Assembly: GCA_029209985.1 (NCBI GenBank)
Contig: JARGNZ010000001.1
Location: forward strand, 167,827 to 231,826
Reading direction: 5' to 3'
From: Parvibaculaceae bacterium
Lineage (GTDB): Bacteria > Pseudomonadota > Alphaproteobacteria > Parvibaculales > Parvibaculaceae
Length of the DNA: 64,000 nt
Each line of letters starts with the position of its first letter. Position 1 is the stretch's first letter. A program made the position numbers and the translations under genes. Below are positions 1 to 64,000 of the stretch, piece after piece. The notes beneath the pieces are model-generated. The model did no database searches and was not told where the DNA came from. It saw only the letters and a list, made by a program, of their open reading frames with translations.

Positions 1-39
1 TAAGTCTTTGAAATATAAGGCTGAAGCAAAGGAGGGCGC

Positions 40-69
40 GTTTCCTTGAGCTTACCTTTGAAAGGAAAC
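40..69 (+). promoter_or_regulatory. hairpin over the rpsD ribosome-binding site
   Basis: Two perfectly complementary 8-base arms (GTTTCCTT at 40-47 and AAGGAAAC at 62-69) are separated by 14 bases. The right arm contains the Shine-Dalgarno sequence AAGGA four bases or so before its end, and the rpsD start codon follows at 74. If folded, the hairpin would hide the ribosome-binding site. S4 represses its own synthesis in other bacteria through leader RNA; that it does so here is inference. Confidence 0.45.
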
Positions 70-73
70 TGCG

Positions 74-691
74 ATGACAAAACGCATGCAGTCCAAATAT
101 AAAATCGATCGTCGTTTGGGCGAAAACATCTGGGGCCGTGCTAAATCTCCAGTAAACCGCCGCGAATATGGCCCAGGTCAACATGGCCAGCGTCGCGCGA
201 GCAAATTGTCTGACTTCGGTATTCAGCTGCGCGCTAAGCAGAAGCTGAAAGGTCACTACGGCGAAATCACTGAGAAACAGTTCAAGCGTACATATAAAGA
301 AGCTGAGCGTATTAAAGGCGATACAGGTGAAAACCTTGTGGGTCTGCTCGAGCGCCGCTTGGACGCTATTTGCTACCGTTCAAAATTTGCACCAACAATC
401 TTCGCTGCACGTCAGTTCGTGAGCCACGGCCAGCTTTTGGTCAATGGTACACGCGTAACTGTTCCGAGCTACCGCGTGAAAATTGGCGACGTGATTGAAG
501 TGCGTTCGAAAATGAAACAGCACCCAATCGTTCTTGACGCGATTGCAAGTGGTGAGCGCGACACACCTGATTACCTGCAAATTGATACTGACAAATTGAC
601 TGTCAGCATTATTGCAGTTCCAAGCCTTGCGGACATTCCGTATCCAGTGCAAATGGAACCAAATCTGGTTGTCGAATTCTACTCCCGTTAA
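74..691 (+). CDS. rpsD: 30S ribosomal protein S4
   Basis: This 205-residue protein is the primary 16S rRNA-binding protein of the small subunit and nucleates assembly of the 30S body. The N-terminal motif KYKIDRR followed by [17 protein letters not shown] is the alphaproteobacterial form of S4, and the S4 RNA-binding domain spans about residues 92-155 ([19 protein letters not shown]). Length is normal for the family. The ATG at 74 has AAGGA upstream inside a possible hairpin. The gene stands alone and is followed by a strong terminator, so it appears monocistronic here. Confidence 0.98.
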
Positions 692-724
692 GGGAGTGGG
701 GTTCGCCCCACATCAGTTGCATAC

Positions 725-760
725 GAAAAACCCGCGAAGATCACTCTTCGCGGGTTTTTC
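725..760 (+). terminator. rho-independent terminator after rpsD
   Basis: A GC-rich stem (ACCCGCGAAGA with TCTTCGCGGGT) closes on a four-base loop, preceded by an A-run and followed by a T-run. Being A/T flanked on both sides it could also stop leftward transcription, but grxD ends and does not start here. Confidence 0.9.
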
Positions 761-784
761 TTGGTCTGGTCTTTGAGGAAACTG

Positions 785-1129
785 TTATTCAGCCGCCGCT
801 TCTAGCGCAATGTTTTTGCCTGCGAAATATTCACGCAATTCGCCGTTCTCAAACATTTCGCGGATGATATCGCAGCCGCCCACAAATTCGCCCTTTACGT
901 AGAGCTGTGGAATGGTTGGCCAATCAGAGAAATCTTTGATGCCATTGCGAATGTCCTCATTTTCCAAAACGTTGACACCTTTGAACTGTACGCCCAAATA
1001 GGTCAGCACTTGCACAACGGTGTTTGAAAAACCGCATTGTGGAAACACAGGCGTGCCCTTCATAAAAAGGACAACGTCGTTGGCTTCAAGGTTCGCTTTG
1101 ATTTCGCTAAATACTGCTGGTTCACTCAT
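785..1129 (-). CDS. grxD: monothiol glutaredoxin, CGFS type (Grx4 family)
   Basis: A 114-residue monothiol glutaredoxin that binds and passes on 2Fe-2S clusters with glutathione. The diagnostic motif PQCGFS lies near residue 35, preceded by the MKGTP strand, and the WPTIPQLY (cis-Pro) and GGCDI glutathione-binding segments follow. I chose the ATG at 1129 because GGAG lies nine bases upstream; a longer reading to 1159 has no such site. It sits next to bolA, and Grx4 and BolA proteins form cluster-bridged heterodimers, so the pair probably works together in iron or cluster regulation. Confidence 0.93.
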   Translation of the reverse strand: MSEPAVFSEIKANLEANDVVLFMKGTPVFPQCGFSNTVVQVLTYLGVQFKGVNVLENEDIRNGIKDFSDWPTIPQLYVKGEFVGGCDIIREMFENGELREYFAGKNIALEAAAE

Positions 1130-1210
1130 GTCTTTAGTCTCCTTACCCGCCGGCTTCAAATGCTTAGGCGCGACCTTTGAGGTGTCTCTGTTGTGAGGGC
1201 CTCTTCAGGC

Positions 1211-1447
1211 TTATGCCTCGGGGGCAGATGTTTGTAATGCAAGGGCGTGTAAATCGCCGCCCATTTGTCCTTTCAAGGCTTTGTAAACCAGCTGGTGCTG
1301 TTGCACGCGGGTTTTACCCTGAAATTCTTTAGAAATTACCGTGGCTGAATAGTGATCGCCGTCACCCGCCAAGTCGCGAATTTCAATAATCGCGTCGGGG
1401 AGGGCTTCTTGGATCATCCGTTCAATTTCGCCGGCGGCCATTGCCAT
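1211..1447 (-). CDS. bolA: BolA family protein
   Basis: A 78-residue protein of the BolA/IbaG family, partner of monothiol glutaredoxins in Fe-S cluster handling. The pattern GDHYSATVISKEF followed by QHQLVYKAL and the ending GGDLHALAL is the class II BolA fold with the conserved histidine region. The ATG at 1447 follows GGAG. It lies between purL and grxD on the same strand, 80 bases before grxD, so both may be on one transcript. Whether it is closer to BolA or IbaG I cannot tell by eye. Confidence 0.9.
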   Translation of the reverse strand: MAMAAGEIERMIQEALPDAIIEIRDLAGDGDHYSATVISKEFQGKTRVQQHQLVYKALKGQMGGDLHALALQTSAPEA

Positions 1448-1473
1448 AGGTATTCTCCATTCGGTCGGTGTTA

Positions 1474-1498
1474 GGCCCAATCATAGTATAATTGGGCC
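1474..1498 (-). terminator. inverted repeat between purL and bolA
   Basis: Perfect 8-base arms GGCCCAAT and ATTGGGCC with a nine-base A/T-rich loop lie 40 bases beyond the purL stop. There is no clear T-run, so it may be a weak or rho-assisted terminator, a processing site, or an operator for bolA. Confidence 0.4.
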
Positions 1499-1537
1499 CA
1501 CTGTGCTCGTTTTTCGGGACTTTCAAGCGTCTCAAAT

Positions 1538-3754
1538 TTATTCGTTGATGTCTGGTGCCGCCATATAGGTTGGGAACCAGCCCTCGTAGGCTTGTGTTAG
1601 GCTTGCCAAGGATATGGGGGCTGAGCCTTCGAGTTTCAAATCCCCTTGTGCTGTTTGGCCAATTTGGCTGGCAGGCACACCGGCAGCTTTTGCGTCAGCC
1701 AAGAAGGCGTCGGCAGCTTGGGCGGGAAGGGTGACGATGTAGCGGGCTTGGTCTTCACCAAATGCCCAGCCTTGCAGGGGCACATCGGCATTTGGTGTGA
1801 TGTGCGCGCCGATTTGACCGGCAATGGCCATTTTGGCTAAAGCAACCAAGAGGCCACCATCTGAAACGTCATGAGTAGCTGTTAGGCGACCTGCTTGAAT
1901 GGCGTCCCGCACAAATGCGCCGTGTGCTTTTTCTGCGGCCAGGTCAACTGTTGGCGGTGTGCCTTCGTTGCGGCCTAATACGTCGCGCAGGTAAGTGGAG
2001 CAGCCAAGGTGCCCCTCTGTTTTACCAATAACAATGATTGCCTCACCGGCTTGTTTGAAGGAGATGCTCATGGACTTATTAATGTCCTCAAGCAAACCCA
2101 CACCGCCGATGGCGGGTGTGGGCAAAATACCTTCGCCGTTGGTCTCGTTGTAAAGGGAGACATTGCCGGACACGATTGGGAAGTCCAATGCAAGGCAGGC
2201 TTCGCCGATGCCTTCGATGCAGCCCACAAGTTGGCCCATAATGTCGGGTTTCTCAGGGTTGCCAAAGTTAAGGTTGTCGGTTGCTGCAAGCGGCAGTGAA
2301 CCTGTCGCTGTTAGGTTGCGCCAGCATTCAGCAACGGCTTGTTTGCCGCCCTCAATGGGGTCTGCCACGCAGTAGCGCGGTGTGACGTCGACTGCGAAGG
2401 TGAGACCCTTTTTCTCATTGCCGTCAACGCGGACCACGGCAGCGTCACCACCGGGGCCTTGTTTGGTGTTGCCTTGAATGAGTTGGTCGTATTGCTCCCA
2501 TACCCAGCGACGTGAAGAGAGCTGGTGCGATCCGATCATGTCGATCAAGGTTGCACCAATGTCTTTGGGAGCTGGGACGTCATGTGTCGCAATGGGGGTG
2601 CGGTTTGGTGTTGGAATCGAAGGGCGATCGTATTCGGGGGCTTCGTCACCGAGTTCTTTAATTGGCAGGTTGGCCATTTCTTCGCCGTGACGGAAAACGC
2701 GGAAGCGTAGGTCGTCGGTGGTTTTACCCACAACAGCAAAAGAGAGGTCCCATTTTTCAAACACGGCTTCAGCTTCAGCCTGCTTTGATGGATCGAGCAC
2801 CATGAGCATGCGCTCTTGGCTTTCAGACAACATCATTTCATAGGCGGTCATGCCTTCTTCGCGGCACGGCACCATGTCGAGGTTCAGCTCAACACCCAGA
2901 TTTCCTTTTGCGCCCATTTCCACAGCAGAACAGGTCAGGCCAGCGGCCCCCATGTCTTGAATGGCAATCACGGCTCCGGTTTTCATCAGCTCAAGGCAGG
3001 CTTCGAGCAGCAGCTTTTCTGCAAAGGGGTCGCCAATTTGAACGGTAGGACGCTTTTCCTCTGAATCGTCATCAAATTCAGCAGAGGCCATGGTTGCGCC
3101 GTGAATACCGTCGCGGCCTGTTTTAGAGCCAAGGTACACGATGGGCAGGCCCACGCCTTTGGCTTCGGATAAGAAGATACCGTCTGCTTTGGCAAGGCCG
3201 GCTGCAAAGGCATTGACCAAGCAGTTGCCGTTGTAGGATGGATCGAAGTTTACCTCGCCACCTACAGTGGGGACGCCAAATGAATTGCCGTAGCTGCCGA
3301 CACCTTCGACAACGCCCGATACGATGTGGCGGGTTTTTTCGTGGTCTGGTGCCCCAAAGCGTAAGGCATTGAGGGCTGCAATTGGGCGGGCGCCCATGGT
3401 GAAGACATCACGTAGAATGCCGCCGACACCAGTTGCCGCACCTTGCACTGGAGAGATATAGGAAGGGTGATTGTGGCTTTCCATTTTGAAGACCACAACG
3501 TCGCCGTCACCGATATCTACAACGCCCGCGTTTTCGCCGGGGCCGACAAGCACGCGCTCGCCTTTGGTTGGGAGGGTGCGGAGCCATTTTTTGGAAGACT
3601 TGTAGGAACAGTGTTCGTTCCACATCGCAGAATAGATACCCAATTCCGTGATGGTCGGCACGCGGCCTGTCAGTTCCAAAATGCGGGCGTATTCATCTGG
3701 CTTGAGGCCGTGTTCGGCGATCAATTCAGGAGTGATTTCTACAGCGTTTGACAT
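1538..3754 (-). CDS. purL: phosphoribosylformylglycinamidine synthase subunit PurL
   Basis: The 738-residue synthetase subunit of the three-part FGAM synthase, which converts FGAR, ATP and glutamine-derived ammonia to FGAM in purine synthesis. It is the short PurL that needs PurS and PurQ, both encoded just upstream. Visible marks are the N-terminal [18 protein letters not shown], the [20 protein letters not shown] segment, KMESHNHPS (ATP/Mg binding), the first AIRS domain, and [10 protein letters not shown] in the second half. The start overlaps the purQ stop by one base (TAATG), which suggests translational coupling and fixed subunit ratios. Confidence 0.98.
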
Positions 3755-4422
3755 TAGGCAATTGCCTCCACAACACTTTCGAAAAGACGACGGCCAGCGG
3801 TGCCCCCGTTTAAGTCTTCGATGAGGTTTTCCGGGTGTGGCATCATGCCGAGAACATTGCCAGCGGCATTGGTGATGCCAGCGATGTCGTTGAGCGAGCC
3901 GTTCGGGTTGGTGCCTTCTGCATAACGAACCGCCACTTGGCCTTCGCCTTCAAGGCGGGTCAAGCCGTCTTCTTGTATGAAGAAGTTACCGTCATGGTGA
4001 GACACTGGACAATCGATGATTTCCCCTTGCTTATAGGCACGGGTGAAGTCGGTATTGGCGTTGGCAATTTCAAGACGAACTGTTTTGCACACAAACTTCA
4101 AACCCGCGTTGCGCATCAAGGCGCCGGGGAGGATGCCTGTTTCTGTGAGGACTTGGAACCCATTACAAACGCCTAGGATACGCGTGCCCTTATCGGCTGC
4201 GGCTTTGAGCGCGGCAATGATGGGGGAGCGGGCCGCAATGGCGCCAGAGCGTAAATAGTCGCCATAGGAAAAACCGCCGGGAAGGGCGATCAGGTCCACG
4301 TCAGGCAGAGACGTTTCTGCATGCCAAACGGTTTGTGGTTTTGTGCCGGTAATCTGCTCTAGTGCGTAGAGCATGTCCCGTTCCCGGTTCGAGCCAGGAA
4401 AGACAATGACTGCGCTTTTCAT
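3754..4422 (-). CDS. purQ: phosphoribosylformylglycinamidine synthase subunit PurQ
   Basis: The 222-residue glutaminase subunit of FGAM synthase, a class I glutamine amidotransferase. The opening [13 protein letters not shown], the nucleophile region GVCNGFQVL (Cys about 86) and the C-terminal MMPHPEN (His, Glu) form the catalytic triad. The ATG at 4422 overlaps the purS stop by one base, and the purQ stop overlaps the purL start, so purS, purQ and purL form one coupled unit. A longer N-terminus is open but lacks a ribosome-binding site. Confidence 0.98.
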
Positions 4423-4670
4423 TAGGCATCCCCATCCAGCTCGATGGTGTAATTCTCGATGACCGTGTTGGCCAATAGCTTGCGGCACACTTCGTCGAGT
4501 GTTGCTTGGGCCTTGGTGCGATCGGTTTCGCTCAGATCAACTTCGAAGTATTTTCCCTGACGCACATCATCGATACCGCTCATGCCAAGCTGGTCGAGGG
4601 AGTGTGCAATCGCTTTACCTTGGGGGTCGAGGACACCATTTTTTAGGGTGACTTTGATGCGCGCTTTCAT
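4422..4670 (-). CDS. purS: phosphoribosylformylglycinamidine synthase subunit PurS
   Basis: The 82-residue small subunit that links PurL and PurQ in FGAM synthase and helps move ammonia between them. The sequence [20 protein letters not shown], then GKYFEVDL and ENYTIEL, matches the family, as does the length. Its stop overlaps the purQ start. It is the first gene of the purSQL unit. The 176-base gap to purC holds a terminator for purC and presumably a promoter for purS. Confidence 0.97.
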
Positions 4671-4808
4671 GTCGATCTGTCTTTCATCATATCGCCGTTG
4701 CTGGATGCCGGGGAGGCAATGAAGGTGCAAGGCTTAGGTCGCTGTTCAGGTCTGAAATTCGGTTGGTCGTTGGTATTGGTCAGGTGTGAGTGAGGATGCT
4801 AAAAAGTG

Positions 4809-4832
4809 AAAACGAGGCAAGTGCCCCGTTTT
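4809..4832 (-). terminator. rho-independent terminator after purC
   Basis: Read leftward, AAAACGGGGC and GCCTCGTTTT pair around a four-base loop with one G-T pair and a later T-run. It lies 15 bases beyond the purC stop, so purC and purSQL are probably separate transcripts. Confidence 0.7.
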
Positions 4833-4846
4833 CATATTCGCGTGTC

Positions 4847-5617
4847 TCAATCAGATTTGACCAACGTCGGTCCTGGTCGGGCACCGGGGTCATTTTCAAA
4901 GAGAATGCCAAGGCGTCGAGCCACTTCTTGATAAGCATCAACCATGCCGCCAAGGTCTTGACGGAAGCGGTCTTTGTCTAATTTCTCATTGGTTGCGACA
5001 TCCCAGAGGCGGCAATTATCTGGGCTGATTTCATCAGCCAACAAAATCCGCATTTGATCGCCCTCAAAGAGGCGGCCAAATTCGACTTTGAAGTCGATCA
5101 ACTTAATGCCGACACCATAGAAGAGGCCGGTTAGGTAATCATTGATGCGCAGGGTTAGGGCCATCATGTCGTCAATCTCTTGCGGCGTTGCCCACCCAAA
5201 TGCGGTGATGTGCTCTTCTGAAATCATCGGGTCATTCAGCTCATCCTTCTTATAGAAGAATTCGATGATTGAGCGCGGCAATGGTGTGCCTTCTTCTAGG
5301 CCCATACGTTTGCAAATGGAGCCAGCCGCAATATTGCGGACGACAACTTCTACAGGAATGATTTCGACTTCCCGCACCAATTGCTCGCGCATGTTGAGTG
5401 AGCGGATAAAATGGGTCGGAATGCCAATTTCATTCAGGCGCGTAAAAACATACTCGGAAATGCGGTTGTTCAGCACGCCCTTGCCATCGATGGTGTCTTT
5501 TTTCTGAGCGTTGAAAGCTGTGGCATCGTCCTTGAAATGCTGGATCAGGGTACCGGGCTCTGGGCCTTCATAAAGTACCTTGGCCTTGCCTTCATAAACG
5601 CGTCTGCGTCTGCTCAT
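4847..5617 (-). CDS. purC: phosphoribosylaminoimidazole-succinocarboxamide synthase (SAICAR synthase)
   Basis: This 256-residue enzyme joins CAIR and aspartate using ATP to give SAICAR, the eighth step of purine synthesis. Hallmarks are [18 protein letters not shown] at the N-terminus, the [13 protein letters not shown] loop, [21 protein letters not shown], and LIDFKVEFG with [14 protein letters not shown] (substrate and Mg binding). Length is normal. It lies just upstream of purSQL on the same strand; a terminator between them argues for separate control. Confidence 0.98.
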
Positions 5618-6015
5618 AGGAGTGATTCCAATAGTTTAGCCCAAATTAGAATGACGGGTGTTCTGACGGCCAGGGAATTCCTTGGGTGCCAGTTTGCCAG
5701 CCTAACGGGTGGTGGGCGAGGGGTCTTGCGACTCGGACCTCATCAATGGGGGGAAATTAGCGGAAGCTTTCCACAGATACAATCTCGCTCAGAGCGAATC
5801 TTGCCCCATATCGGTGGAATCTTGTCGCAGATCAATTGAAAATGATCATTTTTGTGTATTTATCACGATCTAATGTGAAAAAGCCATCTTTTGGATGGTG
5901 GGAATGGTTGAATTGCACGTCGCTGGGGGCTATGCCTAAAGCATATTGATGGCTTACAGGGCGGCTTTTGGTGTATTGTGAACTGGTCCCTGATTTTCTG
6001 GAGTTAAGAGGTCCT
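5618..6015. other. intergenic region with divergent promoters
   Basis: The 398 bases between the divergent purC and zeta-inhibitor genes hold no convincing gene. The stretch from about 5830 to 6000 is A/T-rich and probably carries the promoter of the rightward gene. I see no PurR-type or other recognisable operator and no strong repeat. Confidence 0.5.
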
Positions 6016-6336
6016 ATGTCCGGATTCGATAAGCGCGAAGAGAGCTTCGAAGGCAAATTTGTACACGATGCTGAGCTGAAATTTAAGGCAGAAGCGCGCC
6101 GCAATAAGTTGCTAGGCGCATGGGCTGCTAATTTGATGGGTCTGGAAGGCGACGCAGCCGTCGCTTATGGCGCGTCATTAATCAAAGCTGACCTAGAAGA
6201 AAAAGGCGATGAGGACGTGTTCCGCAAATTGCGCGCTGATTTGGATGCCAAAAATGTTGAGCAGTCAGATCACCAAATCCGTCGCACGATGGATGAGTTC
6301 ATGACGCAGGCGGTTTCAGAGCTGAAAAACGGCTAA
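6016..6336 (+). CDS. F1-ATPase inhibitor zeta subunit (DUF1476)
   Basis: A 106-residue soluble helical protein of the DUF1476 family, the alphaproteobacterial zeta subunit that inhibits ATP hydrolysis by F1Fo-ATP synthase. The pattern FDKREESFEGKFVHDAELKF, then ARRNKLLGAWAA and the C-terminal QIRRTMDEFM, is diagnostic. The inhibitory N-terminus and the four-helix body are both present. The ATG at 6016 is favoured by the conserved MSGFDKREE start, although the upstream site (AAGAGG) is modest. It stands alone and ends at a good terminator. Confidence 0.92.
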   Translation: MSGFDKREESFEGKFVHDAELKFKAEARRNKLLGAWAANLMGLEGDAAVAYGASLIKADLEEKGDEDVFRKLRADLDAKNVEQSDHQIRRTMDEFMTQAVSELKNG

Positions 6337-6361
6337 AACTTCTTGCTTTTTTCAGATTGCA

Positions 6362-6393
6362 AAAAGGCGCTACTCGAAAGAGTGGCGCCTTTT
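6362..6393. terminator. bidirectional terminator
   Basis: AAAAGGCGC and GCGCCTTTT arms with an inner ACTC/GAGT pairing and a GAAA-type loop separate the convergent zeta inhibitor and TetR genes. A and T runs on both sides make it fit for both directions. Confidence 0.85.
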
Positions 6394-6408
6394 GTGTATG
6401 CGAGAAGC

Positions 6409-7137
6409 TTACTGTTGAACGCTCTCTGATGCGCCACTTGGAGTATGAAAAAGAGCAATGGCGCAATTGATTGCTGCGTGACGGATTTGGACCTCGTCTT
6501 CTTGAGTGTGCCCTAATTGGTGTAAGGGCGTTTCTCGGTGCCGATGCATGGACGACCAAGCAATAGTTTCCAATATGAGGCGGGCGGAGGTTCGGGTTTC
6601 AATCTCTGATCGTTTATGTTCAAGGTCTTGGTCTATGAGGTGGATGAGTTGTTTGAACATATCAAATACACGCCCACGCATGTTCGCTTTGGCCAAAACA
6701 TCTAGCTCCGGCACATCGATTGAACATCGATCTATCATCCAAATAGCTTCTCGGTTGGTGCTTTGTAGATCGTATAATTCAAGCAAGGCCTGTCTTAACT
6801 CCTCATCGCTCGGTTCACGGTGTGCGTCAAGAAGCGCATCTAATTGGGGCCATTTGGCGAGACGCTGAATGTTGCTTTGGATGATTTCTACTGTCTTCTC
6901 AAAACCGGGCGGGGATACCGGTTGCTCAAGCGCAGTTAAATCAGCGTTTGTCGTCGCCAAGACGGCTAGGTGAAAGAGGGCCTCTTTATTGGCTGCGTAT
7001 AAGTAGAGCGTGCCGGTAGAGACGCCTGCTTTTTGGGCCACATAGCTCATCTGAGTGCGTAAATATCCAGTTTGACCAAAACAAATGATGGCCGCCTTGG
7101 CAATTTCATTGATCCTATTCTTAGCTTTTCTGCGCAT
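6409..7137 (-). CDS. TetR/AcrR family transcriptional regulator
   Basis: A 242-residue regulator. The N-terminal helix-turn-helix is clear: IAKAAIICFGQTGYLRTQMSYVAQKAGVSTGTLYLY spans about residues 12-47 and matches the TetR pattern (quoted in parts; recognition helix VSTGTLYLYAANKEALF). The C-terminal ligand domain is not recognisable. It is transcribed divergently from a PQQ-dependent dehydrogenase, and a perfect 24-base palindrome lies between them, so it most likely represses the dehydrogenase and itself and is released by a substrate-like molecule. The inducer is unknown. Confidence 0.9.
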   Translation of the reverse strand: MRRKAKNRINEIAKAAIICFGQTGYLRTQMSYVAQKAGVSTGTLYLYAANKEALFHLAVLATTNADLTALEQPVSPPGFEKTVEIIQSNIQRLAKWPQLDALLDAHREPSDEELRQALLELYDLQSTNREAIWMIDRCSIDVPELDVLAKANMRGRVFDMFKQLIHLIDQDLEHKRSEIETRTSARLILETIAWSSMHRHRETPLHQLGHTQEDEVQIRHAAINCAIALFHTPSGASESVQQ

Positions 7138-7205
7138 TTCTTCTCTGTTTTGTCATGGGCCGCATTCGTGATTTGATGAATTTCATTTTATCTCTTGCAC
7201 AAGCC

Positions 7206-7256
7206 GATGACCAGTATTAAATAAATGAATAGTTCATTTATTTAATACTGGTCATC
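7206..7256. promoter_or_regulatory. perfect 24-base inverted repeat, probable TetR operator
   Basis: Positions 7206-7229 and 7233-7256 are perfectly complementary with a three-base spacer (TAG). The centre reads ATGAATAGTTCAT, a plausible TetR-type site. It lies 70 bases from the TetR start and 18 from the dehydrogenase start, so binding would block both promoters. The arms are far longer than one dimer needs, so two dimers or a transcript hairpin are possible. Confidence 0.75.
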
Positions 7257-7274
7257 GATCAGGGAAGGATAAGT

Positions 7275-9260
7275 ATGTTTAGGAAAATACGCGGTCCCCA
7301 AAAGCCTATCTCTCCGGTGACTAGGTTTCTTTTTCTGCTGCTTTTGAGTGTTGGCTTTGGTGCTGCGCTTTCTCTTCCGGCCAGTGCTTTTGAATGGTCT
7401 AGCTACGGAGGCGATGAAGGGGGGCAGCGCTATGCACCTTTTTCGCAGATCACCGCTGAGAATGTGGCGGGGTTGGAGCCGGTGTGGACTTATCAAACCG
7501 GTGACCTTGCAAACAAACCAGAAGCGCTTGCGCGTTCGGCATTGCAAGTAACCCCAATTCTGGCAGAGGGAGCATTATATTTATGTACGCCCTTTAATGA
7601 TGTGATTGCGCTTGACCCGGCGACAGGTCAGGAGATGTGGCGGTTTGATCCAGAGGTGGATGAGGCGCAATTTCCAGCCAATCATTTTAAGTGCCGTGGT
7701 GTCACATTTTGGCGAGATGAAAATGCAGCAAAGGATGAGGTGTGCGCCGCTCGTATTTTTTCAGCGACTGCTGACCGCCGTGTGATTGCACTGGATGCGG
7801 GCACGGGTGTGCCCTGTAATGACTTTGGTGAGGCGGGGCAGGTCTTAATTGATCCCGGTATTGAGTTGCTCTGGCCCGGTGAAATGCAAATCACTTCAGC
7901 CCCAGTGGTCACTCAAACGGCTGTCGTTATTGGTTCTGCTATTAGCGACAATGCACGGGCGCAAGCACCTAAAGGCACTGTGCGTGCGTTTGATTTACGT
8001 AGCGGTGCCCCTTTATGGTCATTTGACCCTGTGGTACGTGATGCGTCGGCGCCTTATGCCGATACGTGGTCTGAAGAGGCGCGGGCGACTGTTGGACATG
8101 CCAATGTGTGGGCACCGATGTCTTATGACCGTGAACGGGACACGTTGTTTTTGCCCACTTCTAGTCCGAGCCCAGATTTTTATGGCGGACGACGTTTGGG
8201 GGATAACCGTTATGCCAATTCTGTAGTGGCGCTTAATGGCACAACAGGGGCAATCAAGTGGCATTTTCAGACCGTGCATCATGATGTGTGGGACTATGAC
8301 CTTCCGGCCCAACCAACTTTGATTACATTGGAGAGAGAAGGGCGTGATGTTGATGTGGTCGCACAGGTTACTAAAACTGGGTTTATGTTTGTGTTGGACC
8401 GGGACACTGGCGAGCCCTTTTATGAGGTGGAAGAACGGCCTGTGCCACAAACCGATGTGCCGGGCGAAGTGACTTCTCCAACTCAACCGTTTCCTGTTGC
8501 GCCCCCACCATTTGTGAGCCAGCGTATTACACCTGAAGATGCTTTGGGATTTGTTTTGTTCGATAAGTGGGCGTGTCAGGACCTTATGCGCAGTTCGCGC
8601 AATGAGGGTTTGTTCACGCCGCCTTCCTTAAAAGGCACAATCGTCTATCCGTTTACGGGTGGCGGCGCCAATTGGGGAGGGATGGGGTTTGATCCTGAAC
8701 GCAAAATTGCGATCATAAATGGCAATCAGATGGCGCATTTGATTAAGCTTATTCCGCGAGCAGACTTTAAGGATACAAAAGAAAATAGAGGGCATGAAGC
8801 AGAGGTGACGCCGCAAGCTGGTACGGAGTATGGCATGTCACGTGAGCTTTTGATGTCTCCCTTAGGTGCGCCGTGTTCCCCTCTTCCATGGGGGAACCTG
8901 ACCGCTATCGATTTGAATGATGGCACTATCAAATGGCAACAATCATTCGGCTTGGCAAATGAAATTGTGCCTGCGCCATTTGATCTTGAATTTGGGACGC
9001 CAAGCTTTGGTGGTCCAGCTTTGACCGCAAGTGGGATTTTCTTTATTGCAGGCACAATGGACCAACGCTTGCGGGCTTATGACATCAATACTGGTGAGGA
9101 ACTTTGGCAACATAAATTGCCAGCAGGAGGGCACGCCACGCCGATGCTTTATGAATGGGGCGGGCGTGAATATGTTGTGATTGCAGCGGGTGGTAGTAGT
9201 TTTGCTGATACGAAGCTAGGCGATTATATCATTGCTTTTGCTCTGCCTGAACGCCCGTAG
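7275..9260 (+). CDS. PQQ-dependent dehydrogenase, membrane-anchored or exported
   Basis: A 661-residue quinoprotein with an eight-bladed propeller that oxidises an alcohol, sugar or polyol in the periplasm and passes electrons to the respiratory chain. Residues 16-38 form a hydrophobic anchor or signal (FLFLLLLSVGFGAAL). Propeller marks include WSSYGGDEGGQRYAPFSQI, GHANVWAPMSYD, WHFQTVHHDVWDYDLPAQP and the last-blade AGGHATPMLYEWGGREYVV. There is no C-terminal cytochrome c domain, so it resembles the glucose/quinate-type membrane enzymes more than quinohaemoproteins. Substrate cannot be told. Divergent TetR gene and palindrome suggest induction by a substrate. Confidence 0.88.
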   Translation: MFRKIRGPQKPISPVTRFLFLLLLSVGFGAALSLPASAFEWSSYGGDEGGQRYAPFSQITAENVAGLEPVWTYQTGDLANKPEALARSALQVTPILAEGALYLCTPFNDVIALDPATGQEMWRFDPEVDEAQFPANHFKCRGVTFWRDENAAKDEVCAARIFSATADRRVIALDAGTGVPCNDFGEAGQVLIDPGIELLWPGEMQITSAPVVTQTAVVIGSAISDNARAQAPKGTVRAFDLRSGAPLWSFDPVVRDASAPYADTWSEEARATVGHANVWAPMSYDRERDTLFLPTSSPSPDFYGGRRLGDNRYANSVVALNGTTGAIKWHFQTVHHDVWDYDLPAQPTLITLEREGRDVDVVAQVTKTGFMFVLDRDTGEPFYEVEERPVPQTDVPGEVTSPTQPFPVAPPPFVSQRITPEDALGFVLFDKWACQDLMRSSRNEGLFTPPSLKGTIVYPFTGGGANWGGMGFDPERKIAIINGNQMAHLIKLIPRADFKDTKENRGHEAEVTPQAGTEYGMSRELLMSPLGAPCSPLPWGNLTAIDLNDGTIKWQQSFGLANEIVPAPFDLEFGTPSFGGPALTASGIFFIAGTMDQRLRAYDINTGEELWQHKLPAGGHATPMLYEWGGREYVVIAAGGSSFADTKLGDYIIAFALPERP

Positions 9261-9272
9261 TTGATTTCTGAT

Positions 9273-9989
9273 TTAGTTGTTCTTGGCTTGCAATCGGGTG
9301 GCGATCATTTCTAACGCAGTAAGATGCACGTCCTTTTTTGCGGGGTCATAGGTGGTGAAGTTTACGCCTCTAATGAGGGTGCGCACGTGGTCGCCTGTTT
9401 CGGGATGTGTGTCGACATCAATGATGTTTAAGCAGCAGGTGTTCTGGTCCATGCTTTGAAAGCCTTTGAGGCCTGCACCAGCGGCCCACCCTAAAATAAC
9501 TTTGTTGACGCCGCCATGGGCCACCAACGCGAGGTCATTCCATGTTCTGTCTGCCAGCAGTTGGTTCAGTCCGCTGAGGACACGGGTTTCAAATTCTTCA
9601 AAGCCCTCACCGTCGCTGTAGCGTGCGCCGGGTTCATGGGCGCGGGCAAACGCATAGGCCACATCAATGAGGGGTTGGTTCATTGCTTCGCGTTTGGGGT
9701 TAGCTTGAATTTCCTCAAAGGCGGGCATGGTTTCAATCTCGAGTGTGTGATGGGTAAGGACGCCAGCGGCAGTTTGCACGGTGCGGGGCAGGCCGGATAC
9801 GACCGCCTTATCGAAGGAGAGTTCTTTAACAAAGTCACCCATCTGGCGGGCTTGTTCTTGTCCCCATTCGGTTAGGGGGACTGCGCGGCTGTCGGCCACT
9901 CGGTTGCCTTGGTCATCGACGTAAGACACATCACCGTGGCGGAAGAGGTGGATGCGACGGCGGTGGCTGCCATCAAAAGCTGTGCGCAT
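9273..9989 (-). CDS. histidine phosphatase family protein
   Basis: A 238-residue member of the phosphoglycerate mutase/histidine phosphatase superfamily. The catalytic RHG motif is in IHLFRHGDVSY (about residues 13-23), with TEWGQEQARQMGDF, the ALVAHGGVNKVILG histidine block and the SGLPRTVQTA arginine region. No cofactor-dependent mutase signature is seen, so a phosphatase of unknown substrate is likeliest. It converges with the PQQ dehydrogenase with only 12 bases between stops. Confidence 0.87.
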   Translation of the reverse strand: MRTAFDGSHRRRIHLFRHGDVSYVDDQGNRVADSRAVPLTEWGQEQARQMGDFVKELSFDKAVVSGLPRTVQTAAGVLTHHTLEIETMPAFEEIQANPKREAMNQPLIDVAYAFARAHEPGARYSDGEGFEEFETRVLSGLNQLLADRTWNDLALVAHGGVNKVILGWAAGAGLKGFQSMDQNTCCLNIIDVDTHPETGDHVRTLIRGVNFTTYDPAKKDVHLTALEMIATRLQAKNN

Positions 9990-10090
9990 GGGATCCTCGT
10001 TGACTTGTTTTTATAATTCTAAGGCCCCTTTGTATCCTTTGTGTGATGGATACGGCAAGGGGAGAGGCGTTGGACCCATTTTATCAAACA

Positions 10091-10118
10091 AAAAGCCCGA
10101 CCATGAGGCCGGGCTTTT
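10091..10118 (-). terminator. rho-independent terminator after purB
   Basis: AAAAGCCCG and CGGGCTTTT arms with an inner GG/CC pairing, followed leftward by TTTTTGTTTG. It lies 28 bases beyond the purB stop. Confidence 0.85.
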
Positions 10119-10145
10119 CAAAACTTTGGAATGTGATCGGCTGAC

Positions 10146-11447
10146 TTAGCCAAAGACGCGTTGGAAAATCGTATCAACGTGTTTGGTGTGGTAGCTCAAG
10201 TCGAACAGATTATCGAGTTCGTCATCGGACAACTTAGAGGAAACGTCTTTGTCTGCTTTGAGCAAATCAAGGAAATTGCCTTCGCCGCGCCAAACAGGCA
10301 TCGCGTTGCGCTGTACGAATGAATAGGAGTCTTCGCGTGACACGCCGCGTTGGGTGAGGGCCAATAGAACCCGTTGTGAGAACACGAGGCCGCCCAAGCG
10401 GTCCATGTTGCGCTGCATGTTTTCTGGGTACACCAAAAGGTTGTCCATCACGTTGGTCAAGCGCACAAGGGCGAAGTCCAAAGTCACCGTTGCATCAGGG
10501 CCGATCATGCGTTCCACAGAAGAGTGGGAGATGTCCCGCTCGTGCCATAGGGCTACGTTTTCCATTGCTGGTACAGCGGCAGAGCGCACGATCCGTGCGA
10601 GACCTGTGAGGTTCTCGGTCAGGATTGGGTTGCGTTTGTGTGGCATTGCGGAAGAGCCTTTTTGACCTTTGGAGAAAAACTCCTCGGCTTCCAAAACTTC
10701 TGTGCGTTGCAAGTGGCGGATCTCGGTGGAGAGGCGCTCGATGGACGAGGCGACCACCCCCATAGTGGCAAAGAATTGTGCGTGGCGGTCGCGCGGGATT
10801 ACTTGGGTTGAAACGGGTTCAACTTCCAAGCCCAAAGCTTTGGCAACGTGCTCTTCAACCCGTGGGTCGATGTTTGCGAAAGTGCCAACGGCGCCAGAAA
10901 TGGCACAGGTTGCGATCTCTTTGCGCGCAGCAATCATGCGCTCTTTGTTGCGTTCAAACTCTACGTAGGCTTGCGCCAATTTTACGCCGAAGGTTGTCGG
11001 TTCAGCGTGAATGCCGTGTGAGCGCCCAATGCAGACAGTGTCTTTATGCTCAAGCGCGCGTTTTTTGAGAGCGGCGAGCAATTTGTCCAAGTCTTCGATG
11101 ATGAGGTCGGCGGCACGGGCCAATTGAACGCTCAAGCATGTGTCGAGCACGTCAGACGAGGTCATGCCTTGGTGGACGAAGCGGCTGTCTTCGCCGATAA
11201 ATTCTGACAGGTGGGTCAGAAAGGCGATGACGTCATGTTTGACTTCGCGTTCAATTTCGTCGATCCGGTCTACATCAAAAACGGCGGCATTGCCCCGTTC
11301 CCAAATGTTTTCTGCGGCTTCCTTGGGAATGACACCCAATTCGGCCAAGGCCGTGCAGGCATGGGCTTCAATTTCAAACCAAATACGGAATTTCGTGGCT
11401 GGCTCCCAAATGGAAGTCATTTCTGAACGGGAATAACGCGGGATCAT
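10146..11447 (-). CDS. purB: adenylosuccinate lyase
   Basis: This 433-residue enzyme splits SAICAR and adenylosuccinate, releasing fumarate, at two steps of purine synthesis. It opens MIPRYSRSEMTSIWEP, carries the first catalytic histidine region GRSHGIHAEPTTFG and the superfamily signature GSSAMPHKRNPI (mobile loop serine) near residue 265. Length and sequence match the bacterial short form. It is monocistronic, with its own terminator, and is separated from the other pur genes by about 4.5 kb. Confidence 0.98.
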   Translation of the reverse strand: MIPRYSRSEMTSIWEPATKFRIWFEIEAHACTALAELGVIPKEAAENIWERGNAAVFDVDRIDEIEREVKHDVIAFLTHLSEFIGEDSRFVHQGMTSSDVLDTCLSVQLARAADLIIEDLDKLLAALKKRALEHKDTVCIGRSHGIHAEPTTFGVKLAQAYVEFERNKERMIAARKEIATCAISGAVGTFANIDPRVEEHVAKALGLEVEPVSTQVIPRDRHAQFFATMGVVASSIERLSTEIRHLQRTEVLEAEEFFSKGQKGSSAMPHKRNPILTENLTGLARIVRSAAVPAMENVALWHERDISHSSVERMIGPDATVTLDFALVRLTNVMDNLLVYPENMQRNMDRLGGLVFSQRVLLALTQRGVSREDSYSFVQRNAMPVWRGEGNFLDLLKADKDVSSKLSDDELDNLFDLSYHTKHVDTIFQRVFG

Positions 11448-11566
11448 GGACGTCTCGATCTGCTATGTGTGGGAATAGGCAGGGTGTAGCAGAAGCCGTC
11501 CGGATGCTCAATAGGCCAGTTCGGCTTTAGACGAGGCGTTCTAAGTGACGGGGCGTGTTTTGGGCG

Positions 11567-12493
11567 CTATCCGACGTTGAGGGTGGCTGCGGTGCCATCA
11601 TGAGCGGCTTTTTCCTCGATGAGGTCTAAGAGGTGCTTTTCGGGTTCGCGTAGGTTTCGATTGGCAGACCAAATGGCGGCATATCTTTGACTGGGGTTTT
11701 CATTGATGTCGCTACAGGGCAGTTTTACCAACTTTCCTGCATCCAGTAGGGGGCCGGCAATGGTGCGCTCTACATAGCTCCAGCCTGCGCCTGCCACCAA
11801 GCACTGGGCGAGTAAATGGGGGCTGTTGACGGACCAGAGGTCGGTTGTGTGCACTGTATAATCATAGCGGGTTGTATCTACGGGCATGTGGGAGAGAATG
11901 ATTTGACGATGATTGTCTAATTCCAACAGGGCAAAGGGGCCCATATTTGCGAGGGCATGGGTGGGTGCAGCCACCAAAATTTGGTCGCGCATGGCAATCT
12001 GGCGGCCATCTATGCGGTGGCCGGGCATGTGGTCGCGTAGGTGCATTAAGGCAATGGCTTCGGAACCTTCGCTGAGCTGTTCGATGGCATCATTGAGAAA
12101 ACACTGAATGAGCGAGAATTGAATATGTGGGTAGGATTGGGCAAATTCCGCAAGGGCCTGTGCCAAGGCTTCTTCTGGAAAGGTTACAGCCAGCAATAAG
12201 GTTAAGTTCGCTGGTTCATCCGCCGTCATCGCTTGTGCGCGGGCGGACAGGCGCTCCACTTTGCGCGAAATCATTTCCGCATCGCGCAACACCCCTTTGC
12301 CAGCATCGGTTAAAGCTGGACGGTAGCCTGATCGATCAAACAGGGTGAGGGCGAGTTGGCTTTCAAGTTGGCTGATGGTGTAGGTCACCGCCGACACGGT
12401 TTTATTGAGTTCTTTTGCGGCTGCTGAAAAGCTCCCACATTCGGTCACAGCTTGAAATGTGCGTAATTGATCGAACAGATTGGGATGCATCAT
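11567..12493 (-). CDS. LysR family transcriptional regulator
   Basis: A 308-residue regulator. The N-terminal winged helix is clear (FDQLRTFQAVTECGSFSAAA, then VSAVTYTISQLESQL and LFDRSGYRPALTDAG), followed by a substrate-binding domain. I place the start at the ATG at 12493, behind AAGGA, rather than the in-frame TTG at 12499. A small palindrome TTCAA-ATTCC-TTGAA overlaps the translation start region (12495-12509) and may be an autoregulatory site. Divergent to the amidase gene, its probable target; the coinducer is unknown. Confidence 0.9.
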   Translation of the reverse strand: MMHPNLFDQLRTFQAVTECGSFSAAAKELNKTVSAVTYTISQLESQLALTLFDRSGYRPALTDAGKGVLRDAEMISRKVERLSARAQAMTADEPANLTLLLAVTFPEEALAQALAEFAQSYPHIQFSLIQCFLNDAIEQLSEGSEAIALMHLRDHMPGHRIDGRQIAMRDQILVAAPTHALANMGPFALLELDNHRQIILSHMPVDTTRYDYTVHTTDLWSVNSPHLLAQCLVAGAGWSYVERTIAGPLLDAGKLVKLPCSDINENPSQRYAAIWSANRNLREPEKHLLDLIEEKAAHDGTAATLNVG

Positions 12494-12599
12494 GTTCAAA
12501 TTCCTTGAATAAGATGTTCGTATTTATCTCATTTCTTTGTAATTGTAGCTCGGGCATTCTTTCATTGAAAGCTTAGAATAATTAATCGGAGGAAATGGC

Positions 12600-14117
12600 A
12601 TGAAACGTTGCGCAATGGATCGGCGACAGTTTTTGAAGGGATCAGTCGCTGGGGCGGCACTCGTGGCGGGCAGTTCAACATTGGGGAGTCTGTCTGCTTT
12701 TGCAGCAAGTGATCCCTATGTGAAGCTCGATGCGACGGCACAAGCTGCTTTGGTACGTTCGGGGGAGGTGAGTTCTAAAACACTTGTCAGCGCTGCAATT
12801 CGCCGGGTTGAGGCGTTGAATGATAAAGTGAATGCCGTTGTGACCCCTGCTTTTGAGCGGGCGCTCAGCGCCTCTGAAGCTGTTGAAACGACAGGTCCTT
12901 TTGCTGGGGTGCCGACGCTGCTTAAAGACCTCAATGATTGGAAAGGTGTTCGCACTGCTTACGGGTCTAAGATGATGATGGGCAATGTGTCGACATCACA
13001 AACACCTTATACGGATGCTCTGGAGAATGCCGGACTGATTGTTTTGGGCAAATCCAATACGCCTGAGTTTGGCCTGTTGGGCACAACGGAACCCTTGTCG
13101 GTGGGTGCGTGCCATAACCCGTGGAACTTGGACTATTCAACAGGTGGTTCTTCCGGTGGGTCGGCTGCGGCGGTGGCGGCGGGCATGGTGCCCATGGCGC
13201 AGGCTAGTGATGGGGGCGGCTCTATCCGCATTCCCGCTTCATGTTGCGGGGTCTTTGGATTGAAACCTACGCGTGGTCGTATGGTGATGCAAAGCCATAA
13301 CCCGATGCGTGGTGATATTTCTGTTAAAAATGTTGTGAGCCGGTCCGTGCGTGACAGTGCCTTGGGCCTTTCTATTGGGGAACGGACAGACAATGACGCG
13401 CTTTATGCGCCGATTGGCATGGTTGAAGGAGCATCAAAGAAACGGCTGAAAGTCGCTTTCAGCACCATGAATTATATGGGCGTTGAAGCTGCTGCTGATG
13501 TGAAGGCGGCACAAGAAAATGTGGCTCAGATGCTTGAGGCTGCCGGGCATGAAATCATTCCGGTTAAAGAACCGGTTGATGGGCATGAGTTTATTGAGCA
13601 CTTCATGGCGGCTTGGGCATCGGGGCCAGACGCTTTGGTGCGTGATGGGGAAGCCGCGACAGGCATGCCCATTGAAGAGAGCCAAATTCTTGAACCGTGG
13701 ACGGTTGGTCTGGCAAAATGGTATCGGGCGAAACCAAAGGATACGTTGGATAAGGCGCTGGTGTACTTCAAACAGGTTGAAGCGCAAGTGGATGCTTTTC
13801 TTTCCAACTATGATGTGTGGTTGAGCCCTGTCTTGCGGACCACTCCGCCAAAATTAGGGGAGCAAGCGCCGACGGTTCCCTTTGATACGCTTTATGCCCG
13901 CACGATTGATTACGTGTCTTACACGCCGCTGCATAATGTGGCGGGGACGCCTGCAATGTCTGTCCCGTTAAGCTGGAGTGCGACGGGTTTGCCGATTGGC
14001 AGTCAATTTTCGGCTCGTAAGGGGGGCGAAAAAATGTTGCTGGAATTGGCTTATGAGTTGGAGCAACTTCGTCCGTGGGCAGATAAATGGGCGCCTCATT
14101 CTGCAGCTTTCCTCTAA
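12600..14117 (+). CDS. Tat-exported amidase (amidase signature family)
   Basis: A 505-residue amidase. The N-terminus has a twin-arginine signal, DRRQFLKGS then a hydrophobic stretch ending AFAASDPY, so the enzyme is probably periplasmic. The family marks are [10 protein letters not shown] (catalytic Lys), [16 protein letters not shown] (cis-Ser) and [19 protein letters not shown] (nucleophile Ser). Substrate is unknown; relatives hydrolyse varied amides. The start at 12600 follows GGAGG. It is divergent from a LysR gene that probably controls it, and is followed by a strong terminator. Confidence 0.92.
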
Positions 14118-14150
14118 GCCTTATTGAGCACTGCTGACGTTGACCTTTTC

Positions 14151-14181
14151 AACACCCTCTCTGTTTGCGCGAGAGGGTGTT
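14151..14181 (+). terminator. terminator between amidase and radC
   Basis: Perfect 11-base arms AACACCCTCTC and GAGAGGGTGTT with a nine-base loop lie between the convergent amidase and radC genes. The T content after the stem is moderate. Confidence 0.75.
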
Positions 14182-14182
14182 G

Positions 14183-14932
14183 TTATATCAAGCCGAGAGA
14201 TTTGAAGCTGGCGTGGTTGCCCTTACCGATGATGAGATGATCGTGAAGCCGGATTTTGAGGGGGCGGGCTGTTTCTGCAATTAATTTGGTCATCTCTATA
14301 TCCGCGCTCGATGGGGTTGGATCGCCACTTGGGTGATTGTGCACCAAAATGATCGCGGTGGCGGCGAGTTCTAAGGCGCGTTTGACGACTTCGCGGGGGT
14401 ATACAGGGGTGTGATCGATGGTGCCGGTCTGTTGCACTTCGTCTGCGATTAAACGATTTTTATTGTCGAGAAACAGAATGCGAAATTGCTCGGTGGTGTT
14501 GTAGGCCATGGCGGCTTTGCAGTAATTGAGCAGAGCGGACCATGAACTGATGACGGGCTTGTCCATGATCGCGGCTTGGGAGAGGGCAAGGGAGGCTGCT
14601 TGCACGATCTTAAATTCCACAGCAATGGCTTGCGACACGCCGGGGACTTCCATTAGCCGTGCGGGGGCGGCTCCAAGGGCGGCACCCGCACTACCAAATT
14701 TTTCAATCAGGTCTTTGGCCAAGGGTTTGATGTCGCGGCGTGGGACAGCTCGAAAAAGAATAAGTTCTAACAGTTCATAATCAGCGAGTGCTTCAGGGCC
14801 TGCTCGCATGAACCGATCACGCAGGCGCTGGCGGTGGCCTGCGTGATGAGGTGCTTTCGGTTTTGTTTTTGGCGTTTCCTCTGGCTCGGGATCAGAAGAC
14901 GCAGATGCAGCGGTGTCAGCGCTCTCAGCCAT
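14183..14932 (-). CDS. radC: RadC family JAB-domain protein
   Basis: A 249-residue protein of the RadC family. The helix-hairpin-helix part ([10 protein letters not shown], then [12 protein letters not shown]) is followed by an MPN+/JAMM metalloprotease-like domain with the zinc motif [14 protein letters not shown] near residue 205. Despite the name, a direct DNA repair role is not established. The N-terminal 30 residues are acidic and low complexity. It overlaps the end of map by eight bases, so the two genes are coupled. Confidence 0.92.
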
Positions 14933-15746
14933 AAGGCGGTTTGTCTAACCCGGCAGGGGACTTGGTGAAAATTTCATAGCCATCATCTGTCACGCCGATG
15001 GTGTGTTCAAATTGTGCAGATAGGGAGCGGTCACGTGTTACCGCCGTCCAGCCATCAGAGAGGATCTTCACATCATACCGACCTAGGTTGATCATCGGTT
15101 CGATGGTGAAGAACATGCCTTGTTCCAGAACCGCCCCTTGCCCCTTGGTGCCATAGTGGAGAACATTGGGATTGTCGTGGAAGACTTGGCCAATGCCGTG
15201 GCCACAAAAGTCACGGACAACCGAGCAGCGTTCGCTTTCCGCGTAGGTTTGAATGGCGGCCCCAATGTCGCCCAGCGTTGCGCCGGGTTTTACGGCTTGG
15301 ATGCCGCGCATGGTGGCTTCATAGGTGATGTCGATGAGGCGGGATGATTTCCGCTTCAAATTACCTACAGCGTACATGCGATTGGTGTCACCATGCCAGC
15401 CGTTCTTAATATAGGTAATGTCGACGTTGACCATGTCACCGTCCCGCAGCACTTTGTCTGAGGGAATGCCGTGGCAGACAACGTGATTGATGGATGTGCA
15501 GCACGAGTGGCGGAAACCACGGTAGCCAAGCGTGGCTGGAACGACCCCGTTATCCATGGCAAATTCAAACACTAGGTCATCAATCCGTGCGGTGGTGATG
15601 CCCGGTTTGATTTCTCCTGCCAGCATATCGAGCCCTTGGGCTGCAATGAGGCCAGCCGCACGCATGCCCTCAAAAGCTGCCGGTCCATGGCGGGGGATTT
15701 TGCCCGCTTGGCGGAAAGAGAATTCATGCTCTGCAAGGTCATTCAT
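14925..15746 (-). CDS. map: type I methionine aminopeptidase
   Basis: A 273-residue enzyme that removes N-terminal methionine from new proteins. Metal ligands are visible in the family patterns [10 protein letters not shown] (two Asp), [13 protein letters not shown] (His), [10 protein letters not shown] (Glu) and [16 protein letters not shown] (Glu). The ATG at 15746 is preferred; a TTG at 15764 would add six residues and its site is no better. It lies between sfsA (20 bases upstream) and radC (overlapping), all leftward and probably one operon. Confidence 0.95.
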
Positions 15747-15766
15747 CAAGTCGTTGGCTTTCAAAG

Positions 15767-16471
15767 TTAAAGTCGGATCGGAATTGGATGATCCAATACT
15801 ATTTCTGTTGGGTCTATTCTACAGCAATAACAGATTGCCTCAACGCCAGATGCAATCGCATTACGTAGTGCCGTCCCATAGGCTGGATCAATGTCCTCTG
15901 CCGGAGTGAAATGATCCGTTTTGGTGCGGCTGACCAAGAAAAACACAACTGCCCGGTCCCCGTCTACTGCCCGTCGCGCGAGTTCTTCCATATGTTTCGT
16001 CCCTCGGGCAGTAGTCGAATCGGGAAACTCTGCTTTTCCCGGTTCTCGCGAGAGGGTGACGCTCTTAATTTCGACGTAGCAGGGGGGCTTTTTTTCGTCT
16101 TCGAGCAGTAAATCGATGCGACTGCCGGTGCCATATTTCACTTCTGGGCGGCAGCTTTCATAACCCGCCAATTCTGGAATAGCGTTTGCGCGGATGGCGT
16201 CATGCACAATATGGTTGGGGCGGGCGGTGTTGATGCAGGCCATGGCGTTATTGGGCAGCTCAACCAGCTCCCATGAATAGCGCAATTTCCGCTTTGGGTT
16301 TTGGCTGTCTGAAATCCAAACGCGCGCGCCTTCCTCCTTCAATCCCATCATGGAGCCTGGATTGGCACAATGCACGGTCATTAGCTCGCCTGTTTCTAGC
16401 TCCACATCTGCGAGGAAGCGTTTGTAGCGTTTGAGTAATGTGGCAGGTTGTAGTGGCGGGTCGAATTTCAT
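15767..16471 (-). CDS. sfsA: DNA/RNA nuclease SfsA (sugar fermentation stimulation protein)
   Basis: A 234-residue SfsA protein. The start MKFDPPLQPATLLKRYKRFL, then HCANPGSMMGL, TARPNHIVHDAI, and YVEIKSVTLSREPGKAEFPD with a nuclease-like lysine/glutamate centre match the family closely. A longer open frame to 16678 exists but overlaps the divergent promoter and lacks family similarity, so I use the ATG at 16471. Nucleic acid binding and nuclease activity are reported for the family; its cellular role is unclear. First gene of the sfsA-map-radC run. Confidence 0.95.
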   Translation of the reverse strand: MKFDPPLQPATLLKRYKRFLADVELETGELMTVHCANPGSMMGLKEEGARVWISDSQNPKRKLRYSWELVELPNNAMACINTARPNHIVHDAIRANAIPELAGYESCRPEVKYGTGSRIDLLLEDEKKPPCYVEIKSVTLSREPGKAEFPDSTTARGTKHMEELARRAVDGDRAVVFFLVSRTKTDHFTPAEDIDPAYGTALRNAIASGVEAICYCCRIDPTEIVLDHPIPIRL

Positions 16472-16602
16472 AAGGACTTTCGCGGTAGGTTTCTTTAGAG
16501 AAAAGAGCAGCCAGACTAAAGCGAGGGCTTGGTCTGGGCAAGGCGGGCCTATAAAGTCGCCTGAGCAGGCTGGCCTGCGGCGACACGAAAGGTTGGTAGG
16601 TG

Positions 16603-17364
16603 ATGACGGATAAAATAGTAACGGCATGTGTGGTGACGATTGGGGATGAAATCCTGTCGGGACGCACGAAGGATGCAAACCTTTCTTATATTGCCCGCCA
16701 CTTGAATGAAATTGGTGTGCAAGTGCGCGAGGCGCGGGTTATTTGCGATGTGGAAGAGGTGATCGTTGCGACGATCAACGAGGTGCGGGCGACATATGAT
16801 TATGTTTTCACCACCGGAGGCATTGGGCCGACGCATGACGACATCACCGCTGATTCTGTTGCGAAGGCTTTTGGGGTTGAGATTGGACCTCACCCGGAGG
16901 CCGTTGCTGTGCTTGAAAAGCATTACGAAGTGACAGGCCAAGAATTTACAACGGCACGGCAACGCATGGCGCGTATTCCTCATGGGGGCATTCTGATCGA
17001 TAACCCGATCAGCCGGGCACCGGGCTTCCAAATGGAGAATGTGTTTGTCATGGCCGGGGTGCCAAAAATTATGCAGGTGATGTTGGACAGTTTGACCGAC
17101 CGTTTGGACGGCGGGGCTAAAATGTTGTCGCGCACGTTGACCGCGTCCATTGGGGAGGGGGCAATTGCCAAACCTTTGGCGGCGTTGCAGGAGGCGTTTG
17201 AAACCGTTTCGCTGGGGTCATATCCCTATTTCAAAGACAAAGCTTACGGCACCTCCATCGTCATGCGCTCTATCGATTCGGCGCGGCTTGATGAGGCTGC
17301 TCAGGCCGTTCGGGCGCTTATGGTGGAGCTTGGGGCCGACCCAGTGGAGGGGGAGCTGCGTTAA
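16603..17364 (+). CDS. CinA/MoaB-like molybdopterin-binding domain protein
   Basis: A 253-residue protein with the MoCF-like fold shared by MoaB, MogA and the N-terminal half of CinA. The pattern VVTIGDEILSGRTKDANLSYIA followed by VFTTGGIGPTHDDIT (16-residue glycine/aspartate loop) is diagnostic. It lacks the C-terminal nicotinamide mononucleotide deamidase domain of full CinA, so it is the short form common in alphaproteobacteria. A GTG at 16600 directly precedes the ATG at 16603 and could serve instead. Divergent from sfsA. Confidence 0.9.
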   Translation: MTDKIVTACVVTIGDEILSGRTKDANLSYIARHLNEIGVQVREARVICDVEEVIVATINEVRATYDYVFTTGGIGPTHDDITADSVAKAFGVEIGPHPEAVAVLEKHYEVTGQEFTTARQRMARIPHGGILIDNPISRAPGFQMENVFVMAGVPKIMQVMLDSLTDRLDGGAKMLSRTLTASIGEGAIAKPLAALQEAFETVSLGSYPYFKDKAYGTSIVMRSIDSARLDEAAQAVRALMVELGADPVEGELR

Positions 17365-17504
17365 CCTTTTTGCGCACAAAAGCCCAGTTTTCTGCGAGGT
17401 TTGACCTCAATATGTCACCGATTTGCAACAATGATGGTAACATTACGAAAGATTCACCTGTATCGGGTTTGAAAATGCGTAGAATAATTTTCATAACTGA
17501 TTAA

Positions 17505-17668
17505 GGTGCTTGGCAGTGGCTTGACGCATCCGGGTTTGTTCTTGAGGAGAGAACTGCACGGGGGGACGCAGAAACTGCAACGCGCAAGCCGGAATAATAT
17601 GGTCCAGTGGGAGAGCCCACACTGTTAGGGCCGCGTATGGGTAGGGAACCCGGAGGGAGAACCAGACT
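17505..17668 (+). promoter_or_regulatory. long leader with potential RNA structure, upstream of small secreted protein
   Basis: A promoter-like pair TTGAAA (17469) and CATAAC (17492), 17 bases apart, predicts a start near 17505. The leader can fold: CCGGGTT (17530-17536) pairs with AACCCGG (17647-17653), enclosing hairpins GCAG/CTGC (17568-17578) and CAGTG/CACTG within GGTCC/GGGCC (17601-17632). The closing helix runs into the GGAGGG ribosome-binding region. I do not recognise a known riboswitch. An open frame on the other strand (17491-17778) has no family support. Confidence 0.4.
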
Positions 17669-17911
17669 ATGAAAAAGATCACAGGTATTTTGGGAATGAC
17701 AGCTGGCGCAATGATGCTCATGAGCGCTCCAGCGATTGCTTTGGATAGCAGCTTTGATGCGATGTCAAAAAGCGGCAAGCACCAGTTCTACGTTTGGTGC
17801 ACAGGCGCAGCTGACTCAGTGAAAACAGCTGACGGCTCCGATGCTAAAGACGCGCAAGCCAAGCTCGCAACTGCAAGCTGCTGGCCTGTATGGCAAGGTC
17901 TTGCAGGCTAA
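17669..17911 (+). CDS. small secreted protein of unknown function
   Basis: An 80-residue protein with a clear signal peptide (KKITGILGMTAGAMMLMSA then PAIALDSS, cleavage near residue 25). The mature part is about 55 residues with two cysteines (VWCTGAADS and ATASCWPVW) that could form a disulfide in the periplasm. I know no family for it. The start has GGAGGGAGAA upstream, at the end of the potentially folded leader. A terminator follows within the repeated segment beginning five bases after its stop. Confidence 0.7.
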   Translation: MKKITGILGMTAGAMMLMSAPAIALDSSFDAMSKSGKHQFYVWCTGAADSVKTADGSDAKDAQAKLATASCWPVWQGLAG

Positions 17912-17915
17912 TCGC

Positions 17916-18127
17916 CCGCATTCTTTGCATTCGGTTTTGAAAACGGTTGTCCATCTGATGGGCAGCCGTTTTTACGTTTAGGCCCTTCAAGGCGGGGGCT
18001 AGTGATACCTGCTTGGTGGGTGTTGAGGCGCAAATTTAGGTGTTTTCACTCTTGCCATTTGGCACCGGGCAAGGCATACACGGTTGGCTTAGATACCAGC
18101 ATCCACCTTGGATGCAGCCCTGCTGGC
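17916..18127 (+). repeat. 212-bp direct repeat, left copy
   Basis: Identical to 19002-19213 except one base (17932 C, 19018 A). It begins just after the small secreted gene and ends where the right copy enters the first three bases of tRNA-Leu. It includes a terminator-like hairpin. The two copies enclose an 874-bp segment with two genes. Confidence 0.97.
17940..17973 (+). terminator. terminator inside the repeat, left copy
   Basis: AAAACGG and CCGTTTT arms with further G-U pairing inside and a T-run after. It serves the small secreted protein gene. A second copy lies at 19026-19059 and would end transcription of the two cassette genes. Confidence 0.8.
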
Positions 18128-18250
18128 TCCTTTTAGATACTCACAGCCTGAATGAATTTGTAAATTTCAGAGTGCGTGACACATAAGAGCACTCAAGGTA
18201 TACTCGCGCTCTCACTTATGATATATCGCTTAATAGGACATTGACCGCCA

Positions 18251-18592
18251 ATGAGTCCATCTACCGTCACTGAAAGCACAACATTTCTAGATTATCTTTG
18301 GTCGGTTGTGAGTGGCCACAGGCCTTTATGGAGTACTTACTGGCTCTGGTGTGTTTTACCTAAGTTTGTGTTTATGAGCGGCGATGCTCTTTTAGCTAAT
18401 CTTCACAGCCTGCAAACTTCTTATATTTCTATCGGCCTTTTATGCCTGCTTTGGTTTTTTATGATCGTGGGGGGCTTTGGTGTTTGGTGGAACCGATATG
18501 CTTCTCATTGGCTACTTAAAAACTTAGCGTGTATCAGCGTTCTTTTAATTTGGGTTGGTCTTATGGCCAAGACTGCAGAAGTATTCAGATAA
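18251..18592 (+). CDS. small membrane protein of the repeat-bounded cassette
   Basis: A 113-residue protein with about three membrane segments (near residues 27-45, 55-78 and 88-107; for example GLLCLLWFFMIVGGFGVWW). I recognise no family. Its stop overlaps the start of the next gene (TAATG), so the two are translated together. Upstream sequence is A/T-rich compared with the host genes, which fits recent arrival. Confidence 0.65.
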   Translation: MSPSTVTESTTFLDYLWSVVSGHRPLWSTYWLWCVLPKFVFMSGDALLANLHSLQTSYISIGLLCLLWFFMIVGGFGVWWNRYASHWLLKNLACISVLLIWVGLMAKTAEVFR

Positions 18593-18954
18593 TGAAATCT
18601 AACGAGATTAAGCGTCTAATCACGGCGATCCAGTGTTTCAGCGAATTAGATACGAAAATGCAGGCAAGCATGATGCTCACGTTGCTCGAAGTAGCTAACG
18701 CTGAGGCAACTGGGACGCCAATCAGTGTCAAAGACCTAGAGTCTAAGGTCAATATTCTATCAGGGCGTTCTACGCGTAACGTTTACTACTGGGAGGACGG
18801 TCACCAAGAGACACGAGGTGGTTATCAGTTTGTTGAAGTCCATATTGATCCATTGGACCGTCGTCGCCACCTGATCAGCATGACCCGTAAGGGGAGAGCG
18901 TTCGTGGAAAAAGCGGTCTCTATCTTTAACTCGGGCGATAGAAAACATGATTAA
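18592..18954 (+). CDS. MarR-like winged-helix protein of the cassette
   Basis: A 120-residue protein with the MarR pattern: an N-terminal helix (IQCFSELDTKMQASMMLTLL), a helix pair around ISVKDLESKVNILSGRSTRN, then a wing and hydrophobic end (DPLDRRRHLISMTRKGRAFV), which matches D-x-R-D/R-R-x-x-x-x-L-T-x-x-G. Such proteins bind DNA as dimers. It is coupled to the membrane protein, and the pair might form a sensor and regulator unit; that is inference. Confidence in DNA binding is moderate. Confidence 0.65.
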   Translation: MKSNEIKRLITAIQCFSELDTKMQASMMLTLLEVANAEATGTPISVKDLESKVNILSGRSTRNVYYWEDGHQETRGGYQFVEVHIDPLDRRRHLISMTRKGRAFVEKAVSIFNSGDRKHD

Positions 18955-19001
18955 AAGCCTGATGTTAAATGGTAGGTAGATGTGTCGAGTTTGGTTTGTT
19001 T

Positions 19002-19213
19002 CCGCATTCTTTGCATTAGGTTTTGAAAACGGTTGTCCATCTGATGGGCAGCCGTTTTTACGTTTAGGCCCTTCAAGGCGGGGGCTAGTGATACCTGCTT
19101 GGTGGGTGTTGAGGCGCAAATTTAGGTGTTTTCACTCTTGCCATTTGGCACCGGGCAAGGCATACACGGTTGGCTTAGATACCAGCATCCACCTTGGATG
19201 CAGCCCTGCTGGC
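19002..19213 (+). repeat. 212-bp direct repeat, right copy
   Basis: Right partner of 17916-18127, with one mismatch. It runs without a break into tRNA-Leu, and the identity stops after the first three bases of the tRNA gene. This copy is probably the original spacer between the small secreted gene and the tRNA. Confidence 0.97.
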
Positions 19214-19298
19214 CGCGTGGTGAAATTGGTATACACAGCAGACTTAAAATCTGCCGCTCTAACCGAGCGTACCGGTTCAAGTCCGGTCGCGGCCACCA
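19211..19298 (+). tRNA. tRNA-Leu (anticodon UAA)
   Basis: An 88-base class II tRNA. The acceptor arms GGCCGCG and CGCGGCC pair perfectly, followed by encoded ACCA. The anticodon arm is GCAGA-CTTAAAA-TCTGC with anticodon TAA, and there is a variable arm (CGCTCTAACCGAGCG region) and a GGTTCAAGTCC T arm. The adjacent integrase gene on the opposite strand indicates that the 3' part of this tRNA is the attachment site of the prophage. Confidence 0.97.
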
Positions 19299-19342
19299 TC
19301 CCCCAAAAATTACTCAACAAAATCAAACCGTTAAATTCTACT

Positions 19343-19373
19343 GTGTCCCACGATATTTAGGGCCGTGGGACAC
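19343..19373. promoter_or_regulatory. inverted repeat between tRNA-Leu and integrase stop
   Basis: Perfect 10-base arms GTGTCCCACG and CGTGGGACAC with an 11-base spacer. It directly abuts the integrase stop codon. Without a T-run it is a poor rho-independent terminator; it could be part of the recombination site or a transcript-end hairpin. Confidence 0.5.
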
Positions 19374-20438
19374 TCACCATTTCATACCCTCTAATTTACT
19401 CATCGCGTCGGCTGCCATATTCCAACGCTCAACGCCTTTCGTGTAAATCTCAGAGGTCTTTGCCTGAGTGTGACCGTGAACGGCCATAATCTGATATTGG
19501 GTGCAGCCCTCTTGTGCGAGTAGATGGCCGGCGGCTTTGCGGATGCCGTGGCTGGACAGGTGTCCAATGCCTGCTGCATCGCACCACTTCTTTAAGCGGT
19601 TGCGCAATCCCTCCGGTGAAGAGAAGGGCTGGCCGTTTTCTTTGAGCAGGTAGGTTTCTCCAACCACGGACACGGCCCGCGTCGCTCTGTATAGTGGGGG
19701 AAGCATCGGGATTTCTACGCTGGCGGACCCTTTCTTTTGCGGTTGCCAGCCGATGGCCCGAATATCTCCGCGCATGAACTCATTTGAACGGCCCAGCTTC
19801 ACTGCATCGCTAATCCGGCAGGCTGTGAACATAAACAGGGTAAGGCATAGGTGGGCGGGTGTGCCTGGTGGGTGTGCTCGCCTGTAAGCATTGAGGTCTT
19901 CAATCGTCCATGCGGTGGCGCCACCTTTGCCCGCGTCAATTTTAGTTACGCCGGTTGCTGGGTTCACATCGCAGATTTGCAGCTTGCAAGCCCATCGGTA
20001 CATTGAACGCATGCCCTTGACCAGATTGTCAGCGGCGGCGGGGGTGCTTTGCATTGCGTTGCGCAGTTCAACGATTTTGGACGTGGGCATATCCATAGAA
20101 TAATCCCCATAGTCTTCGACCAGCTTCCCAAGCAGAGAGCGGCGCTGGGTGAGGGTGGCCTTTGAGGCAAGCCCGTCCTCAACTTCCTGAGTAAGGGCTG
20201 CAAGGTACTTGGCCACTAGCCACGCAATAGAGCCTCGAATTGCCCGGGCTTCGGGTGCGCTGTCAGGCTTAAGCGCAACACCTTGTCGGGCGGCTCTGTA
20301 ATGTTCCAGAAAATCCTTATGGTCCAGAGCAACATGCAAGCGGATTCTACGCGTCTTGTCGCCTTCAACGCGTACACGTATGCGAGAATTGCCGCTGGGT
20401 AGCTTTTCAATAATCAGACCGGGAAATTCTACTTTCAT
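19374..20438 (-). CDS. int: phage tyrosine recombinase (integrase)
   Basis: A 354-residue site-specific recombinase that inserts and excises the prophage. Catalytic residues of the C-terminal domain are visible: Arg in FTACRISDAVKLG, HGIRKAAGHLLA (His-x-x-Arg), HGHTQ and the nucleophile Tyr in SEIYTKG, about 25 residues before the end. The N-terminal part has the SAM-like core-binding domain (residues about 70-165). Its closeness to tRNA-Leu marks attL. Its start overlaps the end of the next upstream small gene (ATGA). Confidence 0.96.
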   Translation of the reverse strand: MKVEFPGLIIEKLPSGNSRIRVRVEGDKTRRIRLHVALDHKDFLEHYRAARQGVALKPDSAPEARAIRGSIAWLVAKYLAALTQEVEDGLASKATLTQRRSLLGKLVEDYGDYSMDMPTSKIVELRNAMQSTPAAADNLVKGMRSMYRWACKLQICDVNPATGVTKIDAGKGGATAWTIEDLNAYRRAHPPGTPAHLCLTLFMFTACRISDAVKLGRSNEFMRGDIRAIGWQPQKKGSASVEIPMLPPLYRATRAVSVVGETYLLKENGQPFSSPEGLRNRLKKWCDAAGIGHLSSHGIRKAAGHLLAQEGCTQYQIMAVHGHTQAKTSEIYTKGVERWNMAADAMSKLEGMKW

Positions 20439-20626
20439 GGTGCGACTTCAGTCCATTCTTTGGGTTTCCGATTGTCCGGCTCAAAGGTTGTGCCATCTGC
20501 ATCGGTGCATATCACACGAAAAGCGCCGCCTTCAATCCGACATTCTGAAACAGTCAGCCCAGAACGTCGAGCAGCGTTTATTGCTCGCTTCATTTGGGCT
20601 TCTGTTACTGATGCTTTTCTAGTCAC
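20435..20626 (-). CDS. small phage protein upstream of int
   Basis: A 63-residue basic protein starting with GTG behind a purine-rich GGAAGGGGAAAGG stretch. It overlaps int by four bases. Sequence such as EAQMKRAINAARRSGLTVSECRIEGGAFRV recurs in small genes next to phage integrases as far as I remember (quoted loosely; about residues 9-39). An excisionase role is possible from position, but I see no clear winged helix. Confidence 0.5.
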   Translation of the reverse strand: MTRKASVTEAQMKRAINAARRSGLTVSECRIEGGAFRVICTDADGTTFEPDNRKPKEWTEVAP

Positions 20627-20846
20627 CCCTTTCCCCTTCCATCCGTTTCAAGGCTCGTAATAGTTCAGCCTGCAATTTCCCAATCTCAAATATTTTATGC
20701 GGGGCGCTTCCATCCAAATAAGGGTTCTTGCCGCCCCGGAAGCCACCGGCAAAACAATCATCAACAAGGCGGGCAGTCATGGGCTTGTCTTGGGGTGCCC
20801 AAGCCTCACCGCTTTTGTTCATGCCCTCAAGGTCTGGCTCAGTCAT
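20619..20846 (-). CDS. small hypothetical phage protein
   Basis: A 75-residue protein starting MTEPDLEGMNKSGEAW and ending ELLRALKRMEGERGD. I place the start at 20846, which has GAAGGAAAG upstream; an in-frame ATG at 20882 lacks a site. It overlaps the following gene by eight bases. Function unknown. The leader around its start (TCATTCTGGCTTTCCT read on the top strand) is repeated at the next upstream gene. Confidence 0.55.
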   Translation of the reverse strand: MTEPDLEGMNKSGEAWAPQDKPMTARLVDDCFAGGFRGGKNPYLDGSAPHKIFEIGKLQAELLRALKRMEGERGD

Positions 20847-20909
20847 TCTGGCTTTCCTTCTGTATTCAACTCTTCCATTCATCTTCTTTTCGCTGCGTGG
20901 TCATCCGGG

Positions 20910-21371
20910 TTAGTAGATAGGCCAAGCCTTTGCTGCCTGATCTGGTGAAATTTGACACCATATATCTGAAACAGACGTGCAGGACAGACAAACGCCGCGA
21001 GCATGTCGGTTGTGCTTTATGGCGCCAGCCTTTCGGATAGACATGCCTATCTCGGGCCAGTGATTGACAGAGACCCCGTTCTCGCACTCGACCCCAAACT
21101 TCTCGCAGGCGTCCGCGGCCTCTGACAGATTCCCTAGAGGTATGTAAGCCCAGTCGAAGGTTGTCATCAGTGCAATTTTTTCATGCTGCAAAAGCCGTTC
21201 CCCCAACGATAAAGTCATCACCGCATCCAGATATGGGAAAGAAAAGCCCCGACCTAAATACTTTTCTGCAAGGTGATCCCAGCAGCGCGGACCAGATCCC
21301 CATCCATTACTAAACTCGGCAAGGTGCGTCGTTGATTTCTTGTTCAAAATATAAAGGTCACTGGTGCTCAT
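20910..21371 (-). CDS. hypothetical phage protein
   Basis: A 153-residue protein of unknown function, starting MSTSDLYILNKKSTTHL behind GAGGAAAG. It ends with a run of cysteines and tryptophans (ARGVCLSCTSVSDIWCQI), so metal binding is possible but unproven. An in-frame upstream reading to 21431 has no site. It overlaps the HNH gene end by 14 bases, as usual in this dense operon. Confidence 0.6.
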   Translation of the reverse strand: MSTSDLYILNKKSTTHLAEFSNGWGSGPRCWDHLAEKYLGRGFSFPYLDAVMTLSLGERLLQHEKIALMTTFDWAYIPLGNLSEAADACEKFGVECENGVSVNHWPEIGMSIRKAGAIKHNRHARGVCLSCTSVSDIWCQISPDQAAKAWPIY

Positions 21372-21855
21372 TCTGGCTTTCCTCTCTGCGCTCCACTGTT
21401 CCATCAAATTTCTTCCTGTACGTCCGATCAAAGCCCCGGCTCTTCACTTTCTGCTTGGGCTTGGCAAGGTGAGCGGCTTTTCTCTCCGCATCCCTAAGTA
21501 GCTTTTGGGCTGGCGTTAGGGCCTCTTCTTCTAGCCGCGCCCGCTCTTTCTTTTTCGTGTCGGCAATTCGATACTTAGAGCTGTTTTTCTTCGTCGCCTT
21601 CGTGCCGTTCGTGACTATGTCGTGGCAAGACTTATGTGAAAATCTACAGTTGTCCGGCTTATCCTTACCGTCTAAGCCCATCTCGTGCAGGTGCTCTTTT
21701 TGGATCGCATTAGGGGCGCTTGGTTTTGTTCTCACGTCTTCTACTGTGAATGCCTCTCCGCATCGATAGCAGCAGAAGCTAAACAGCCCCTTGTCGGCGA
21801 ACTGCCAAATTACAATCTCCAAGGCGTCTTTGTATGTGGTCGATTTACGCGCCAT
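21358..21855 (-). CDS. HNH-type nuclease-like phage protein
   Basis: A 165-residue protein. A zinc-type CYRCG pair near residue 30 is followed by IQKEHLHEMGLDG and CRFSHKSCHDIVTNG, which gives the H-N-H-like pattern with structural cysteines. The C-terminal half is very basic (KKKERARLEEE, KPKQKVKSRG). I use the ATG at 21855 behind AAGAGGG rather than the GTG at 21870. Such proteins are common in alphaproteobacterial phages; whether this one cuts DNA is unknown. Confidence 0.68.
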   Translation of the reverse strand: MARKSTTYKDALEIVIWQFADKGLFSFCCYRCGEAFTVEDVRTKPSAPNAIQKEHLHEMGLDGKDKPDNCRFSHKSCHDIVTNGTKATKKNSSKYRIADTKKKERARLEEEALTPAQKLLRDAERKAAHLAKPKQKVKSRGFDRTYRKKFDGTVERREESQNEHQ

Positions 21856-22177
21856 TAACGCCCTCTTCACAGGCAGGAATGACTTGCTCTCTCCAATGAG
21901 AAAAACGGCAATCTAATGCAAGGTATCCTTGCGGGCCAATTAGCTCCTGCCAAATACCTACACAGGGTATAAAGCGAATGGTCAGCCAAATTCTTTGCTC
22001 TATATGCCAAACTTCAAACGGTGTTTCAGTTTTTGGTGCTGTACTAATAGGCTTGCACTCAGCTTGGCGGTAGGTGCGGATTGCTGAGCAAGTAGCCCCA
22101 TACGTCCCAATGCGCTCTTGGACTGATTCAAATTTATCTTTAGCCGCAAAGGCTGCGTCGTGGTCTATCTGTGTCAT
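21845..22177 (-). CDS. DUF551-like phage protein
   Basis: A 110-residue protein. KPISTAPKTETPFEVWHI followed by a late FSHWREQVIPACEE resembles the DUF551 family, whose members carry P-I-x-T-A-P-K-D-G and a T/S-H-W motif. Function of that family is unknown. It overlaps the ASCH gene by four bases and the HNH gene by 11. Confidence 0.6.
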   Translation of the reverse strand: MTQIDHDAAFAAKDKFESVQERIGTYGATCSAIRTYRQAECKPISTAPKTETPFEVWHIEQRIWLTIRFIPCVGIWQELIGPQGYLALDCRFSHWREQVIPACEEGVNGA

Positions 22178-22614
22178 TGGTATTCAACCATCCATTTTAG
22201 TGGCTTTGCCGGCGTTGACTGCTCGCTCTGTTGCCAATCAAAAAAACCCAGCGCACCTTTTGAGCTGATGAAATTGCATGACTTAGGGTTTTCAAGCACC
22301 AATCCCATAGGGCCAGAAAACCAAGGGTTTTCACTGTGCTTTACAACCCCCTTGATGTGGCATGAGCCTATTACTCCGCCGCGCAAAAGCTGGTCTGGCG
22401 GAGGACACTCAACCCCAATTGAACGCATAAACGCGGCAGCGCCTTCGTACTCATCGCGTGTCATTCCTTTTGAGGCGTGTATCGCGATGCTTTCATGTTT
22501 TGCTGAGGCGTTCGCGACAGGCCAAGTGCGGTTTTCTACGCTCTTTCCGCCGTGGATAATCGCCCATGCCCATGGCTGTTTAATCGAAAGGGCTTTAACT
22601 GGTAGTTTGTTCAT
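22174..22614 (-). CDS. ASCH domain protein
   Basis: A 146-residue protein with an ASCH (PUA-like) fold. KALSIKQPWAWAIIHGGKSVENRTW is the classical opening, followed by IAIHASKGM and GGVIGSCHIKGVV (both quoted in parts of at most 20 residues). The fold binds modified nucleotides or RNA; some members are nucleases or deaminase partners. The start MNKLPVK at 22614 follows GAGGAATCCGATATG-like sequence and is preferred over 22668. Confidence 0.8.
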   Translation of the reverse strand: MNKLPVKALSIKQPWAWAIIHGGKSVENRTWPVANASAKHESIAIHASKGMTRDEYEGAAAFMRSIGVECPPPDQLLRGGVIGSCHIKGVVKHSENPWFSGPMGLVLENPKSCNFISSKGALGFFDWQQSEQSTPAKPLKWMVEYQ

Positions 22615-22627
22615 ATCGGATTCCTCC

Positions 22628-22897
22628 TCAGTCGATTGCCATGCCAAGAGCATGCAGGTAAAGATCAAGCAACGATTGCTCTTCTTGGCGCTCGGCGGTT
22701 TCCTTCTTCCGAAGAGCGATCACCTTGCGCATGATCTTCACGTCAAATCCGGTCCCTTTTGCCTCTAGGAATATTTCTGAAATATCGGCTGCAATCGCCG
22801 CCTTCTCTTCTTCCAAGCGCTCAATGCGTTGAATGAAAGCGTGCAATTGATCTTGCGCAATTGTGGATGCGCCTACGGGCGCTGCTGTGTCTGTCAT
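22628..22897 (-). CDS. GapR-like DNA-binding protein (DUF2312)
   Basis: An 89-residue protein matching GapR, the nucleoid-associated protein of alphaproteobacteria that clamps overtwisted DNA. The pattern [19 protein letters not shown], then [20 protein letters not shown] and VIALRKKE, is the DUF2312 helical core; the end YLHALGM also fits. Chromosomal GapR is usually essential, so a phage-borne copy may alter host DNA topology or replication. It overlaps the next upstream gene by one base. Confidence 0.88.
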
Positions 22898-23178
22898 TAG
22901 GTGTCTCCTGTTGGGGATGGAAGTAGGCTTTGTGATGTGACTTCATCCTCATTTGGAGTAAACCAACAATTGGTAAGACGCTCCACCACGGGCCAGCATC
23001 CGTCAGATTGAAAGCAGCCAAACTCGCGGCATGGGGAGTAGCCAATCACAAAACGTTTGCCGTAAGTTCTGTCTTGATCGCAGCTTATGTCTGAATTTGC
23101 TCCCGCCATCAGACACACCGAACCAACTTCTGGGAGTGTATCCTTGGGAACCCAAGCTCTCTTTGCTAATCGGCTCAT
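22897..23178 (-). CDS. hypothetical phage protein
   Basis: A 93-residue protein rich in cysteine (six to seven residues, for example [28 protein letters not shown]). The starting ATG overlaps the upstream gene stop (ATGA) and has GAGGAC before it. Family unknown; metal binding is conceivable. Confidence 0.55.
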
Positions 23179-23594
23179 ATTGCGTCCTCTTTCATGTTCT
23201 GGCGGTTAAGCTGGGAGGGAGCAATATCTTCCCATATAGCTTGGTATCCAGCTTCAATTTGGCCCCGTGCTATTTTTCGGGATTTATCATCCGGTTCGCC
23301 ACACTCGCCGACAAATGCAGCGGTTAAATTTCCGTCATGGTCGCAGTATCTGCAATAATCGGTATGCGGCTGGCGACAATTCGGGCGGCTATAATAGCTT
23401 GGCACATGAGGCCATCCATTCAGGCAATCAGCCTTGCCTGTGTCATACGAGAAGTGGGTTTGGGTTGTGAAGGTGAATGTATTCTCACAGGCAAAGCATT
23501 CTTGCTGGTGAATTGCCATTTCGTCGTAGCCATACCCATCATCATGATTGATTTCCTGCCCTTCACCACAATAAGGGCATCTAACGTCTGTCAT
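23175..23594 (-). CDS. zinc-ribbon-like phage protein
   Basis: A 139-residue protein with an N-terminal treble of CPYCGEGQEI, ECFACENTFTF and later CRYCDHDG, typical zinc-ribbon pairs. Residues 90-139 are acidic then end in [11 protein letters not shown]. That last motif is shared with the next upstream gene, from a 40-base repeat that also holds the ribosome-binding site of the next downstream gene. Role unknown. Confidence 0.6.
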   Translation of the reverse strand: MTDVRCPYCGEGQEINHDDGYGYDEMAIHQQECFACENTFTFTTQTHFSYDTGKADCLNGWPHVPSYYSRPNCRQPHTDYCRYCDHDGNLTAAFVGECGEPDDKSRKIARGQIEAGYQAIWEDIAPSQLNRQNMKEDAI

Positions 23595-23815
23595 ATTGCG
23601 TCCTCCTTCATGTTCTGGCGGTTAAGCCGGTAAGGAAGCCCTGTGGCTCCGTTCAACGCTCGCATTTCTTTCTTTGCCGCTATCGGGCACATATCCAATT
23701 CTACTGCGACCTCGTGAGAGGAGGGGGCGCGTTTCCGCATGTGCATAAATTCTTTACACGCACGGAAAACAATGAAGCGGCGGGCGGCTATTCTTTCGGG
23801 TGAGATGGATGTCAT
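23591..23815 (-). CDS. small helix-turn-helix-like phage protein
   Basis: A 74-residue protein. MHMRKRAPSSHEVAVELDMC resembles a winged-helix recognition segment (turn P-S-S-H-E-V-A). It ends with the same [11 protein letters not shown] as the downstream gene, from a duplicated gene-end segment. The ATG at 23815 follows the upstream stop by a few bases and has GAGGC; a TTG at 23821 is also in frame. Confidence 0.5.
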   Translation of the reverse strand: MTSISPERIAARRFIVFRACKEFMHMRKRAPSSHEVAVELDMCPIAAKKEMRALNGATGLPYRLNRQNMKEDAI

Positions 23816-23817
23816 AA

Positions 23818-24066
23818 TCAAACAGCCTCATATGTGGCCGCAAATATTTCAGGCTTGCAGGGGTAATACTCACCAGACACACCCTGAATAATCCAATCTC
23901 CGGGAGAGGCCAGCATTTCACCCTCAAGGGTGGGGATAACGACTCCACAATCGTCATAATCCCAGTTATTATCACGGACGATTTCCGCAAGGTCCTCGCA
24001 CGGCTGACCGTCACTTTCCGGGGTTTGCCATGCGTTAATTACGATGGGTTTTTTACGAAACTTCAT
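23818..24066 (-). CDS. conserved phage protein, MKFRKKP family
   Basis: An 82-residue protein of a widespread phage family with the opening MKFRKKPIVINAWQ and the end GEMLASPGDWIIQGVSGEYY then CKPEIFAATYEAV. The family is common in phages of many bacteria, but its function is not known to me. It starts 47 bases downstream of ssb. Confidence 0.8.
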   Translation of the reverse strand: MKFRKKPIVINAWQTPESDGQPCEDLAEIVRDNNWDYDDCGVVIPTLEGEMLASPGDWIIQGVSGEYYPCKPEIFAATYEAV

Positions 24067-24113
24067 GATGCCTATCCTTTTCTATTTCTAAGTGTTGGGG
24101 ATCACAGTGGGAA

Positions 24114-24590
24114 TCAAAATGGAATCTCGCTATCCATGTCTTGATTAAACGTCCCGCCGCTTTGACCGCCAGAAGCCCCGCGATAGTCAGCGCTATCACT
24201 CTCAGCTGAATTGCCTTGCTGATTGCCTTGGCCATCATTCCGGCCATCCAGCATGGTGAGCGTCGAATTGAACCCTTGCAGCACAACTTCGGTGCTATAG
24301 CGGTCGTTGCCGTTTTGGTCTTGCCATTTGCGGGTTTTAAGCTGGCCCTCGATATAAACCTTCGCGCCTTTTTTCAAATATTGCTCACACACACGGCATA
24401 AACCTTCATTGAAAATCACAACACGGTGCCATTCTGTGCGCTCTTTACGCTCCCCAGAATTCTTATCGCGCCATGTTTCAGAGGTGGCGATGCGCAGATT
24501 AGCGATTGGACGCCCATCTTGTGTATTGCGGATTTCAGGGTCAGCGCCCAGATTACCAACCAGAATTACTTTATTTACAGAGCCAGCCAT
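24114..24590 (-). CDS. ssb: single-stranded DNA-binding protein
   Basis: A 158-residue SSB that coats single-stranded DNA in phage replication and recombination. The OB fold is complete: [18 protein letters not shown], then [14 protein letters not shown] and [12 protein letters not shown] glycine/glutamine-rich linker leads to the acidic tip DMDSEIPF, the docking peptide for partner proteins. It overlaps the preceding gene by 16 bases and lies with annealing-type genes, as in many phage recombination operons. Confidence 0.95.
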
Positions 24591-25081
24591 TGTGCGGATT
24601 CCTTCTTCGTTTCAGTTAAAATGTCACGAACATCGCGCCACTCTGGCGCGTCTTCGATCCAAGGGGCGAGGGTGGTGCGAACATAATTCATGCAGTCTTG
24701 GACAAAGGCGCTGAATTGGGTTTCGTCCATTTTGGCGAAGCTGATAGAGCAGGGCTTTACACCAATCGGGATCATCCCAGCGGGGAGGCTAAGGTTTAAC
24801 CTCGCTGTCTCAGTCAGCTCAATAAGTTCACAATGATCGGTTGCAATCTTGAGGGTGCTGTCAACGGCGCTGGAATCCCAAGTGCGATTTCCGGGGCCGC
24901 CATTCAAAGCCTCAGCAATCAACGTGCACATAGCCCAATAAAGCCGATGAAACTTGCCGTTACGCTTTTTCTTCGCTTCAACAAAATATTCACTGCCAAC
25001 ATGCAAAGCCTCAAGCTCAAGTCGCCCGGCTTTGGAGATTGGGAAAAGCCCGCCGTTTCTGTATGTCATTGCGGTTTTCAT
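24575..25081 (-). CDS. DUF1367-like phage protein
   Basis: A 168-residue protein. [20 protein letters not shown] followed by [16 protein letters not shown] resembles the R-N-x-x-F-H-R-x-Y-W/F region of DUF1367 and NinB-like proteins of phage recombination loci. It lies between the annealing protein and ssb, which fits a recombination or nucleotide role. Its start overlaps the upstream stop (ATGA). Assignment is tentative. Confidence 0.55.
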
Positions 25082-25722
25082 TCTGCGGCCATCCTGCTTG
25101 CTTGGCTTATTGCGTCTTTCCGATCATCCTTTGCTCTCGTTAAAGCTTCTCTTTCTGCGTCGCTCAGGGAGCGGATCAGCTCTTGATTGTCGCGCCAGTG
25201 TCGGCCAAGCGCATCCATAGTCGTTGCCCCTTCGATGGCCTTCTCGATCTCTGGCAATCTCTCCTCGGCCTCATATCGCAAAGCGAGGCTGTGGACGTAC
25301 TTGTTGTCATCCCATCTTCCTAAAAAGATGTTCGCTGCCACGCCTACGTATGACGCGGCTTTAACAATTGCATCAGTCAAACTCTTCTTGGGGGCGTCTT
25401 CGTCTACAAGGTTTTTACCTTTTGCTGTTTTGTAAGCCGCCCTTGTCTGGCCGTAGCTCTCGATTGAATGAGGGCCTTCTTCGTCGCGCCACCAAAATTT
25501 AATACGGCACCAGTGCAGGGTTTCAGCGCCAAGCGGCTCAAAGGATTCAGTAATAACCTCCCATCCGAATCCCTTTCCAGCGGGACCAAACATTTTCGTC
25601 AAGCACTGGATGACATATTGAGGACTTGGAGATGTCCCGCTATACCCCTTGCCAGTAATAGCCTTGGTCATGCGCGGGTCTATGTCGGAAAACTGGTTCC
25701 AATACAGAAGGTTGTCAGACAT
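25078..25722 (-). CDS. Rad52/ERF-like single-strand annealing protein (putative)
   Basis: A 214-residue protein. The N-terminal KAITGKGYSGTSPSPQYVIQ, the basic-aromatic core GFGWEVITES and especially KKSLTDAIVKAASYVGVAAN followed by IFLGRWDDNKYV recall phage annealing proteins of the Rad52/ERF group, where D-A-x-K-K-A-x-T-D-A is typical. It lies just upstream of DUF1367-like and ssb genes. The last 50 residues are helical and charged. Placement in a named family needs a profile search. Confidence 0.6.
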   Translation of the reverse strand: MSDNLLYWNQFSDIDPRMTKAITGKGYSGTSPSPQYVIQCLTKMFGPAGKGFGWEVITESFEPLGAETLHWCRIKFWWRDEEGPHSIESYGQTRAAYKTAKGKNLVDEDAPKKSLTDAIVKAASYVGVAANIFLGRWDDNKYVHSLALRYEAEERLPEIEKAIEGATTMDALGRHWRDNQELIRSLSDAEREALTRAKDDRKDAISQASRMAAE

Positions 25723-26420
25723 TAGAAAACCTCCTTGCTTTCGATCACCTCAACACCATCGATATTGAGACGACCTTCACGAACAGCCCGGCGCACATAA
25801 TCATCCATAAAGGCTTGAAGGGCTGGCTTATCGTTTGTGTTGATCCAATTAATACAGGCGCGGGGGTCTGTGATATTCGGGGTACGGATTGTCCGCATCC
25901 CCTTGACCGTGTCGCGACCAGCCTTGTTGGCAAGCTTTTTAGCCTTGGCGGCTTCGTCAGCCTTTTCTTGTGCTGCGCGGGCAGCTTCAAGATCTGAAGA
26001 TTCACGGGCTGCGAGCGCGGCTTGCTGGGCTTCATGCGCGATACGCTCCGCCTCTTCACGGGCAAGGCGTTCTTTCTCAGCTTTCGCCGCCGCAAGCTTT
26101 TTCTTATACGGATCAATGGCCGCTAAGAGGCAACGGCGCTGGCGGTCCAAATCTTCAAGGAACGGCTTCCACTCAGCCACAACAGCATCACCAGCTTCCT
26201 TGTGAGGGCGGTACTCTTGCTCTTTTGCAGCTTTAGCGTCTTTTGTCGCGGCTTTGATTTGCTTAACCAGCTCTTCAACGGCGCTTAACTGCTGCTCGTT
26301 TTCAACCTCGGACCCATCGGCCCAATTACCAACCTCAATAAAAGTATCATCGTAATTGGCTTGGACCTGTTCCATGGGAGAGGGTGGATTGTTGTGACCT
26401 ATTGTTGCTACTTGGCTCAA
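25722..26420 (-). CDS. coiled-coil phage protein upstream of annealing protein
   Basis: A 232-residue protein with a long charged alanine-rich coiled coil (residues about 60-170, for example KKKLAAAKAEKERLAREEAE) and a C-terminal globular part (TIRTPNITDPRACINWINTN). Proteins of this layout often accompany phage annealing proteins. A linker or recombinase-partner role is inference. It overlaps both neighbours. Confidence 0.65.
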   Translation of the reverse strand: MSQVATIGHNNPPSPMEQVQANYDDTFIEVGNWADGSEVENEQQLSAVEELVKQIKAATKDAKAAKEQEYRPHKEAGDAVVAEWKPFLEDLDRQRRCLLAAIDPYKKKLAAAKAEKERLAREEAERIAHEAQQAALAARESSDLEAARAAQEKADEAAKAKKLANKAGRDTVKGMRTIRTPNITDPRACINWINTNDKPALQAFMDDYVRRAVREGRLNIDGVEVIESKEVF

Positions 26421-26608
26421 TGTACCACTCCTTTTAAGCGCTTCAACTTCGTTTCAATTTCTTCAATGAGGGTGATTTCCTCGCGACCAATGAGAGACCG
26501 AGAGAGTCCACCTAAAGCGCCCGCCATCCAATGAAGTGTGTAAGCGGCCTCATCTTCTGGCCCCAACTGGGCCTCAGGTTCCATTGCCAGTTCTGACATT
26601 TTGCTCAT
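26417..26608 (-). CDS. small acidic phage protein
   Basis: A 63-residue protein (MSKMSELAMEPEAQLGPEDE start; ends ETKLKRLKGVVH). It overlaps the coiled-coil gene by four bases and starts one codon or so after the stop of the next upstream gene. Function unknown. Confidence 0.5.
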   Translation of the reverse strand: MSKMSELAMEPEAQLGPEDEAAYTLHWMAGALGGLSRSLIGREEITLIEEIETKLKRLKGVVH

Positions 26609-26609
26609 A

Positions 26610-26741
26610 TCATTTACTCCACGTGTTCTTGATCCACTTGAGCCATTGGCCTAGTGGGGTTGGGGGAGGGGTCGGCTTTCGCACGGCAGGAAGGTTGTAG
26701 TCCTGACGATTGAAGCAATGCGTGTCTTTTCCGATCAACAT
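26610..26741 (-). CDS. tiny proline-rich phage protein
   Basis: A 43-codon frame fills the gap between two other operon genes: it starts with an ATG overlapping the upstream stop and ends one base before the next start. It reads MLIGKDTHCFNRQDYNLPAV followed by a proline-rich stretch and WLKWIKNTWSK. The exact fit into the operon is the main support; no family known. Confidence 0.45.
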   Translation of the reverse strand: MLIGKDTHCFNRQDYNLPAVRKPTPPPTPLGQWLKWIKNTWSK

Positions 26742-26872
26742 AGCGCCGCTCCAATTCCAAAGCCGATGGCGAAAAGGCATCCAGCAATCACATACATAAT
26801 CAGCGCTGTTTTTCGCCAGAAATTCCGGTCGGACCTCAACCCACGGATAAGACCATCAATTTGGTTGCTCAT
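26735..26872 (-). CDS. small single-span membrane protein
   Basis: A 45-residue protein, MSNQIDGLIRGLRSDRNFWR, followed by a hydrophobic segment (TALIMYVIAGCLFAIGFGIG) that should span the membrane once. The ATG at 26872 follows GGAGG closely and overlaps the upstream stop (ATGA). A longer reading to 26950 would overlap the zinc-finger gene and is not needed. Role unknown. Confidence 0.6.
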   Translation of the reverse strand: MSNQIDGLIRGLRSDRNFWRKTALIMYVIAGCLFAIGFGIGAALC

Positions 26873-27036
26873 GACTGGCCTCCGGTTTTGGTTGATGTTT
26901 TTGCACGCGCCCGATATTCCATCGCGCATGTGACGTGTTGCGTTCTCCATCTGCCTTTGAAACGCTCAAAATACCCATCACCTGCGGCAACGTCTCTGCC
27001 ACACCGATAGCAGGTTCCTTTGAATTTATTTCTCAT
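26869..27036 (-). CDS. tiny zinc-finger-like phage protein
   Basis: A 55-residue protein starting MRNKFKGTCYRCGRDVAAGD. It has CYRCG and, further on, HVTCAM, which could give a Cys4 or Cys2-His-Cys zinc site. The start overlaps the stop of the cysteine-protease gene and the stop overlaps the next start (both ATGA), and GGAGG precedes the ATG. These overlaps make it a convincing gene despite its size. Confidence 0.65.
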   Translation of the reverse strand: MRNKFKGTCYRCGRDVAAGDGYFERFKGRWRTQHVTCAMEYRARAKTSTKTGGQS

Positions 27037-27596
27037 GACTGGCCCTCCGCCTTAACAACCACCCGCCAGCCTTTGCCAGATTGAATGGACTTGAATAGAT
27101 ATGGCGAGCGGTCCCACGGGACGACGCGCCAATTCAAATTATCCAGAACTAGATCGCCCTCATTTGTCGCGACCACTAGAACCGCATGGCCCGCGTTGTC
27201 CCATGTCTCGACATATGCGATTGACAGAGCGCCTTTGGGCCAGCCTGCTTTGATCAGTAGACGGCGCTTTTCCAAGGCGTAGTCTTCGCAATCACCAAGC
27301 CCTTGGCGGGGCAGCGACCAGTAATCAAGTTTTTGCCAATTGCTTTTGTCGGATAGCGGGAATGTGTTACGGTTTACTAGGTCGTCGACCTCAGTCAGCT
27401 TTTCCCACTTACCCTCATTCATCACCACGCGGGCAGGCTCAACTTCATCGCATAGCCCTTTGATGCGCTGACAGGCTTGTGAATATCCGAGCGGCGGAGC
27501 AACAGCTTCACCTCGCTCTAAAGAGGAAGACGCAAGACTTGCCGAAGCGCATCCAGACACAACCAGAGCTGCCATAATTAGATGTAGGGAGGTCAT
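27033..27596 (-). CDS. transglutaminase-like cysteine protease, probable lipoprotein
   Basis: A 187-residue protein of the bacterial transglutaminase-like cysteine protease family (BTLCP, relatives of LapG). The N-terminus has a lipoprotein signal (LIMAALVVSGCASAS; lipobox VSGC). The catalytic triad is visible: Cys in GLGDCEDYALEKRRLL, His in DNAGHAVLVV and Asp in LVLDNLNW. LapG-type enzymes cut adhesins in the periplasm; here the gene sits in the leftward phage operon, an unusual place. It could modify the lysogen surface. Overlaps neighbours on both sides. Confidence 0.82.
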   Translation of the reverse strand: MTSLHLIMAALVVSGCASASLASSSLERGEAVAPPLGYSQACQRIKGLCDEVEPARVVMNEGKWEKLTEVDDLVNRNTFPLSDKSNWQKLDYWSLPRQGLGDCEDYALEKRRLLIKAGWPKGALSIAYVETWDNAGHAVLVVATNEGDLVLDNLNWRVVPWDRSPYLFKSIQSGKGWRVVVKAEGQS

Positions 27597-28123
27597 CGCA
27601 ATACCCCCGGATATTTAGCGTCTACCGCTTTAGCTGCTTCAATGGCGGAGTCACGAGTAGGAAAATAAACAGCAAAAGGCGGCTTAGATGTTTTAGCCTC
27701 TGCCGGGGAGCACCATTTTTCAAAAATGTAGCACCAAACAGGAGTGTATTTTTCCTGGCCACTTCGAGTCCAATCAATGGCGTCTTTCTGTTCATCCCAA
27801 GCCTTTTTAGCCGCAGCCCGAAATTCATTCATAGCAAGGCAAAGCTGGTCTGCCTTTTCAGCTTCTTCTCTGGTGCGGTAGAGGTTGCCGCGCTCTTGAA
27901 TGTCTTTGTTGAAGTCGTTGTTAAGCCACGTGTAAACGGTGATTTCCCCGTCAGGGTAAGCGCAAAAGTATTCATCTTCTACTTGAGGCCAAGGCTTATC
28001 TACAGCCTCGCTTTCAGGCTTAACCTCTTTGCCCTGATTGTTTTCTACAGCTTCAAGGCGGGCGCTAAGCTCACCAACAAGTCTAGTCAGCTCGATATTT
28101 GTTTTTGATGTTATGTCGGTCAT
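27593..28123 (-). CDS. hypothetical phage protein
   Basis: A 176-residue protein. It begins MTDITSKTNIELTRLVGELS (short coiled coil to residue 32), then has an aromatic domain with GNLYRTREEAEKADQL, a phrase common in phage early proteins, and ends AKAVDAKYPGVLR. The ATG at 28123 follows GGAGG. Function unknown. Confidence 0.6.
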   Translation of the reverse strand: MTDITSKTNIELTRLVGELSARLEAVENNQGKEVKPESEAVDKPWPQVEDEYFCAYPDGEITVYTWLNNDFNKDIQERGNLYRTREEAEKADQLCLAMNEFRAAAKKAWDEQKDAIDWTRSGQEKYTPVWCYIFEKWCSPAEAKTSKPPFAVYFPTRDSAIEAAKAVDAKYPGVLR

Positions 28124-28449
28124 TCTGCTGCCTCCAGTTGGAGCGCACGCTTGGCGCTGTTGATTTCTTCCCACTCCGGCAAGCATCGCTTTACGGCTTC
28201 CGGGATAAATTGAGGGGGGAGGGAGTGGCTTCGCATGTTCATCCAGTCCATGCAGAAATCCTCTGTAACGTCTGAAAGGATTCCATCGCCAGCCCGGTGA
28301 TCAATGCGGTCAAGGTCTTTGTGCGAGACAAAAAGCACGGCTTCTTCTCTCCGGTGCATGCGCAAGGCGGTGTCATTGTGAAGCCAAACTTGAAACTCAT
28401 CGCCTTTAAGCGGGGCGGGGGTGGTCCATACATTTAGGGCTTTACTCAT
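28120..28449 (-). CDS. hypothetical phage protein
   Basis: A 109-residue protein starting MSKALNVWTTPAPLKGDEFQ. It overlaps its neighbours by four bases at both ends (ATGA). No family recognised; the sequence is soluble and slightly basic. Confidence 0.55.
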   Translation of the reverse strand: MSKALNVWTTPAPLKGDEFQVWLHNDTALRMHRREEAVLFVSHKDLDRIDHRAGDGILSDVTEDFCMDWMNMRSHSLPPQFIPEAVKRCLPEWEEINSAKRALQLEAAE

Positions 28450-29057
28450 GACGCGACCTCCATTGCTTTTGCCCGGCTCTCCGCATAATCGAGAAGCGCA
28501 AGAGTCTCTTCTGCCTTGGCGGTGTCAGGGTAATCGCGACCCACATGCTCGCGGTAATCTGAAATCAACCGAGTCTGACAGCCTGCACGGACAAGCAGGT
28601 CGTCGCCTTCGATTTTGAATATGAAAAACTCATAAGCGTCGGCTTGGCGCCACATTTGGCAGACGAGCCTTTTGATGACGTGCCCGTCGATTTTAGCGCC
28701 TCTAAGTCTCGCGCCTTCAAGGTAAGTGCTTTTGAGGTTCGCGCCTTTGAGGTTAGCGCCTTCAAGATTCGCGCCTCTAAGGTCCACGCCTCCAAGATTA
28801 GCGCCTTCAAGATTCGCGCCTCTAAGGTAAGCAGCTCCAAGATTAGCGTCTCTAAGGTTCGCGCCTCTAAGATCAGCGCCTATAAGGTAAGCAGCTCCAA
28901 GATTAGCCCACGCAATATTCACGTCTTCCTTCAAAGCCAATAAGACCGCTTTTGCCTTCTTTCTGGCGTCGCTTAGGCTCGCCGCTTCGTCTGGCAGTGT
29001 GGCAGTGTAAATAACTTCGCCGGTACGGCTGTGTTTGATTTCATATGGGAAGCTCAT
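28446..29057 (-). CDS. pentapeptide-repeat protein, third of three paralogues in transcription order
   Basis: A 203-residue protein. A 45-residue N-terminal cap ([20 protein letters not shown]) is followed by about 16 pentapeptides (ANLGA AYLIG ADLRG and so on; residues about 47-127) that should fold as a right-handed square beta helix, then a C-terminal domain (AYEFFIFKIEGDDLLVRAGC). Some pentapeptide proteins mimic DNA and bind gyrase; that is unproven here. It is the most diverged of the three. Starts overlap in the ATGA manner. Confidence 0.85.
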   Translation of the reverse strand: MSFPYEIKHSRTGEVIYTATLPDEAASLSDARKKAKAVLLALKEDVNIAWANLGAAYLIGADLRGANLRDANLGAAYLRGANLEGANLGGVDLRGANLEGANLKGANLKSTYLEGARLRGAKIDGHVIKRLVCQMWRQADAYEFFIFKIEGDDLLVRAGCQTRLISDYREHVGRDYPDTAKAEETLALLDYAESRAKAMEVAS

Positions 29058-29239
29058 GACGCGGCCTCCATTGCTTTTGCATAAGTTTCCTCAAAGCCTT
29101 TTAGGATGGCTTTTGTGGCTTCGGCCTTAGGGGTGTTGGGGTACTGGGCCTCAATGTGAGCGTAATATTCATCAACAAGCATGGTCCGGCACCCAGCCCG
29201 AATAAGAGGCTGGCCTTGTTGCGTCTCGAAGCAAAAGAA
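29022..29239 (-). repeat. 218-bp direct repeat in pentapeptide genes, copy 1
   Basis: Matches 29633-29850 with a single mismatch (29219 T, 29830 C). It spans the N-terminus of one pentapeptide gene and the C-terminal domain of its upstream neighbour, exactly at the gene junction. Confidence 0.93.
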
Positions 29240-29668
29240 CTCGTAAGGGTCTATGTCTCGGAAGGTCTGGTCGATGAAATGCTTAATGGCGTATAGTCCA
29301 ATAGACGCGCCTTCAAGGTTCGCGCCTTTAAGGTAAGCGCCTTCAAGCTCCGCACGTTCAAGCTCCGCGCCTCTAAGGTTCGCGCCTTTAAGGTAAGCGT
29401 ATTCAAGGCACGCGTATTCAAGGCAAGCGTCTTCAAGGTTCGCGTCTTTAAGGTAAGCGCCTTCAAGATAAGCGTTTCTAAGGTCCGCGCCTCCAAGATA
29501 AGCGTTTCTAAGGTCCGCGCCTCCAAGGCTCACGCCATCTTTAAGCGCCGCCAAAACTGCTCTGCCTCTCTTTTCTCCATCGCTCAAGCTCGCCGCTTCG
29601 CCCGGTAGTGTGGCGGTGTAAATAACTTCGCTGGTACGGCTGTGTTTGATTTCATATGGGAAGCTCAT
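29054..29668 (-). CDS. pentapeptide-repeat protein, second paralogue
   Basis: A 204-residue paralogue with the same N-cap ([20 protein letters not shown]), about 16 pentapeptides with more variation ([20 protein letters not shown]), and a C-terminal domain ([20 protein letters not shown]) almost identical to that of the first paralogue. The coding DNA of the array is a 15-base repeat (unit near AAGGTCCGCGCCTTC on the top strand, 29300-29530), which invites copy-number change by slippage. Overlaps both neighbours. Confidence 0.85.
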
Positions 29669-29850
29669 GACGCGGCCTCCATTGCTTTTGCATAAGTTTC
29701 CTCAAAGCCTTTTAGGATGGCTTTTGTGGCTTCGGCCTTAGGGGTGTTGGGGTACTGGGCCTCAATGTGAGCGTAATATTCATCAACAAGCATGGTCCGG
29801 CACCCAGCCCGAATAAGAGGCTGGCCTTGCTGCGTCTCGAAGCAAAAGAA
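29633..29850 (-). repeat. 218-bp direct repeat in pentapeptide genes, copy 2
   Basis: Partner of 29022-29239, offset 611 bases. Recombination between the two copies would remove or add exactly one pentapeptide gene in frame. Confidence 0.93.
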
Positions 29851-30354
29851 GCAGTAGGGGTCAATATCTCTAGAGGCTTGGCCGATGAAACGCTTAAGGG
29901 TGTGTGATCCAATAGAAGCTCCTTCAAGGTCCGCGTATTCAAGGTCCGCGCCTTCAAGGTCCGCGCCTTTAAGGTAAGCGCCTTCAAGGTCCGCGTCTTT
30001 AAGGTAAGCGTATTCAAGGCCCGCGCCTTTGAGGTTCGCGCCTTTAAGGTTCGCGCCTTCAAGGTCCGCGCCTCCAAGGTAAGCGCCTTCAAGGTCCGCG
30101 CCTTTAAGACTCGCGCCTCTAAGGTCCGCGCCTTTGAGGTAAGTGTCTTTAAGCCTCGCGCCTCTAAGGTAAGCGTCTTTAAGGTCCGCGCCTCTAAGGT
30201 AAGCGCCTTCTAGATTCGCGTCATCTTTCAGCGCCGCCAAGACTGCTCTGCCTCTCTTCTCTCCATCGCTTAGGCTCGCCGCTTCGCCCGGTAGCGTGGC
30301 AGTGAAAATAACTTCGCCGGTACGGCTGTGTTTGATTTCATATTCGAAGCTCAT
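29665..30354 (-). CDS. pentapeptide-repeat protein, first and longest paralogue
   Basis: A 229-residue protein with about 21 pentapeptides ([15 protein letters not shown] through [10 protein letters not shown]; residues about 46-150) between the conserved N-cap ([20 protein letters not shown]) and the C-terminal domain ([20 protein letters not shown]). The start MSFEYE at 30354 overlaps the upstream stop; a longer reading to 30429 lies inside the upstream gene. The caps are of a type seen in phage and rhizobial pentapeptide proteins. Target unknown. Confidence 0.87.
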
Positions 30355-30593
30355 GATAAATCTCCCTGAAACGCGCCGAAGGTTTCGTCCATCATGTCGT
30401 CCAAATAATCGGAGACAGTGGATTGGCAATCATCGCTCAGAGAGGCACCCGCAAGCTCTTTAAGTTGGTTGCAAAGTGACCGCGCCTTATCCAGCACTTC
30501 TTGTTCTTCTCTCAGGTTCAAAGCTGCTTGAGCTTGATCTCTGGTGAGGGGGCGAGGGGGGCGGGGGTCATTTGGTGTCGTTGCGTAGCTCAT
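30351..30593 (-). CDS. first gene of the leftward operon, hypothetical
   Basis: An 80-residue acidic protein ([20 protein letters not shown] start, then a helical part ending [16 protein letters not shown]). It is the promoter-proximal gene of the leftward early operon, 27 bases from the predicted -10 box. Function unknown; early phage proteins in this position often act on the host or on regulation. Confidence 0.6.
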
Positions 30594-30619
30594 TGGGTGT
30601 TCCTCTCTGGTGTGAGAAG

Positions 30620-30665
30620 AATGTAGGATTTATCACACAAGAAAGCAATAGGAAAAATCACACAA
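30620..30665 (-). promoter_or_regulatory. leftward early promoter with repeated operator half-sites
   Basis: Read leftward: -35 TTGCTT (30648-30643), 17-base spacer, -10 TACATT (30625-30620). The nonamer TTGTGTGAT occurs twice, 25 bases apart (30665-30657 and 30640-30632); one copy is inside the spacer. Similar TGTG/CACA motifs occur in the repressor-Cro gap, so these are probably repressor sites that silence the operon in the lysogen. Confidence 0.6.
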
Positions 30666-30764
30666 CACAAAAAAACTTACACGGCTTGCGGCAAAATGGC
30701 GCAATTCAGCTAAATTTACGTGAGAAATAAGAGGAGAGGGGAGGGGCTAGGGGCGACCCGGCAA

Positions 30765-30792
30765 TAAAAAACCCCGCGTCAAGCGAGGCTCT
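30765..30792 (-). terminator. terminator after the repressor gene
   Basis: Read leftward, CCTCGC and GCGGGG pair (one G-U) around TTGAC, followed by TTTTTT. It lies 23 bases beyond the repressor stop and before the leftward operon promoter. Confidence 0.75.
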
Positions 30793-30814
30793 TTCATTGG
30801 TGTTTGATGTTACG

Positions 30815-31540
30815 TCATAATTTAAGCGATTTAGGACGTCTTGGCCGAGTTTTGCCCATTTGCCGCAACACCAAGCCTTTGACCTGCACATCATCGCCAG
30901 ACTTATCGAGGAAAACTGGCGCGTCGTATTTCGGATTGGTTGAGTCGGGCCACAACTCAGGGCCGTTTGATGTGAGTCTGAGTCTTTTTATAGTCGTTTC
31001 GATTTCAGAGCCACCATGACGGCGCGTTTCGACGACAACATAGTCACCGTCCTCTAAGTCGATCCCGGCGTTAATATCAACGCAAATTGCGTAATCGCCG
31101 TCTTTTATGAAGTTATCGACCGAATCACCAATGACTTTTAGCGCAAATTGGGGCACGTCTCTATAGTCTTGGTCGCCCGGCACAACTTGGCCTTTTTTCT
31201 TAATTTCTTCTGCTATATCCCTGCTCACCCAACACCCCCCTTGCACGTTGCCTATTAAAGGTACACTAAAGGTTGTAATTGGGGAGCCTAAATTAGGATT
31301 ATTAATGTCGCTCATTGGGCGAGATTGTGGCGCGCCACGCTCTCTAAGCTCGCTCTCATTAACGCCGAGCAATCTCGCAAGATCATGTCTCACCTGCTCC
31401 GGCAATACTTTGGGGCTGCGTTTCTGGCCAATATACTGAGATAAGTAGGCAGAAGCCTTGCCAACATCCTTTGACAGGCTGTTAAGGCTCTTGCCTTGCT
31501 CCAACGCGAGTCGGGCTATTTTTTCCCTCGGCGATTCCAT
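30815..31540 (-). CDS. prophage repressor, helix-turn-helix plus S24 (LexA/CI-like) domain
   Basis: A 241-residue CI-like repressor. The XRE-type helix-turn-helix covers about residues 6-60 (SLNSLSKDVGKASAYLSQYI). The S24 domain carries the catalytic Ser in KVIGDSVDNFIKDGDYA and Lys in ETTIKRLRL. At the usual Ala-Gly or Cys-Gly cleavage point the sequence reads GNVQGGCWV, a Gly-Gly, so SOS-type self-cleavage is uncertain. The ATG at 31540 follows AAGGTG. Divergent from the Cro-like gene across an operator. Confidence 0.92.
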   Translation of the reverse strand: MESPREKIARLALEQGKSLNSLSKDVGKASAYLSQYIGQKRSPKVLPEQVRHDLARLLGVNESELRERGAPQSRPMSDINNPNLGSPITTFSVPLIGNVQGGCWVSRDIAEEIKKKGQVVPGDQDYRDVPQFALKVIGDSVDNFIKDGDYAICVDINAGIDLEDGDYVVVETRRHGGSEIETTIKRLRLTSNGPELWPDSTNPKYDAPVFLDKSGDDVQVKGLVLRQMGKTRPRRPKSLKL

Positions 31541-31592
31541 TTTTGCACCTTGTATAAAAGCGGGCCAGAAGGCAATTAGGAAGTTTCCTGCG

Positions 31593-31614
31593 CAATGTGT
31601 GAAATTGCACATTG
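31593..31614. promoter_or_regulatory. operator between repressor and Cro-like gene
   Basis: Inverted repeat CAATGTG (31593-31599) and CACATTG (31608-31614) with an eight-base spacer. The right arm overlaps the -35 box of the rightward promoter. The motif shares TGTG with the nonamers at the leftward promoter. Confidence 0.65.
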
Positions 31615-31640
31615 ACGCCGTAGGAATTTTCACATAGATT
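31612..31640 (+). promoter_or_regulatory. rightward early promoter, probably leaderless
   Basis: -35 TTGACG (31612-31617), 17-base spacer, -10 TAGATT (31635-31640). The expected transcription start, about seven bases later, coincides with the ATG at 31648. No Shine-Dalgarno sequence lies before that ATG, so the first mRNA may be leaderless. Confidence 0.6.
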
Positions 31641-31647
31641 AGCCTTC

Positions 31648-31860
31648 ATGACAGAAGAACAACTCTTAATTTCAGAAATCGAAGCCTTTTGCGAGGCTTA
31701 CGGTTTTTCACCTTCCGGCTTTAGTCGGCAAGCAATGAGCGGCGATGGAAAATTCGTTTCCGACGTCAAATCAGGCAAGCGTTCCCCAACAACTAAAACA
31801 ATGAGGGCGGTGAGGGCTTTTATCTCTTCATATGCCAAGCAGAAAGAGGGTGCCCAATGA
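31648..31860 (+). CDS. Cro-like DNA-binding protein
   Basis: A 70-residue protein, first gene of the rightward early operon and divergent from the repressor. YGFSPSGFSRQAMSGDGKFV followed by SGKRSPTTKTMRAVRAFI resembles a compact helix-turn-helix with the second helix G-F-S-x-x-A and a recognition segment. Position and size fit a Cro role: lowering repressor synthesis during lytic growth. It overlaps the next gene (ATGA). Confidence 0.7.
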   Translation: MTEEQLLISEIEAFCEAYGFSPSGFSRQAMSGDGKFVSDVKSGKRSPTTKTMRAVRAFISSYAKQKEGAQ

Positions 31861-32141
31861 CAAATCTCCAAGACACCCCCCAACAAGCCCTTGCAGGCTG
31901 GCTTCACCAACGCGGTGGAGAGAAGGCTATCGAGAAGATGGCCGAGGATCTTGGGTTGATCGAGAGAAACTTTCAAATCCTACTTGATAATGGTGCTGGC
32001 GAAGAATTTCCGCCCGACGTTGATTTAAGCCCCGGTGTGCGCCTCTCCATTTCCATATGCCTTTACACCGATGGAGAGGTGATTTTTCCCAGCTGTCCTG
32101 CTTGGGCGGTGGAGAAGGTGAAGGGGCTTTCCCATGGCTGA
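31857..32141 (+). CDS. hypothetical early phage protein
   Basis: A 94-residue protein starting MTNLQDTPQQALAGWLHQRG. Residues 20-45 could be helical (KAIEKMAEDLGLIERNFQIL). It is translationally coupled to the Cro-like gene and overlaps the next gene by eight bases, a layout seen for CII-type genes, but I see no CII similarity. Confidence 0.55.
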   Translation: MTNLQDTPQQALAGWLHQRGGEKAIEKMAEDLGLIERNFQILLDNGAGEEFPPDVDLSPGVRLSISICLYTDGEVIFPSCPAWAVEKVKGLSHG

Positions 32142-32361
32142 CATCATTCAATTTCCCCTGCCTGCGACACCCAACGCGGGCAACCACGGTGCAGAGGGTG
32201 GGGCTAAAACCCCGTCCGGTTCCACTCTCTGCGACCGTTCCTATTGCGACATAAAAAGCGAGCGGCGCACACCCTGCAACCCGCTCGCTCGTTTTGATTT
32301 TGACACCACTATACGCCCCAAGCTCTCAAAAATGATTGAGCATTTGGGGGTTGTCACATGA
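32134..32361 (+). CDS. hypothetical early phage protein
   Basis: A 75-residue protein starting MADIIQFPLPATPNAGNHGA, with a cysteine cluster (TLCDRSYCD) and a conserved-looking end (DTTIRPKLSKMIEHLGVVT). Overlaps both neighbours. Family unknown. Confidence 0.5.
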   Translation: MADIIQFPLPATPNAGNHGAEGGAKTPSGSTLCDRSYCDIKSERRTPCNPLARFDFDTTIRPKLSKMIEHLGVVT

Positions 32362-32627
32362 ATCCCTTCCCGCGAGCCGGAGAAATCTCCTCCGCTCTGG
32401 CTGCGGTGGAACGGCGGGGTTTTGATTTTACACCCAAGTCCCGCCGTTCCTGCACCTTTTTCAATACACGTGCTGCCGCTTCTGCAATTGGCCGCATGCT
32501 GAATATCCCTTTCTCGCTGTTGCCTTCGCTACTTGGCAACATTAGCGAGAAGGAATTTCGAAATGCGCAAAAAGTTTTTGCGAAATCTGACAAACCAAAA
32601 GGATCAGGCCATGAGTATTACGCTTGA
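32358..32627 (+). CDS. hypothetical early phage protein
   Basis: An 89-residue protein starting MNPFPRAGEISSALAAVERR. ATG overlaps the upstream stop. It ends 17 bases into the next gene. No recognised family. Confidence 0.5.
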   Translation: MNPFPRAGEISSALAAVERRGFDFTPKSRRSCTFFNTRAAASAIGRMLNIPFSLLPSLLGNISEKEFRNAQKVFAKSDKPKGSGHEYYA

Positions 32628-32991
32628 TGCCACCCGTGAAGATGCCCGTTCTATGGCGCGGCGGCTGGCTACACCAAACGGCTATGAAGATACGAAGGGT
32701 GCAGCGATGCACCGTGCTGCCCGCTCGCTTGGCGTTGGGCCTTCATTTTATCGCCGCTTGATTGATGGGAACTTAAAGATCATTCCCGCCCATATCTATC
32801 TCCAATTGAAAGCAAAGCTTGATGAGGCTGAGGCCAAAACTGCCCGTAAAGCCGAGCTTGCAAAACAAAGCGCCGATGCCGCGAAAGGGCGACCTCATGA
32901 AGCAGATTTGGAACACGTTAATCAATCTATTTCTGCTGGAATTGAGACGCTTGAGAAGGCGCTTGAACGGCTCAAATTCAAACGAGACTAA
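32611..32991 (+). CDS. hypothetical early phage protein, possible DNA-binding
   Basis: A 126-residue protein. The region KGAAMHRAARSLGVGPSFYRR followed by LIDGNLKIIPAHIYLQLKAK could be a helix-turn-helix of the kind seen in phage regulators (quoted in parts). The C-terminus is a coiled coil. The ATG at 32611 follows AAGGATC; an upstream reading to 32533 lies within the previous gene and is not used. Confidence 0.55.
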   Translation: MSITLDATREDARSMARRLATPNGYEDTKGAAMHRAARSLGVGPSFYRRLIDGNLKIIPAHIYLQLKAKLDEAEAKTARKAELAKQSADAAKGRPHEADLEHVNQSISAGIETLEKALERLKFKRD

Positions 32992-33033
32992 GCCGCTTGG
33001 TGACCTTCCAAACGTGCCGGAGGAGTTGAGAAA

Positions 33034-33201
33034 ATGACCCCAGAAGAGATCAAAAAGAAACGCCTTAAGGCCACCGGCGATGATGGACGCTTCTTGTCTC
33101 ATTGGCAGGAAGCCCACAAAGGCCTCTTGGAAATGGTTGAAAATATCGAGCGCCGGAAGGTTTTGGCGCGGGTGTTGGGAGTGCAGTTTGATGAGCAATG
33201 A
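33034..33201 (+). CDS. tiny early phage protein
   Basis: A 55-residue helical, basic protein, MTPEEIKKKRLKATGDDGRF, ending VLARVLGVQFDEQ. It has GGAGGAG upstream and overlaps the following gene by 11 bases. Fits neatly between two genes; no family known. Confidence 0.6.
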   Translation: MTPEEIKKKRLKATGDDGRFLSHWQEAHKGLLEMVENIERRKVLARVLGVQFDEQ

Positions 33202-33955
33202 GCGAGAGAAAAAAACGAGGAAAGATAAGGCTGTTGTAATGAGCCTTTTCCACGTAGCCGCTGCCAGCAATGACTTCGCGCCATCTAAGGCGCGTATAGC
33301 GGCCGCAATTGGACTGCAAGAAAACAGCGTCTATGAGTTTATTTGGTCGTTGATCAGAGATGGTGAGTTGATCCAGCACGGAGGGAAGGGTGCCCGCTTT
33401 TACACCGTCACGTCAACAGGCCGCAAAACGAAGCAGCCTAGCTTGAAAAACCTGCCCCCCGTTTCTGAAAAATGGACAGGGAAGCCCCCTTTGAAGCTGC
33501 CCATGCCAAGATCGTTGACCAAGGTAGACGCTACGCTTTCCAAGATAGCTCGTGAGGAAGCTGCGAAGACTCAGAGCGAAGCCCCTTGGTGGTCTAAGCC
33601 AAAAGCAAAACAACCCATCTATACGCAAGCCGTAGGAGCGCAGAGAGATAAGTCCTGGTGCTTTGACACGCGCGCAATCATTGATGTGATCGCTGATGAA
33701 TGCGGTGTGTCCAAAGAGGCCCTGATGGGGCGCGTGAGAAGCCCTAAATTATCATACCCCCGTTGGCTTGTTATGTATTTCATGCGTACACGGTTGGATC
33801 TGAGCTATCCACAAATTGGCTATAGAATGGAGCGCGACCATACCACAGTGATTTATGGCATAAGAAAAGTCCAAGCCCGTATTGAAACAGACGAAGCCTA
33901 CGCTGCTGGCGTGAAAAAACTCCATGACAAAATCAAGTGGAGGGTTGCCGCGTGA
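33191..33955 (+). CDS. replication protein: winged helix plus DnaA domain IV
   Basis: A 254-residue protein. Residues 15-75 look like a winged helix (PSKARIAAAIGLQENSVYEF). The C-terminal 90 residues match DnaA domain IV: IIDVIADECGVSKEALMGR, then YPRWLVMYFMRTRLDLSYPQ and the signature MERDHTTVIYGIRKV that contacts DnaA boxes. The AAA+ domain of DnaA is absent. It may mark a phage origin by binding DnaA-box-like sites, or compete with host DnaA. The ATG at 33191 is used; the next gene overlaps as GTGA. Confidence 0.87.
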   Translation: MSNEREKKTRKDKAVVMSLFHVAAASNDFAPSKARIAAAIGLQENSVYEFIWSLIRDGELIQHGGKGARFYTVTSTGRKTKQPSLKNLPPVSEKWTGKPPLKLPMPRSLTKVDATLSKIAREEAAKTQSEAPWWSKPKAKQPIYTQAVGAQRDKSWCFDTRAIIDVIADECGVSKEALMGRVRSPKLSYPRWLVMYFMRTRLDLSYPQIGYRMERDHTTVIYGIRKVQARIETDEAYAAGVKKLHDKIKWRVAA

Positions 33956-34842
33956 GTGCTGCCCTAGAATGGTATAAGCGCGAACCAAGCGAAATGCTCA
34001 AGGACACCTTTGGGCTTCCTGCTGAGGTGCGCGGCTACTACTTCATTTTGCAAGATGTAATCATGTCCCACAACGGGCGCATACGATGCCACCCGCAGGA
34101 TGTTGCCGGCGCATTGGGTATCAGTGTGCGCAAGTGGAACTCAGTCCGAAAAGTGCTTTTAGAATTTACTGTGGAAGTTAAACCGGATGTGTTCTCGGCT
34201 TTATTGAAAGATGATAGCGAGTTTATCTCGACATTACATACAGATGATCTCCTGTTTAAACAAAGAACATACCGAAATCAAAAGGCCGAAAATAGAGCCG
34301 GACCCAATAAAAACAATGACTTAGAAAAACGGGCGTCCACAACTCGCGAAGAGCTTAAAGAGTCTGAAGAGATTAAAGAGATTACTACACTAGACGCGCG
34401 CGAGGGTGCGCCGCCGGGTAATGGAAAACTGACAGCCAACCAGCTCCATAGAAAACTCATCGATGCGGTCGGGGAGGCGGCAACGCATCGTGCGCCGAGC
34501 CAGCTCGATGAAATCTGGTTGGTGGAAAGCTGGATAGCCAAGGGCTGGGATTTGGAGAGTTTAATCCTTCCCGCAATTCGCGATCGATGCGCCAAGGCTG
34601 CGCCCAGAAGCATTCACAGTTGGAAGTTTTTTGAAGACGCGATTGCCCAGCGCAAAGCGGAAATTGACAAACCTTTACCGAAAATGGAGACCGGAAATGG
34701 CACAGGCAGTTACAGCCATCAGCAACAATCAAGAGCTGGCGAGAAGCGGTCCACTCACCTTAACGCGATCCGTAAAGGCGGCGATAAGTTCCGCAGAAAT
34801 CAACTGGCAAGCCAAGACTGTCTGCCTGTCTCGGACGGCTGA
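33952..34842 (+). CDS. DUF1376 (YdaU-like) replication protein
   Basis: A 296-residue protein. The N-terminal 75 residues (LEWYKREPSEMLKDTFGLPA then RGYYFILQDVIMSHNG) match DUF1376, a winged-helix domain of phage replication initiators. The middle is charged and low complexity, and the C-terminal part (EIWLVESWIAKGWDLES) is a second small domain. Start is a GTG overlapping the upstream stop. Its last 146 bases overlap the next gene in another frame. Confidence 0.8.
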   Translation: MSAALEWYKREPSEMLKDTFGLPAEVRGYYFILQDVIMSHNGRIRCHPQDVAGALGISVRKWNSVRKVLLEFTVEVKPDVFSALLKDDSEFISTLHTDDLLFKQRTYRNQKAENRAGPNKNNDLEKRASTTREELKESEEIKEITTLDAREGAPPGNGKLTANQLHRKLIDAVGEAATHRAPSQLDEIWLVESWIAKGWDLESLILPAIRDRCAKAAPRSIHSWKFFEDAIAQRKAEIDKPLPKMETGNGTGSYSHQQQSRAGEKRSTHLNAIRKGGDKFRRNQLASQDCLPVSDG

Positions 34843-35575
34843 AATTCAGGAAATTAGAGACGCGGCCGAAGCCTTTAAGGCTCGTCTAGCGCCCGCTACA
34901 GTTGATGAAATTCAGGTATTACTAGGCACCCTCAGCGTGTCCATGCAGCTTGAAAACGCCTCCGCTATGGACGAAGACGCGCTTGCTATGCGTTACGAAG
35001 CCTACGTTGAGGCGTGGCAGGGAATACCGCTTGATATTTTGAAAGAGGCCACAAAAGAATGGTTCAAGACCGAGACATTTTTTCCTCCTGCAAACAAAAT
35101 CATTGAGCTTACCAAGGCTCGCCACGGACGGAGGCTGGGGGCATATCATCGGTTGAAGGCTCTTGTTGAGTTTGAGTATGTCAAGCCTTTTGAGAGCGAA
35201 GGCACCCAACAAGATCGACGCAGGGCTATTGAGGCCAGCTTAGGCCGTGTTGGAAAGCCGTTGCTTATCCCGGCAACTCCCGCAGACATTCAAGCCCTCA
35301 AACAGGGCACGCGAAACAAAATATTTCTGCTCAATGGTGAGCGTTGGAACGCGACAACATGCTTCGCCGGACGCCCCGTGTTTCTTTCCAAGGGCTATGG
35401 CAAAGGAGGGTTGGGCGGCGTTATTTCGTCTTTTGAAGCCCTCCCCATTGATGAACTTGAGTCAGATGATCAAAAAACCGTGCGGAGCGTTTTCGGAAAG
35501 CTGAAACCGGATAGCCGGATAGCTGTTATCGGAATTTCTCACCTTCGGAATATTAAGGAGCGGATAAATGGATGA
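34697..35575 (+). CDS. replication accessory protein, helicase-loader-like
   Basis: A 292-residue protein. RYEAYVEAWQGIPLDILKEATKE then WFKTETFFPPANKIIELTKA (quoted in two parts) has the pattern of phage helicase-loader N-terminal domains, where an A-x-x-x-W followed by F-F-P is common. The remainder is unknown. The ATG at 34697 has GGAG upstream, and the long 146-base overlap with the DUF1376 gene is unusual. Assignment rests on context and one motif. Confidence 0.55.
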   Translation: MAQAVTAISNNQELARSGPLTLTRSVKAAISSAEINWQAKTVCLSRTAEIQEIRDAAEAFKARLAPATVDEIQVLLGTLSVSMQLENASAMDEDALAMRYEAYVEAWQGIPLDILKEATKEWFKTETFFPPANKIIELTKARHGRRLGAYHRLKALVEFEYVKPFESEGTQQDRRRAIEASLGRVGKPLLIPATPADIQALKQGTRNKIFLLNGERWNATTCFAGRPVFLSKGYGKGGLGGVISSFEALPIDELESDDQKTVRSVFGKLKPDSRIAVIGISHLRNIKERING

Positions 35576-35921
35576 GACGACCTTTCACGGCATTACAAAA
35601 ATACAGATCGACGCCATACAAAAGAGGTTGGCGGAGAGCGAAGAGGAGGTCAAAAGGCGACTAAAGCAAGAGTTTTCTAAAAAACCCCACAACACCACAA
35701 AGGAGATGAACATGAAGGTTGAGTTGAAAGAAGAAGAGAAAGTTGAACGCGAATACCCGTGGCTTGGAGAGTCAAAGGAAGGTTCCATCGTTCTCTTCGT
35801 TTCTTGGGGTAGTGGAGTTGCACTTAAACATTCTATCCACCCGAAAGGAGAGTTTCTGAAATGTTGGGATATGAAATTCTTCACCCCCTTCAACGGCGAG
35901 GTAGTGCTTAGCAATGAATAA
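35568..35921 (+). CDS. hypothetical phage protein with two possible starts
   Basis: A 117-residue frame. The first 48 residues are a charged helix (IDAIQKRLAESEEEVKRRLK). A strong AAGGAG at 35699-35705 precedes the in-frame ATG at 35712, which would give a 69-residue protein covering the compact domain (REYPWLGESKEGSIVLFVSW). The gene may give two products or only the short one. Overlaps neighbours by eight bases on each side. Confidence 0.55.
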   Translation: MDETTFHGITKIQIDAIQKRLAESEEEVKRRLKQEFSKKPHNTTKEMNMKVELKEEEKVEREYPWLGESKEGSIVLFVSWGSGVALKHSIHPKGEFLKCWDMKFFTPFNGEVVLSNE

Positions 35922-36918
35922 GCGCCTGGTCTTCTACAATGAAAACGACCCAAAGGCCGCGGCGTGGCTGAGAGAGTTAATCAAAGCAGGATTGATTGCG
36001 GAAGGTATTGTTGATGAGCGAGACATTAGAGACATTAGGCCAGATGAATTGGTTGGATTTACCCAATGTCACTTTTTCGCCGGAATTGGAGGCTGGTCCC
36101 TTGCCCTCCGACTTGCAGGATGGGCCGACGACAGGCCAGTCTGGACGGGGTCGTGCCCCTGCCAACCTTTCAGCGCGGCAGGCCGAGGAAAAGGGGTTGC
36201 TGATGAGCGGCACCTATGGCCCCACTGGTTCCATCTTGTCCAAGAGTGCCAGCCTCCAATCGTCTTTGGCGAGCAAGTTGCGTCAAAAGACGGCCTTGGG
36301 TGGCTCGACGTTATACAAGCGGACTTGGAAGCTACGGGATACGCCGTCGGGGCGGCAGATTTGTGCGCTGCGGGCCTCGGCGCTCCGCATATCCGGCAAC
36401 GGCTCTGGTTTGTTGCTGAAACCGTGGGCGACACCAACCGTGAGGGACCACAAGGACGGTTCGGGGTGTCCGAACGTGCCAGTAAACAGCCTGTTGGGCC
36501 GCGAGGTCTGGGTGACGGGCTGGCCGACGTGCAAGGCGCGGAATGCGAACGCCCCGAGCATACACGGGCAGGGAGGGCAGGACCTTCAAACGGTGGCGAC
36601 GATGCTAGCGGGCTGGCCGACCACCAGTTGCAGCAACGATCGAGCCGCACGGCCAGCGATAATGAAGAGGGCGGACGGGACCAAGAACCAACAGCGCTTG
36701 CAGGATTTTGCAGCGATAGCCGGACCGGCCCGACTAACGGCTTTTGGGGAGCTGCTGACTGGCTCCACTGCCAAGATGGAAAGTGGCGGCCCGTTGAACC
36801 CGGAACATTCCCGCTGGCTCATGGGATACCCGGTCGAGTGGGGCAGTTGCGGGGCTACGGCAATGCAATCGCTCCCCCGGTCGCGCAGACGTTCATAGAG
36901 GCGTGCATGGAGATTTAG
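35914..36918 (+). CDS. DNA (cytosine-5) methyltransferase
   Basis: A 334-residue C5 methyltransferase. Motif I is HFFAGIGGWSLALRLAGW, motif IV with the catalytic cysteine is GSCPCQPFSAAGRGKG, motif VI is FGEQV (in place of ENV), motif VIII is RQRLWFVAE and motif X is GYGNAIAPPVAQTF. The stretch between VIII and the end (GDTNREGPQGRFG onward) is glycine, arginine and proline rich before FWGAADWLHCQDGKWRPVEP. It probably protects phage DNA from host restriction. A second long gene lies inside it in the +1 frame (36014-36898). Confidence 0.93.
   Translation: MNKRLVFYNENDPKAAAWLRELIKAGLIAEGIVDERDIRDIRPDELVGFTQCHFFAGIGGWSLALRLAGWADDRPVWTGSCPCQPFSAAGRGKGVADERHLWPHWFHLVQECQPPIVFGEQVASKDGLGWLDVIQADLEATGYAVGAADLCAAGLGAPHIRQRLWFVAETVGDTNREGPQGRFGVSERASKQPVGPRGLGDGLADVQGAECERPEHTRAGRAGPSNGGDDASGLADHQLQQRSSRTASDNEEGGRDQEPTALAGFCSDSRTGPTNGFWGAADWLHCQDGKWRPVEPGTFPLAHGIPGRVGQLRGYGNAIAPPVAQTFIEACMEI
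36014..36898 (+). CDS. overlapping-frame protein nested in the methyltransferase gene
   Basis: A 294-residue frame lies wholly inside the methyltransferase gene, shifted by one base. Its ATG has a strong GGAAGG eight bases upstream. The product is not random-looking: LLMSGTYGPTGSILSKSASL, repeats of WATPTVRDHKDG, GWPTCKARN and GWPTTSCSN, and an end LNPEHSRWLMGYPVEWGSC. The G-W-P-T repeats and W-L-M-G-x-P-x-x-W recall a phage protein family that accompanies cytosine methyltransferases, as far as I remember. Long open frames on the other strand here show GC bias alone keeps frames open, so I stay cautious. Confidence 0.65.
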   Translation: MSETLETLGQMNWLDLPNVTFSPELEAGPLPSDLQDGPTTGQSGRGRAPANLSARQAEEKGLLMSGTYGPTGSILSKSASLQSSLASKLRQKTALGGSTLYKRTWKLRDTPSGRQICALRASALRISGNGSGLLLKPWATPTVRDHKDGSGCPNVPVNSLLGREVWVTGWPTCKARNANAPSIHGQGGQDLQTVATMLAGWPTTSCSNDRAARPAIMKRADGTKNQQRLQDFAAIAGPARLTAFGELLTGSTAKMESGGPLNPEHSRWLMGYPVEWGSCGATAMQSLPRSRRRS

Positions 36919-36982
36919 AGTTTTACCCCAACCGGCGGGGCCTTGAAAAAGGGTAGTCCGGGAGGCGTCAAGACGGTGAGTG

Positions 36983-37084
36983 ATGCCACATGAAACAACC
37001 CCGTCAGCCGGTGGGGCAAAGACTTTTCGGGCTATCGGCGGCGCTCTGGCGCTGCACGCCTTCGTCCGCGACCGGCAATTTTAA
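36983..37084 (+). CDS. possible 33-residue phage peptide
   Basis: A short frame, MPHETTPSAGGAKTFRAIGG then ALALHAFVRDRQF, in the 196-base gap after the methyltransferase. Codon use looks coding, but the ribosome-binding site (GGTGAG) is weak. The same gap holds two similar CCCC/GGGG hairpins (36922-36937 and 36997-37016 region). Confidence 0.25.
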   Translation: MPHETTPSAGGAKTFRAIGGALALHAFVRDRQF

Positions 37085-37114
37085 CCGCCCATAGGGGCAG
37101 AGAGGAATAGAGCT

Positions 37115-37408
37115 GTGGGAAAATACAAAGGCTTATGTATTGGAGGCCCAAAGGCAGGGCAATGGATTGAAAATTACAGCCCATTTATTGAGTTTCCTGA
37201 TTTTCCAAAGGAGCTGGCAGAATTATCAATAGACCCCAATCCTCCTGAGACACCAGAAACTTACAATGTCGATAAGTATCGATTTATTGATAATTTCAGC
37301 TCGTCCACTGGAGGAGGCCAAATTAACGCTTGGCTGCACTATTCAATAAGAACGTTAGAGCAAGCCTATGAAGAGGTTTTGCATTATTACGCGGCAGGAC
37401 AGCACTAG
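37115..37408 (+). CDS. hypothetical phage protein
   Basis: A 97-residue protein with a GTG start behind AGAGAGGAA. It begins GKYKGLCIGGPKAGQWIENY and ends with ALEQAYEEVLHYYA-like helix (RTLEQAYEEVLHYYAAGQH). The K-G-L-C-x-G-G-P-x-A-G pattern is familiar from small phage early proteins, but I know no function. Confidence 0.6.
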   Translation: MGKYKGLCIGGPKAGQWIENYSPFIEFPDFPKELAELSIDPNPPETPETYNVDKYRFIDNFSSSTGGGQINAWLHYSIRTLEQAYEEVLHYYAAGQH

Positions 37409-37474
37409 GGGCAGCAAGCTCAAGCCGATAATATTCACCCAACCCAAAGGGAGGAGAGAACCTTTGAGGGATAA

Positions 37475-38038
37475 GTGGGAAGACCAAAGAAGAAGAGAAA
37501 GCCAGCACGTCGCCGGAAGTCTGTAAACGAGGGGAATACGCCGGCAGATCGGTCAGATCCCAAAAATTGGGGTGGACCTGATGAGCTGCCGGGGGGGAGG
37601 AAGAGAAAGCAGGGGAGATCGCCTCTAGTGATAATGCATGATGCAGGAACTCTCACCAATGCCCAGCTAAGCGCGGCGTGTGACATACAGAAGGCCTATT
37701 CATACATTGGTAGAATGCTTGAGGTTCGCGTGGCCTGCTACGATGGCTTTGGCGGTGCTGATGTCGGAGTCCCGGATTGGTTTGAGGAGCTTCGCTACCC
37801 TTATGAAGAGTTCATGAACAAGCACAAGGACCTCAGCTTTACGGCAAAGGTCATTTATTCAATGGTGATTGGCGAGAGAACCCTAGTGGAGACTGGGGTG
37901 CGGGTAGGGGCTAAAGCGGATCAAGTCAAAAGTTGCCTGCGTTCTGCCTTGTCTGATTTTGTCACCATCCGTGCGCGGTGGAAGTTGGAAGAATTGCCAC
38001 CCCTCAATTTGTCGGATTTAGAGCGAATAGAGGGTTGA
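37475..38038 (+). CDS. hypothetical phage protein at the end of the early region
   Basis: A 187-residue protein with a GTG start behind GGGAGGAGAG. The first 50 residues are very basic (GRPKKKRKPARRRKSVNEG). Then come helices (LTNAQLSAACDIQKAYSYIG) and a late segment VGAKADQVKSCLRSALSDFV that could be a helix-turn-helix. Lying last before a terminator and the late genes, it could be a late-gene activator or antiterminator; this is inference from place only. Confidence 0.55.
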   Translation: MGRPKKKRKPARRRKSVNEGNTPADRSDPKNWGGPDELPGGRKRKQGRSPLVIMHDAGTLTNAQLSAACDIQKAYSYIGRMLEVRVACYDGFGGADVGVPDWFEELRYPYEEFMNKHKDLSFTAKVIYSMVIGERTLVETGVRVGAKADQVKSCLRSALSDFVTIRARWKLEELPPLNLSDLERIEG

Positions 38039-38114
38039 CAGCGCATAAATCAATAACTAGTAATTGAAGCACGGTCATTACTGCGTCTAGAGGTAAGTGA
38101 CTCTCAGAAAATAC

Positions 38115-38146
38115 AACCCCGCAAGGTTTATCCTGCGGGGTTTTTC
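38115..38146 (+). terminator. terminator at the early/late boundary
   Basis: AACCCCGCA and TGCGGGGTT arms around a short A/T loop, followed by TTTTT. It closes the rightward early region; late transcription must start after it or read through it. Confidence 0.88.
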
Positions 38147-38229
38147 TATGGAGGCACGGGTTGTGAGCCATTTTCTAAGCTGGTTGCGTTTGAAGCTTTC
38201 GCGGTGTCAAAAACATATAGATAAAAACT

Positions 38230-38553
38230 TTAGTGATGCTGAAGCCAAGTCCACGCGCGGGTGAAGCCAAGGCCATTAAATTCTTCTCCGACCTCGATAA
38301 CGAGGAAGGAATCGTCCCGTAGCGTGCCTGTGCATTGTTCTAGACGCGACCTTATAACCGCGGCTGCGCGGGGCGATTTCATGAAGAACCCGAACAGTCG
38401 ACCGTTGTCAGAGCGGAAGGTGGCTTCAAACTCGTTTCGGGAGAGCTCGCTTATTAAATCAATAATTTGTGGAACATCCCTGCTGATGCGGGCCGTGCCC
38501 GCGTGTTGGTTTAGCTCGACAATAACGAGGTAGGTCTTGGTCTCACTGTTCAT
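38230..38553 (-). CDS. lone leftward gene, possible Cas2/VapD-like fold
   Basis: A 107-residue protein on the strand opposite to its neighbours. ETKTYLVIVELNQHAGTARI opens like a ferredoxin-like beta-alpha-beta protein, and FRSDNGRLFGFFMKSPRAAA then DDSFLVIEVGEEFNGLGF recall small Cas2/VapD/SinR-type proteins. This is a fold-level guess. The ATG at 38553 follows AGGGTGAAATTT. It is an insertion between the early and late operons, typical of a moron with its own promoter. Confidence 0.5.
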   Translation of the reverse strand: MNSETKTYLVIVELNQHAGTARISRDVPQIIDLISELSRNEFEATFRSDNGRLFGFFMKSPRAAAVIRSRLEQCTGTLRDDSFLVIEVGEEFNGLGFTRAWTWLQHH

Positions 38554-38610
38554 AAATTTCACCCTGTGTAAAAACGCAATTTTAAGGTCTATCCCTTCGA
38601 AAGGAAACCC

Positions 38611-38781
38611 ATGCTTGATCTCATTATGTACTCAATAGCGTTGTGGCTTGCGTGTGGAACCGGCGCTAACTGCCTCCGAGACGCAGAAGACTTCTACGAG
38701 TGGAAATATGTCATGGCCGCTGGCCCATTCGCGCTGGGGCTTTTCGCGTATTTCAAAATCTCCGGCGCAGATAAGGACTGA
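38611..38781 (+). CDS. tiny membrane protein
   Basis: A 56-residue protein, MLDLIMYSIALWLACGTGAN, with a second hydrophobic part near the end (AAGPFALGLFAYFKISG). AAGGAAACCC precedes the ATG. It sits just before the first structural-type gene of the late region. Role unknown. Confidence 0.6.
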   Translation: MLDLIMYSIALWLACGTGANCLRDAEDFYEWKYVMAAGPFALGLFAYFKISGADKD

Positions 38782-38786
38782 TTAAT

Positions 38787-39086
38787 ATGAGTGTTGACCT
38801 CACCCCATATTTTAATGGAGATGTAACGGACGCAGATACAGCTATGTCAGCTCGCTCTGGCTCTATCCAGCTCTACGGCGGGTTTACTGGGACCGTCGCA
38901 TTCAAGCGGAAAGACCCCGACGGGACAGCTCACACGGTGAAAAGCTCCGGCGCTCACGATACATCTGCGCTTGTGGATGGCGATTACTTCCGGTTCGACT
39001 TCGGACGTGCGCGGGATATTTACCTAGATGCATCGGGCGCAACCGGGACAGTAAAAGCCGAGATGATTGGCGAGCGGGATTATTAA
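38787..39086 (+). CDS. hypothetical late phage protein
   Basis: A 99-residue, beta-rich soluble protein (MSVDLTPYFNGDVTDADTAM; SIQLYGGFTGTVAFKRKDPD). It lies between the tiny membrane protein and the terminase small subunit. Such beta-rich proteins can be head decoration or fibre-associated, but I have no direct evidence. Confidence 0.55.
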   Translation: MSVDLTPYFNGDVTDADTAMSARSGSIQLYGGFTGTVAFKRKDPDGTAHTVKSSGAHDTSALVDGDYFRFDFGRARDIYLDASGATGTVKAEMIGERDY

Positions 39087-39106
39087 CCTGATTGCGTGGT
39101 GATTGT

Positions 39107-39514
39107 ATGGCTGAAAAACTCCAACCAAAGCAGCAAAAGTTTGTCGAACAGTACCTTCTACACGGCAACGCGACACAGGCTGCGTTAGAGGCTGGCTATG
39201 CCAAAGCAAGCGCAGGCCAGATGGGCGCGGAGAACCTTAAAAAGCCTAAGATAGCTGCGGCTATTGCGAAAGAGCAGGCCGAGCGTACGCGGCGTATCCA
39301 TATTGACCTTGATTACGTGTTGCAAAGGCTGGCGATCGAGGCGGAGAGGGAGGGTGAGGGGTCAAGTCATTCGGCCCGTGTTCAAGCCCTTGGCCAGCTT
39401 CGTCAACACTTAGAGATGGCAGGATCGAACCCAGAAGAGGCACCACCTTTGCAAGTGAATGTGACCGTGAACAATCCTGTCGGCGACGTTCGTGTCACTC
39501 GACCTGACGCTTAG
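39107..39514 (+). CDS. terminase small subunit
   Basis: A 135-residue protein that recognises phage DNA for packaging. KLQPKQQKFVEQYLLHGNAT followed by QAALEAGYAKASAGQMGAEN is the terminase small subunit helix-turn-helix. The C-terminal part (HSARVQALGQLRQHLEMAG) is also typical. I use the ATG at 39107; a TTG at 39092 is in frame. It overlaps the large subunit gene by 23 bases. Confidence 0.88.
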   Translation: MAEKLQPKQQKFVEQYLLHGNATQAALEAGYAKASAGQMGAENLKKPKIAAAIAKEQAERTRRIHIDLDYVLQRLAIEAEREGEGSSHSARVQALGQLRQHLEMAGSNPEEAPPLQVNVTVNNPVGDVRVTRPDA

Positions 39515-40739
39515 CGCCCCGCAGAATGTCTTTCTGAATGGGCTTAACACGAAATATAGGGCTTATGTAGGCGGATTTGGCAGCGGCAAAACCTTTGTTG
39601 GCTGCTTGGATTTGGCTTTGTTTGCGGGCAGGCATCCCGGACTTGTGCAAGGATACTTTGGCCCGACATACCCGGCTATTAGGGATATTTTTTACCCGAC
39701 CTTTGATGAGGCCGCATGGAGCCTAGGCTTTAGAACGTCTATTAAATACACTGACAAGGAGGTTGCCCTCTATCGAGGCGCTGCTTATTACGGCACGATC
39801 ATTTGCCGCTCTATGGAGAAGCCCAATACGATTGTCGGCTTTAAGATAGCGCGGGCTTTAGTCGATGAAATTGATACTTTGCCGAAAGACAAGGCGGCAT
39901 TGGCTTGGAATAAGATTGTCGCCCGCCTTCGCTTGGTTGTGCCGGGCGTCGTAAACGGGATTGGGGTTACAACTACACCAGAAGGCTTTTTGTTTGTCTA
40001 TGAGCGTTTTGCAGTGGACCCGCAGCCGTCTTATTCGATGGTGCAGGCGAGTACGTACGAAAACGCAGCTTATCTGCCACCAGACTACATAGACAGCCTG
40101 CTTGAGACGTACCCGGATGAGCTTATTCGGGCGTATCTGGATGGTGATTTCGTCAATCTGACAAGCGGTTCTGTCTACCGTTCTTTCAGCAGGCAGAAAA
40201 ACCATAGCGATGAGGTTATCGCAGAGGGTGAACCGCTTCTGATTGGCATGGATTTTAACGTGGGCAAGATGGCGGCGTGTGTGAACGTGCGGCGCGGGCA
40301 GAATTTTCACTGCGTTGGTGAGATTGTTGGTGGGCTGGACACGCCAAGCGTTATCGAGACAATCAAAGCTGAGCACCCGGATCACGATGTAACCGTTTAT
40401 CCTGACGCCAGCGGCGGGAATACAAGCTCAAAAGGGGCTAGCGTTTCAGACATTGCGCTTTTGCGGGAGGCGGGGTTTAGCGTACTCGCTAAGGCGTCCA
40501 ATCCGCGTGTAAAAGACCGGGTTTTGTCGGTCAACAAAGCCTTCGAGACGGGGCGTTGGTTTGTAAACACGCACCTTTGCAAAGAAACAACTAAGTGCCT
40601 TGAGCAGCAGTCATACGATAAAAACGGCCAGCCCGATAAGAAGTCGGGGGTTGATCACCAGAACGACGCCTTTGGGTATCCAGTTGCATACGAAATTCCA
40701 ATCCTACGGCCTTCGTCAAACGTGAGATTTAATCTATGA
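39492..40739 (+). CDS. terminase large subunit
   Basis: A 415-residue packaging motor and nuclease. The Walker A is YVGGFGSGKTFVG, Walker B with catalytic Glu is RALVDEIDTL, and the nuclease part has MDFNVGKMAACV, VYPDASGGN and HQNDAFGYPV acidic residues. It starts with GTG inside the small subunit gene. The adjacent portal start overlaps its stop (ATGA). Confidence 0.93.
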   Translation: MSLDLTLSAPQNVFLNGLNTKYRAYVGGFGSGKTFVGCLDLALFAGRHPGLVQGYFGPTYPAIRDIFYPTFDEAAWSLGFRTSIKYTDKEVALYRGAAYYGTIICRSMEKPNTIVGFKIARALVDEIDTLPKDKAALAWNKIVARLRLVVPGVVNGIGVTTTPEGFLFVYERFAVDPQPSYSMVQASTYENAAYLPPDYIDSLLETYPDELIRAYLDGDFVNLTSGSVYRSFSRQKNHSDEVIAEGEPLLIGMDFNVGKMAACVNVRRGQNFHCVGEIVGGLDTPSVIETIKAEHPDHDVTVYPDASGGNTSSKGASVSDIALLREAGFSVLAKASNPRVKDRVLSVNKAFETGRWFVNTHLCKETTKCLEQQSYDKNGQPDKKSGVDHQNDAFGYPVAYEIPILRPSSNVRFNL

Positions 40740-42160
40740 GTAATTCCGTTGCTGAAGCTTCGACTGCCAGCCAGACTGATAGCATTGCGCTGCGTAAGGT
40801 CCGCGCCTTGCGCTCTGGCGTTGAGGCCATGCGGGCGGCTGGTGAGGCATATCTACCGCGCGAAGAGCTTGAGACATGGAAGGACTACAAAGGCCGCCGC
40901 GACCGTTCTTGGCTCTATCCGGGCTTGGATAAGGCTACAGAGGATATGGCCGATAAGGTGTTCGCGCGTCCTGTTAAGCTTGGTGATAATGTTCCCGCAG
41001 AGCTTAAAGTTTGCGCAGAGAACATCACAAATGACGGCCAGACCTTGAATGAGTTTGCTCGCCTTGTCTTCGAGGATGCTATTGATGCGGGTGTGAGCTA
41101 TGTGCTTGTAGATGCACCAGAGCGGCCAGACGGGCTGACCAAGGCAGAAGAGGACGCTATCAATTTCCGTCCTTATTTGAACCACATTCAATCCGAAAGT
41201 ATATTGGGCTGGAAAACCGACACGGTCAATAATGTGACCAAGCTTTCACAAATCCGAATAAAGGAAAGCATTGAAGAGGACGATCCAACCGACCGCTTTA
41301 AGTGCAAAGAGGTTGACCAGATCCGCGTTTATGAGACCACCGAGTCTGGTGTTGCCTGCTCGATTTACCGTAAAATCAAAGACAACTGGACTCTGCATAG
41401 CGAGACGCTAACCGGGCTTGATGAAATCACCATCGTTCCCGTCTACACCAACAGAAAGGGCTTCTTCAAAGGGTCCCCGCTGCTTGATAAGCTTGCAGAT
41501 TTGAATATTGCTCATTGGCAATCAGCCTCTGATCAACGCAATGTTCTGCACAAGGCCCGCGTTCCCATACTCATGCTTTCCGGCGTGGATGAAAAGGCGG
41601 TCAAGGCTTCGGTCAATTATGCGATCGTTGCCCCCGATGCAAAGGCGACGGGTAAATTCATCGAGCATTCAGGCGCCGCCATCGCTTCGGGGCGTGATGA
41701 CCTGAAAGACCTTGAGGCGACCATGCAGGCGCTTGGTATGCAAATGATGATGCCCAAGACGGGAAGTGTTACCGCCACATCAGACGCGCTTGATCAAGCC
41801 GCAATGGACACACCGCTTTCTATGATGGCCCAATCTCTTGAGGATGCGCTGACAACGGCATTTCAATATATGGCTGAATATAAAGGGCTGGCTTCTGGGG
41901 GCAATTTAACCGTTAACAAAGACTTTGGCCTTGCGATGCTGACGCAAGCTGATCATGAGTTGCTTCTGAAGCTCTATCAAATTGGGGCGATTACGCGCGA
42001 GACGTTGCTAAAAGAGATACAGCGGCGCGGCATCCTTATGGATGACTTTGATCCAGAGGTTGAGTCTGAGCGCGTTGCCGATGAGGCAATGGAAAGCATC
42101 CCGGAAGTGCCTGACGAAGAGCAGGGCGGCGAGCAGGAAGACGAAGACGAGGCCGCATAA
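40736..42160 (+). CDS. portal protein, DUF4055 type
   Basis: A 474-residue portal, the dodecamer through which DNA enters the head. REELETWKDYKGRRDRSWLY, then AGVSYVLVDAPER and IVPVYTNRKGFFKGSPLLD, fit the DUF4055 portal family. The C-terminus is acidic (PDEEQGGEQEDEDEAA), usual for this group. Its stop overlaps the MuF-like gene by one base. Confidence 0.88.
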   Translation: MSNSVAEASTASQTDSIALRKVRALRSGVEAMRAAGEAYLPREELETWKDYKGRRDRSWLYPGLDKATEDMADKVFARPVKLGDNVPAELKVCAENITNDGQTLNEFARLVFEDAIDAGVSYVLVDAPERPDGLTKAEEDAINFRPYLNHIQSESILGWKTDTVNNVTKLSQIRIKESIEEDDPTDRFKCKEVDQIRVYETTESGVACSIYRKIKDNWTLHSETLTGLDEITIVPVYTNRKGFFKGSPLLDKLADLNIAHWQSASDQRNVLHKARVPILMLSGVDEKAVKASVNYAIVAPDAKATGKFIEHSGAAIASGRDDLKDLEATMQALGMQMMMPKTGSVTATSDALDQAAMDTPLSMMAQSLEDALTTAFQYMAEYKGLASGGNLTVNKDFGLAMLTQADHELLLKLYQIGAITRETLLKEIQRRGILMDDFDPEVESERVADEAMESIPEVPDEEQGGEQEDEDEAA

Positions 42161-43218
42161 TGGCTAGCGTTAATGAAGATGTTTTTGATAGGCAAGTAAG
42201 TCACCAGATCTATTTGCAGCGGTACACGTCGCAGGTGATCAAAAAGATCGTGGCACTGCTCTCTAAGATCGATAGCAGGCTAGCCGCCGAGCTTGAGCGC
42301 GTTGACTTGACGACGGTTAAACAGGCGAGGCTTGATAAGCTGCTTGAGTCCGTGAGGGATATAAACGCAGAAGCATATGGAGCCGTTGGAAAGGAATTGA
42401 AGGCTGAGTTAAAGGGCTTCGCCGCATATGAGGCCGAGTTTCAGGAGCGTATTCTACTCGAAAGCATTCCGGTTAATGTCGATTATGTCCGGCCTGCGCC
42501 TAACCAACTCTACGCTGCGGTGAGTGCTAGGCCTTTCCAGGGTCGGCTGCTCAAAGAATGGTTGCGCGATGTGGAGGCTAACACCTTTAGGCGTGTGCGC
42601 GATGAAATTAGAATGGGATTTGTCGAAGGGCGCACCACAGACCAAATGGTGCGGGACCTACGAGGCACAGCGAAGAACAAATACAGCGACGGCATTATTG
42701 CACGTGGGAAGCGCGAGACCTATGCGATCGTTCGCACGGCTGTCAGTCACACCGCCAGCGTCGCCCGCGAGATGTCGTATGCTGAAAACGAAACGATCAT
42801 CAAGGGCGTAAAGTGGATTTCTACGCTGGATAGCAGAACGTCTGCGATCTGTCAGGCGCGGGATGGCAAGATTTACAAGCCCAGCAAGGGGCCGCGACCG
42901 CCTGCGCACGTCAATTGCCGGAGCGCCACAACCCCAATTGTGAAGAGCTGGGCGGAGATGGGTATAAGCCTCAAAGAGGCCCCAGCGGGCACAAGGGCAA
43001 GCATAAACGGCCAAGTGCCAGAAGATATGACTTACGGCCAATGGTTGAAGAGGCAGCCTATCGAGGTCCAAGAAGACGTTTTAGGTGTTGCGAAGGCTAA
43101 GCTTTTCCGTGATGGCGGCGTGGGTGTTGATCGTTTTGTTGACACGTCCGGCCATGAATATACTCTTGATGAGCTGCGTTCTAGAGACGCGGAGGCATTC
43201 AAGAGGGCAGGGCTTTAG
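42160..43218 (+). CDS. minor head protein, MuF/SPP1 gp7-like
   Basis: A 352-residue head morphogenesis protein. The MuF core is clear: IVRTAVSHTASVAREMSYAE, then STLDSRTSAICQARDGKIY and RPPAHVNCRSATTPIV. In related phages it is carried in the head and helps DNA delivery. It follows the portal gene, the usual place. Confidence 0.9.
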   Translation: MASVNEDVFDRQVSHQIYLQRYTSQVIKKIVALLSKIDSRLAAELERVDLTTVKQARLDKLLESVRDINAEAYGAVGKELKAELKGFAAYEAEFQERILLESIPVNVDYVRPAPNQLYAAVSARPFQGRLLKEWLRDVEANTFRRVRDEIRMGFVEGRTTDQMVRDLRGTAKNKYSDGIIARGKRETYAIVRTAVSHTASVAREMSYAENETIIKGVKWISTLDSRTSAICQARDGKIYKPSKGPRPPAHVNCRSATTPIVKSWAEMGISLKEAPAGTRASINGQVPEDMTYGQWLKRQPIEVQEDVLGVAKAKLFRDGGVGVDRFVDTSGHEYTLDELRSRDAEAFKRAGL

Positions 43219-43416
43219 TTGGACCGATTTAAGATTATTGAAGGGGGCGGAAAGCCTAAGAAGCATCGCAAGAAGGGCAAGGCTGAAATGCTTGTGTGCC
43301 CATGCGGTTGTTCTGAGACAATTGAAACACGGACTGCCCGTTTTGTCAGGGATGGCAAGGTTTCAGCTGGCACGAAACAAATACGTTGCTTTAGGTGTAA
43401 CAAGATATTGGTCTAG
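43219..43416 (+). CDS. small zinc-finger protein, Com-like
   Basis: A 65-residue protein with two cysteine pairs (LVCPCGCSE and IRCFRCNKIL), so a zinc ribbon similar to Mu Com and its relatives, which act on translation of phage modification genes. The frame opens with TTG directly after the MuF stop; an ATG at 43288 would give a 43-residue form with both cysteine groups. A terminator follows. Confidence 0.6.
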   Translation: MDRFKIIEGGGKPKKHRKKGKAEMLVCPCGCSETIETRTARFVRDGKVSAGTKQIRCFRCNKILV

Positions 43417-43447
43417 CGCTGACCAACTATAAATAGCGTTTTCAACA

Positions 43448-43471
43448 GGCTCCCTTGCGGGGGCCTTTTTT
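43448..43471 (+). terminator. terminator before scaffold gene
   Basis: GGCTCCC and GGGGGCC arms around TTGC, followed by six T residues. Lying between MuF/Com and scaffold/coat, it implies a further promoter for the capsid genes or partial read-through. Confidence 0.85.
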
Positions 43472-43553
43472 GTTGGCGAGATGCCACAGCCCTGCCGTTG
43501 AGCGGGTTTTTTTATGTCCGCGCGATGCGGCGAGAATGATAGCGAGATGCTAA

Positions 43554-44312
43554 ATGGCTTTGAAACTTGAACTAGATAGCCTTGACGGCTTGGACGATGC
43601 AATGAAGGGCCTTTACGAAGAGTCCGACGGTAAATTTAAGCTGGCCGTTGAAGGGCTGGAAGACACAAGCGGGCTGCATTCAGCTCTGACTGCCGAACGC
43701 GAAACGCGAAAGAAGGCCGAGAAAGAAGCGGCCATTTTCAAGCGTGCGGGCAAAACCCCAGAAGAGATTCAAGAGCTTATTGAGGCTCAACAGAAACGCG
43801 AGGAAGACGACGCGAAAAAACGTGGCGACTTCGAGGCTATCCGCAAACAAGACGCAGAGAAGTTCAACGCTGAGCGCGAGCAGCTTACTTCTGAGCTTGA
43901 GAAAATGCGGGCCAGCGAGCGGAGTGCGATCATCGAGACGCAACTTACAAGCTCACTCGCAAAAGCAGGATTTACGGAAGAGGGCTTAGGCCTCCTACCC
44001 GGCGTTCTTTCCAATCGCATTAAAATCGAGACGATTGACGGCAATCGGAAAGTCCAAATTTTCCAAGAAGACGGCGAGACGCCGCTTGCTGGAAGCAACA
44101 AAGACGGCACTGCCAATTTCGAGGATTTAGCGAAACTGGTGGCGACGCAATACCCAAGCCTTGTCTCTAGCACGGCAAAGGGCGGCAGCGGGAAGCAGCC
44201 GGGATCTGCGGGACGCAGTGATCAGAAACAAATGCTCCGGTCAGAATTTGACGGTTTGTCTGCGGCTGAGAAAGCCGAAATCGCTCAAAGCGGAGTAAAA
44301 CTCATTGATTAA
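43554..44312 (+). CDS. putative head scaffolding protein
   Basis: A 252-residue protein with a highly charged central coiled coil (residues about 45-125, for example KKAEKEAAIFKRAGKTPEEI) and a small C-terminal part. Position directly before the coat gene and this composition are those of scaffolding proteins. It shows no protease domain. Confidence 0.8.
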   Translation: MALKLELDSLDGLDDAMKGLYEESDGKFKLAVEGLEDTSGLHSALTAERETRKKAEKEAAIFKRAGKTPEEIQELIEAQQKREEDDAKKRGDFEAIRKQDAEKFNAEREQLTSELEKMRASERSAIIETQLTSSLAKAGFTEEGLGLLPGVLSNRIKIETIDGNRKVQIFQEDGETPLAGSNKDGTANFEDLAKLVATQYPSLVSSTAKGGSGKQPGSAGRSDQKQMLRSEFDGLSAAEKAEIAQSGVKLID

Positions 44313-44329
44313 TTTTATAGGAGCCTATC

Positions 44330-45478
44330 ATGGCTGAAAATACACTTACCGATCTGATCCCGTCCCTTTATGCCGGGCTGAATCAGGTTTCTCGTGAAAT
44401 GGTTGGCTTTTTGCCAGCCGCTAGCCGCCACGCTGACGCAGATCGCGCAGCGGTTGGGCAATCTGTCACAGTGCCAATTGCACCGGCTGCAAACGGTAGT
44501 GACATCACGCCAAGCATGACCACGCCTGAGCCTACCGGGCAAACGGTGAGCAATGCTCAAGTAACAATCACCAAAGCCCGCGCCTATGAGTTTGGTTTTG
44601 TAGGTGAGGCCGCTTTGGGCTTGAACAATAATGGAGCTGGATACAATACAGTCCAAGCCAATATGTTTGCTGAGGCTTTGCGTGGCATTGTGAATGAGAT
44701 GGAAAGCGATATTGCGCTGGCCGCCTACAAAGCGGCCTCCCGTGCGACTGGTACGGCGGCTACTGTGCCGTTCGCGTCTTCTGCGGGCATCACCGCTGCG
44801 GCTCAAGCTCGGAAGATCTTGAACGACAACGGTGCGCCTATGGTTGACCGTTCTCTTGTCCTCAACTCTTCTGCTGCTGCAAATGTGGCTGCAAACACCA
44901 ACTTGACTTATGTCAATCAAGCGGGCGACGACAAGACGTTGCGCGACGGTGTGCTGGGTCGATTGAGCGGCTTTAATTTGCGTGAGAGTGGTGCCGACCT
45001 GAACCACACCAAAGGCACGGGGTCTGGCTATCTCGTGAATAGCGCAGGGTTGGCACTTGGCGACACAACCATCCCAGCAGATGATGGCTCCGGCACTATC
45101 TTGGCTGGTGATGTAGTCACCTTTGCGGGAGACAGCAATAAGTACGTTGTCGCATCCGCTTTGTCTGGCGGCTCCTTTACCATCGCCAAGCCGGGTTTGC
45201 TTGCGGTTCCTGACAATGATGCCGAAATCACTGTCGGGGCTTCTTACGAAGGCTCTGTTGCCTTCTCTCGCAATGCCTTGCTATTGGCCGTTCGGTCGCC
45301 TGCGCTTGAAGGCGGCGGCGATGCCGCAACCGACCGGACAACGATTGAGGACCTTGTATCCGGGCTTTCTTTCGAGGTCTCCCGGTATGCTGGCTACCGG
45401 AAAACTCGCTATGAGGTTGCTGCGGCTTGGGGCCAGGCGGTTATCAAACCTGAGCATGTTGGCCTTCTCCTTGGCTAA
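44330..45478 (+). CDS. major capsid protein, P22 coat-like
   Basis: A 382-residue coat protein. The start (ENTLTDLIPSLYAGLNQVSR, then MVGFLPAASRHADADRAAVG) and the body fit the P22 gene 5 type, in which an I-domain interrupts the HK97 fold. It ends GYRKTRYEVAAAWGQAVIKP EHVGLLLG (quoted in two parts). GGAG precedes the ATG. It follows the scaffold gene by 18 bases. Confidence 0.88.
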   Translation: MAENTLTDLIPSLYAGLNQVSREMVGFLPAASRHADADRAAVGQSVTVPIAPAANGSDITPSMTTPEPTGQTVSNAQVTITKARAYEFGFVGEAALGLNNNGAGYNTVQANMFAEALRGIVNEMESDIALAAYKAASRATGTAATVPFASSAGITAAAQARKILNDNGAPMVDRSLVLNSSAAANVAANTNLTYVNQAGDDKTLRDGVLGRLSGFNLRESGADLNHTKGTGSGYLVNSAGLALGDTTIPADDGSGTILAGDVVTFAGDSNKYVVASALSGGSFTIAKPGLLAVPDNDAEITVGASYEGSVAFSRNALLLAVRSPALEGGGDAATDRTTIEDLVSGLSFEVSRYAGYRKTRYEVAAAWGQAVIKPEHVGLLLG

Positions 45479-45554
45479 CGTCTCCTACACAAGAACGGGA
45501 GGGGCGGCTTCGGTTGCCCCTGCCAACCACAAACACATAACTGAGGCAGTCAAT

Positions 45555-45740
45555 ATGTCAGTCATTCCGACGATGAAAGTTAATTGCAGCAACAGCCAAA
45601 GCGGCTATCGGGTTATCAATAAGGATGACTTCGACCCGGCCCGCCATGAGGCTTTCGGCGTACCCAAGGCTAAGCCTGCAAAAGCGCCTGTTGCCAAGAA
45701 GGTAACGCCCAAGGCTAAGCCTGCAAAGGCCGCTGACTAA
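45555..45740 (+). CDS. small basic protein after the coat gene
   Basis: A 61-residue protein, MSVIPTMKVNCSNSQSGYRV, with a lysine/alanine/proline-rich tail repeated twice (PKAKPAKA). GAGGCAG precedes the ATG, and its stop overlaps the next start (TAATG). Could be a head-associated or DNA-binding peptide. A longer open frame from 45123 overlaps the coat gene and is not used. Confidence 0.6.
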   Translation: MSVIPTMKVNCSNSQSGYRVINKDDFDPARHEAFGVPKAKPAKAPVAKKVTPKAKPAKAAD

Positions 45741-46255
45741 TGGCGGTGACAACAACTGCGGGCGGTGCGACGTCCGACGCCTACATTGATGCTGATGAGC
45801 TGAGTACGTATGTGACCAGTGTTGGCCTCTCGCTTACTGGTGACACCGACGCGCAGGAAGCTAATATTCGCCGGGCCACGCAATATCTGGACCGGGAATA
45901 TACATGGCGCGGGTATAGAACCAACGAGACGCAGGCCCTTAAGTGGCCGCGCGTAATCTCTGATGGCGATGAAGATGGCTACAGTATCGATAGCGACACA
46001 ATCCCACAGGCAATAAAAGATGCCTGCGCAGAAATTGCATACCTTTACAACTCAGGCGTTGACTTGCTGGCTGTTGATACGTCCGGTCCGGTAAAGCGGT
46101 CGAAGGTGAAGGCGGGTCCAGTTGAGAGTGAAACCGAATATCTCAGCTCCAAACGGATAGCACCAAGGGTTTTGATTATTGACGGGCTGGTAGAGCAATA
46201 CAGCCTATCTGGCCCACGAGCTGCAACCAGCTTTGTAAGGTGGCTACGCGGATGA
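45740..46255 (+). CDS. head-tail connector protein, DnaT-like fold
   Basis: A 171-residue protein. AYIDADELSTYVTSVGLSLT, EANIRRATQYLDREYTWRGY and QALKWPRVISDGDEDGYSID (separate segments) are typical of the phage family labelled DnaT-like, which in these phages acts as the adaptor ring under the portal. Coupled to the preceding small gene and overlapping the next (ATGA). Confidence 0.78.
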   Translation: MAVTTTAGGATSDAYIDADELSTYVTSVGLSLTGDTDAQEANIRRATQYLDREYTWRGYRTNETQALKWPRVISDGDEDGYSIDSDTIPQAIKDACAEIAYLYNSGVDLLAVDTSGPVKRSKVKAGPVESETEYLSSKRIAPRVLIIDGLVEQYSLSGPRAATSFVRWLRG

Positions 46256-46617
46256 GTATTACGGTTGATAGCATCGTAGAGGAAGCGTTCAACGCTGTTG
46301 CCCTTGCGGTCAGCGGCGTGATCAAAGACGCGACCCTAAGCAAGGTGGTGAAGGCCGCTTACACTCCCTCAACAGATACATACAGCGAGACGACGACGGA
46401 AAGCTCTTGCCGCCTTGTCTTTGATGTTTCTGACGCGGCTTTTGACATATTTCCGGGCTACGTTGCGGGGGCCAGCGATAAAGCCGCCTATATCCAAAGC
46501 GCCAGCGTTGCCCCAAGCGAAAACGACACGATTGCAGTAGGCTCTGAAAGTTACGTCGTGATTGCATCCTCTGATATTGCGGGCGCTGGGTCCTTTTACG
46601 GGGTTGTGCTGCGATGA
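46252..46617 (+). CDS. head-tail joining protein
   Basis: A 121-residue beta-rich protein (SITVDSIVEEAFNAVALAVS; later FPGYVAGASDKAAYIQSASV). Size and place, between the adaptor and the gp10-like gene, fit a head-tail stopper. The ATG overlaps the upstream stop. Confidence 0.65.
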   Translation: MSITVDSIVEEAFNAVALAVSGVIKDATLSKVVKAAYTPSTDTYSETTTESSCRLVFDVSDAAFDIFPGYVAGASDKAAYIQSASVAPSENDTIAVGSESYVVIASSDIAGAGSFYGVVLR

Positions 46618-47006
46618 GTGATAACAACGCAAATGATTTCATCAAGGAACTTAACGTCGCCTACGAGGGGGCTGAGGATGAGGTGAGGGTGGTGACGCAG
46701 ACTGTTGCCTTGCAAGCGCTGCGCGGCGTTGTGAATATGAGTCCCGTGGACACAGGACGATTTAGAGGGAATTGGAATGTCGGCGTTGGCCAGCTTGACC
46801 CCTTAATAACTGACAAAGTGGACAAGTCGGGCGCGGCAACGATCTCGCAAGGTTCGGCTGAGATTAATAGCAGTAAGGCATACCAAGTAATTCACCTGAC
46901 CAATTCGCTCCCATACGCCCAAAAACTTGAGCTTGGCAGTTCAAAACAAGCACCGGCTGGCATGGTCTCGGTCACATTCTCAAACCTTCAAGCGCAGTTT
47001 GGATAA
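46614..47006 (+). CDS. HK97 gp10-like head-tail protein
   Basis: A 130-residue protein. VVNMSPVDTGRFRGNWNVGV is the hallmark of the HK97 gp10 family (S-P-V-D-T-G-x-L/F-R-x-x-W), and SLPYAQKLELGSSKQAPAGM fits its second half. These proteins join head and tail or cap the tail. Overlaps the previous gene by four bases. Confidence 0.85.
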   Translation: MSDNNANDFIKELNVAYEGAEDEVRVVTQTVALQALRGVVNMSPVDTGRFRGNWNVGVGQLDPLITDKVDKSGAATISQGSAEINSSKAYQVIHLTNSLPYAQKLELGSSKQAPAGMVSVTFSNLQAQFG

Positions 47007-47011
47007 TCAAC

Positions 47012-47416
47012 ATGGATTACAATGACGCGGCGGCGGCAATTCAGGGTCGGTTCCAGACGCAATGGGCTGGCGCCACAGACGTTGGCTATGATGGTCACGA
47101 CTTTACCCCGCCAGAGGACGCTAATTCTGTCCGCTTGACCATCGTGGATGGTGCAGGCTTCAACAGATCAATCGGCTCTCCCGGATCTAATCTTGTGAGA
47201 TACGCAGGCTCTATTCTGGTGCAGATATTTGTGCCGGGCGGGGAGGGAGCAAAGACAGTTCGCGGGCTTGCGGACGATGTTGCCGCTATCTTTCGCAATG
47301 CGACTTTTGACGGCGTGCGTTGTGGAATTTCTCAAGTCCAAGGCCGCGTTGAAGAGCCGCCTTTTCTACAATGGACGCTATCTATCCCGTTCCAATGGGA
47401 CGCACATCACGGCTAA
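47012..47416 (+). CDS. tail terminator (DUF4128-like)
   Basis: A 134-residue protein. It opens MDYNDAAAAIQGRFQTQWAG and contains RYAGSILVQIFVPGGEGAKT, a pattern of DUF4128/lambda U-like tail terminators that cap the tail tube. It lies between the gp10-like and tail tube genes, as expected. Confidence 0.75.
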   Translation: MDYNDAAAAIQGRFQTQWAGATDVGYDGHDFTPPEDANSVRLTIVDGAGFNRSIGSPGSNLVRYAGSILVQIFVPGGEGAKTVRGLADDVAAIFRNATFDGVRCGISQVQGRVEEPPFLQWTLSIPFQWDAHHG

Positions 47417-47429
47417 GGAGGCCGATTAA

Positions 47430-48359
47430 ATGACTTTTGCAAATGCGAGTGACACACGGCTTGCCTACATCGCCGAGGTGACTGCTAACACGACACCGTC
47501 AAGCCCTGCCTTTCAGATCCTGCGGGCAACAGGAGAGGCGTTGCGTCACTCAAAGCAGACGGTCGTATCTAACGAAATTCGTTCAGACCGAAATGTCTCA
47601 GATTTGGCTATGGCCTCTACGTCTGAGACCGGCGAAATTCCTTTCGAGCTTTCCTACGGGACTCTAGACTCCTTGATGGAGAGCGCCCTTTTCTCTACGT
47701 GGTCTAGCGATGTTCTGAAAAACGGTGTCACACCAAAGAGCTTCACCTTCGAAAAGACCTTCGAGCTTGGCGCGACCGATCAATATCACCGCTTTACCGG
47801 CATTCAAATCGACACAATGGCTCTTAGTTTTGCCGCCGGTGCGATTGTGACTGGCTCCCTCGGCACTATGGGGATGGGGCACACAACAGGAACGGCTATC
47901 TTAACAGACGCAACCTATTCAGCCGGCAACACCAATGAAGTTTTGACGGCTGCGGCCCATGTCGGGTCTCTTACGGCCACGGGTATTTCAGGAACGCCCG
48001 TTATCACCAAGCTTGATCTGAATATCGCGAACGGGCTGCGTGAGCAGCGTGCAATCGGTAACTTAGGCCCCGTTGGGCTTGGGCGCGGGCGGTGTGTTGT
48101 CACCGGCACGCTCGAAGCTTATTTCGAGGATGCAGAGCTTTACAGCGCCTTTGTCGATCACGACATACTGGGCCTATCTTGGGATGTTGGCGCCGAGACA
48201 GGCGAAAAGTACAACTTTGACCTCCCATCTATTAGGCTGGGTGATGTTGAGGTTGTGGCGGGTGGAAACGACAGTGATGTGATGATTTCAGCGCCATTCC
48301 AAGCAATCTATGACGATGATCTGAGTGCAACCATTGCCATTACAAGAGAGGTTGCATAA
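47430..48359 (+). CDS. major tail tube protein
   Basis: A 309-residue tube protein. ASDTRLAYIAEVTANTTPSS and EIRSDRNVSDLAMASTSETG are characteristic of siphovirus tail tube proteins of this group (TTPB-like), and the C-terminal part from about residue 165 (LTATGISGTPVITKLDLNIA) includes an additional domain. AAGGAGG lies upstream. It is followed directly by the chaperone gene. Confidence 0.85.
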   Translation: MTFANASDTRLAYIAEVTANTTPSSPAFQILRATGEALRHSKQTVVSNEIRSDRNVSDLAMASTSETGEIPFELSYGTLDSLMESALFSTWSSDVLKNGVTPKSFTFEKTFELGATDQYHRFTGIQIDTMALSFAAGAIVTGSLGTMGMGHTTGTAILTDATYSAGNTNEVLTAAAHVGSLTATGISGTPVITKLDLNIANGLREQRAIGNLGPVGLGRGRCVVTGTLEAYFEDAELYSAFVDHDILGLSWDVGAETGEKYNFDLPSIRLGDVEVVAGGNDSDVMISAPFQAIYDDDLSATIAITREVA

Positions 48360-48770
48360 ATGGATTTCGACGGTTTCAAACGGTTCAAGATGGACGATAA
48401 CCTCGAAGCGGGCGAGGGCGTGCGCGTCGAGTATGAAGAGGGTAAGGTCATCACCATGCGCCGAGCTGGTGGGTCCAATACGGCCTATAACCAAGTGTTG
48501 GCCGAGCGATGCAAACCCCATTTAACCGCCTTGCGGAACGGCACGTTATCTGCCGAAGATGACAATTTGCTTATGGCGCAGGTCTATGCCGATACCGTCA
48601 TCGTTGGGTGGGACGGCATTACCTCGGATGGCAAGGCGGTGCCCTTTACAAAAGAGAACGTGGTTGCGCTGTTGTTAGCGATGCCAGACCTATTTACGGC
48701 AATTAAACGGGACGCCTCTTTGGCATTGATGTTTGAGGCTGCGGCTAAGGATGCCATCGTAAAAAACTAA
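48360..48770 (+). CDS. tail assembly chaperone, G-like product
   Basis: A 136-residue protein equivalent to lambda gpG. It holds the conserved mid-part (VYADTVIVGWDGITSDGKAV, then ENVVALLLAMPDLFTAI) of tail chaperones. It ends at a slippery heptamer directly before its stop, so a share of ribosomes should shift to the -1 frame and make a longer GT-like protein. It binds the tape measure during tail assembly. Confidence 0.85.
   Translation: MDFDGFKRFKMDDNLEAGEGVRVEYEEGKVITMRRAGGSNTAYNQVLAERCKPHLTALRNGTLSAEDDNLLMAQVYADTVIVGWDGITSDGKAVPFTKENVVALLLAMPDLFTAIKRDASLALMFEAAAKDAIVKN
48761..48767 (+). promoter_or_regulatory. -1 ribosomal frameshift heptamer A AAA AAC
   Basis: The zero-frame codons are GTA AAA AAC TAA, so the heptamer A AAA AAC is in the exact X-XXY-YYZ register and the stop follows at once. 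The -1 frame continues open through 49078 and has tail-chaperone character. Confidence 0.85.
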
Positions 48771-49078
48771 CAGAGGTCCTCGCTTGGCAGGTCGAGTGGG
48801 GGCCGCATGAAGAGAAGTTGCGGGGAATAGCCGCTTCAACTGGGAAGATGCCGCGTTCGTTGAGATCAAAGCCCAGCTTGATGCCCCGTTTTGTACATTA
48901 TTGGGAGGCGTTTCAGATACTTTCCGCCGCCCGCGTTCCGGGGCTGCCGATCGCAGTTTCGGAAATTGCCGCATATTGCGAGATGATTGGGATCTCTACC
49001 ATTGGACAGAAACACGACCTTTTGACCGTCCTGCAGGAGGTTGATGCCACATTCCTGCAGGACGTCAGGCTAGATTAA
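48767..49078 (+). CDS. T extension of the tail assembly chaperone (GT fusion)
   Basis: After the shift the frame reads LTEVLAWQVEWGPHEEKLRG, then IAASTGKMPRSLRSKPSLMP, adding 103 residues for a 239-residue fusion. There is no good independent start with a ribosome-binding site at its beginning (a TTG at 48818 is unconvincing). In lambda and many other siphoviruses the GT fusion is made at a few per cent of G and is needed for tail assembly. Confidence 0.82.
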   Translation, partial: LTEVLAWQVEWGPHEEKLRGIAASTGKMPRSLRSKPSLMPRFVHYWEAFQILSAARVPGLPIAVSEIAAYCEMIGISTIGQKHDLLTVLQEVDATFLQDVRLD

Positions 49079-49284
49079 GGCTTGAGGTAGCCGTTCTCTT
49101 CGAGCCACAATTCAAGCACTGCACGGATGGCGGCGGCTCTATTTTTTAAAGAAGGATTGTCTTCCATGTAGGCGTCTATTCCATCAAGGATAGGGCGCTG
49201 CAAGCGTATGCCGACTTGCTCGCTATCCACCGTGGGTCTGCCCATCTTAGACTTTTTGTGATCATTTAGTGTTGACTTGTTCAT
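49075..49284 (-). CDS. ribbon-helix-helix repressor (Arc/Mnt/CopG-like)
   Basis: A 69-residue protein. GRPTVDSEQVGIRLQRPILD gives the DNA-binding beta strand (V-G-I-R-L) and first helix, and KNRAAAIRAVLELWLEENGY the second helix of the ribbon-helix-helix fold. AGGA lies upstream of the ATG at 49284; an in-frame ATG at 49245 is an alternative. It is divergent from a strong promoter with an inverted repeat and lies upstream of a BRO-type antirepressor, like Mnt and Arc beside Ant in P22. Confidence 0.8.
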   Translation of the reverse strand: MNKSTLNDHKKSKMGRPTVDSEQVGIRLQRPILDGIDAYMEDNPSLKNRAAAIRAVLELWLEENGYLKP

Positions 49285-49308
49285 GACTAAATCCTAACAT
49301 AAAGTCAT
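49272..49308 (+). promoter_or_regulatory. rightward promoter with operator-like inverted repeat
   Basis: -35 TTGACT (49272-49277), 17-base spacer, -10 TAACAT (49295-49300): near-consensus. ATGACT (49283-49288) and AGTCAT (49303-49308) form an inverted repeat flanking the -10 box, and the left arm overlaps the start codon region of the ribbon-helix-helix gene. Binding there would shut the rightward promoter and probably the repressor gene itself. Confidence 0.65.
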
Positions 49309-49310
49309 CA

Positions 49311-49344
49311 AGCCGCGCAAGGTGCTGTAACACCCGACGCGGCT
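49311..49344 (+). promoter_or_regulatory. hairpin at the 5' end of the island transcript
   Basis: AGCCGCG (49311-49317) pairs with CGCGGCT (49338-49344) and, inside, GGTG with CACC around CTGTAA, leaving a symmetric 3x3 internal loop. It would be at the very 5' end of the RNA from the preceding promoter. It may stabilise the RNA or act as a regulator. Confidence 0.55.
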
Positions 49345-49375
49345 CTAACCGAAACCCGATTAAGAGGATCGAGTA

Positions 49376-49759
49376 ATGGCTGACCACACATTTACACAAG
49401 AAACCCAAAAACCTCAATCAAAGCAGATGACCTCAATGGATTTAAGCTCCATTAGCATCACTGGCTTGATTGACCTCTATGAAGCGTTTGAAGCTGAACA
49501 GGGCGTTGTTCTGGGGATTTTGAACCGTCCGCGCTGCCATTCTGATGAGACAGGCGGGCGCACCATCCTTGAAGATAGATTTGAAAAGCTTGGCGACGCG
49601 TATTGCGACGTGGGTAATGAATTGGCACGTCGCTCACCTGCCGATGATGATGAGCGTGAGGCGCAAGCCTATTTGCTACTGCGCTTTGCCCATGCGTGCG
49701 GTGACAGTTTGACTGATGCCCTGTCGATAGTATCAAACGCCATTGCGGTGAAGCACTAG
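49376..49759 (+). CDS. hypothetical protein of the accessory island
   Basis: A 127-residue acidic, helical protein (MADHTFTQETQKPQSKQMTS; then ITGLIDLYEAFEAEQGVVLG). AAGAGGATCGAGTA precedes the ATG. It is the first gene of the rightward island transcript, between the ribbon-helix-helix promoter and the antirepressor. No family recognised. Confidence 0.6.
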   Translation: MADHTFTQETQKPQSKQMTSMDLSSISITGLIDLYEAFEAEQGVVLGILNRPRCHSDETGGRTILEDRFEKLGDAYCDVGNELARRSPADDDEREAQAYLLLRFAHACGDSLTDALSIVSNAIAVKH

Positions 49760-49902
49760 CGACCTTTGGGATGATTTGGGTGCTGATGATCAATCATCTG
49801 TTGATAGTTAGCAGTAGAAAGCAGCTTTTTCCTATGCGCAGCGCGGCGCGGTAAATAATACTAGAACATTGAAATTTCGGGGGTTTGCGTCCTTGAGATA
49901 CC

Positions 49903-49999
49903 CCTCGTGCCCCGCAAGCATGAGGCGGGGAGTACGAACGTCTTTTGTGCATGGGACTCTTCGTACTCCCCTTTCGATGCACCCGGTTTTGCGGACCGG
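49903..49999 (+). ncRNA. structured leader with possible pseudoknot before the antirepressor
   Basis: A perfect 12-base stem GGGGAGTACGAA (49927-49938) with TTCGTACTCCCC (49960-49971) has a 21-base loop. In that loop GTGCAT (49947-49952) is complementary to ATGCAC (49977-49982) just after the stem, which gives an H-type pseudoknot. Upstream CCTCGTGC/GCATGAGG (49903-49925, one G-U) fits with it, whereas CCCCGC/GCGGGG (49910-49930) competes with it. CCGGT/ACCGG (49983-49999) follows, then GGAGG and the start. I recognise no known RNA class. Confidence 0.55.
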
Positions 50000-50015
50000 A
50001 TATTGGAGGTCTACC

Positions 50016-50867
50016 ATGATAGACACTCAAAACAAAGTTGCGGGCGGCTCATTGAGCCATATTGTCCCGTTTGAATTTGAAGATTTTACAATCCGTGTGA
50101 TGGAGGTTGCAGGCGAGCCTTGGTTCGTCGCAAAAGATATTGCGCGGGCTCTGGGGTATGCTAAGGAGCGCAACGCGGTCCAGATACATTGTAAGCGGGC
50201 AACTCCTGCCGCAAATCTACTAGATGCAGTAAAACCCTATAGCGAAACACAGGATATAGGGGGGCCCCAATTCAGGGCCCCCCCTAAATATCTACCTTTA
50301 GGTCTTGACCCTCAAACGGTCCTCATCCCTGAAAGTGATATGTATCGGATGATTTTCCGATCCAACCTTCCTAGCGCCAAGCGCTTTGAAGAAAAGGTTG
50401 TTTCTGAAATTCTGCCCGCCATTCGGAAAACTGGCGCGTACATCTCTCCTGCGGCGACTGGTGTTACTTTTAGCGCTGAAGACCGCAAGGTTATGGGTGG
50501 CATCGTAAAGAGCATCATCCATAAGGAGTTGGGTGAGGTTATGCCATCGATGGTGCAGGCCGTTCTCTCTGAGAGAAGCTACAGCCTTCGCTCTGGTCGG
50601 ACTGCCGGTCAAATCTGGAAGGATTTCAATCTGCCAGTGCTAAAAGGTGCCGCTGTTTGGTTTGGCAATCGCCTTGATGAGATGGGCTGCTGCATTCAGA
50701 ACAAGGCGAAAGGCGAGCTTGGCTTAACTTCTGCTCGTTTGTTTGACCCTGACAAAGTACGAATCTGCATGAAAAACGGCTTATTAGAAAAGGCGAAATC
50801 CTATGTTGATGAGCGGTATGGGCAGGGTAAACTTCGCCTCGTCTCAAGCGGTGAGGTGAAAGTATGA
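50016..50867 (+). CDS. BRO-N family antirepressor
   Basis: A 283-residue protein. The BRO-N domain is clear: EDFTIRVMEVAGEPWFVAKD, then IARALGYAKERNAVQIHCKR and IPESDMYRMIFRSNLPSAKR. The C-terminal half (TAGQIWKDFNLPVLKGAAVW) resembles antirepressor C-domains. Between HCKRA and IPESD the protein has about 40 residues where about 20 are usual, and that DNA holds a strong hairpin (50257-50286). The ATG at 50016 follows GGAGG. It probably inactivates a phage repressor. Confidence 0.87.
   Translation: MIDTQNKVAGGSLSHIVPFEFEDFTIRVMEVAGEPWFVAKDIARALGYAKERNAVQIHCKRATPAANLLDAVKPYSETQDIGGPQFRAPPKYLPLGLDPQTVLIPESDMYRMIFRSNLPSAKRFEEKVVSEILPAIRKTGAYISPAATGVTFSAEDRKVMGGIVKSIIHKELGEVMPSMVQAVLSERSYSLRSGRTAGQIWKDFNLPVLKGAAVWFGNRLDEMGCCIQNKAKGELGLTSARLFDPDKVRICMKNGLLEKAKSYVDERYGQGKLRLVSSGEVKV
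50257..50286 (+). repeat. GC-rich palindrome within the antirepressor gene
   Basis: TAGGGGGGCCC (50257-50267) and GGGCCCCCCCTA (50275-50286) pair with one unmatched C. It codes for the G-G-P-Q-F-R-A-P-P part of the extra segment in the BRO-N domain, in frame. It could be an inserted palindromic element or an RNA processing site. Confidence 0.6.
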
Positions 50868-51190
50868 GCGAGAAAGCTTTCAATCAAATCAAAGAGGGGC
50901 TTGAAGAGGCGTTAGCGGTGGCTCAAGGCCCGGAAGTTGACGTTGCGACTGATGCTCTGCTTGATCGGATCGAGGCTGGCGGTCTTATTGCGGGCATTCT
51001 TTCAAAGGGTGTGCAGGGTTATGAGCTTTATTGCCAAACCGGCTGGACGCCCTTTGACCCCGATGCGTTTAAGGCTTTTCAGGAGCTTGAGGCTCGGTTT
51101 AAGGGCGGCAAGATTGTTGCCGAAAAGCTGGCCGAACACTTCATAAATACGGGCGGTTTCTTCCAAGAACCCCCGGAAATAGAGGCTTAA
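50864..51190 (+). CDS. hypothetical protein after the antirepressor
   Basis: A 108-residue acidic, helical protein (MSEKAFNQIKEGLEEALAVA; KGVQGYELYCQTGWTPFDPD). Its start overlaps the antirepressor stop (ATGA), so the two are made together and may act together. No family recognised. Confidence 0.6.
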   Translation: MSEKAFNQIKEGLEEALAVAQGPEVDVATDALLDRIEAGGLIAGILSKGVQGYELYCQTGWTPFDPDAFKAFQELEARFKGGKIVAEKLAEHFINTGGFFQEPPEIEA

Positions 51191-51225
51191 ACCAATCTGT
51201 CCAAATCTGGACTGGTTAAAACCAC

Positions 51226-51265
51226 AACGCAGAGGCCTGCTCAAATATGGGTTGGCCTCTGCGTT
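51226..51265. terminator. hairpin terminator of the island
   Basis: Perfect 12-base arms AACGCAGAGGCC and GGCCTCTGCGTT with a 16-base loop, between two convergent genes. A smaller hairpin (GTCCA/TGGAC) lies at 51199-51213. T-runs are weak, but position and symmetry suit a two-way terminator. Confidence 0.65.
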
Positions 51266-51307
51266 ATATAGTAAACCAAATGCCACCAGCTCCATGATTG
51301 GACTTAT

Positions 51308-51817
51308 CTACAATTTAGATTTTGGCGCGCATGCTTTGATCACAGGGTTCACCGCTTCGGACATCCCTTTGGTGTGATACTCCACGGCCCTTGTTGTTGT
51401 TCCTTGTACGTCAGTTGCTTGTATCAAGAATGTCTTTGAAGTCATCAACTTCCGTACAATTTTTCTCGCCTTTTGGGCGACGACATAGAGACGGTCGTTG
51501 TTTTTATTGGTGTGGAACATCGTTTTTTTCGCAGGGGCCTTATCTCGGCGGTAAGTGATTTCTGTGCCGGTACTTGGAAACCTGTGATGACCGAAGGAAA
51601 AGGTTAGCAGTAGCATGCCGCGGATACAGCCAATTTCGACTTCTTCAGTCCGGCGGCCCGCGGACGTATTCGACCACAGGTACGCTGAAACTATTTTTTC
51701 ATCGGTCATTGCGTCCGTGTTCACGCTGGTTTTCCAGTCGTACTCAAGCGCGGAGGCGTTAGTGACCGTGGCGATTACGGCAAGGCACGTGACAAATCTG
51801 ATTGCACTTTTTTTCAT
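51308..51817 (-). CDS. exported VasI-like protein (moron candidate)
   Basis: A 169-residue protein with a signal peptide (KKSAIRFVTCLAVIATVTNA, then SALEYDW). The pattern WKTSVNTDAMTDEKIVSAYL, a central ITYRRDKAPAKKTMF and the end EYHTKGMSEAVNPVIKACAP recalls the VasI family first named from type VI secretion clusters; many members occur elsewhere. It is on the strand opposite to the tail genes, with its own promoter, so it is probably expressed in the lysogen and acts in the periplasm. Confidence 0.55.
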   Translation of the reverse strand: MKKSAIRFVTCLAVIATVTNASALEYDWKTSVNTDAMTDEKIVSAYLWSNTSAGRRTEEVEIGCIRGMLLLTFSFGHHRFPSTGTEITYRRDKAPAKKTMFHTNKNNDRLYVVAQKARKIVRKLMTSKTFLIQATDVQGTTTRAVEYHTKGMSEAVNPVIKACAPKSKL

Positions 51818-51855
51818 TCGATTTCCCCATTTCCCAGTAATAAAAGGACAATTTC

Positions 51856-53664
51856 ATGTCGAATGCAACTATTGGTATTAAGATTGATCCGACAGGCGCT
51901 GTCCAAGGCGCTCGGACGGTGCAGAGCAGCTTCAAAAACGTAGGAGACGCAGCAAGGACAGCAGAAAACGCAACGCTGCAATATGCCAACACCAGCGCCC
52001 GCACCGTTAAGTCAATGTCAAATACGATGAATAGCGCTCGTAAATCATCCATTAACATGGGAATGGCTGTTCAGCAGGCCGGTTATCAGGTGGGTGACTT
52101 TGCGGTGCAGGTCGCCTCTGGACAGGGAGTGTTGCGGCCTTTTATTCAGCAGGGCACGCAATTGGTGTCGATGTTCGGTCCTATGGGCGCTGTTATCGGT
52201 GCGGCGGGCGCGATTGTGGGGGCTGTGGCTACGGCCTTTATTAATATGGGCGATGATGCCGAAGACGCCGCAGATACAGCGGCAGAGGCGATGCGGAAGT
52301 TAGAGCGAGAAACGCGGAAGACTCGCGATGCTGCGTATGAGATGGCCAACGCCTACGAAAAAGCCCTTATTAAAGCCGGTGAATTTGCGCAATCGGAAGG
52401 GGAACGTCTTGGCAAAAGTGCGGCGGCGGCGCTTGAGTATGCGACGAGCGTTGAACAAATCTATGAACAATATCGAGCCCTTGACGATGCGCAGAACCTA
52501 GCAAAGAATGGCACGCTTGGGTTTGCCGCCGTAGTTGAGGGCGTGACCAACGCTAAAGACAAGCATCTGGCTGTCATCCAAAGAGAAATTGACAATAATA
52601 AGTCTCTTTACGACGCCCTAAAAATTTCAGAGCGAGAGTACGAAGTTACCCAAGAAAAGCTGCGTATTCTGGCGGCAGACGGTTTTGCAGGCACCAAGGT
52701 AGAGGCTCGTGGTCTGGCCGAGCAGCTAGTTGATGGCGAACGCGCGATGACCGCGTTTCGGGACGCGGCAAGTGAGGCCGAGCGATCACAGAAGCAGTTC
52801 GCGCGAGAGCTAAAACGCACCCAAGACAACTTTGCAGGGCTCCTAACATCGACCAAAGAGGACATTGAGTGGCGTCAGATAGAGATTGAAACGCTGGGGA
52901 TGACGGCATCTGCTCGAGAGGTGTATTTGCTTGGCCGCAAGTTAGAACTCGAGGCGGCTCGAGCGGGTGTCGAATTGGCACCGGAAACTATTGCTCGCTA
53001 TCAGGCTGAAACTGCCGCTGTTCTCTCTGTGGCCGACGCCTTTACCGAAGCAGAGGCACGAGAGAAAGACCTGCGCGATACAGGCAAGTCGTTTGCATCC
53101 TCCTTTATCAATGACATGCGAAGCGGTGCGAACGCAGCGGAAGCTCTTGGGGGTGTGCTGGACAAACTGGCAGACAAGCTGATCGACCTTGCGTTGACAG
53201 CAGCCTTTGACAGTGAAGGCGGTAGCGGTCTTATCTCTGGTATTTCGGCAGCTCTTGGATCTACCAGCGCCAATGGGAACGTGTTCTCGGGCGGCAATGT
53301 TGTCCAAGCCTTTGCAAATGGCGGGATTGTCAATGGCCCGACCACTTTCCCGATGAATGACAATCAATTTGGTCTCATGGGGGAAGCTGGACCAGAAGCG
53401 ATCATGCCTCTTTCGCGTGGGTCAAACGGACGCCTTGGAGTTGAAGTTTCAGGTGGGCAGCAAAAGCCTGTCGTTGTTGCTCCGGTGGTTAACATCCAGA
53501 ACAATTCGAATTCGGAAGTCAGCACCGAAAGTGGCACCACCAGCGGCGGACAGCCCTACACGAATATCATCGTGCAGACGATGCAGAATGCTACCAACAA
53601 GGGTCAGATGGACGGTGTGAATGCGGCCCGCACCGGCGCACGACCTAAAGCGATTGGACGGTGA
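51856..53664 (+). CDS. tail tape measure protein
   Basis: A 602-residue protein that sets tail length. It begins ATIGIKIDPTGAVQGARTVQ (beta segment followed by long coiled coils), has a hydrophobic stretch near residues 105-130 (GPMGAVIGAAGAIVGAVATA) and ends with the lambda-type module NGGIVNGPTTFPMNDNQFGL then MGEAGPEAIMPLSRGSNGRL. At about 0.15 nm per residue the tail would be near 90 nm. The chaperone genes lie 2.8 kb upstream because an island separates them. Confidence 0.92.
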   Translation: MSNATIGIKIDPTGAVQGARTVQSSFKNVGDAARTAENATLQYANTSARTVKSMSNTMNSARKSSINMGMAVQQAGYQVGDFAVQVASGQGVLRPFIQQGTQLVSMFGPMGAVIGAAGAIVGAVATAFINMGDDAEDAADTAAEAMRKLERETRKTRDAAYEMANAYEKALIKAGEFAQSEGERLGKSAAAALEYATSVEQIYEQYRALDDAQNLAKNGTLGFAAVVEGVTNAKDKHLAVIQREIDNNKSLYDALKISEREYEVTQEKLRILAADGFAGTKVEARGLAEQLVDGERAMTAFRDAASEAERSQKQFARELKRTQDNFAGLLTSTKEDIEWRQIEIETLGMTASAREVYLLGRKLELEAARAGVELAPETIARYQAETAAVLSVADAFTEAEAREKDLRDTGKSFASSFINDMRSGANAAEALGGVLDKLADKLIDLALTAAFDSEGGSGLISGISAALGSTSANGNVFSGGNVVQAFANGGIVNGPTTFPMNDNQFGLMGEAGPEAIMPLSRGSNGRLGVEVSGGQQKPVVVAPVVNIQNNSNSEVSTESGTTSGGQPYTNIIVQTMQNATNKGQMDGVNAARTGARPKAIGR

Positions 53665-53667
53665 TCT

Positions 53668-54699
53668 ATGCCTCTTAACTGGCCCTCTGCCGTGCCCACA
53701 TATGTTGCTCCCGGCTCATGGGTGGAGGCGCTCGCGAATGGCGGTGTGACCTTCCAGCCCGAATACGGAGCGCCATTAGAGCGCAAGCGCGTGACCATTA
53801 GCGGAAGCTCTCTTTCTGTCTCTATGGAATTGAGTGCAGCCGAGAGTAAACGCTTACGGTACTTCTTCGAGCAGGAATGCAGCGGTCGAGCTAATAGCTT
53901 CTATTTCATTAATCCGATCACGGGCGAACGCCATGAATATCGGTTTACAGGCGATGAGCCGTTTCGTGTGTCCGACGCTCAAAGCTTGGGTCGCGTGAAT
54001 GTGGCCATGACCTGGTATCAGCAGCCGGGCGGGGCTGTCATTCTGGACGTGGCCGAGCTTTCGCCGACACTCTGGATTGACGCCTCAGACGGTGATTATG
54101 TCACCGAAACGAGCGGTGATGTGTCTGCACTGGCGGATAAAAGCGGCAATGGGAATGGTTTCGCGCAGGCTTCCGGGGCTTTGCAGCCGACTACGGGAAA
54201 CACAACGCAAAACAGCCTCAATTTCTTGGAGTTGGATGGATCGCAATATATGGCTGCGGGCGGCGTCCTTGATTATCAGGCCGAATTTACCAGTTTCTTC
54301 GTCTTCAAGTCCAACACAAGCGGCGAAGCGTCAGCTGCGATCGTGGCAGGGTTTGGCGGGGCCGATGAGGCGATCGATTGGGACACGTCGGAAGGTGTCG
54401 GCTACTGGTATGACGCAGCTATTGCGCAGTCCGGCAATGACTCCTTAGACGCGTTTCACGTGGCCTGCATCCGATACGCAAGCGGTGTGGCAACGCTTTA
54501 TCTGGACGGTGCGCCCGTCGCGACCGGAAGCATTGAACGCGTGGCCGGGTCAGACGCGGCTACCATTGGCCGCCTGACTTCTGGCGCTGGAAATATCTTC
54601 TCAGGCGGGGTAGGTGAGTTCTTTGTCACAGACCAGCCTCTTGCCCCAACCCAAATCGCGGCTGTGACAAGCCTACTCAATACGAAATGGGGGCTTTGA
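53668..54699 (+). CDS. minor tail protein fused to a LamG-like lectin domain
   Basis: A 343-residue protein. Residues 1-125 look like a tail-tip component (WPSAVPTYVAPGSWVEALAN; CSGRANSFYFINPITGERHE). Residues about 130-343 form a concanavalin/LamG-like domain: LSPTLWIDASDGDYVTETSG, ADKSGNGNGFAQASGAL, FHVACIRYASGVATLYLDGA and TIGRLTSGAGNIFSGGVGEF. Such domains bind sugars, so this may help host recognition. It overlaps the next gene as TGATG. Confidence 0.75.
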   Translation: MPLNWPSAVPTYVAPGSWVEALANGGVTFQPEYGAPLERKRVTISGSSLSVSMELSAAESKRLRYFFEQECSGRANSFYFINPITGERHEYRFTGDEPFRVSDAQSLGRVNVAMTWYQQPGGAVILDVAELSPTLWIDASDGDYVTETSGDVSALADKSGNGNGFAQASGALQPTTGNTTQNSLNFLELDGSQYMAAGGVLDYQAEFTSFFVFKSNTSGEASAAIVAGFGGADEAIDWDTSEGVGYWYDAAIAQSGNDSLDAFHVACIRYASGVATLYLDGAPVATGSIERVAGSDAATIGRLTSGAGNIFSGGVGEFFVTDQPLAPTQIAAVTSLLNTKWGL

Positions 54700-55166
54700 T
54701 GATAAATGGCATTGATAACGCCCTCACGGCGCAAGGCACCGATGAAGTTGTCTTGCCGCTCCTCACGCTCCGGCATAATTCGATCTCTGAAACGCTCCGA
54801 TTTGTGGCCAATACAGAGAACATTGTCGCGAATGGCGAGACACATATTGCCTTTCCGTTCGAAATCACCTTGCCAAGCGATGACGGAAATACCCCTCGTT
54901 GCCAGCTCACCATCCCGAATATTGATCGACGTATCGACCAAGCTGCACGAGATATAGTCGGGTCGCCGATCGCAGACATTGCCATCATCGCAACAGATGC
55001 CCCGGACAGCCCTTTAACCGAGATTCGAGGGCTTTTGTTGAAAGACGTGGAAGGCGACGTTGAGCGCATTCAGGGGACGCTGCAAGCCCATGACCAGACA
55101 CAAGAGCCGTATCCATGGCGTCGAGTGACAGAAGAGCGGTTTCCCGGAGCGAGGAAGCCCACATGA
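54699..55166 (+). CDS. DUF1833 minor tail protein (lambda L-like position)
   Basis: A 155-residue protein. It opens MINGIDNALTAQGTDEVVLP and has the DUF1833 pattern with PFEITLPSDDGNTPRCQLTI. It lies between the M-like and NlpC/P60 genes, where lambda has gene L. The ATG at 54699 overlaps the upstream stop. Confidence 0.8.
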   Translation: MINGIDNALTAQGTDEVVLPLLTLRHNSISETLRFVANTENIVANGETHIAFPFEITLPSDDGNTPRCQLTIPNIDRRIDQAARDIVGSPIADIAIIATDAPDSPLTEIRGLLLKDVEGDVERIQGTLQAHDQTQEPYPWRRVTEERFPGARKPT

Positions 55167-55585
55167 TCGCCTTTCACAAGATCCCCTATGTCGATGGAGG
55201 CCGAGACGTCGAAGGCTGCGATTGCTGGGGATTGGTTCGGTTGTATCTTTTCGAGCTGGCAGGCCTTGAATTGCCGACCTATGGAACGATCGGCGCGACT
55301 GAGTTTGCCCAAATAGATGCCGCGACGGCGCAGGGCGCAGCGGGTGCCCCTTGGGGTGCTGAAATCCAGCCCGGATCGTACAAAAAGGGTGATGTTGCAT
55401 TGCTTAAATCGGTAGCGCGAGTGGATGGCAAGAGCGTTGTTCTCCCCGTGCATATGGGTGTTTTCGTAGACGGTCAGAGCGTCATGCATACCGAGCCGGA
55501 ATTGGGGGTGCAGGTATTGCCTGTGAGTTCCCCCTTTCTCAAAAGACGTTTAATTACAGTGAGGCGCCATGAGCAGCTCGTTTAA
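55163..55585 (+). CDS. NlpC/P60 tail protein (lambda K-like)
   Basis: A 140-residue cysteine peptidase-like tail protein. The catalytic Cys is in GRDVEGCDCWGLVRLY and the His in PVHMGVFVDGQSVMH. In other phages such proteins help penetrate the cell wall or assemble the tip. Start overlaps the DUF1833 stop; end overlaps the hub gene by 17 bases. Confidence 0.88.
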   Translation: MIAFHKIPYVDGGRDVEGCDCWGLVRLYLFELAGLELPTYGTIGATEFAQIDAATAQGAAGAPWGAEIQPGSYKKGDVALLKSVARVDGKSVVLPVHMGVFVDGQSVMHTEPELGVQVLPVSSPFLKRRLITVRRHEQLV

Positions 55586-58235
55586 CGTTGTATCGATGCC
55601 ATTGCCTCTTGGTATTGGGCCACGCCACATAGAGCCGATGAAGGTTGGGCGGTCAATTCGCCAGATCATCGACGCCATCCCAATGGACAAGCTGCCCGTC
55701 CGCTCAAATATGCGTGTGATCGTGTCCAACCCTTCTGGTGAGACAGAGATACATCATAAAATGTGGGACCTTGTGCGCCCAAAAGAGGGTTCAATTGTCA
55801 GCATCCAAATGGCTCCGGCTGGTGGCGATGATAGTTCGATCAAGACGGTTATTGCCGTCGTGGTGGCGATCGCGATTATTGCGACAGGCCACTTGGAGCT
55901 GTTGGAGATCCCGGCTTGGCTGATGGAGGCAGCAACCGCTGTTGCTATCTCATCGGCTGCGGCATTAGCAACGTCAGCCCTATCGAGGCCCCCGGCTGCG
56001 CAGGCGCGAGGTGAGGAAACTACGACAGACACAGCGTTGGGGTCAGCGAGTGCTCAAGGTAATGTCCTAAGTCCGGGCGGCTCTATTCCCGTGGTATTGG
56101 GGCGTCGAAAGGTGTTTCCACCCCTTGCCTGTGAGCCTCTTGTAGAGACGATCAATCGTGATGAGATTGTTGAGGCGACATATGTGCTGGATGGGCCTCA
56201 TGACCTTGAGAATATCCGTATTGACGATGTTGCGGTTGAAGAGCTTGAGGGCGTCGAGATCGAAACCCGTGAAGGCTGGGACGATGATTTGAATGTTCTG
56301 TTATATCGCCGCTATGGGTATTCTGACCAAGTGCAGAAACAGTTGCAAGGCTATCGGGTTAATGAAACCAGCACGCAGCAGCTTGATGATCAGACCTCGC
56401 CGGAAAACTCATTGCCAAGCTGGGAGCAATTTGCAACAGAAAAAAGCCCAGATGAAATTTGGCTCTCCCTTTTCTGGGGTGGTTTTGTGTTTGGCGATGA
56501 TGCCTCTTCGCGGGCGGGTGTGCCTGTACGCTTCCGTGTTCGTGAGCGCGGGGAAAGTGATTGGAAAAACCTGCCAGAAGTCCATTTTGTTGGCAGTGAG
56601 CTGCAAAACTATCGAATACAGGTGAAGATCAAATGGGGTGAGCTTGGCAGCGTGCCAACGCCACCGACGTCTACGGGGCCTTTTGTGGCCTTCAAGGAAG
56701 TGCCGGGACAGACGGGAACCGTGACGGCCGGATGGGAAGCGCATTCAAGCTTTGATGATGGCAGCGAGGACTTGGACGGGGTGCAGAATGTCGCTATGTA
56801 TCCAGACTTGCTGGAGTTCTATCTTGATGAGGCCGACTTCCCGCGCGGTGTGAAGTACGAAGTCGAAGCGATGATCGGCTGCATGTATAAGCAGGCAAGC
56901 CTAAACACAACGACATACGCATACAAAAGCAACGTCCGAGATCTGTTTTATTATTACGAAAACGGGGGCGCTCTTGAGGTTGCCGAGGATCAGGACACGG
57001 TTGCGAACCGTTGCACGGTCGCCCGGATTTCCAGCGTCTATAATGATCTGATGATTAAAGAGCGCGGCTTTTGCACCATTGTAATAAGAGGTCGGAATAT
57101 CGCCGTGCAGAATGTCTCAGTTGAGGCGGCGGCATATGTTCCTGACTGGGATGGAGAGGACTGGTCTAATTGGGTGGCGAGCGAGAACCCGGCTACTCAC
57201 TATCGCAACGTGCTGGTTGGGGATAGAACGCACCCAGCGCGGCGCGAAAACCCAGCACAGATTGACGAGGCAAGCATTCTAGCGTGGCGCCAAGCCTGCA
57301 TCGATAACGGTTGGAAGATTTCGGCGATTATAGAAGGGCGCACGGCTCACGAAGTTCGTGAAATGATTGCGTCAACCGCATACGCCCGTCCCAAGTCGCC
57401 AATTTGGGGGTGGGGGGTTGCTTTAGATGTGGACCGGACGGAAGAAATGCCCGTTCAATATTTCACGCCACGTAATAGCGCTAATTTCCGCTGGCGCAAG
57501 CCCTTTGCTGAGACGGTGGACGGCTACCGGGTCACTTTTGACGATGCGGACAATGATTATCAGACGCGCGAAATCACGGTGCTGCATCCAAACACGCCAA
57601 CCAACATGCAGCAGACGCTGGAAGCGTTGACCTACGACACAATCACCGACGAGGACTTGATCCGAGCGCGGGCGCTTCATGACCTAAAGACACTGAGAAA
57701 GCGATCCGTTCAATATTTACTGGATGTGCCGATGGAAAGCATCGTTTGTGAACGTGGCTCATTGGTCGCGATTGCAAACGACTTGCTTGTCTATCAATCC
57801 GGCTCCGCAAGAGTTCTTGAGGTCATAACGAACGATTCCGATGAAGTGACGAGCTTACGCATTGACAGCGATTTGGAGTTGATTAACGAGCCTGACTTCT
57901 GGTCGATCACCGACTTCTGGGCGGTAGAAAATATCTGGAATATAGGCGTTAAAACTGCTGCAAGTATTCGATACCCCTTGGACAGCGCGACTGCTGAAAC
58001 GAACAAGAGGGTAGGCATCCTGACAAAAACACTTTCCAACAGCACAGGACGAAGTGGCTTATTAGCGTTTGAAACCCCCTTTGCTCGACCCGAAGGTTTG
58101 GCCGAAGGAGCCTTGGTTTCAGCAGGTCCCGTGGATCATGTGGAAGGCCGCTTCATTGTTACGAATGTGCAGCATAGCAAAAACCTAAACGCGACGTTGA
58201 CTCTGGTTGACGAAGCCCCCGACTTATTCACTTAA
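55569..58235 (+). CDS. central tail hub / host specificity protein (lambda J-like)
   Basis: An 888-residue tip protein. Residues 1-150 include a lambda I-like membrane-type segment (VIAVVVAIAIIATGHLELLE and ISSAAALATSALSRPPAAQA), so I and J functions seem joined. Then follow hub domains with LSPGGSIPVVLGRRKVFPPL, IRIDDVAVEELEGVEIETRE and, late, YFTPRNSANFRWRKPFAETV (fibronectin-like and hub cores). It contacts the host receptor or carries the fibres. Confidence 0.85.
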   Translation: MSSSFNVVSMPLPLGIGPRHIEPMKVGRSIRQIIDAIPMDKLPVRSNMRVIVSNPSGETEIHHKMWDLVRPKEGSIVSIQMAPAGGDDSSIKTVIAVVVAIAIIATGHLELLEIPAWLMEAATAVAISSAAALATSALSRPPAAQARGEETTTDTALGSASAQGNVLSPGGSIPVVLGRRKVFPPLACEPLVETINRDEIVEATYVLDGPHDLENIRIDDVAVEELEGVEIETREGWDDDLNVLLYRRYGYSDQVQKQLQGYRVNETSTQQLDDQTSPENSLPSWEQFATEKSPDEIWLSLFWGGFVFGDDASSRAGVPVRFRVRERGESDWKNLPEVHFVGSELQNYRIQVKIKWGELGSVPTPPTSTGPFVAFKEVPGQTGTVTAGWEAHSSFDDGSEDLDGVQNVAMYPDLLEFYLDEADFPRGVKYEVEAMIGCMYKQASLNTTTYAYKSNVRDLFYYYENGGALEVAEDQDTVANRCTVARISSVYNDLMIKERGFCTIVIRGRNIAVQNVSVEAAAYVPDWDGEDWSNWVASENPATHYRNVLVGDRTHPARRENPAQIDEASILAWRQACIDNGWKISAIIEGRTAHEVREMIASTAYARPKSPIWGWGVALDVDRTEEMPVQYFTPRNSANFRWRKPFAETVDGYRVTFDDADNDYQTREITVLHPNTPTNMQQTLEALTYDTITDEDLIRARALHDLKTLRKRSVQYLLDVPMESIVCERGSLVAIANDLLVYQSGSARVLEVITNDSDEVTSLRIDSDLELINEPDFWSITDFWAVENIWNIGVKTAASIRYPLDSATAETNKRVGILTKTLSNSTGRSGLLAFETPFARPEGLAEGALVSAGPVDHVEGRFIVTNVQHSKNLNATLTLVDEAPDLFT

Positions 58236-58247
58236 GGGAATTTCATT

Positions 58248-59372
58248 ATGGGTAGAACCACACCAACTGCTGATAATTTCAGCGGCATAAAATCGGCTAC
58301 GCAGGTGTTCAACCAATTAGCGAGTGTCCTCGACCCGGCGCTATTGACGGCGGCGCATAATCTGACGGTTTCAGGCTCAAGCACCGCGAACGCGCTGGTC
58401 ACAACGTCGCCATCGGGTGCGGAAATCGCGGCCTACGCGGCGGGTCATACTTGTGTGCTTATCCCAACAGAGGATAACGATAGTACGGTCACAATCACAG
58501 TCGATGGGCTTGCCTCGCGGGCAATCGTTGATATTGAGGGGAACGCCCTCGCTGCGGGTGATTTGAAGACGGGCCGCATGACAATCTTGCGGGATGATGG
58601 GTCGCAATACCGCATCACCAATATAGCAAGTTCTTCGTCTGGCGGGTTTGTGGCTAACTACCAAGAGTTTACCTCATCCGGCTCATGGACAAAGCCTGAC
58701 ATCGATGGCCATTGGGTTGAAATTATTGCCATCGGCGGTGGTGGGAGTGGTGGGCGGAGTAATACTGTAACCAAGCTAGCATCCGGCGGCGGAGGCGGAG
58801 GCTTTGTTCATGCCAGAGTGCCATTTAGCTCGGTTGGCAGCTCTGTGACGGTGACTGTCGGCGCGGGGGGGTCTACTACCAGCAATTTAGCTGACGGGGT
58901 TGCCGGTGGAGACACGTCTTTTGGGTCGCTAGTTGTCGCTGAAGGTGGCAGCGAAGGGGTTTATCCAACAACCGCCACAGGCGCAAGCAAGCAAGAGCCT
59001 GGCGGCGATGGTGGTGCCTGCTCTGTGTCAGGTGACGCTCATGTAATTTCTTCTGAACTTGGTGGGACTGGCGGCTTTTCATCAAACAGTGATGAAGGCA
59101 TTGATACGGATCTTCTGCTTATAAATGTTTTCTCCAACTACTCACTCAACGGAGAAAATACAGGTATGTCCGGTCCGGGCGGGAGTGGCGTTGATAGAAC
59201 AACTCTTGGCTCCGTGAGAACTTACGGCAGAGCGTCTCGTAACGCGATTGGCGCTGTTGGTGGGGCCAACGGCACGAACGCCTCTGGGTATGGTTCTGGC
59301 GGCTCTTCGGTCTACGCGTCTGACACAGAGCAGGCGGGAACAGATGGCTTCTGCGCCGTGTGGGTGATTTAG
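58248..59372 (+). CDS. tail fibre with glycine-rich domain
   Basis: A 374-residue fibre. The first 120 residues contain repeated beta elements (NDSTVTITVDGLASRAIVDI). From about residue 155 the protein becomes glycine-rich (IIAIGGGGSGGRSNTV; KLASGGGGGGFVHARVPF) in the style of phage adhesin polyglycine sandwich domains, whose loops set host range. It is followed at once by a small gene of fibre-chaperone type. Confidence 0.8.
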   Translation: MGRTTPTADNFSGIKSATQVFNQLASVLDPALLTAAHNLTVSGSSTANALVTTSPSGAEIAAYAAGHTCVLIPTEDNDSTVTITVDGLASRAIVDIEGNALAAGDLKTGRMTILRDDGSQYRITNIASSSSGGFVANYQEFTSSGSWTKPDIDGHWVEIIAIGGGGSGGRSNTVTKLASGGGGGGFVHARVPFSSVGSSVTVTVGAGGSTTSNLADGVAGGDTSFGSLVVAEGGSEGVYPTTATGASKQEPGGDGGACSVSGDAHVISSELGGTGGFSSNSDEGIDTDLLLINVFSNYSLNGENTGMSGPGGSGVDRTTLGSVRTYGRASRNAIGAVGGANGTNASGYGSGGSSVYASDTEQAGTDGFCAVWVI

Positions 59373-59546
59373 ATGAAATATGCACTTGTGAATGAGGCAA
59401 GCGGTGTCGTCATAAATATTCTTGTCTGGGATGGGGAGAGTAGCTACGCGGTCGCGCCCGGTCATATTCTCGTTCCGGTCGCGGAAAATGCAATGATTGG
59501 CGGGACATATCTTGCCGGAGCCTTTACGGCCAAAGAGGAAGGATAG
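59373..59546 (+). CDS. small fibre-associated protein
   Basis: A 57-residue protein starting with the ATG directly after the fibre stop: MKYALVNEASGVVINILVWD, then GTYLAGAFTAKEEG. The pattern (K-Y-A-L-V-N, later V-I-N-x-x-x-W-D) is common in small genes after phage fibres and may be a fibre chaperone. Confidence 0.65.
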   Translation: MKYALVNEASGVVINILVWDGESSYAVAPGHILVPVAENAMIGGTYLAGAFTAKEEG

Positions 59547-59550
59547 TCTT

Positions 59551-62055
59551 ATGTCGATATTACCAGTTATTTTTGACCCTGTGAGCGATGCTGTTGAGTT
59601 GGATTCGATGGGTTCCAGCTCGGTATGGTGGCCCCTTGGCGAGAACTTCGCCTATGACTTCGTGAACCGCCGCTACATGCGATCTGGCTCAACTACGTCG
59701 CTCGCTTTAAGCCTAGAGGAAACCCGTTCGAGTTCAGCTTGGGTCCTCCAAGGCGATGGGGTTTATGATGAGATTGCCTCTGGTGAGCTTGCTATGGGGC
59801 AGGGTGTTGGTCTTCAGGTGAGCCAAGCGGTTGAGCCTAAGGTTTTAGATAGCAGACGCGTCACTGGCATAAACAGTGACACAGCCGGTTCCGTCGCCTA
59901 CACCGGTATGACCGCATTTGGGGATGTAGGCGGGTGCGTGATGGAGACGCTGGGCGGTATTCGCCAAACCAATTATAGCATCCCTAGTGATGCAGGCGTT
60001 TGGATGCTTTCACGGATGTTTTACCCCTTGCAGGCTGGTGCCAAATTCACAACCGACTCGTTCGGCGTGCACGGCGGCGCAAGCAGCTGGCGTGATGTAG
60101 CTACTTGCGTTTTTGATTTTGATAGCCAGACAACAGAGTCGGGCCGTGCCCCGGCCTACATTGAAAATCTTGCGTATGGAGGTGTGCGACTAACTTGGCG
60201 GTTTGAGCATGATGGCGTTGGCAGTGGTAGCTCTGTAGTGCTAAACGAGCTGAATAATGAGAGCGCGAATTATGCTGCGGATCAGACCGATGTGTGGGCG
60301 GGTGATTTTCTCGCACCCCCTATTATCACTAATGGGTCACTAACCACCAGAGCCGCAGATAACCCTGTGGTTATACAAGGGTATGGGGAGGAGAAAATAC
60401 CCTACACAGACTTTAGCAGTTTGGACGGATGGGTTTTTGTAAATTCAGACATAGATGTAACACCCGGCAGTTTGAAGGTGACTAATACTGGGGCTTCCGA
60501 AGGGTCCGCGACCATAGCCCCATCTATCCCACTTATTCCGGGAGCGCTTTACGAAATATCCTTCACGATTGCGGAACTGTTTGCTACTGGAGGGGGCTTC
60601 GACGTAGGCGGCCAGCGGATATCCTCAGGAGGAACTGAGGGCACAAAAACGATCTACGTAGTGGCAGGAGCGGCAAACTTCTTCCGGGTAATCACTAACA
60701 GCGCGAACACCGGTGGGTACGTAGTCTTATCCGCTTTACAAGTAAAACAAGTCTTCCCATACCCCGGCTATAACCCGGAAGGCATTCTTCCAATGGGTCC
60801 GGGGCCTGAGCTTTTGGCTGATGGTGACAGCCCCGAAACTTGGGTGGCAAACAATTCCACACTAACCGTCAACCCAGATGGAACGCTGGCAATAGCTAGC
60901 CATGGTGATTATTGGAATAGGGCACGATCATTTTTGGCGGGGGGCTTAGCAGAAGCCGCTACCTTTTTGGCGACCTACACTTTTGAGGCTGGCACGTCTG
61001 GCGAAGTGTTTTGTATGGTACGGGATAGCGGGGATAGTAACAACTTTTACGCGTCGGTCAAAGGGCCAATCGGGGCTGTTGTCGAGGACTTATCCAACTC
61101 CAGCACGATAACTGAGATCACAGAAACAGTGATTGATGGTATTCACACGGTGTCTTTCCTCGTTACCTTGGACAATTCCGTCGTCGCTGGACGTGCCATG
61201 CTTGGTCTTGGCCCTAATAGCGCAACGATTGGCGAGGACATTATCGGACATTCCATGTCACTCAAGCGTGCAAGTGTGGCTCTTGGGACTGAGCTTGTAG
61301 AAGGCGGCGGCTTCGATGGCACTCTAGATGCTGCATGGGAGGTCACTAATGAAGCATCGCAGGATGTGTTCATCTCTGGTGGCGTTCTCAATCTACCTCG
61401 CGATCCCGACACAAGTTGCTCCTATGTTGACCAAGAGCTATCCGGAAAGATTAGAGCCGGAGGGGTGTTTAGGTTCTCCCTAGATGTAGTAGAAAGTACG
61501 GTCCGCGCTAGAGTTAGTTTGACAAGGGGAGCACCGGAGATAACAGGAGCAGGTCATTCCAACATCGTCACCACAGGTGCCAAAGAATACCATGCCCTGA
61601 CCCCATCCGATACGGTGTGGGTGCGTCTGTTCCCGATGACCAACGATTCCGTCGCGCAGGTTGACAATATCTCTCTCCAAGAAATAGAACCCGGCGTTGT
61701 CATTGAGGCCGTGGGGGTGTGGGGCAATGTCGAAGACAACCGCTTCTTAAAACTCACGGATAACGATGACAATCACATAATCGTTCGGCGAAGTGCTTCT
61801 GGAAAAGTGCATCTGCGCTTGATTATCGGCGGGGTGCTCACCGATTTAGTGTCTGTGACTGATTGGCCTGATGACCTAGAAGCAACCTTCCGGCTTGAAC
61901 TAACCAACACAGATGATGGCTGTTTTGCAGCGGTCTTCTTGGATGATGTATTTGTCATTGGCTCTGATGCTTTCGACTACCCAAACGAGATCAACCAACT
62001 AAGCCTTGCTCCTGTGGCAGGGACAACCATCATTAAAGAGGTTTACGGCAAATGA
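59551..62055 (+). CDS. large tail protein with carbohydrate-binding-like modules
   Basis: An 834-residue protein. The start SILPVIFDPVSDAVELDSMG is a likely tail anchor. At least three jelly-roll-like modules follow, opening at FSSLDGWVFVNSDIDVTPGS (about 310), ELLADGDSPETWVANNSTLT (about 420) and ELVEGGGFDGTLDAAWEVTN (about 585), with a lectin-like end (NEINQLSLAPVAGTTIIKEV). It probably binds host surface sugars. GAGGAAGGA precedes the ATG at 59551. No catalytic motif seen. Confidence 0.75.
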   Translation: MSILPVIFDPVSDAVELDSMGSSSVWWPLGENFAYDFVNRRYMRSGSTTSLALSLEETRSSSAWVLQGDGVYDEIASGELAMGQGVGLQVSQAVEPKVLDSRRVTGINSDTAGSVAYTGMTAFGDVGGCVMETLGGIRQTNYSIPSDAGVWMLSRMFYPLQAGAKFTTDSFGVHGGASSWRDVATCVFDFDSQTTESGRAPAYIENLAYGGVRLTWRFEHDGVGSGSSVVLNELNNESANYAADQTDVWAGDFLAPPIITNGSLTTRAADNPVVIQGYGEEKIPYTDFSSLDGWVFVNSDIDVTPGSLKVTNTGASEGSATIAPSIPLIPGALYEISFTIAELFATGGGFDVGGQRISSGGTEGTKTIYVVAGAANFFRVITNSANTGGYVVLSALQVKQVFPYPGYNPEGILPMGPGPELLADGDSPETWVANNSTLTVNPDGTLAIASHGDYWNRARSFLAGGLAEAATFLATYTFEAGTSGEVFCMVRDSGDSNNFYASVKGPIGAVVEDLSNSSTITEITETVIDGIHTVSFLVTLDNSVVAGRAMLGLGPNSATIGEDIIGHSMSLKRASVALGTELVEGGGFDGTLDAAWEVTNEASQDVFISGGVLNLPRDPDTSCSYVDQELSGKIRAGGVFRFSLDVVESTVRARVSLTRGAPEITGAGHSNIVTTGAKEYHALTPSDTVWVRLFPMTNDSVAQVDNISLQEIEPGVVIEAVGVWGNVEDNRFLKLTDNDDNHIIVRRSASGKVHLRLIIGGVLTDLVSVTDWPDDLEATFRLELTNTDDGCFAAVFLDDVFVIGSDAFDYPNEINQLSLAPVAGTTIIKEVYGK

Positions 62056-62282
62056 GTATGATCGAGAAGCACGGCCAAGCTGCACAAGACACGGCGAGGG
62101 TCGTTGATGTTGCTGCGGCGAGCACAATGGTAGGGAGTTTGATGGGGTATTTTCCGGCTATTGCCGCTCTATTCACAATCGTTTGGACGGGCATTCGTAT
62201 TTATGAAACGGATACCGTTCAAAGCATTTTAATGCGGTGGGGGCTGGTTAAAGCCAAGCCGTCACAGGAGGCGGACGATTAA
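62052..62282 (+). CDS. holin-like membrane protein
   Basis: A 76-residue protein with one or two membrane segments (residues about 18-48, STMVGSLMGYFPAIAALFTI then VWTGIRIYET) and a charged end. It precedes the endolysin, the usual place for a holin. Its start overlaps the large tail gene (ATGA). Confidence 0.75.
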   Translation: MSMIEKHGQAAQDTARVVDVAAASTMVGSLMGYFPAIAALFTIVWTGIRIYETDTVQSILMRWGLVKAKPSQEADD

Positions 62283-62310
62283 GTTCCGTAACCAACTTAT
62301 TCGATGTTTC

Positions 62311-62336
62311 AGCTCCCTTTCTGGGGGCTTTTTTTA
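62311..62336 (+). terminator. terminator between holin and endolysin
   Basis: AGCTCCC and GGGGGCT arms around TTTCT, followed by seven T residues. It may reduce expression of the lysis genes that follow, or separate tail and lysis transcripts. Confidence 0.85.
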
Positions 62337-62348
62337 TGGGAGAAGCCT

Positions 62349-62747
62349 ATGCCTTTTTCACTCAGTAAACGCTCTCTAGGCCGTCTTGACGGTGTTCACC
62401 CGGACCTTGTGAAGGTTGTGAAACGAGCGATCGAGATCACGCCAATTGACTTTGGTGTAACGCAGGGCGTGCGCTCTATCGAAGAGCAAATAAAACTGGT
62501 TGAGGCAGGAGCCAGCCGAACCATGAAGAGCCGACATCTTACGGGGCATGCCGTTGACGTTGTCGCATATTTTGAGGGCGGCGTTTCATGGCATGGCCCG
62601 CTCTATGAGAAAATCGCGGATGCCATGAAGGCCGCTGCGGTTGAATTGAACGTGAACATTGAGTGGGGCGGAGACTGGAAGAGCTTCTTTGATGGCCCGC
62701 ATTTCCAGCTTTCGCATGGGGAGTATCCGGCCAATGACGAAGCTTGA
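62349..62747 (+). CDS. endolysin, M15 peptidase (VanY-like)
   Basis: A 132-residue peptidoglycan peptidase. Zinc ligands are in MKSRHLTGHAVDVVAYF (His and Asp) and GGDWKSFFDGPHFQLS (Asp/Glu and His), the M15 L-Ala-D-Glu or D,D-carboxypeptidase pattern. It has no signal peptide, so it needs the holin to reach the wall. The ATG at 62349 follows GGAG. Confidence 0.92.
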   Translation: MPFSLSKRSLGRLDGVHPDLVKVVKRAIEITPIDFGVTQGVRSIEEQIKLVEAGASRTMKSRHLTGHAVDVVAYFEGGVSWHGPLYEKIADAMKAAAVELNVNIEWGGDWKSFFDGPHFQLSHGEYPANDEA

Positions 62748-62931
62748 TAGCTGGCGTGTGATCCCGCGCGTTTTAGTGGCTCTTTATGCCTTTCAATTTG
62801 CCCGTGTGTGCGAGTGGTTCATGGGGATTCCTGATCCGAGCGCAACACAGGCGGCATTTGTTTCAACTGTGGTTGGCGCCGCCGCTGCCTTCTTTGGGCT
62901 GTATGTCAATTCCGGGGGCAAGAGAGAATGA
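62734..62931 (+). CDS. second holin-like membrane protein
   Basis: A 65-residue protein with two hydrophobic stretches (IPRVLVALYAFQFARVCEWF and AAFVSTVVGAAAAFFGLYVN). It overlaps the endolysin by 14 bases and the spanin by four. It may be the holin, with 62052-62282 as antiholin, or the reverse. Confidence 0.7.
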   Translation: MTKLDSWRVIPRVLVALYAFQFARVCEWFMGIPDPSATQAAFVSTVVGAAAAFFGLYVNSGGKRE

Positions 62932-63257
62932 TCAGCAAGCTTGTGAAGTTGGCCGGGGGCGGCTCGACACTCTGGATTTATGGGGCGGTTCTGGTCTTTG
63001 GAGTCAGCCTTGGCGGCTATGGCGTCCATAAACTCTATCAAGCCTCACAGGTTGGGCAGCTCAAGGCTGAAATAAGCCGCATAGAGAGGCAAGCCGATGA
63101 GCGCGTCTTGCTGGCCCAAGAAGCCGCCGGACGCGCCATGGCCCGCGCCAATCAAACATCTACCACCATTAAAGAGGTGAAAGTCTATGTCCCGTCTAAT
63201 CCTGCTTGCAGTCTTGGCCTTGATGCTCTCCGGCTGCTCAACCGTGGCCGTCAATAA
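62928..63257 (+). CDS. inner-membrane spanin (Rz-like)
   Basis: A 109-residue protein with an N-terminal membrane anchor (STLWIYGAVLVFGVSLGGYG) and a periplasmic coiled coil (SQVGQLKAEISRIERQADER). With the nested lipoprotein it forms the spanin that fuses the two membranes at the end of lysis. Confidence 0.85.
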   Translation: MISKLVKLAGGGSTLWIYGAVLVFGVSLGGYGVHKLYQASQVGQLKAEISRIERQADERVLLAQEAAGRAMARANQTSTTIKEVKVYVPSNPACSLGLDALRLLNRGRQ

Positions 63258-63429
63258 CTGCGCCCCACCAGACTTTGCGATGGTGCAGGCCGCGCCCCTT
63301 GCACCGCTACCTGCATCAGGCATGACCATGCAAGAGGCCGTGGAGCAATGGCAAAAAGATACAGGTCAATATCTCGACTTGGCGGATAAGCACGATACGC
63401 TTGTTAGTTGGGTTTCGGAGAAGTGCTAA
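63187..63429 (+). CDS. outer-membrane spanin lipoprotein (Rz1-like), nested start
   Basis: An 80-residue lipoprotein whose first third overlaps the Rz-like gene in the +1 frame. The signal and lipobox are SRLILLAVLALMLSGCSTVA (Cys about 17). A proline-rich segment follows (QAAPLAPLPASG). This nested arrangement is the classic Rz/Rz1 one. Confidence 0.87.
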   Translation: MSRLILLAVLALMLSGCSTVAVNNCAPPDFAMVQAAPLAPLPASGMTMQEAVEQWQKDTGQYLDLADKHDTLVSWVSEKC

Positions 63430-63556
63430 AGCCTAGCTTCTCCGCCTGGCTCTCACAGTATTTTTTCACATGAGACCTGTATGAGGGGTTGGGGTATTTA
63501 CCCCCGCACCGCCGCCCCACGTCGATAGGATCTTCTGGGGTTGTCTTGTTATCCAT
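63404..63556 (-). CDS. possible 50-residue leftward protein
   Basis: A frame reading MDNKTTPEDPIDVGRRCGGK, with a second cysteine in KKYCESQAEKLGF. AAAGGA lies upstream of the ATG. It overlaps the end of the Rz1-like gene by 26 bases. Its reality rests on composition and the leftward genes that follow. Confidence 0.4.
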   Translation of the reverse strand: MDNKTTPEDPIDVGRRCGGKYPNPSYRSHVKKYCESQAEKLGFSTSPKPN

Positions 63557-63640
63557 CATTCATATTCCTTTCTATTGCAGCCTAGTATGGAAGTCGCGGC
63601 ATATTAAACTCAAACGGATTTCCGTATAATTTGGGAGGCA

Positions 63641-63841
63641 TCACCACTGAGCCGGATTATAAGCAGGGTCCCAGCCACATGAATTGCAGTACAAATACGC
63701 GGCATCACACGCCTCACAAGGTGATGAGGGGCATACGCAGCCTTCTGGCTCTGTGTATTCAAGCCGCCCCTTGCACCCGCTAACAGGGCATGGCTGGCCG
63801 GGTTCAGGGATAGGTGGGGGTGCAGTGCTGTGTGCCATCAT
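63641..63841 (-). CDS. small zinc-ribbon-like protein
   Basis: A 66-residue cysteine-rich protein (QPCPVSGCKG; CVCPSSPCEACDAAYLYCNS), probably with two zinc sites. Two adjacent ATG codons (63841, 63838) follow GGAGG. Its start overlaps the stop of the next upstream gene. Family unknown. Confidence 0.6.
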   Translation of the reverse strand: MMAHSTAPPPIPEPGQPCPVSGCKGRLEYTEPEGCVCPSSPCEACDAAYLYCNSCGWDPAYNPAQW

Positions 63842-64000
63842 TCAACCTCCTTAAACTGCCTATTACGCTCTTCGCGGCTGAAATAAGCCTCAAGCTGCTT
63901 ACTCACGCCTTCCGGTGGGTTTTTGAGAACCTCAAGGGCCGCTGCCATACACTCAATCTTAGCCGCCTTTGCTCCGTTTGGTAGACTCTCCCATTGAGCG
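63838..64000 (-). CDS. partial leftward gene running off the window
   Basis: The last 53 codons of an open frame, ending KQLEAYFSREERNRQFKEVE. It is helical and charged, overlaps the start of the zinc-ribbon gene (ATGA) and continues beyond 64000. It shows that a second leftward operon lies right of the lysis genes. Confidence 0.55.
   Translation of the reverse strand, partial: AQWESLPNGAKAAKIECMAAALEVLKNPPEGVSKQLEAYFSREERNRQFKEVE

Follow-up and report, generated by a model that had tools for sequence, protein, structure and literature searches.

The question raised by this locus is whether a long open reading frame lying inside a phage cytosine methyltransferase gene is itself a gene and, if so, what its product would contribute. 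The window, the whole stretch of DNA analysed here, comprises 64,000 nucleotides from a Parvibaculaceae bacterium (contig JARGNZ010000001.1). The locus has prophage surroundings, with a repressor gene at 30815-31633 on the minus strand, a terminase gene at 39492, a portal gene at 40736 and head and tail genes downstream. Both overlapping genes, and all the motifs and modules described below, lie on the plus strand.

The two genes and their products

The outer gene (35914..36918; 1005 nt, 334 aa, ATG start) encodes the proposed alpha chain of a C5-cytosine methyltransferase. The inner gene (36014..36898; 885 nt, 294 aa plus stop, ATG start) is read in the +1 frame and encodes the proposed beta chain. 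Read from the sequence, a weak Shine-Dalgarno-like site, GGAAGG (36000..36005), stands exactly 8 nt before the inner ATG. This is the arrangement given in the preliminary description, and its coordinates were confirmed. In many homologues the inner-frame ATG is preceded by AAAGGAG, which is stronger than the GGAAGG of the window. The true inner start is not fixed, because the stop-to-stop frame also offers possible TTG starts upstream, at 35996, 36008 and 36011, and an internal ATG at 36203.

The outer protein matched PF00145 with 57 bits (cut-off 22; E 2.8e-15), phrog_363 with E 6.5e-83 and the structures of M.HhaI. It contains motif I (QCHFFAGIGGWSLALRLAG, 36064..36120, aligned with M.HhaI residues 3-32), motif IV with the catalytic Pro-Cys (GSCPCQPFSAAG, 36148..36183), motif VI, motif VIII (RQRLWFVA, 36394..36417, placed by the M.HhaI alignment) and motif X (GYGNAIAPP, 36853..36879). 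The PCQ of motif IV is found in 36/36 outer homologues and in 0/45 inner ones, and motif X is likewise present in all 36 outer homologues. The motif IX pattern occurs in none of these 36 proteins, and the outer frame also has no conserved recognition region. Thus the earlier statement that the host frame has all methyltransferase motifs has to be corrected, since it carries only I, IV, VI, VIII and X, and motif IX is in the inner frame. Outer codons 176-277 (36439..36744) are open and weakly constrained as protein; the constraint on this DNA is that of the inner frame. A segment resembling motifs II and III (YNENDPKAAAWL...VDERDIRDI, 35935-36036) stands ahead of motif I, the order in M.HhaI being I-II-III, and the outer chain seems to be internally permuted relative to M.HhaI. 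When this segment was searched alone it gave a weak profile match to motifs II-III (E 0.068), in agreement with the full-length alignment.

Profile searches with the inner protein, as had been suggested, were productive in one collection: phrog_31772 (E 9.5e-29) and phrog_1008 (E 4.7e-28) were matched, and Pfam, NCBIfam and PDB sequence searches gave nothing useful. The label of both PHROG families is 'DNA methyltransferase', yet the matching inner proteins have no catalytic motifs; it probably stems from the overlapping gene. On the basis of the PHROG matches, of purifying selection and of the phase kept in 80/80 loci, the inner gene is described as an N-terminal domain followed by recognition modules and motif IX. 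The alignment shows the same order, with a conserved N-terminal part, a variable number of units starting with GW(P/A/T)TP and the segment LNPxHSRWLMGxPxEW. The helix-strand part of the N-terminus (SKSASLQSSLASKLRQ...GSTLYKRTWK...LRAS, 36239..36379) has invariant or near-invariant columns in 45 homologues, and over most of it the local pLDDT is 69-81 in an otherwise poor AF2 model.

The GW(P/A/T)TP modules are of about 31-37 residues each; the window has three of them, and the arrays contain about 1-6 units. Module 1 (WATPTVRDHKDGSGCPNVPVNSLLGREVWVT, 36425..36517) recurs in unrelated phages. Its 19 equal-length copies have a mean identity of 70% in the inner frame vs 33% in the outer one, and their differences at the inner wobble, middle and outer wobble positions are in the ratio 270:172:122. 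Module 2 (GWPTCKARNANAPSIHGQGGQDLQTVATMLA, 36518..36610), a GWxT-starting unit for which no close relatives were identified, lies between recurrent modules, and module 3 (GWPTTSCSNDRAARPAIMKRADGTKNQQRLQDFAAIA, 36611..36721) is the same as a module of loci L001, L036, L041, L046 and L134. The motif IX-like segment (GGPLNPEHSRWLMGYPVEW, 36785..36841), which includes LNPEHSRWLMGYPVEW, was aligned by hhalign to the corresponding motif IX-like stretch of single-chain phage C5 methyltransferases (prob 96.1, E 3.2e-9), and the motif IX pattern is present in 44/45 inner proteins. An HNH endonuclease appears to be inserted near the inner C-terminal end at one locus (L075, IMG/VR 3300043122_000072, 2113-3519), with the outer frame staying open. 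The HNH domain (PF01844, E 5.8e-6) was found in 1 of the 45 inner members scanned, and Pfam gave no HNH hit in the inner protein of the window.

Conservation and selection in the two frames

The inner protein was matched in 214 phage records and the outer protein in 356 (tblastn), and a profile search of viral contigs with the inner frame matched at least 600 stretches, of which at least 591 encode a relative. Closer relatives from the order of the host were not found (0 in 40 genomes). The methyltransferase is in the same +1 phase at 80/80 loci fetched by the inner-frame profile, and the inner frame is at the identical +1 phase in homologous IMG/VR loci. According to the preliminary description, a second gene would be refuted if the inner frame were interrupted by stops in related phages, and this check did not refute it. 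Of the 80 loci, 79 have an open inner frame and 78 an open outer one, and none has an open third sense frame (mean 13.4 stops). Of the three antisense frames, one is open at 4/80 loci and the other two at 0/80. Similarly, a set of 66 distinct homologous genes has stops in the +2 frame and in every antisense frame, without exception, across the inner-frame region, and the +1 frame is nearly always open, the commonest residual single stop being the inner gene's own near the end. A search for a free-standing inner gene found the overlap kept in all 80 inner-profile loci, and only split-tandem and single-chain relatives turned up. Gene callers often drop the inner gene or let the catalytic gene compete with it.

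At three loci, L065, L081 (= L095, Klebsiella michiganensis) and L085, a mid-gene indel shifts both frames together and puts the catalytic part in frame with the modules and motif IX; it could be decay, a sequencing error or a natural fusion. A tandem gene of Lacticaseibacillus phage R9.2 was set aside, its neighbour P0006 having, by eye, neither WPTP nor motif IX features.

The codons of the inner gene begin at outer position 2, so that outer position 1 is the inner wobble position and outer position 3 the outer one. Substitution rates by codon position were calculated for 182 pairs at 80-90% identity, which share sequences and are therefore not independent. At outer positions 1/2/3 the rates are 0.208/0.191/0.477 in the N-terminus outside the overlap, 0.082/0.033/0.201 in the catalytic overlap, 0.379/0.158/0.117 after motif VIII and 0.099/0.070/0.113 in the C-terminus. 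The pattern after motif VIII is the reverse of that of a normal gene and of the catalytic part of the same gene, and this region behaves as an inner-frame gene. Double selection accounts for the odd composition of the outer protein after motif VIII, as the preliminary description had suggested.

The ratios dNN/dNS (inner) and dNN/dSN (outer) were obtained from 17 disjoint pairs, with site classes counted in both frames, for four regions. In the non-overlapped N-terminus, which is an internal control, the inner ratio is 1.00 and the outer 0.26. The recognition region gave an inner ratio of 0.29 (0.18-0.41) and an outer ratio of 0.78 (0.65-1.11). In the C-terminus the ratios are 0.58 (0.40-0.84) and 0.41, and in the catalytic overlap 0.57 (95% CI 0.39-0.72) and 0.17, where the inner value could be partly lowered by outer-frame chemistry, second-position changes being harsher. 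Constraint thus changes frame along the gene; it acts on the outer frame over the catalytic half, and on the inner one from motif VIII onwards to the C-terminus.

Synonymous shuffles of the other frame gave an expectation of 85 outer and 50 inner stops after motif VIII, vs 0 and 3 observed. As stops are far below expectation in both frames, both have apparently been kept at full length, and over about 100 codons past motif VIII it is mainly the inner sequence that appears to matter. The same contrast is seen in 170 modules cut from 54 loci, which fall into families recurring in phages of different hosts: equal-length copies have a mean identity of 85% in the inner frame vs 52% in the outer, with the inner value higher in 116/116 pairs. 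The inner frame is a real gene. Conservation and purifying selection are seen in both frames, in line with the view of the preliminary description that each looks like a real protein, and the motifs are split complementarily between them. The locus is an unusually clear case of long same-strand overlap in prokaryotic viruses, extending over hundreds of codons at hundreds of loci; the passage of selection from one frame to the other can be measured, and each frame has a product that can be interpreted.

A proposed two-chain methyltransferase

The single-chain relatives indicate what the inner modules may do. In mycobacteriophage Wachhund gp69 and its relatives, one chain contains the catalytic motifs, LLPTP modules, WMMGWPAGW (motif IX) and GNGVVP (motif X), and the PTP modules of these mycobacteriophage methyltransferases are in frame between motifs VIII and IX. 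The inner modules were aligned with the single-chain modules (hhalign E 2.1e-7) and the outer protein with the stretch of the single chains as far as motif VIII (E 4e-20); judged from these alignments, the modules are homologous to the segment in the recognition position of the single-chain enzymes. In the single-chain genes the rates of the module region are 0.130/0.109/0.258, falling mostly at the methyltransferase wobble position. The wobble being normal there, the modules are selected in whichever frame carries them. The AF2 model of a single-chain relative matched M.HhaI (E 9.5e-14), with the catalytic part and the motif IX-X region folded and the modules not confidently folded (residues 164-259, pLDDT below 50). 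The inner chain alone gave no usable fold (pLDDT 56).

Related arrangements are found in other phages. In Gordonia phage Float294 these parts are divided between two tandem genes (gp62/gp61) that share no more than a few bases. Many single-chain actinophage genes (L102-L133, L092) have a +1 ORF under the catalytic part, with a similar N-terminal domain and PTP modules of its own (353 codons in L122), and in these phages the modules may be shared between two frames.

We consider it highly probable that the locus encodes a two-chain C5 methyltransferase, in which alpha has motifs I-VIII and X, beta has the recognition modules and motif IX, and the enzyme is assembled in trans. Frame 0 would yield alpha, with catalytic motifs I-VIII plus the C-terminal motif X, and frame +1, with a start inside the alpha gene and a ribosome-binding site of its own, would yield beta, composed of the N-terminal domain, three GW(P)T(P) modules and motif IX. 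Ordinary C5 methyltransferases have their target-recognition region between motifs VIII and IX, and for this reason beta would be the chain that brings the recognition part. Beta would thereby supply in trans both parts that alpha is without. With the recognition region and motif IX in beta and the rest in alpha, the heterodimer would therefore be the simplest working enzyme. The assembled chains would methylate the DNA of the phage, with each module probably accounting for one target, and their biological role would be the protection of this DNA from restriction. Translation of beta from 36014, formation of the heterodimer, correspondence of module and target, and DNA protection are steps that we infer from sequence; the term recognition domain is used on the grounds of position, conservation and modularity rather than of structure.

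Programmed +1 frameshifting past motif VIII would give instead a single polypeptide with catalytic part, modules and motif IX. Its order of parts would be that of the single-chain relatives, and the indel of L065, L081/L095 and L085 joins the same two frames. Nevertheless, we regard this mechanism as improbable, because the N-terminal half of the inner frame, useless to a fusion, is conserved and selected (inner ratio 0.57 in the catalytic overlap) and because the continuity of the outer frame through the modules is itself selected, as shown by its stop count, with motif X in the outer frame. The good Shine-Dalgarno sequence before the inner start of many homologues also stands against it.

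The inner protein might otherwise be an independent partner, such as an enzyme inhibitor, an anti-restriction protein or another phage protein, whose overlap with the methyltransferase is incidental. Its lack of a Pfam or NCBIfam match and the modules left unfolded by AF2 would fit such a protein, but it has the motif IX that is missing from alpha, and the same modules are physically within single-chain methyltransferases, so that we give this explanation little credence. The preliminary description had offered both a target-recognition partner and an inhibitor as possible roles; the former is the best supported, and the latter finds no support given motif IX and the single-chain modules. That the inner frame is only a non-coding shadow cast by a G+C-rich, conserved methyltransferase gene, with some inner residues forced by conserved outer ones and stops less frequent at 62% G+C, is hardly credible and was refuted by the codon-position rates, the synonymous shuffles and the disjoint-pair selection ratios, because a shadow cannot exceed its source in conservation and past motif VIII the inner frame is much the better conserved (all 116 module pairs), has the inverted wobble signal and shows few of the expected stops.

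Within the two-chain enzyme, each GW(P)T(P) module of about 35 residues might be a separate target-recognition unit, with specificity changed by gain, loss or swap of modules and the outer frame serving there as an open, little-constrained linker; we see this proposal as evenly balanced. Whole modules differ between relatives whose catalytic parts exceed 96% identity, and these differences look like cassette exchange. If the proposal is true, the repertoire of specificities would be written out of frame inside the enzyme's own catalytic gene, in phages of Proteobacteria, in Paenibacillus phages as a nested gene, and with related forms in actinobacterial phages. Methylation specificity of a phage could then be read, and possibly predicted, from its string of modules. 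The two-chain reading also offers a testable function for phrog_1008 and phrog_31772, which PHROGs labels only 'DNA methyltransferase'.

Comparison with known systems

Multispecific C5 methyltransferases of Bacillus phages (SPbeta, SPR, phi3T, H2) carry several short recognition units on one catalytic core. These enzymes are single chains read in one frame, unlike the pair in the window. Wachhund gp69 and its relatives share with the pair in the window the catalytic part, the kind of PTP modules and motifs IX and X, all in one frame, but beneath their catalytic part there is still an additional +1 ORF containing similar modules.

Nested pairs have been annotated before. Phage K1H has the same pair, ORF28 ('Mte8-like') inside ORF29 ('C-specific methylase'), in records that give no mechanism; Paenibacillus phage Diva has it as gp50, 'g49 internal gene', as annotation only; and both genes of the pair in Xanthomonas phage PhiXhv-5 were annotated by the depositors, again without a mechanism. 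An incomplete literature search found no paper describing the phage overlap and none tying it to a two-chain mechanism, a frame hand-over or a module array, and the papers on Paenibacillus phages contain no discussion of the nested gene. The inner-frame HNH of L075 recalls the hidden HNH of the 'ShiLan' type in mycobacteriophage methylases (PMC11855218), of which Pfam gave no trace in the inner protein of the window.

Split C5 methyltransferases provide the closest comparison. The two chains of M.AquI complement each other to one enzyme, the small chain carrying half of the variable region together with motifs IX and X (PMC3404938). The pair in the window differs from M.AquI in that its motif X belongs to the outer frame (36/36 outer homologues), and the Float294 pair is closer to the M.AquI split than the window is.

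M.EcoHK31I, whose target is YGGCCR, reportedly belongs to a bacterial restriction-modification system, and its small-chain gene is said to be nested within the large-chain gene in another reading frame. In PMC3404938 it is described as a two-polypeptide C5 methyltransferase with motifs I-VIII and X in the large chain and motif IX in the small chain, and the predicted TRD is placed in the large chain. The pair in the window divides the same motifs between a large and a small chain in the same way, and its small-chain gene is likewise nested in another frame. Unlike M.EcoHK31I, this pair has conserved candidate TRD modules in the small-chain frame, where the outer dNN/dSN is 0.78, and it lies in a prophage, in whose partly searched neighbourhood no restriction enzyme was identified. 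This suggests that the recognition region of such enzymes is in the frame of the small chain, contrary to the placement proposed for M.EcoHK31I, provided that the two systems are homologous. The motif split of the M.EcoHK31I type and the annotations of nested pairs were thus already known, and what our analysis adds is the assignment of roles to the two chains, the evidence that selection acts on each frame and the shuffling of modules.
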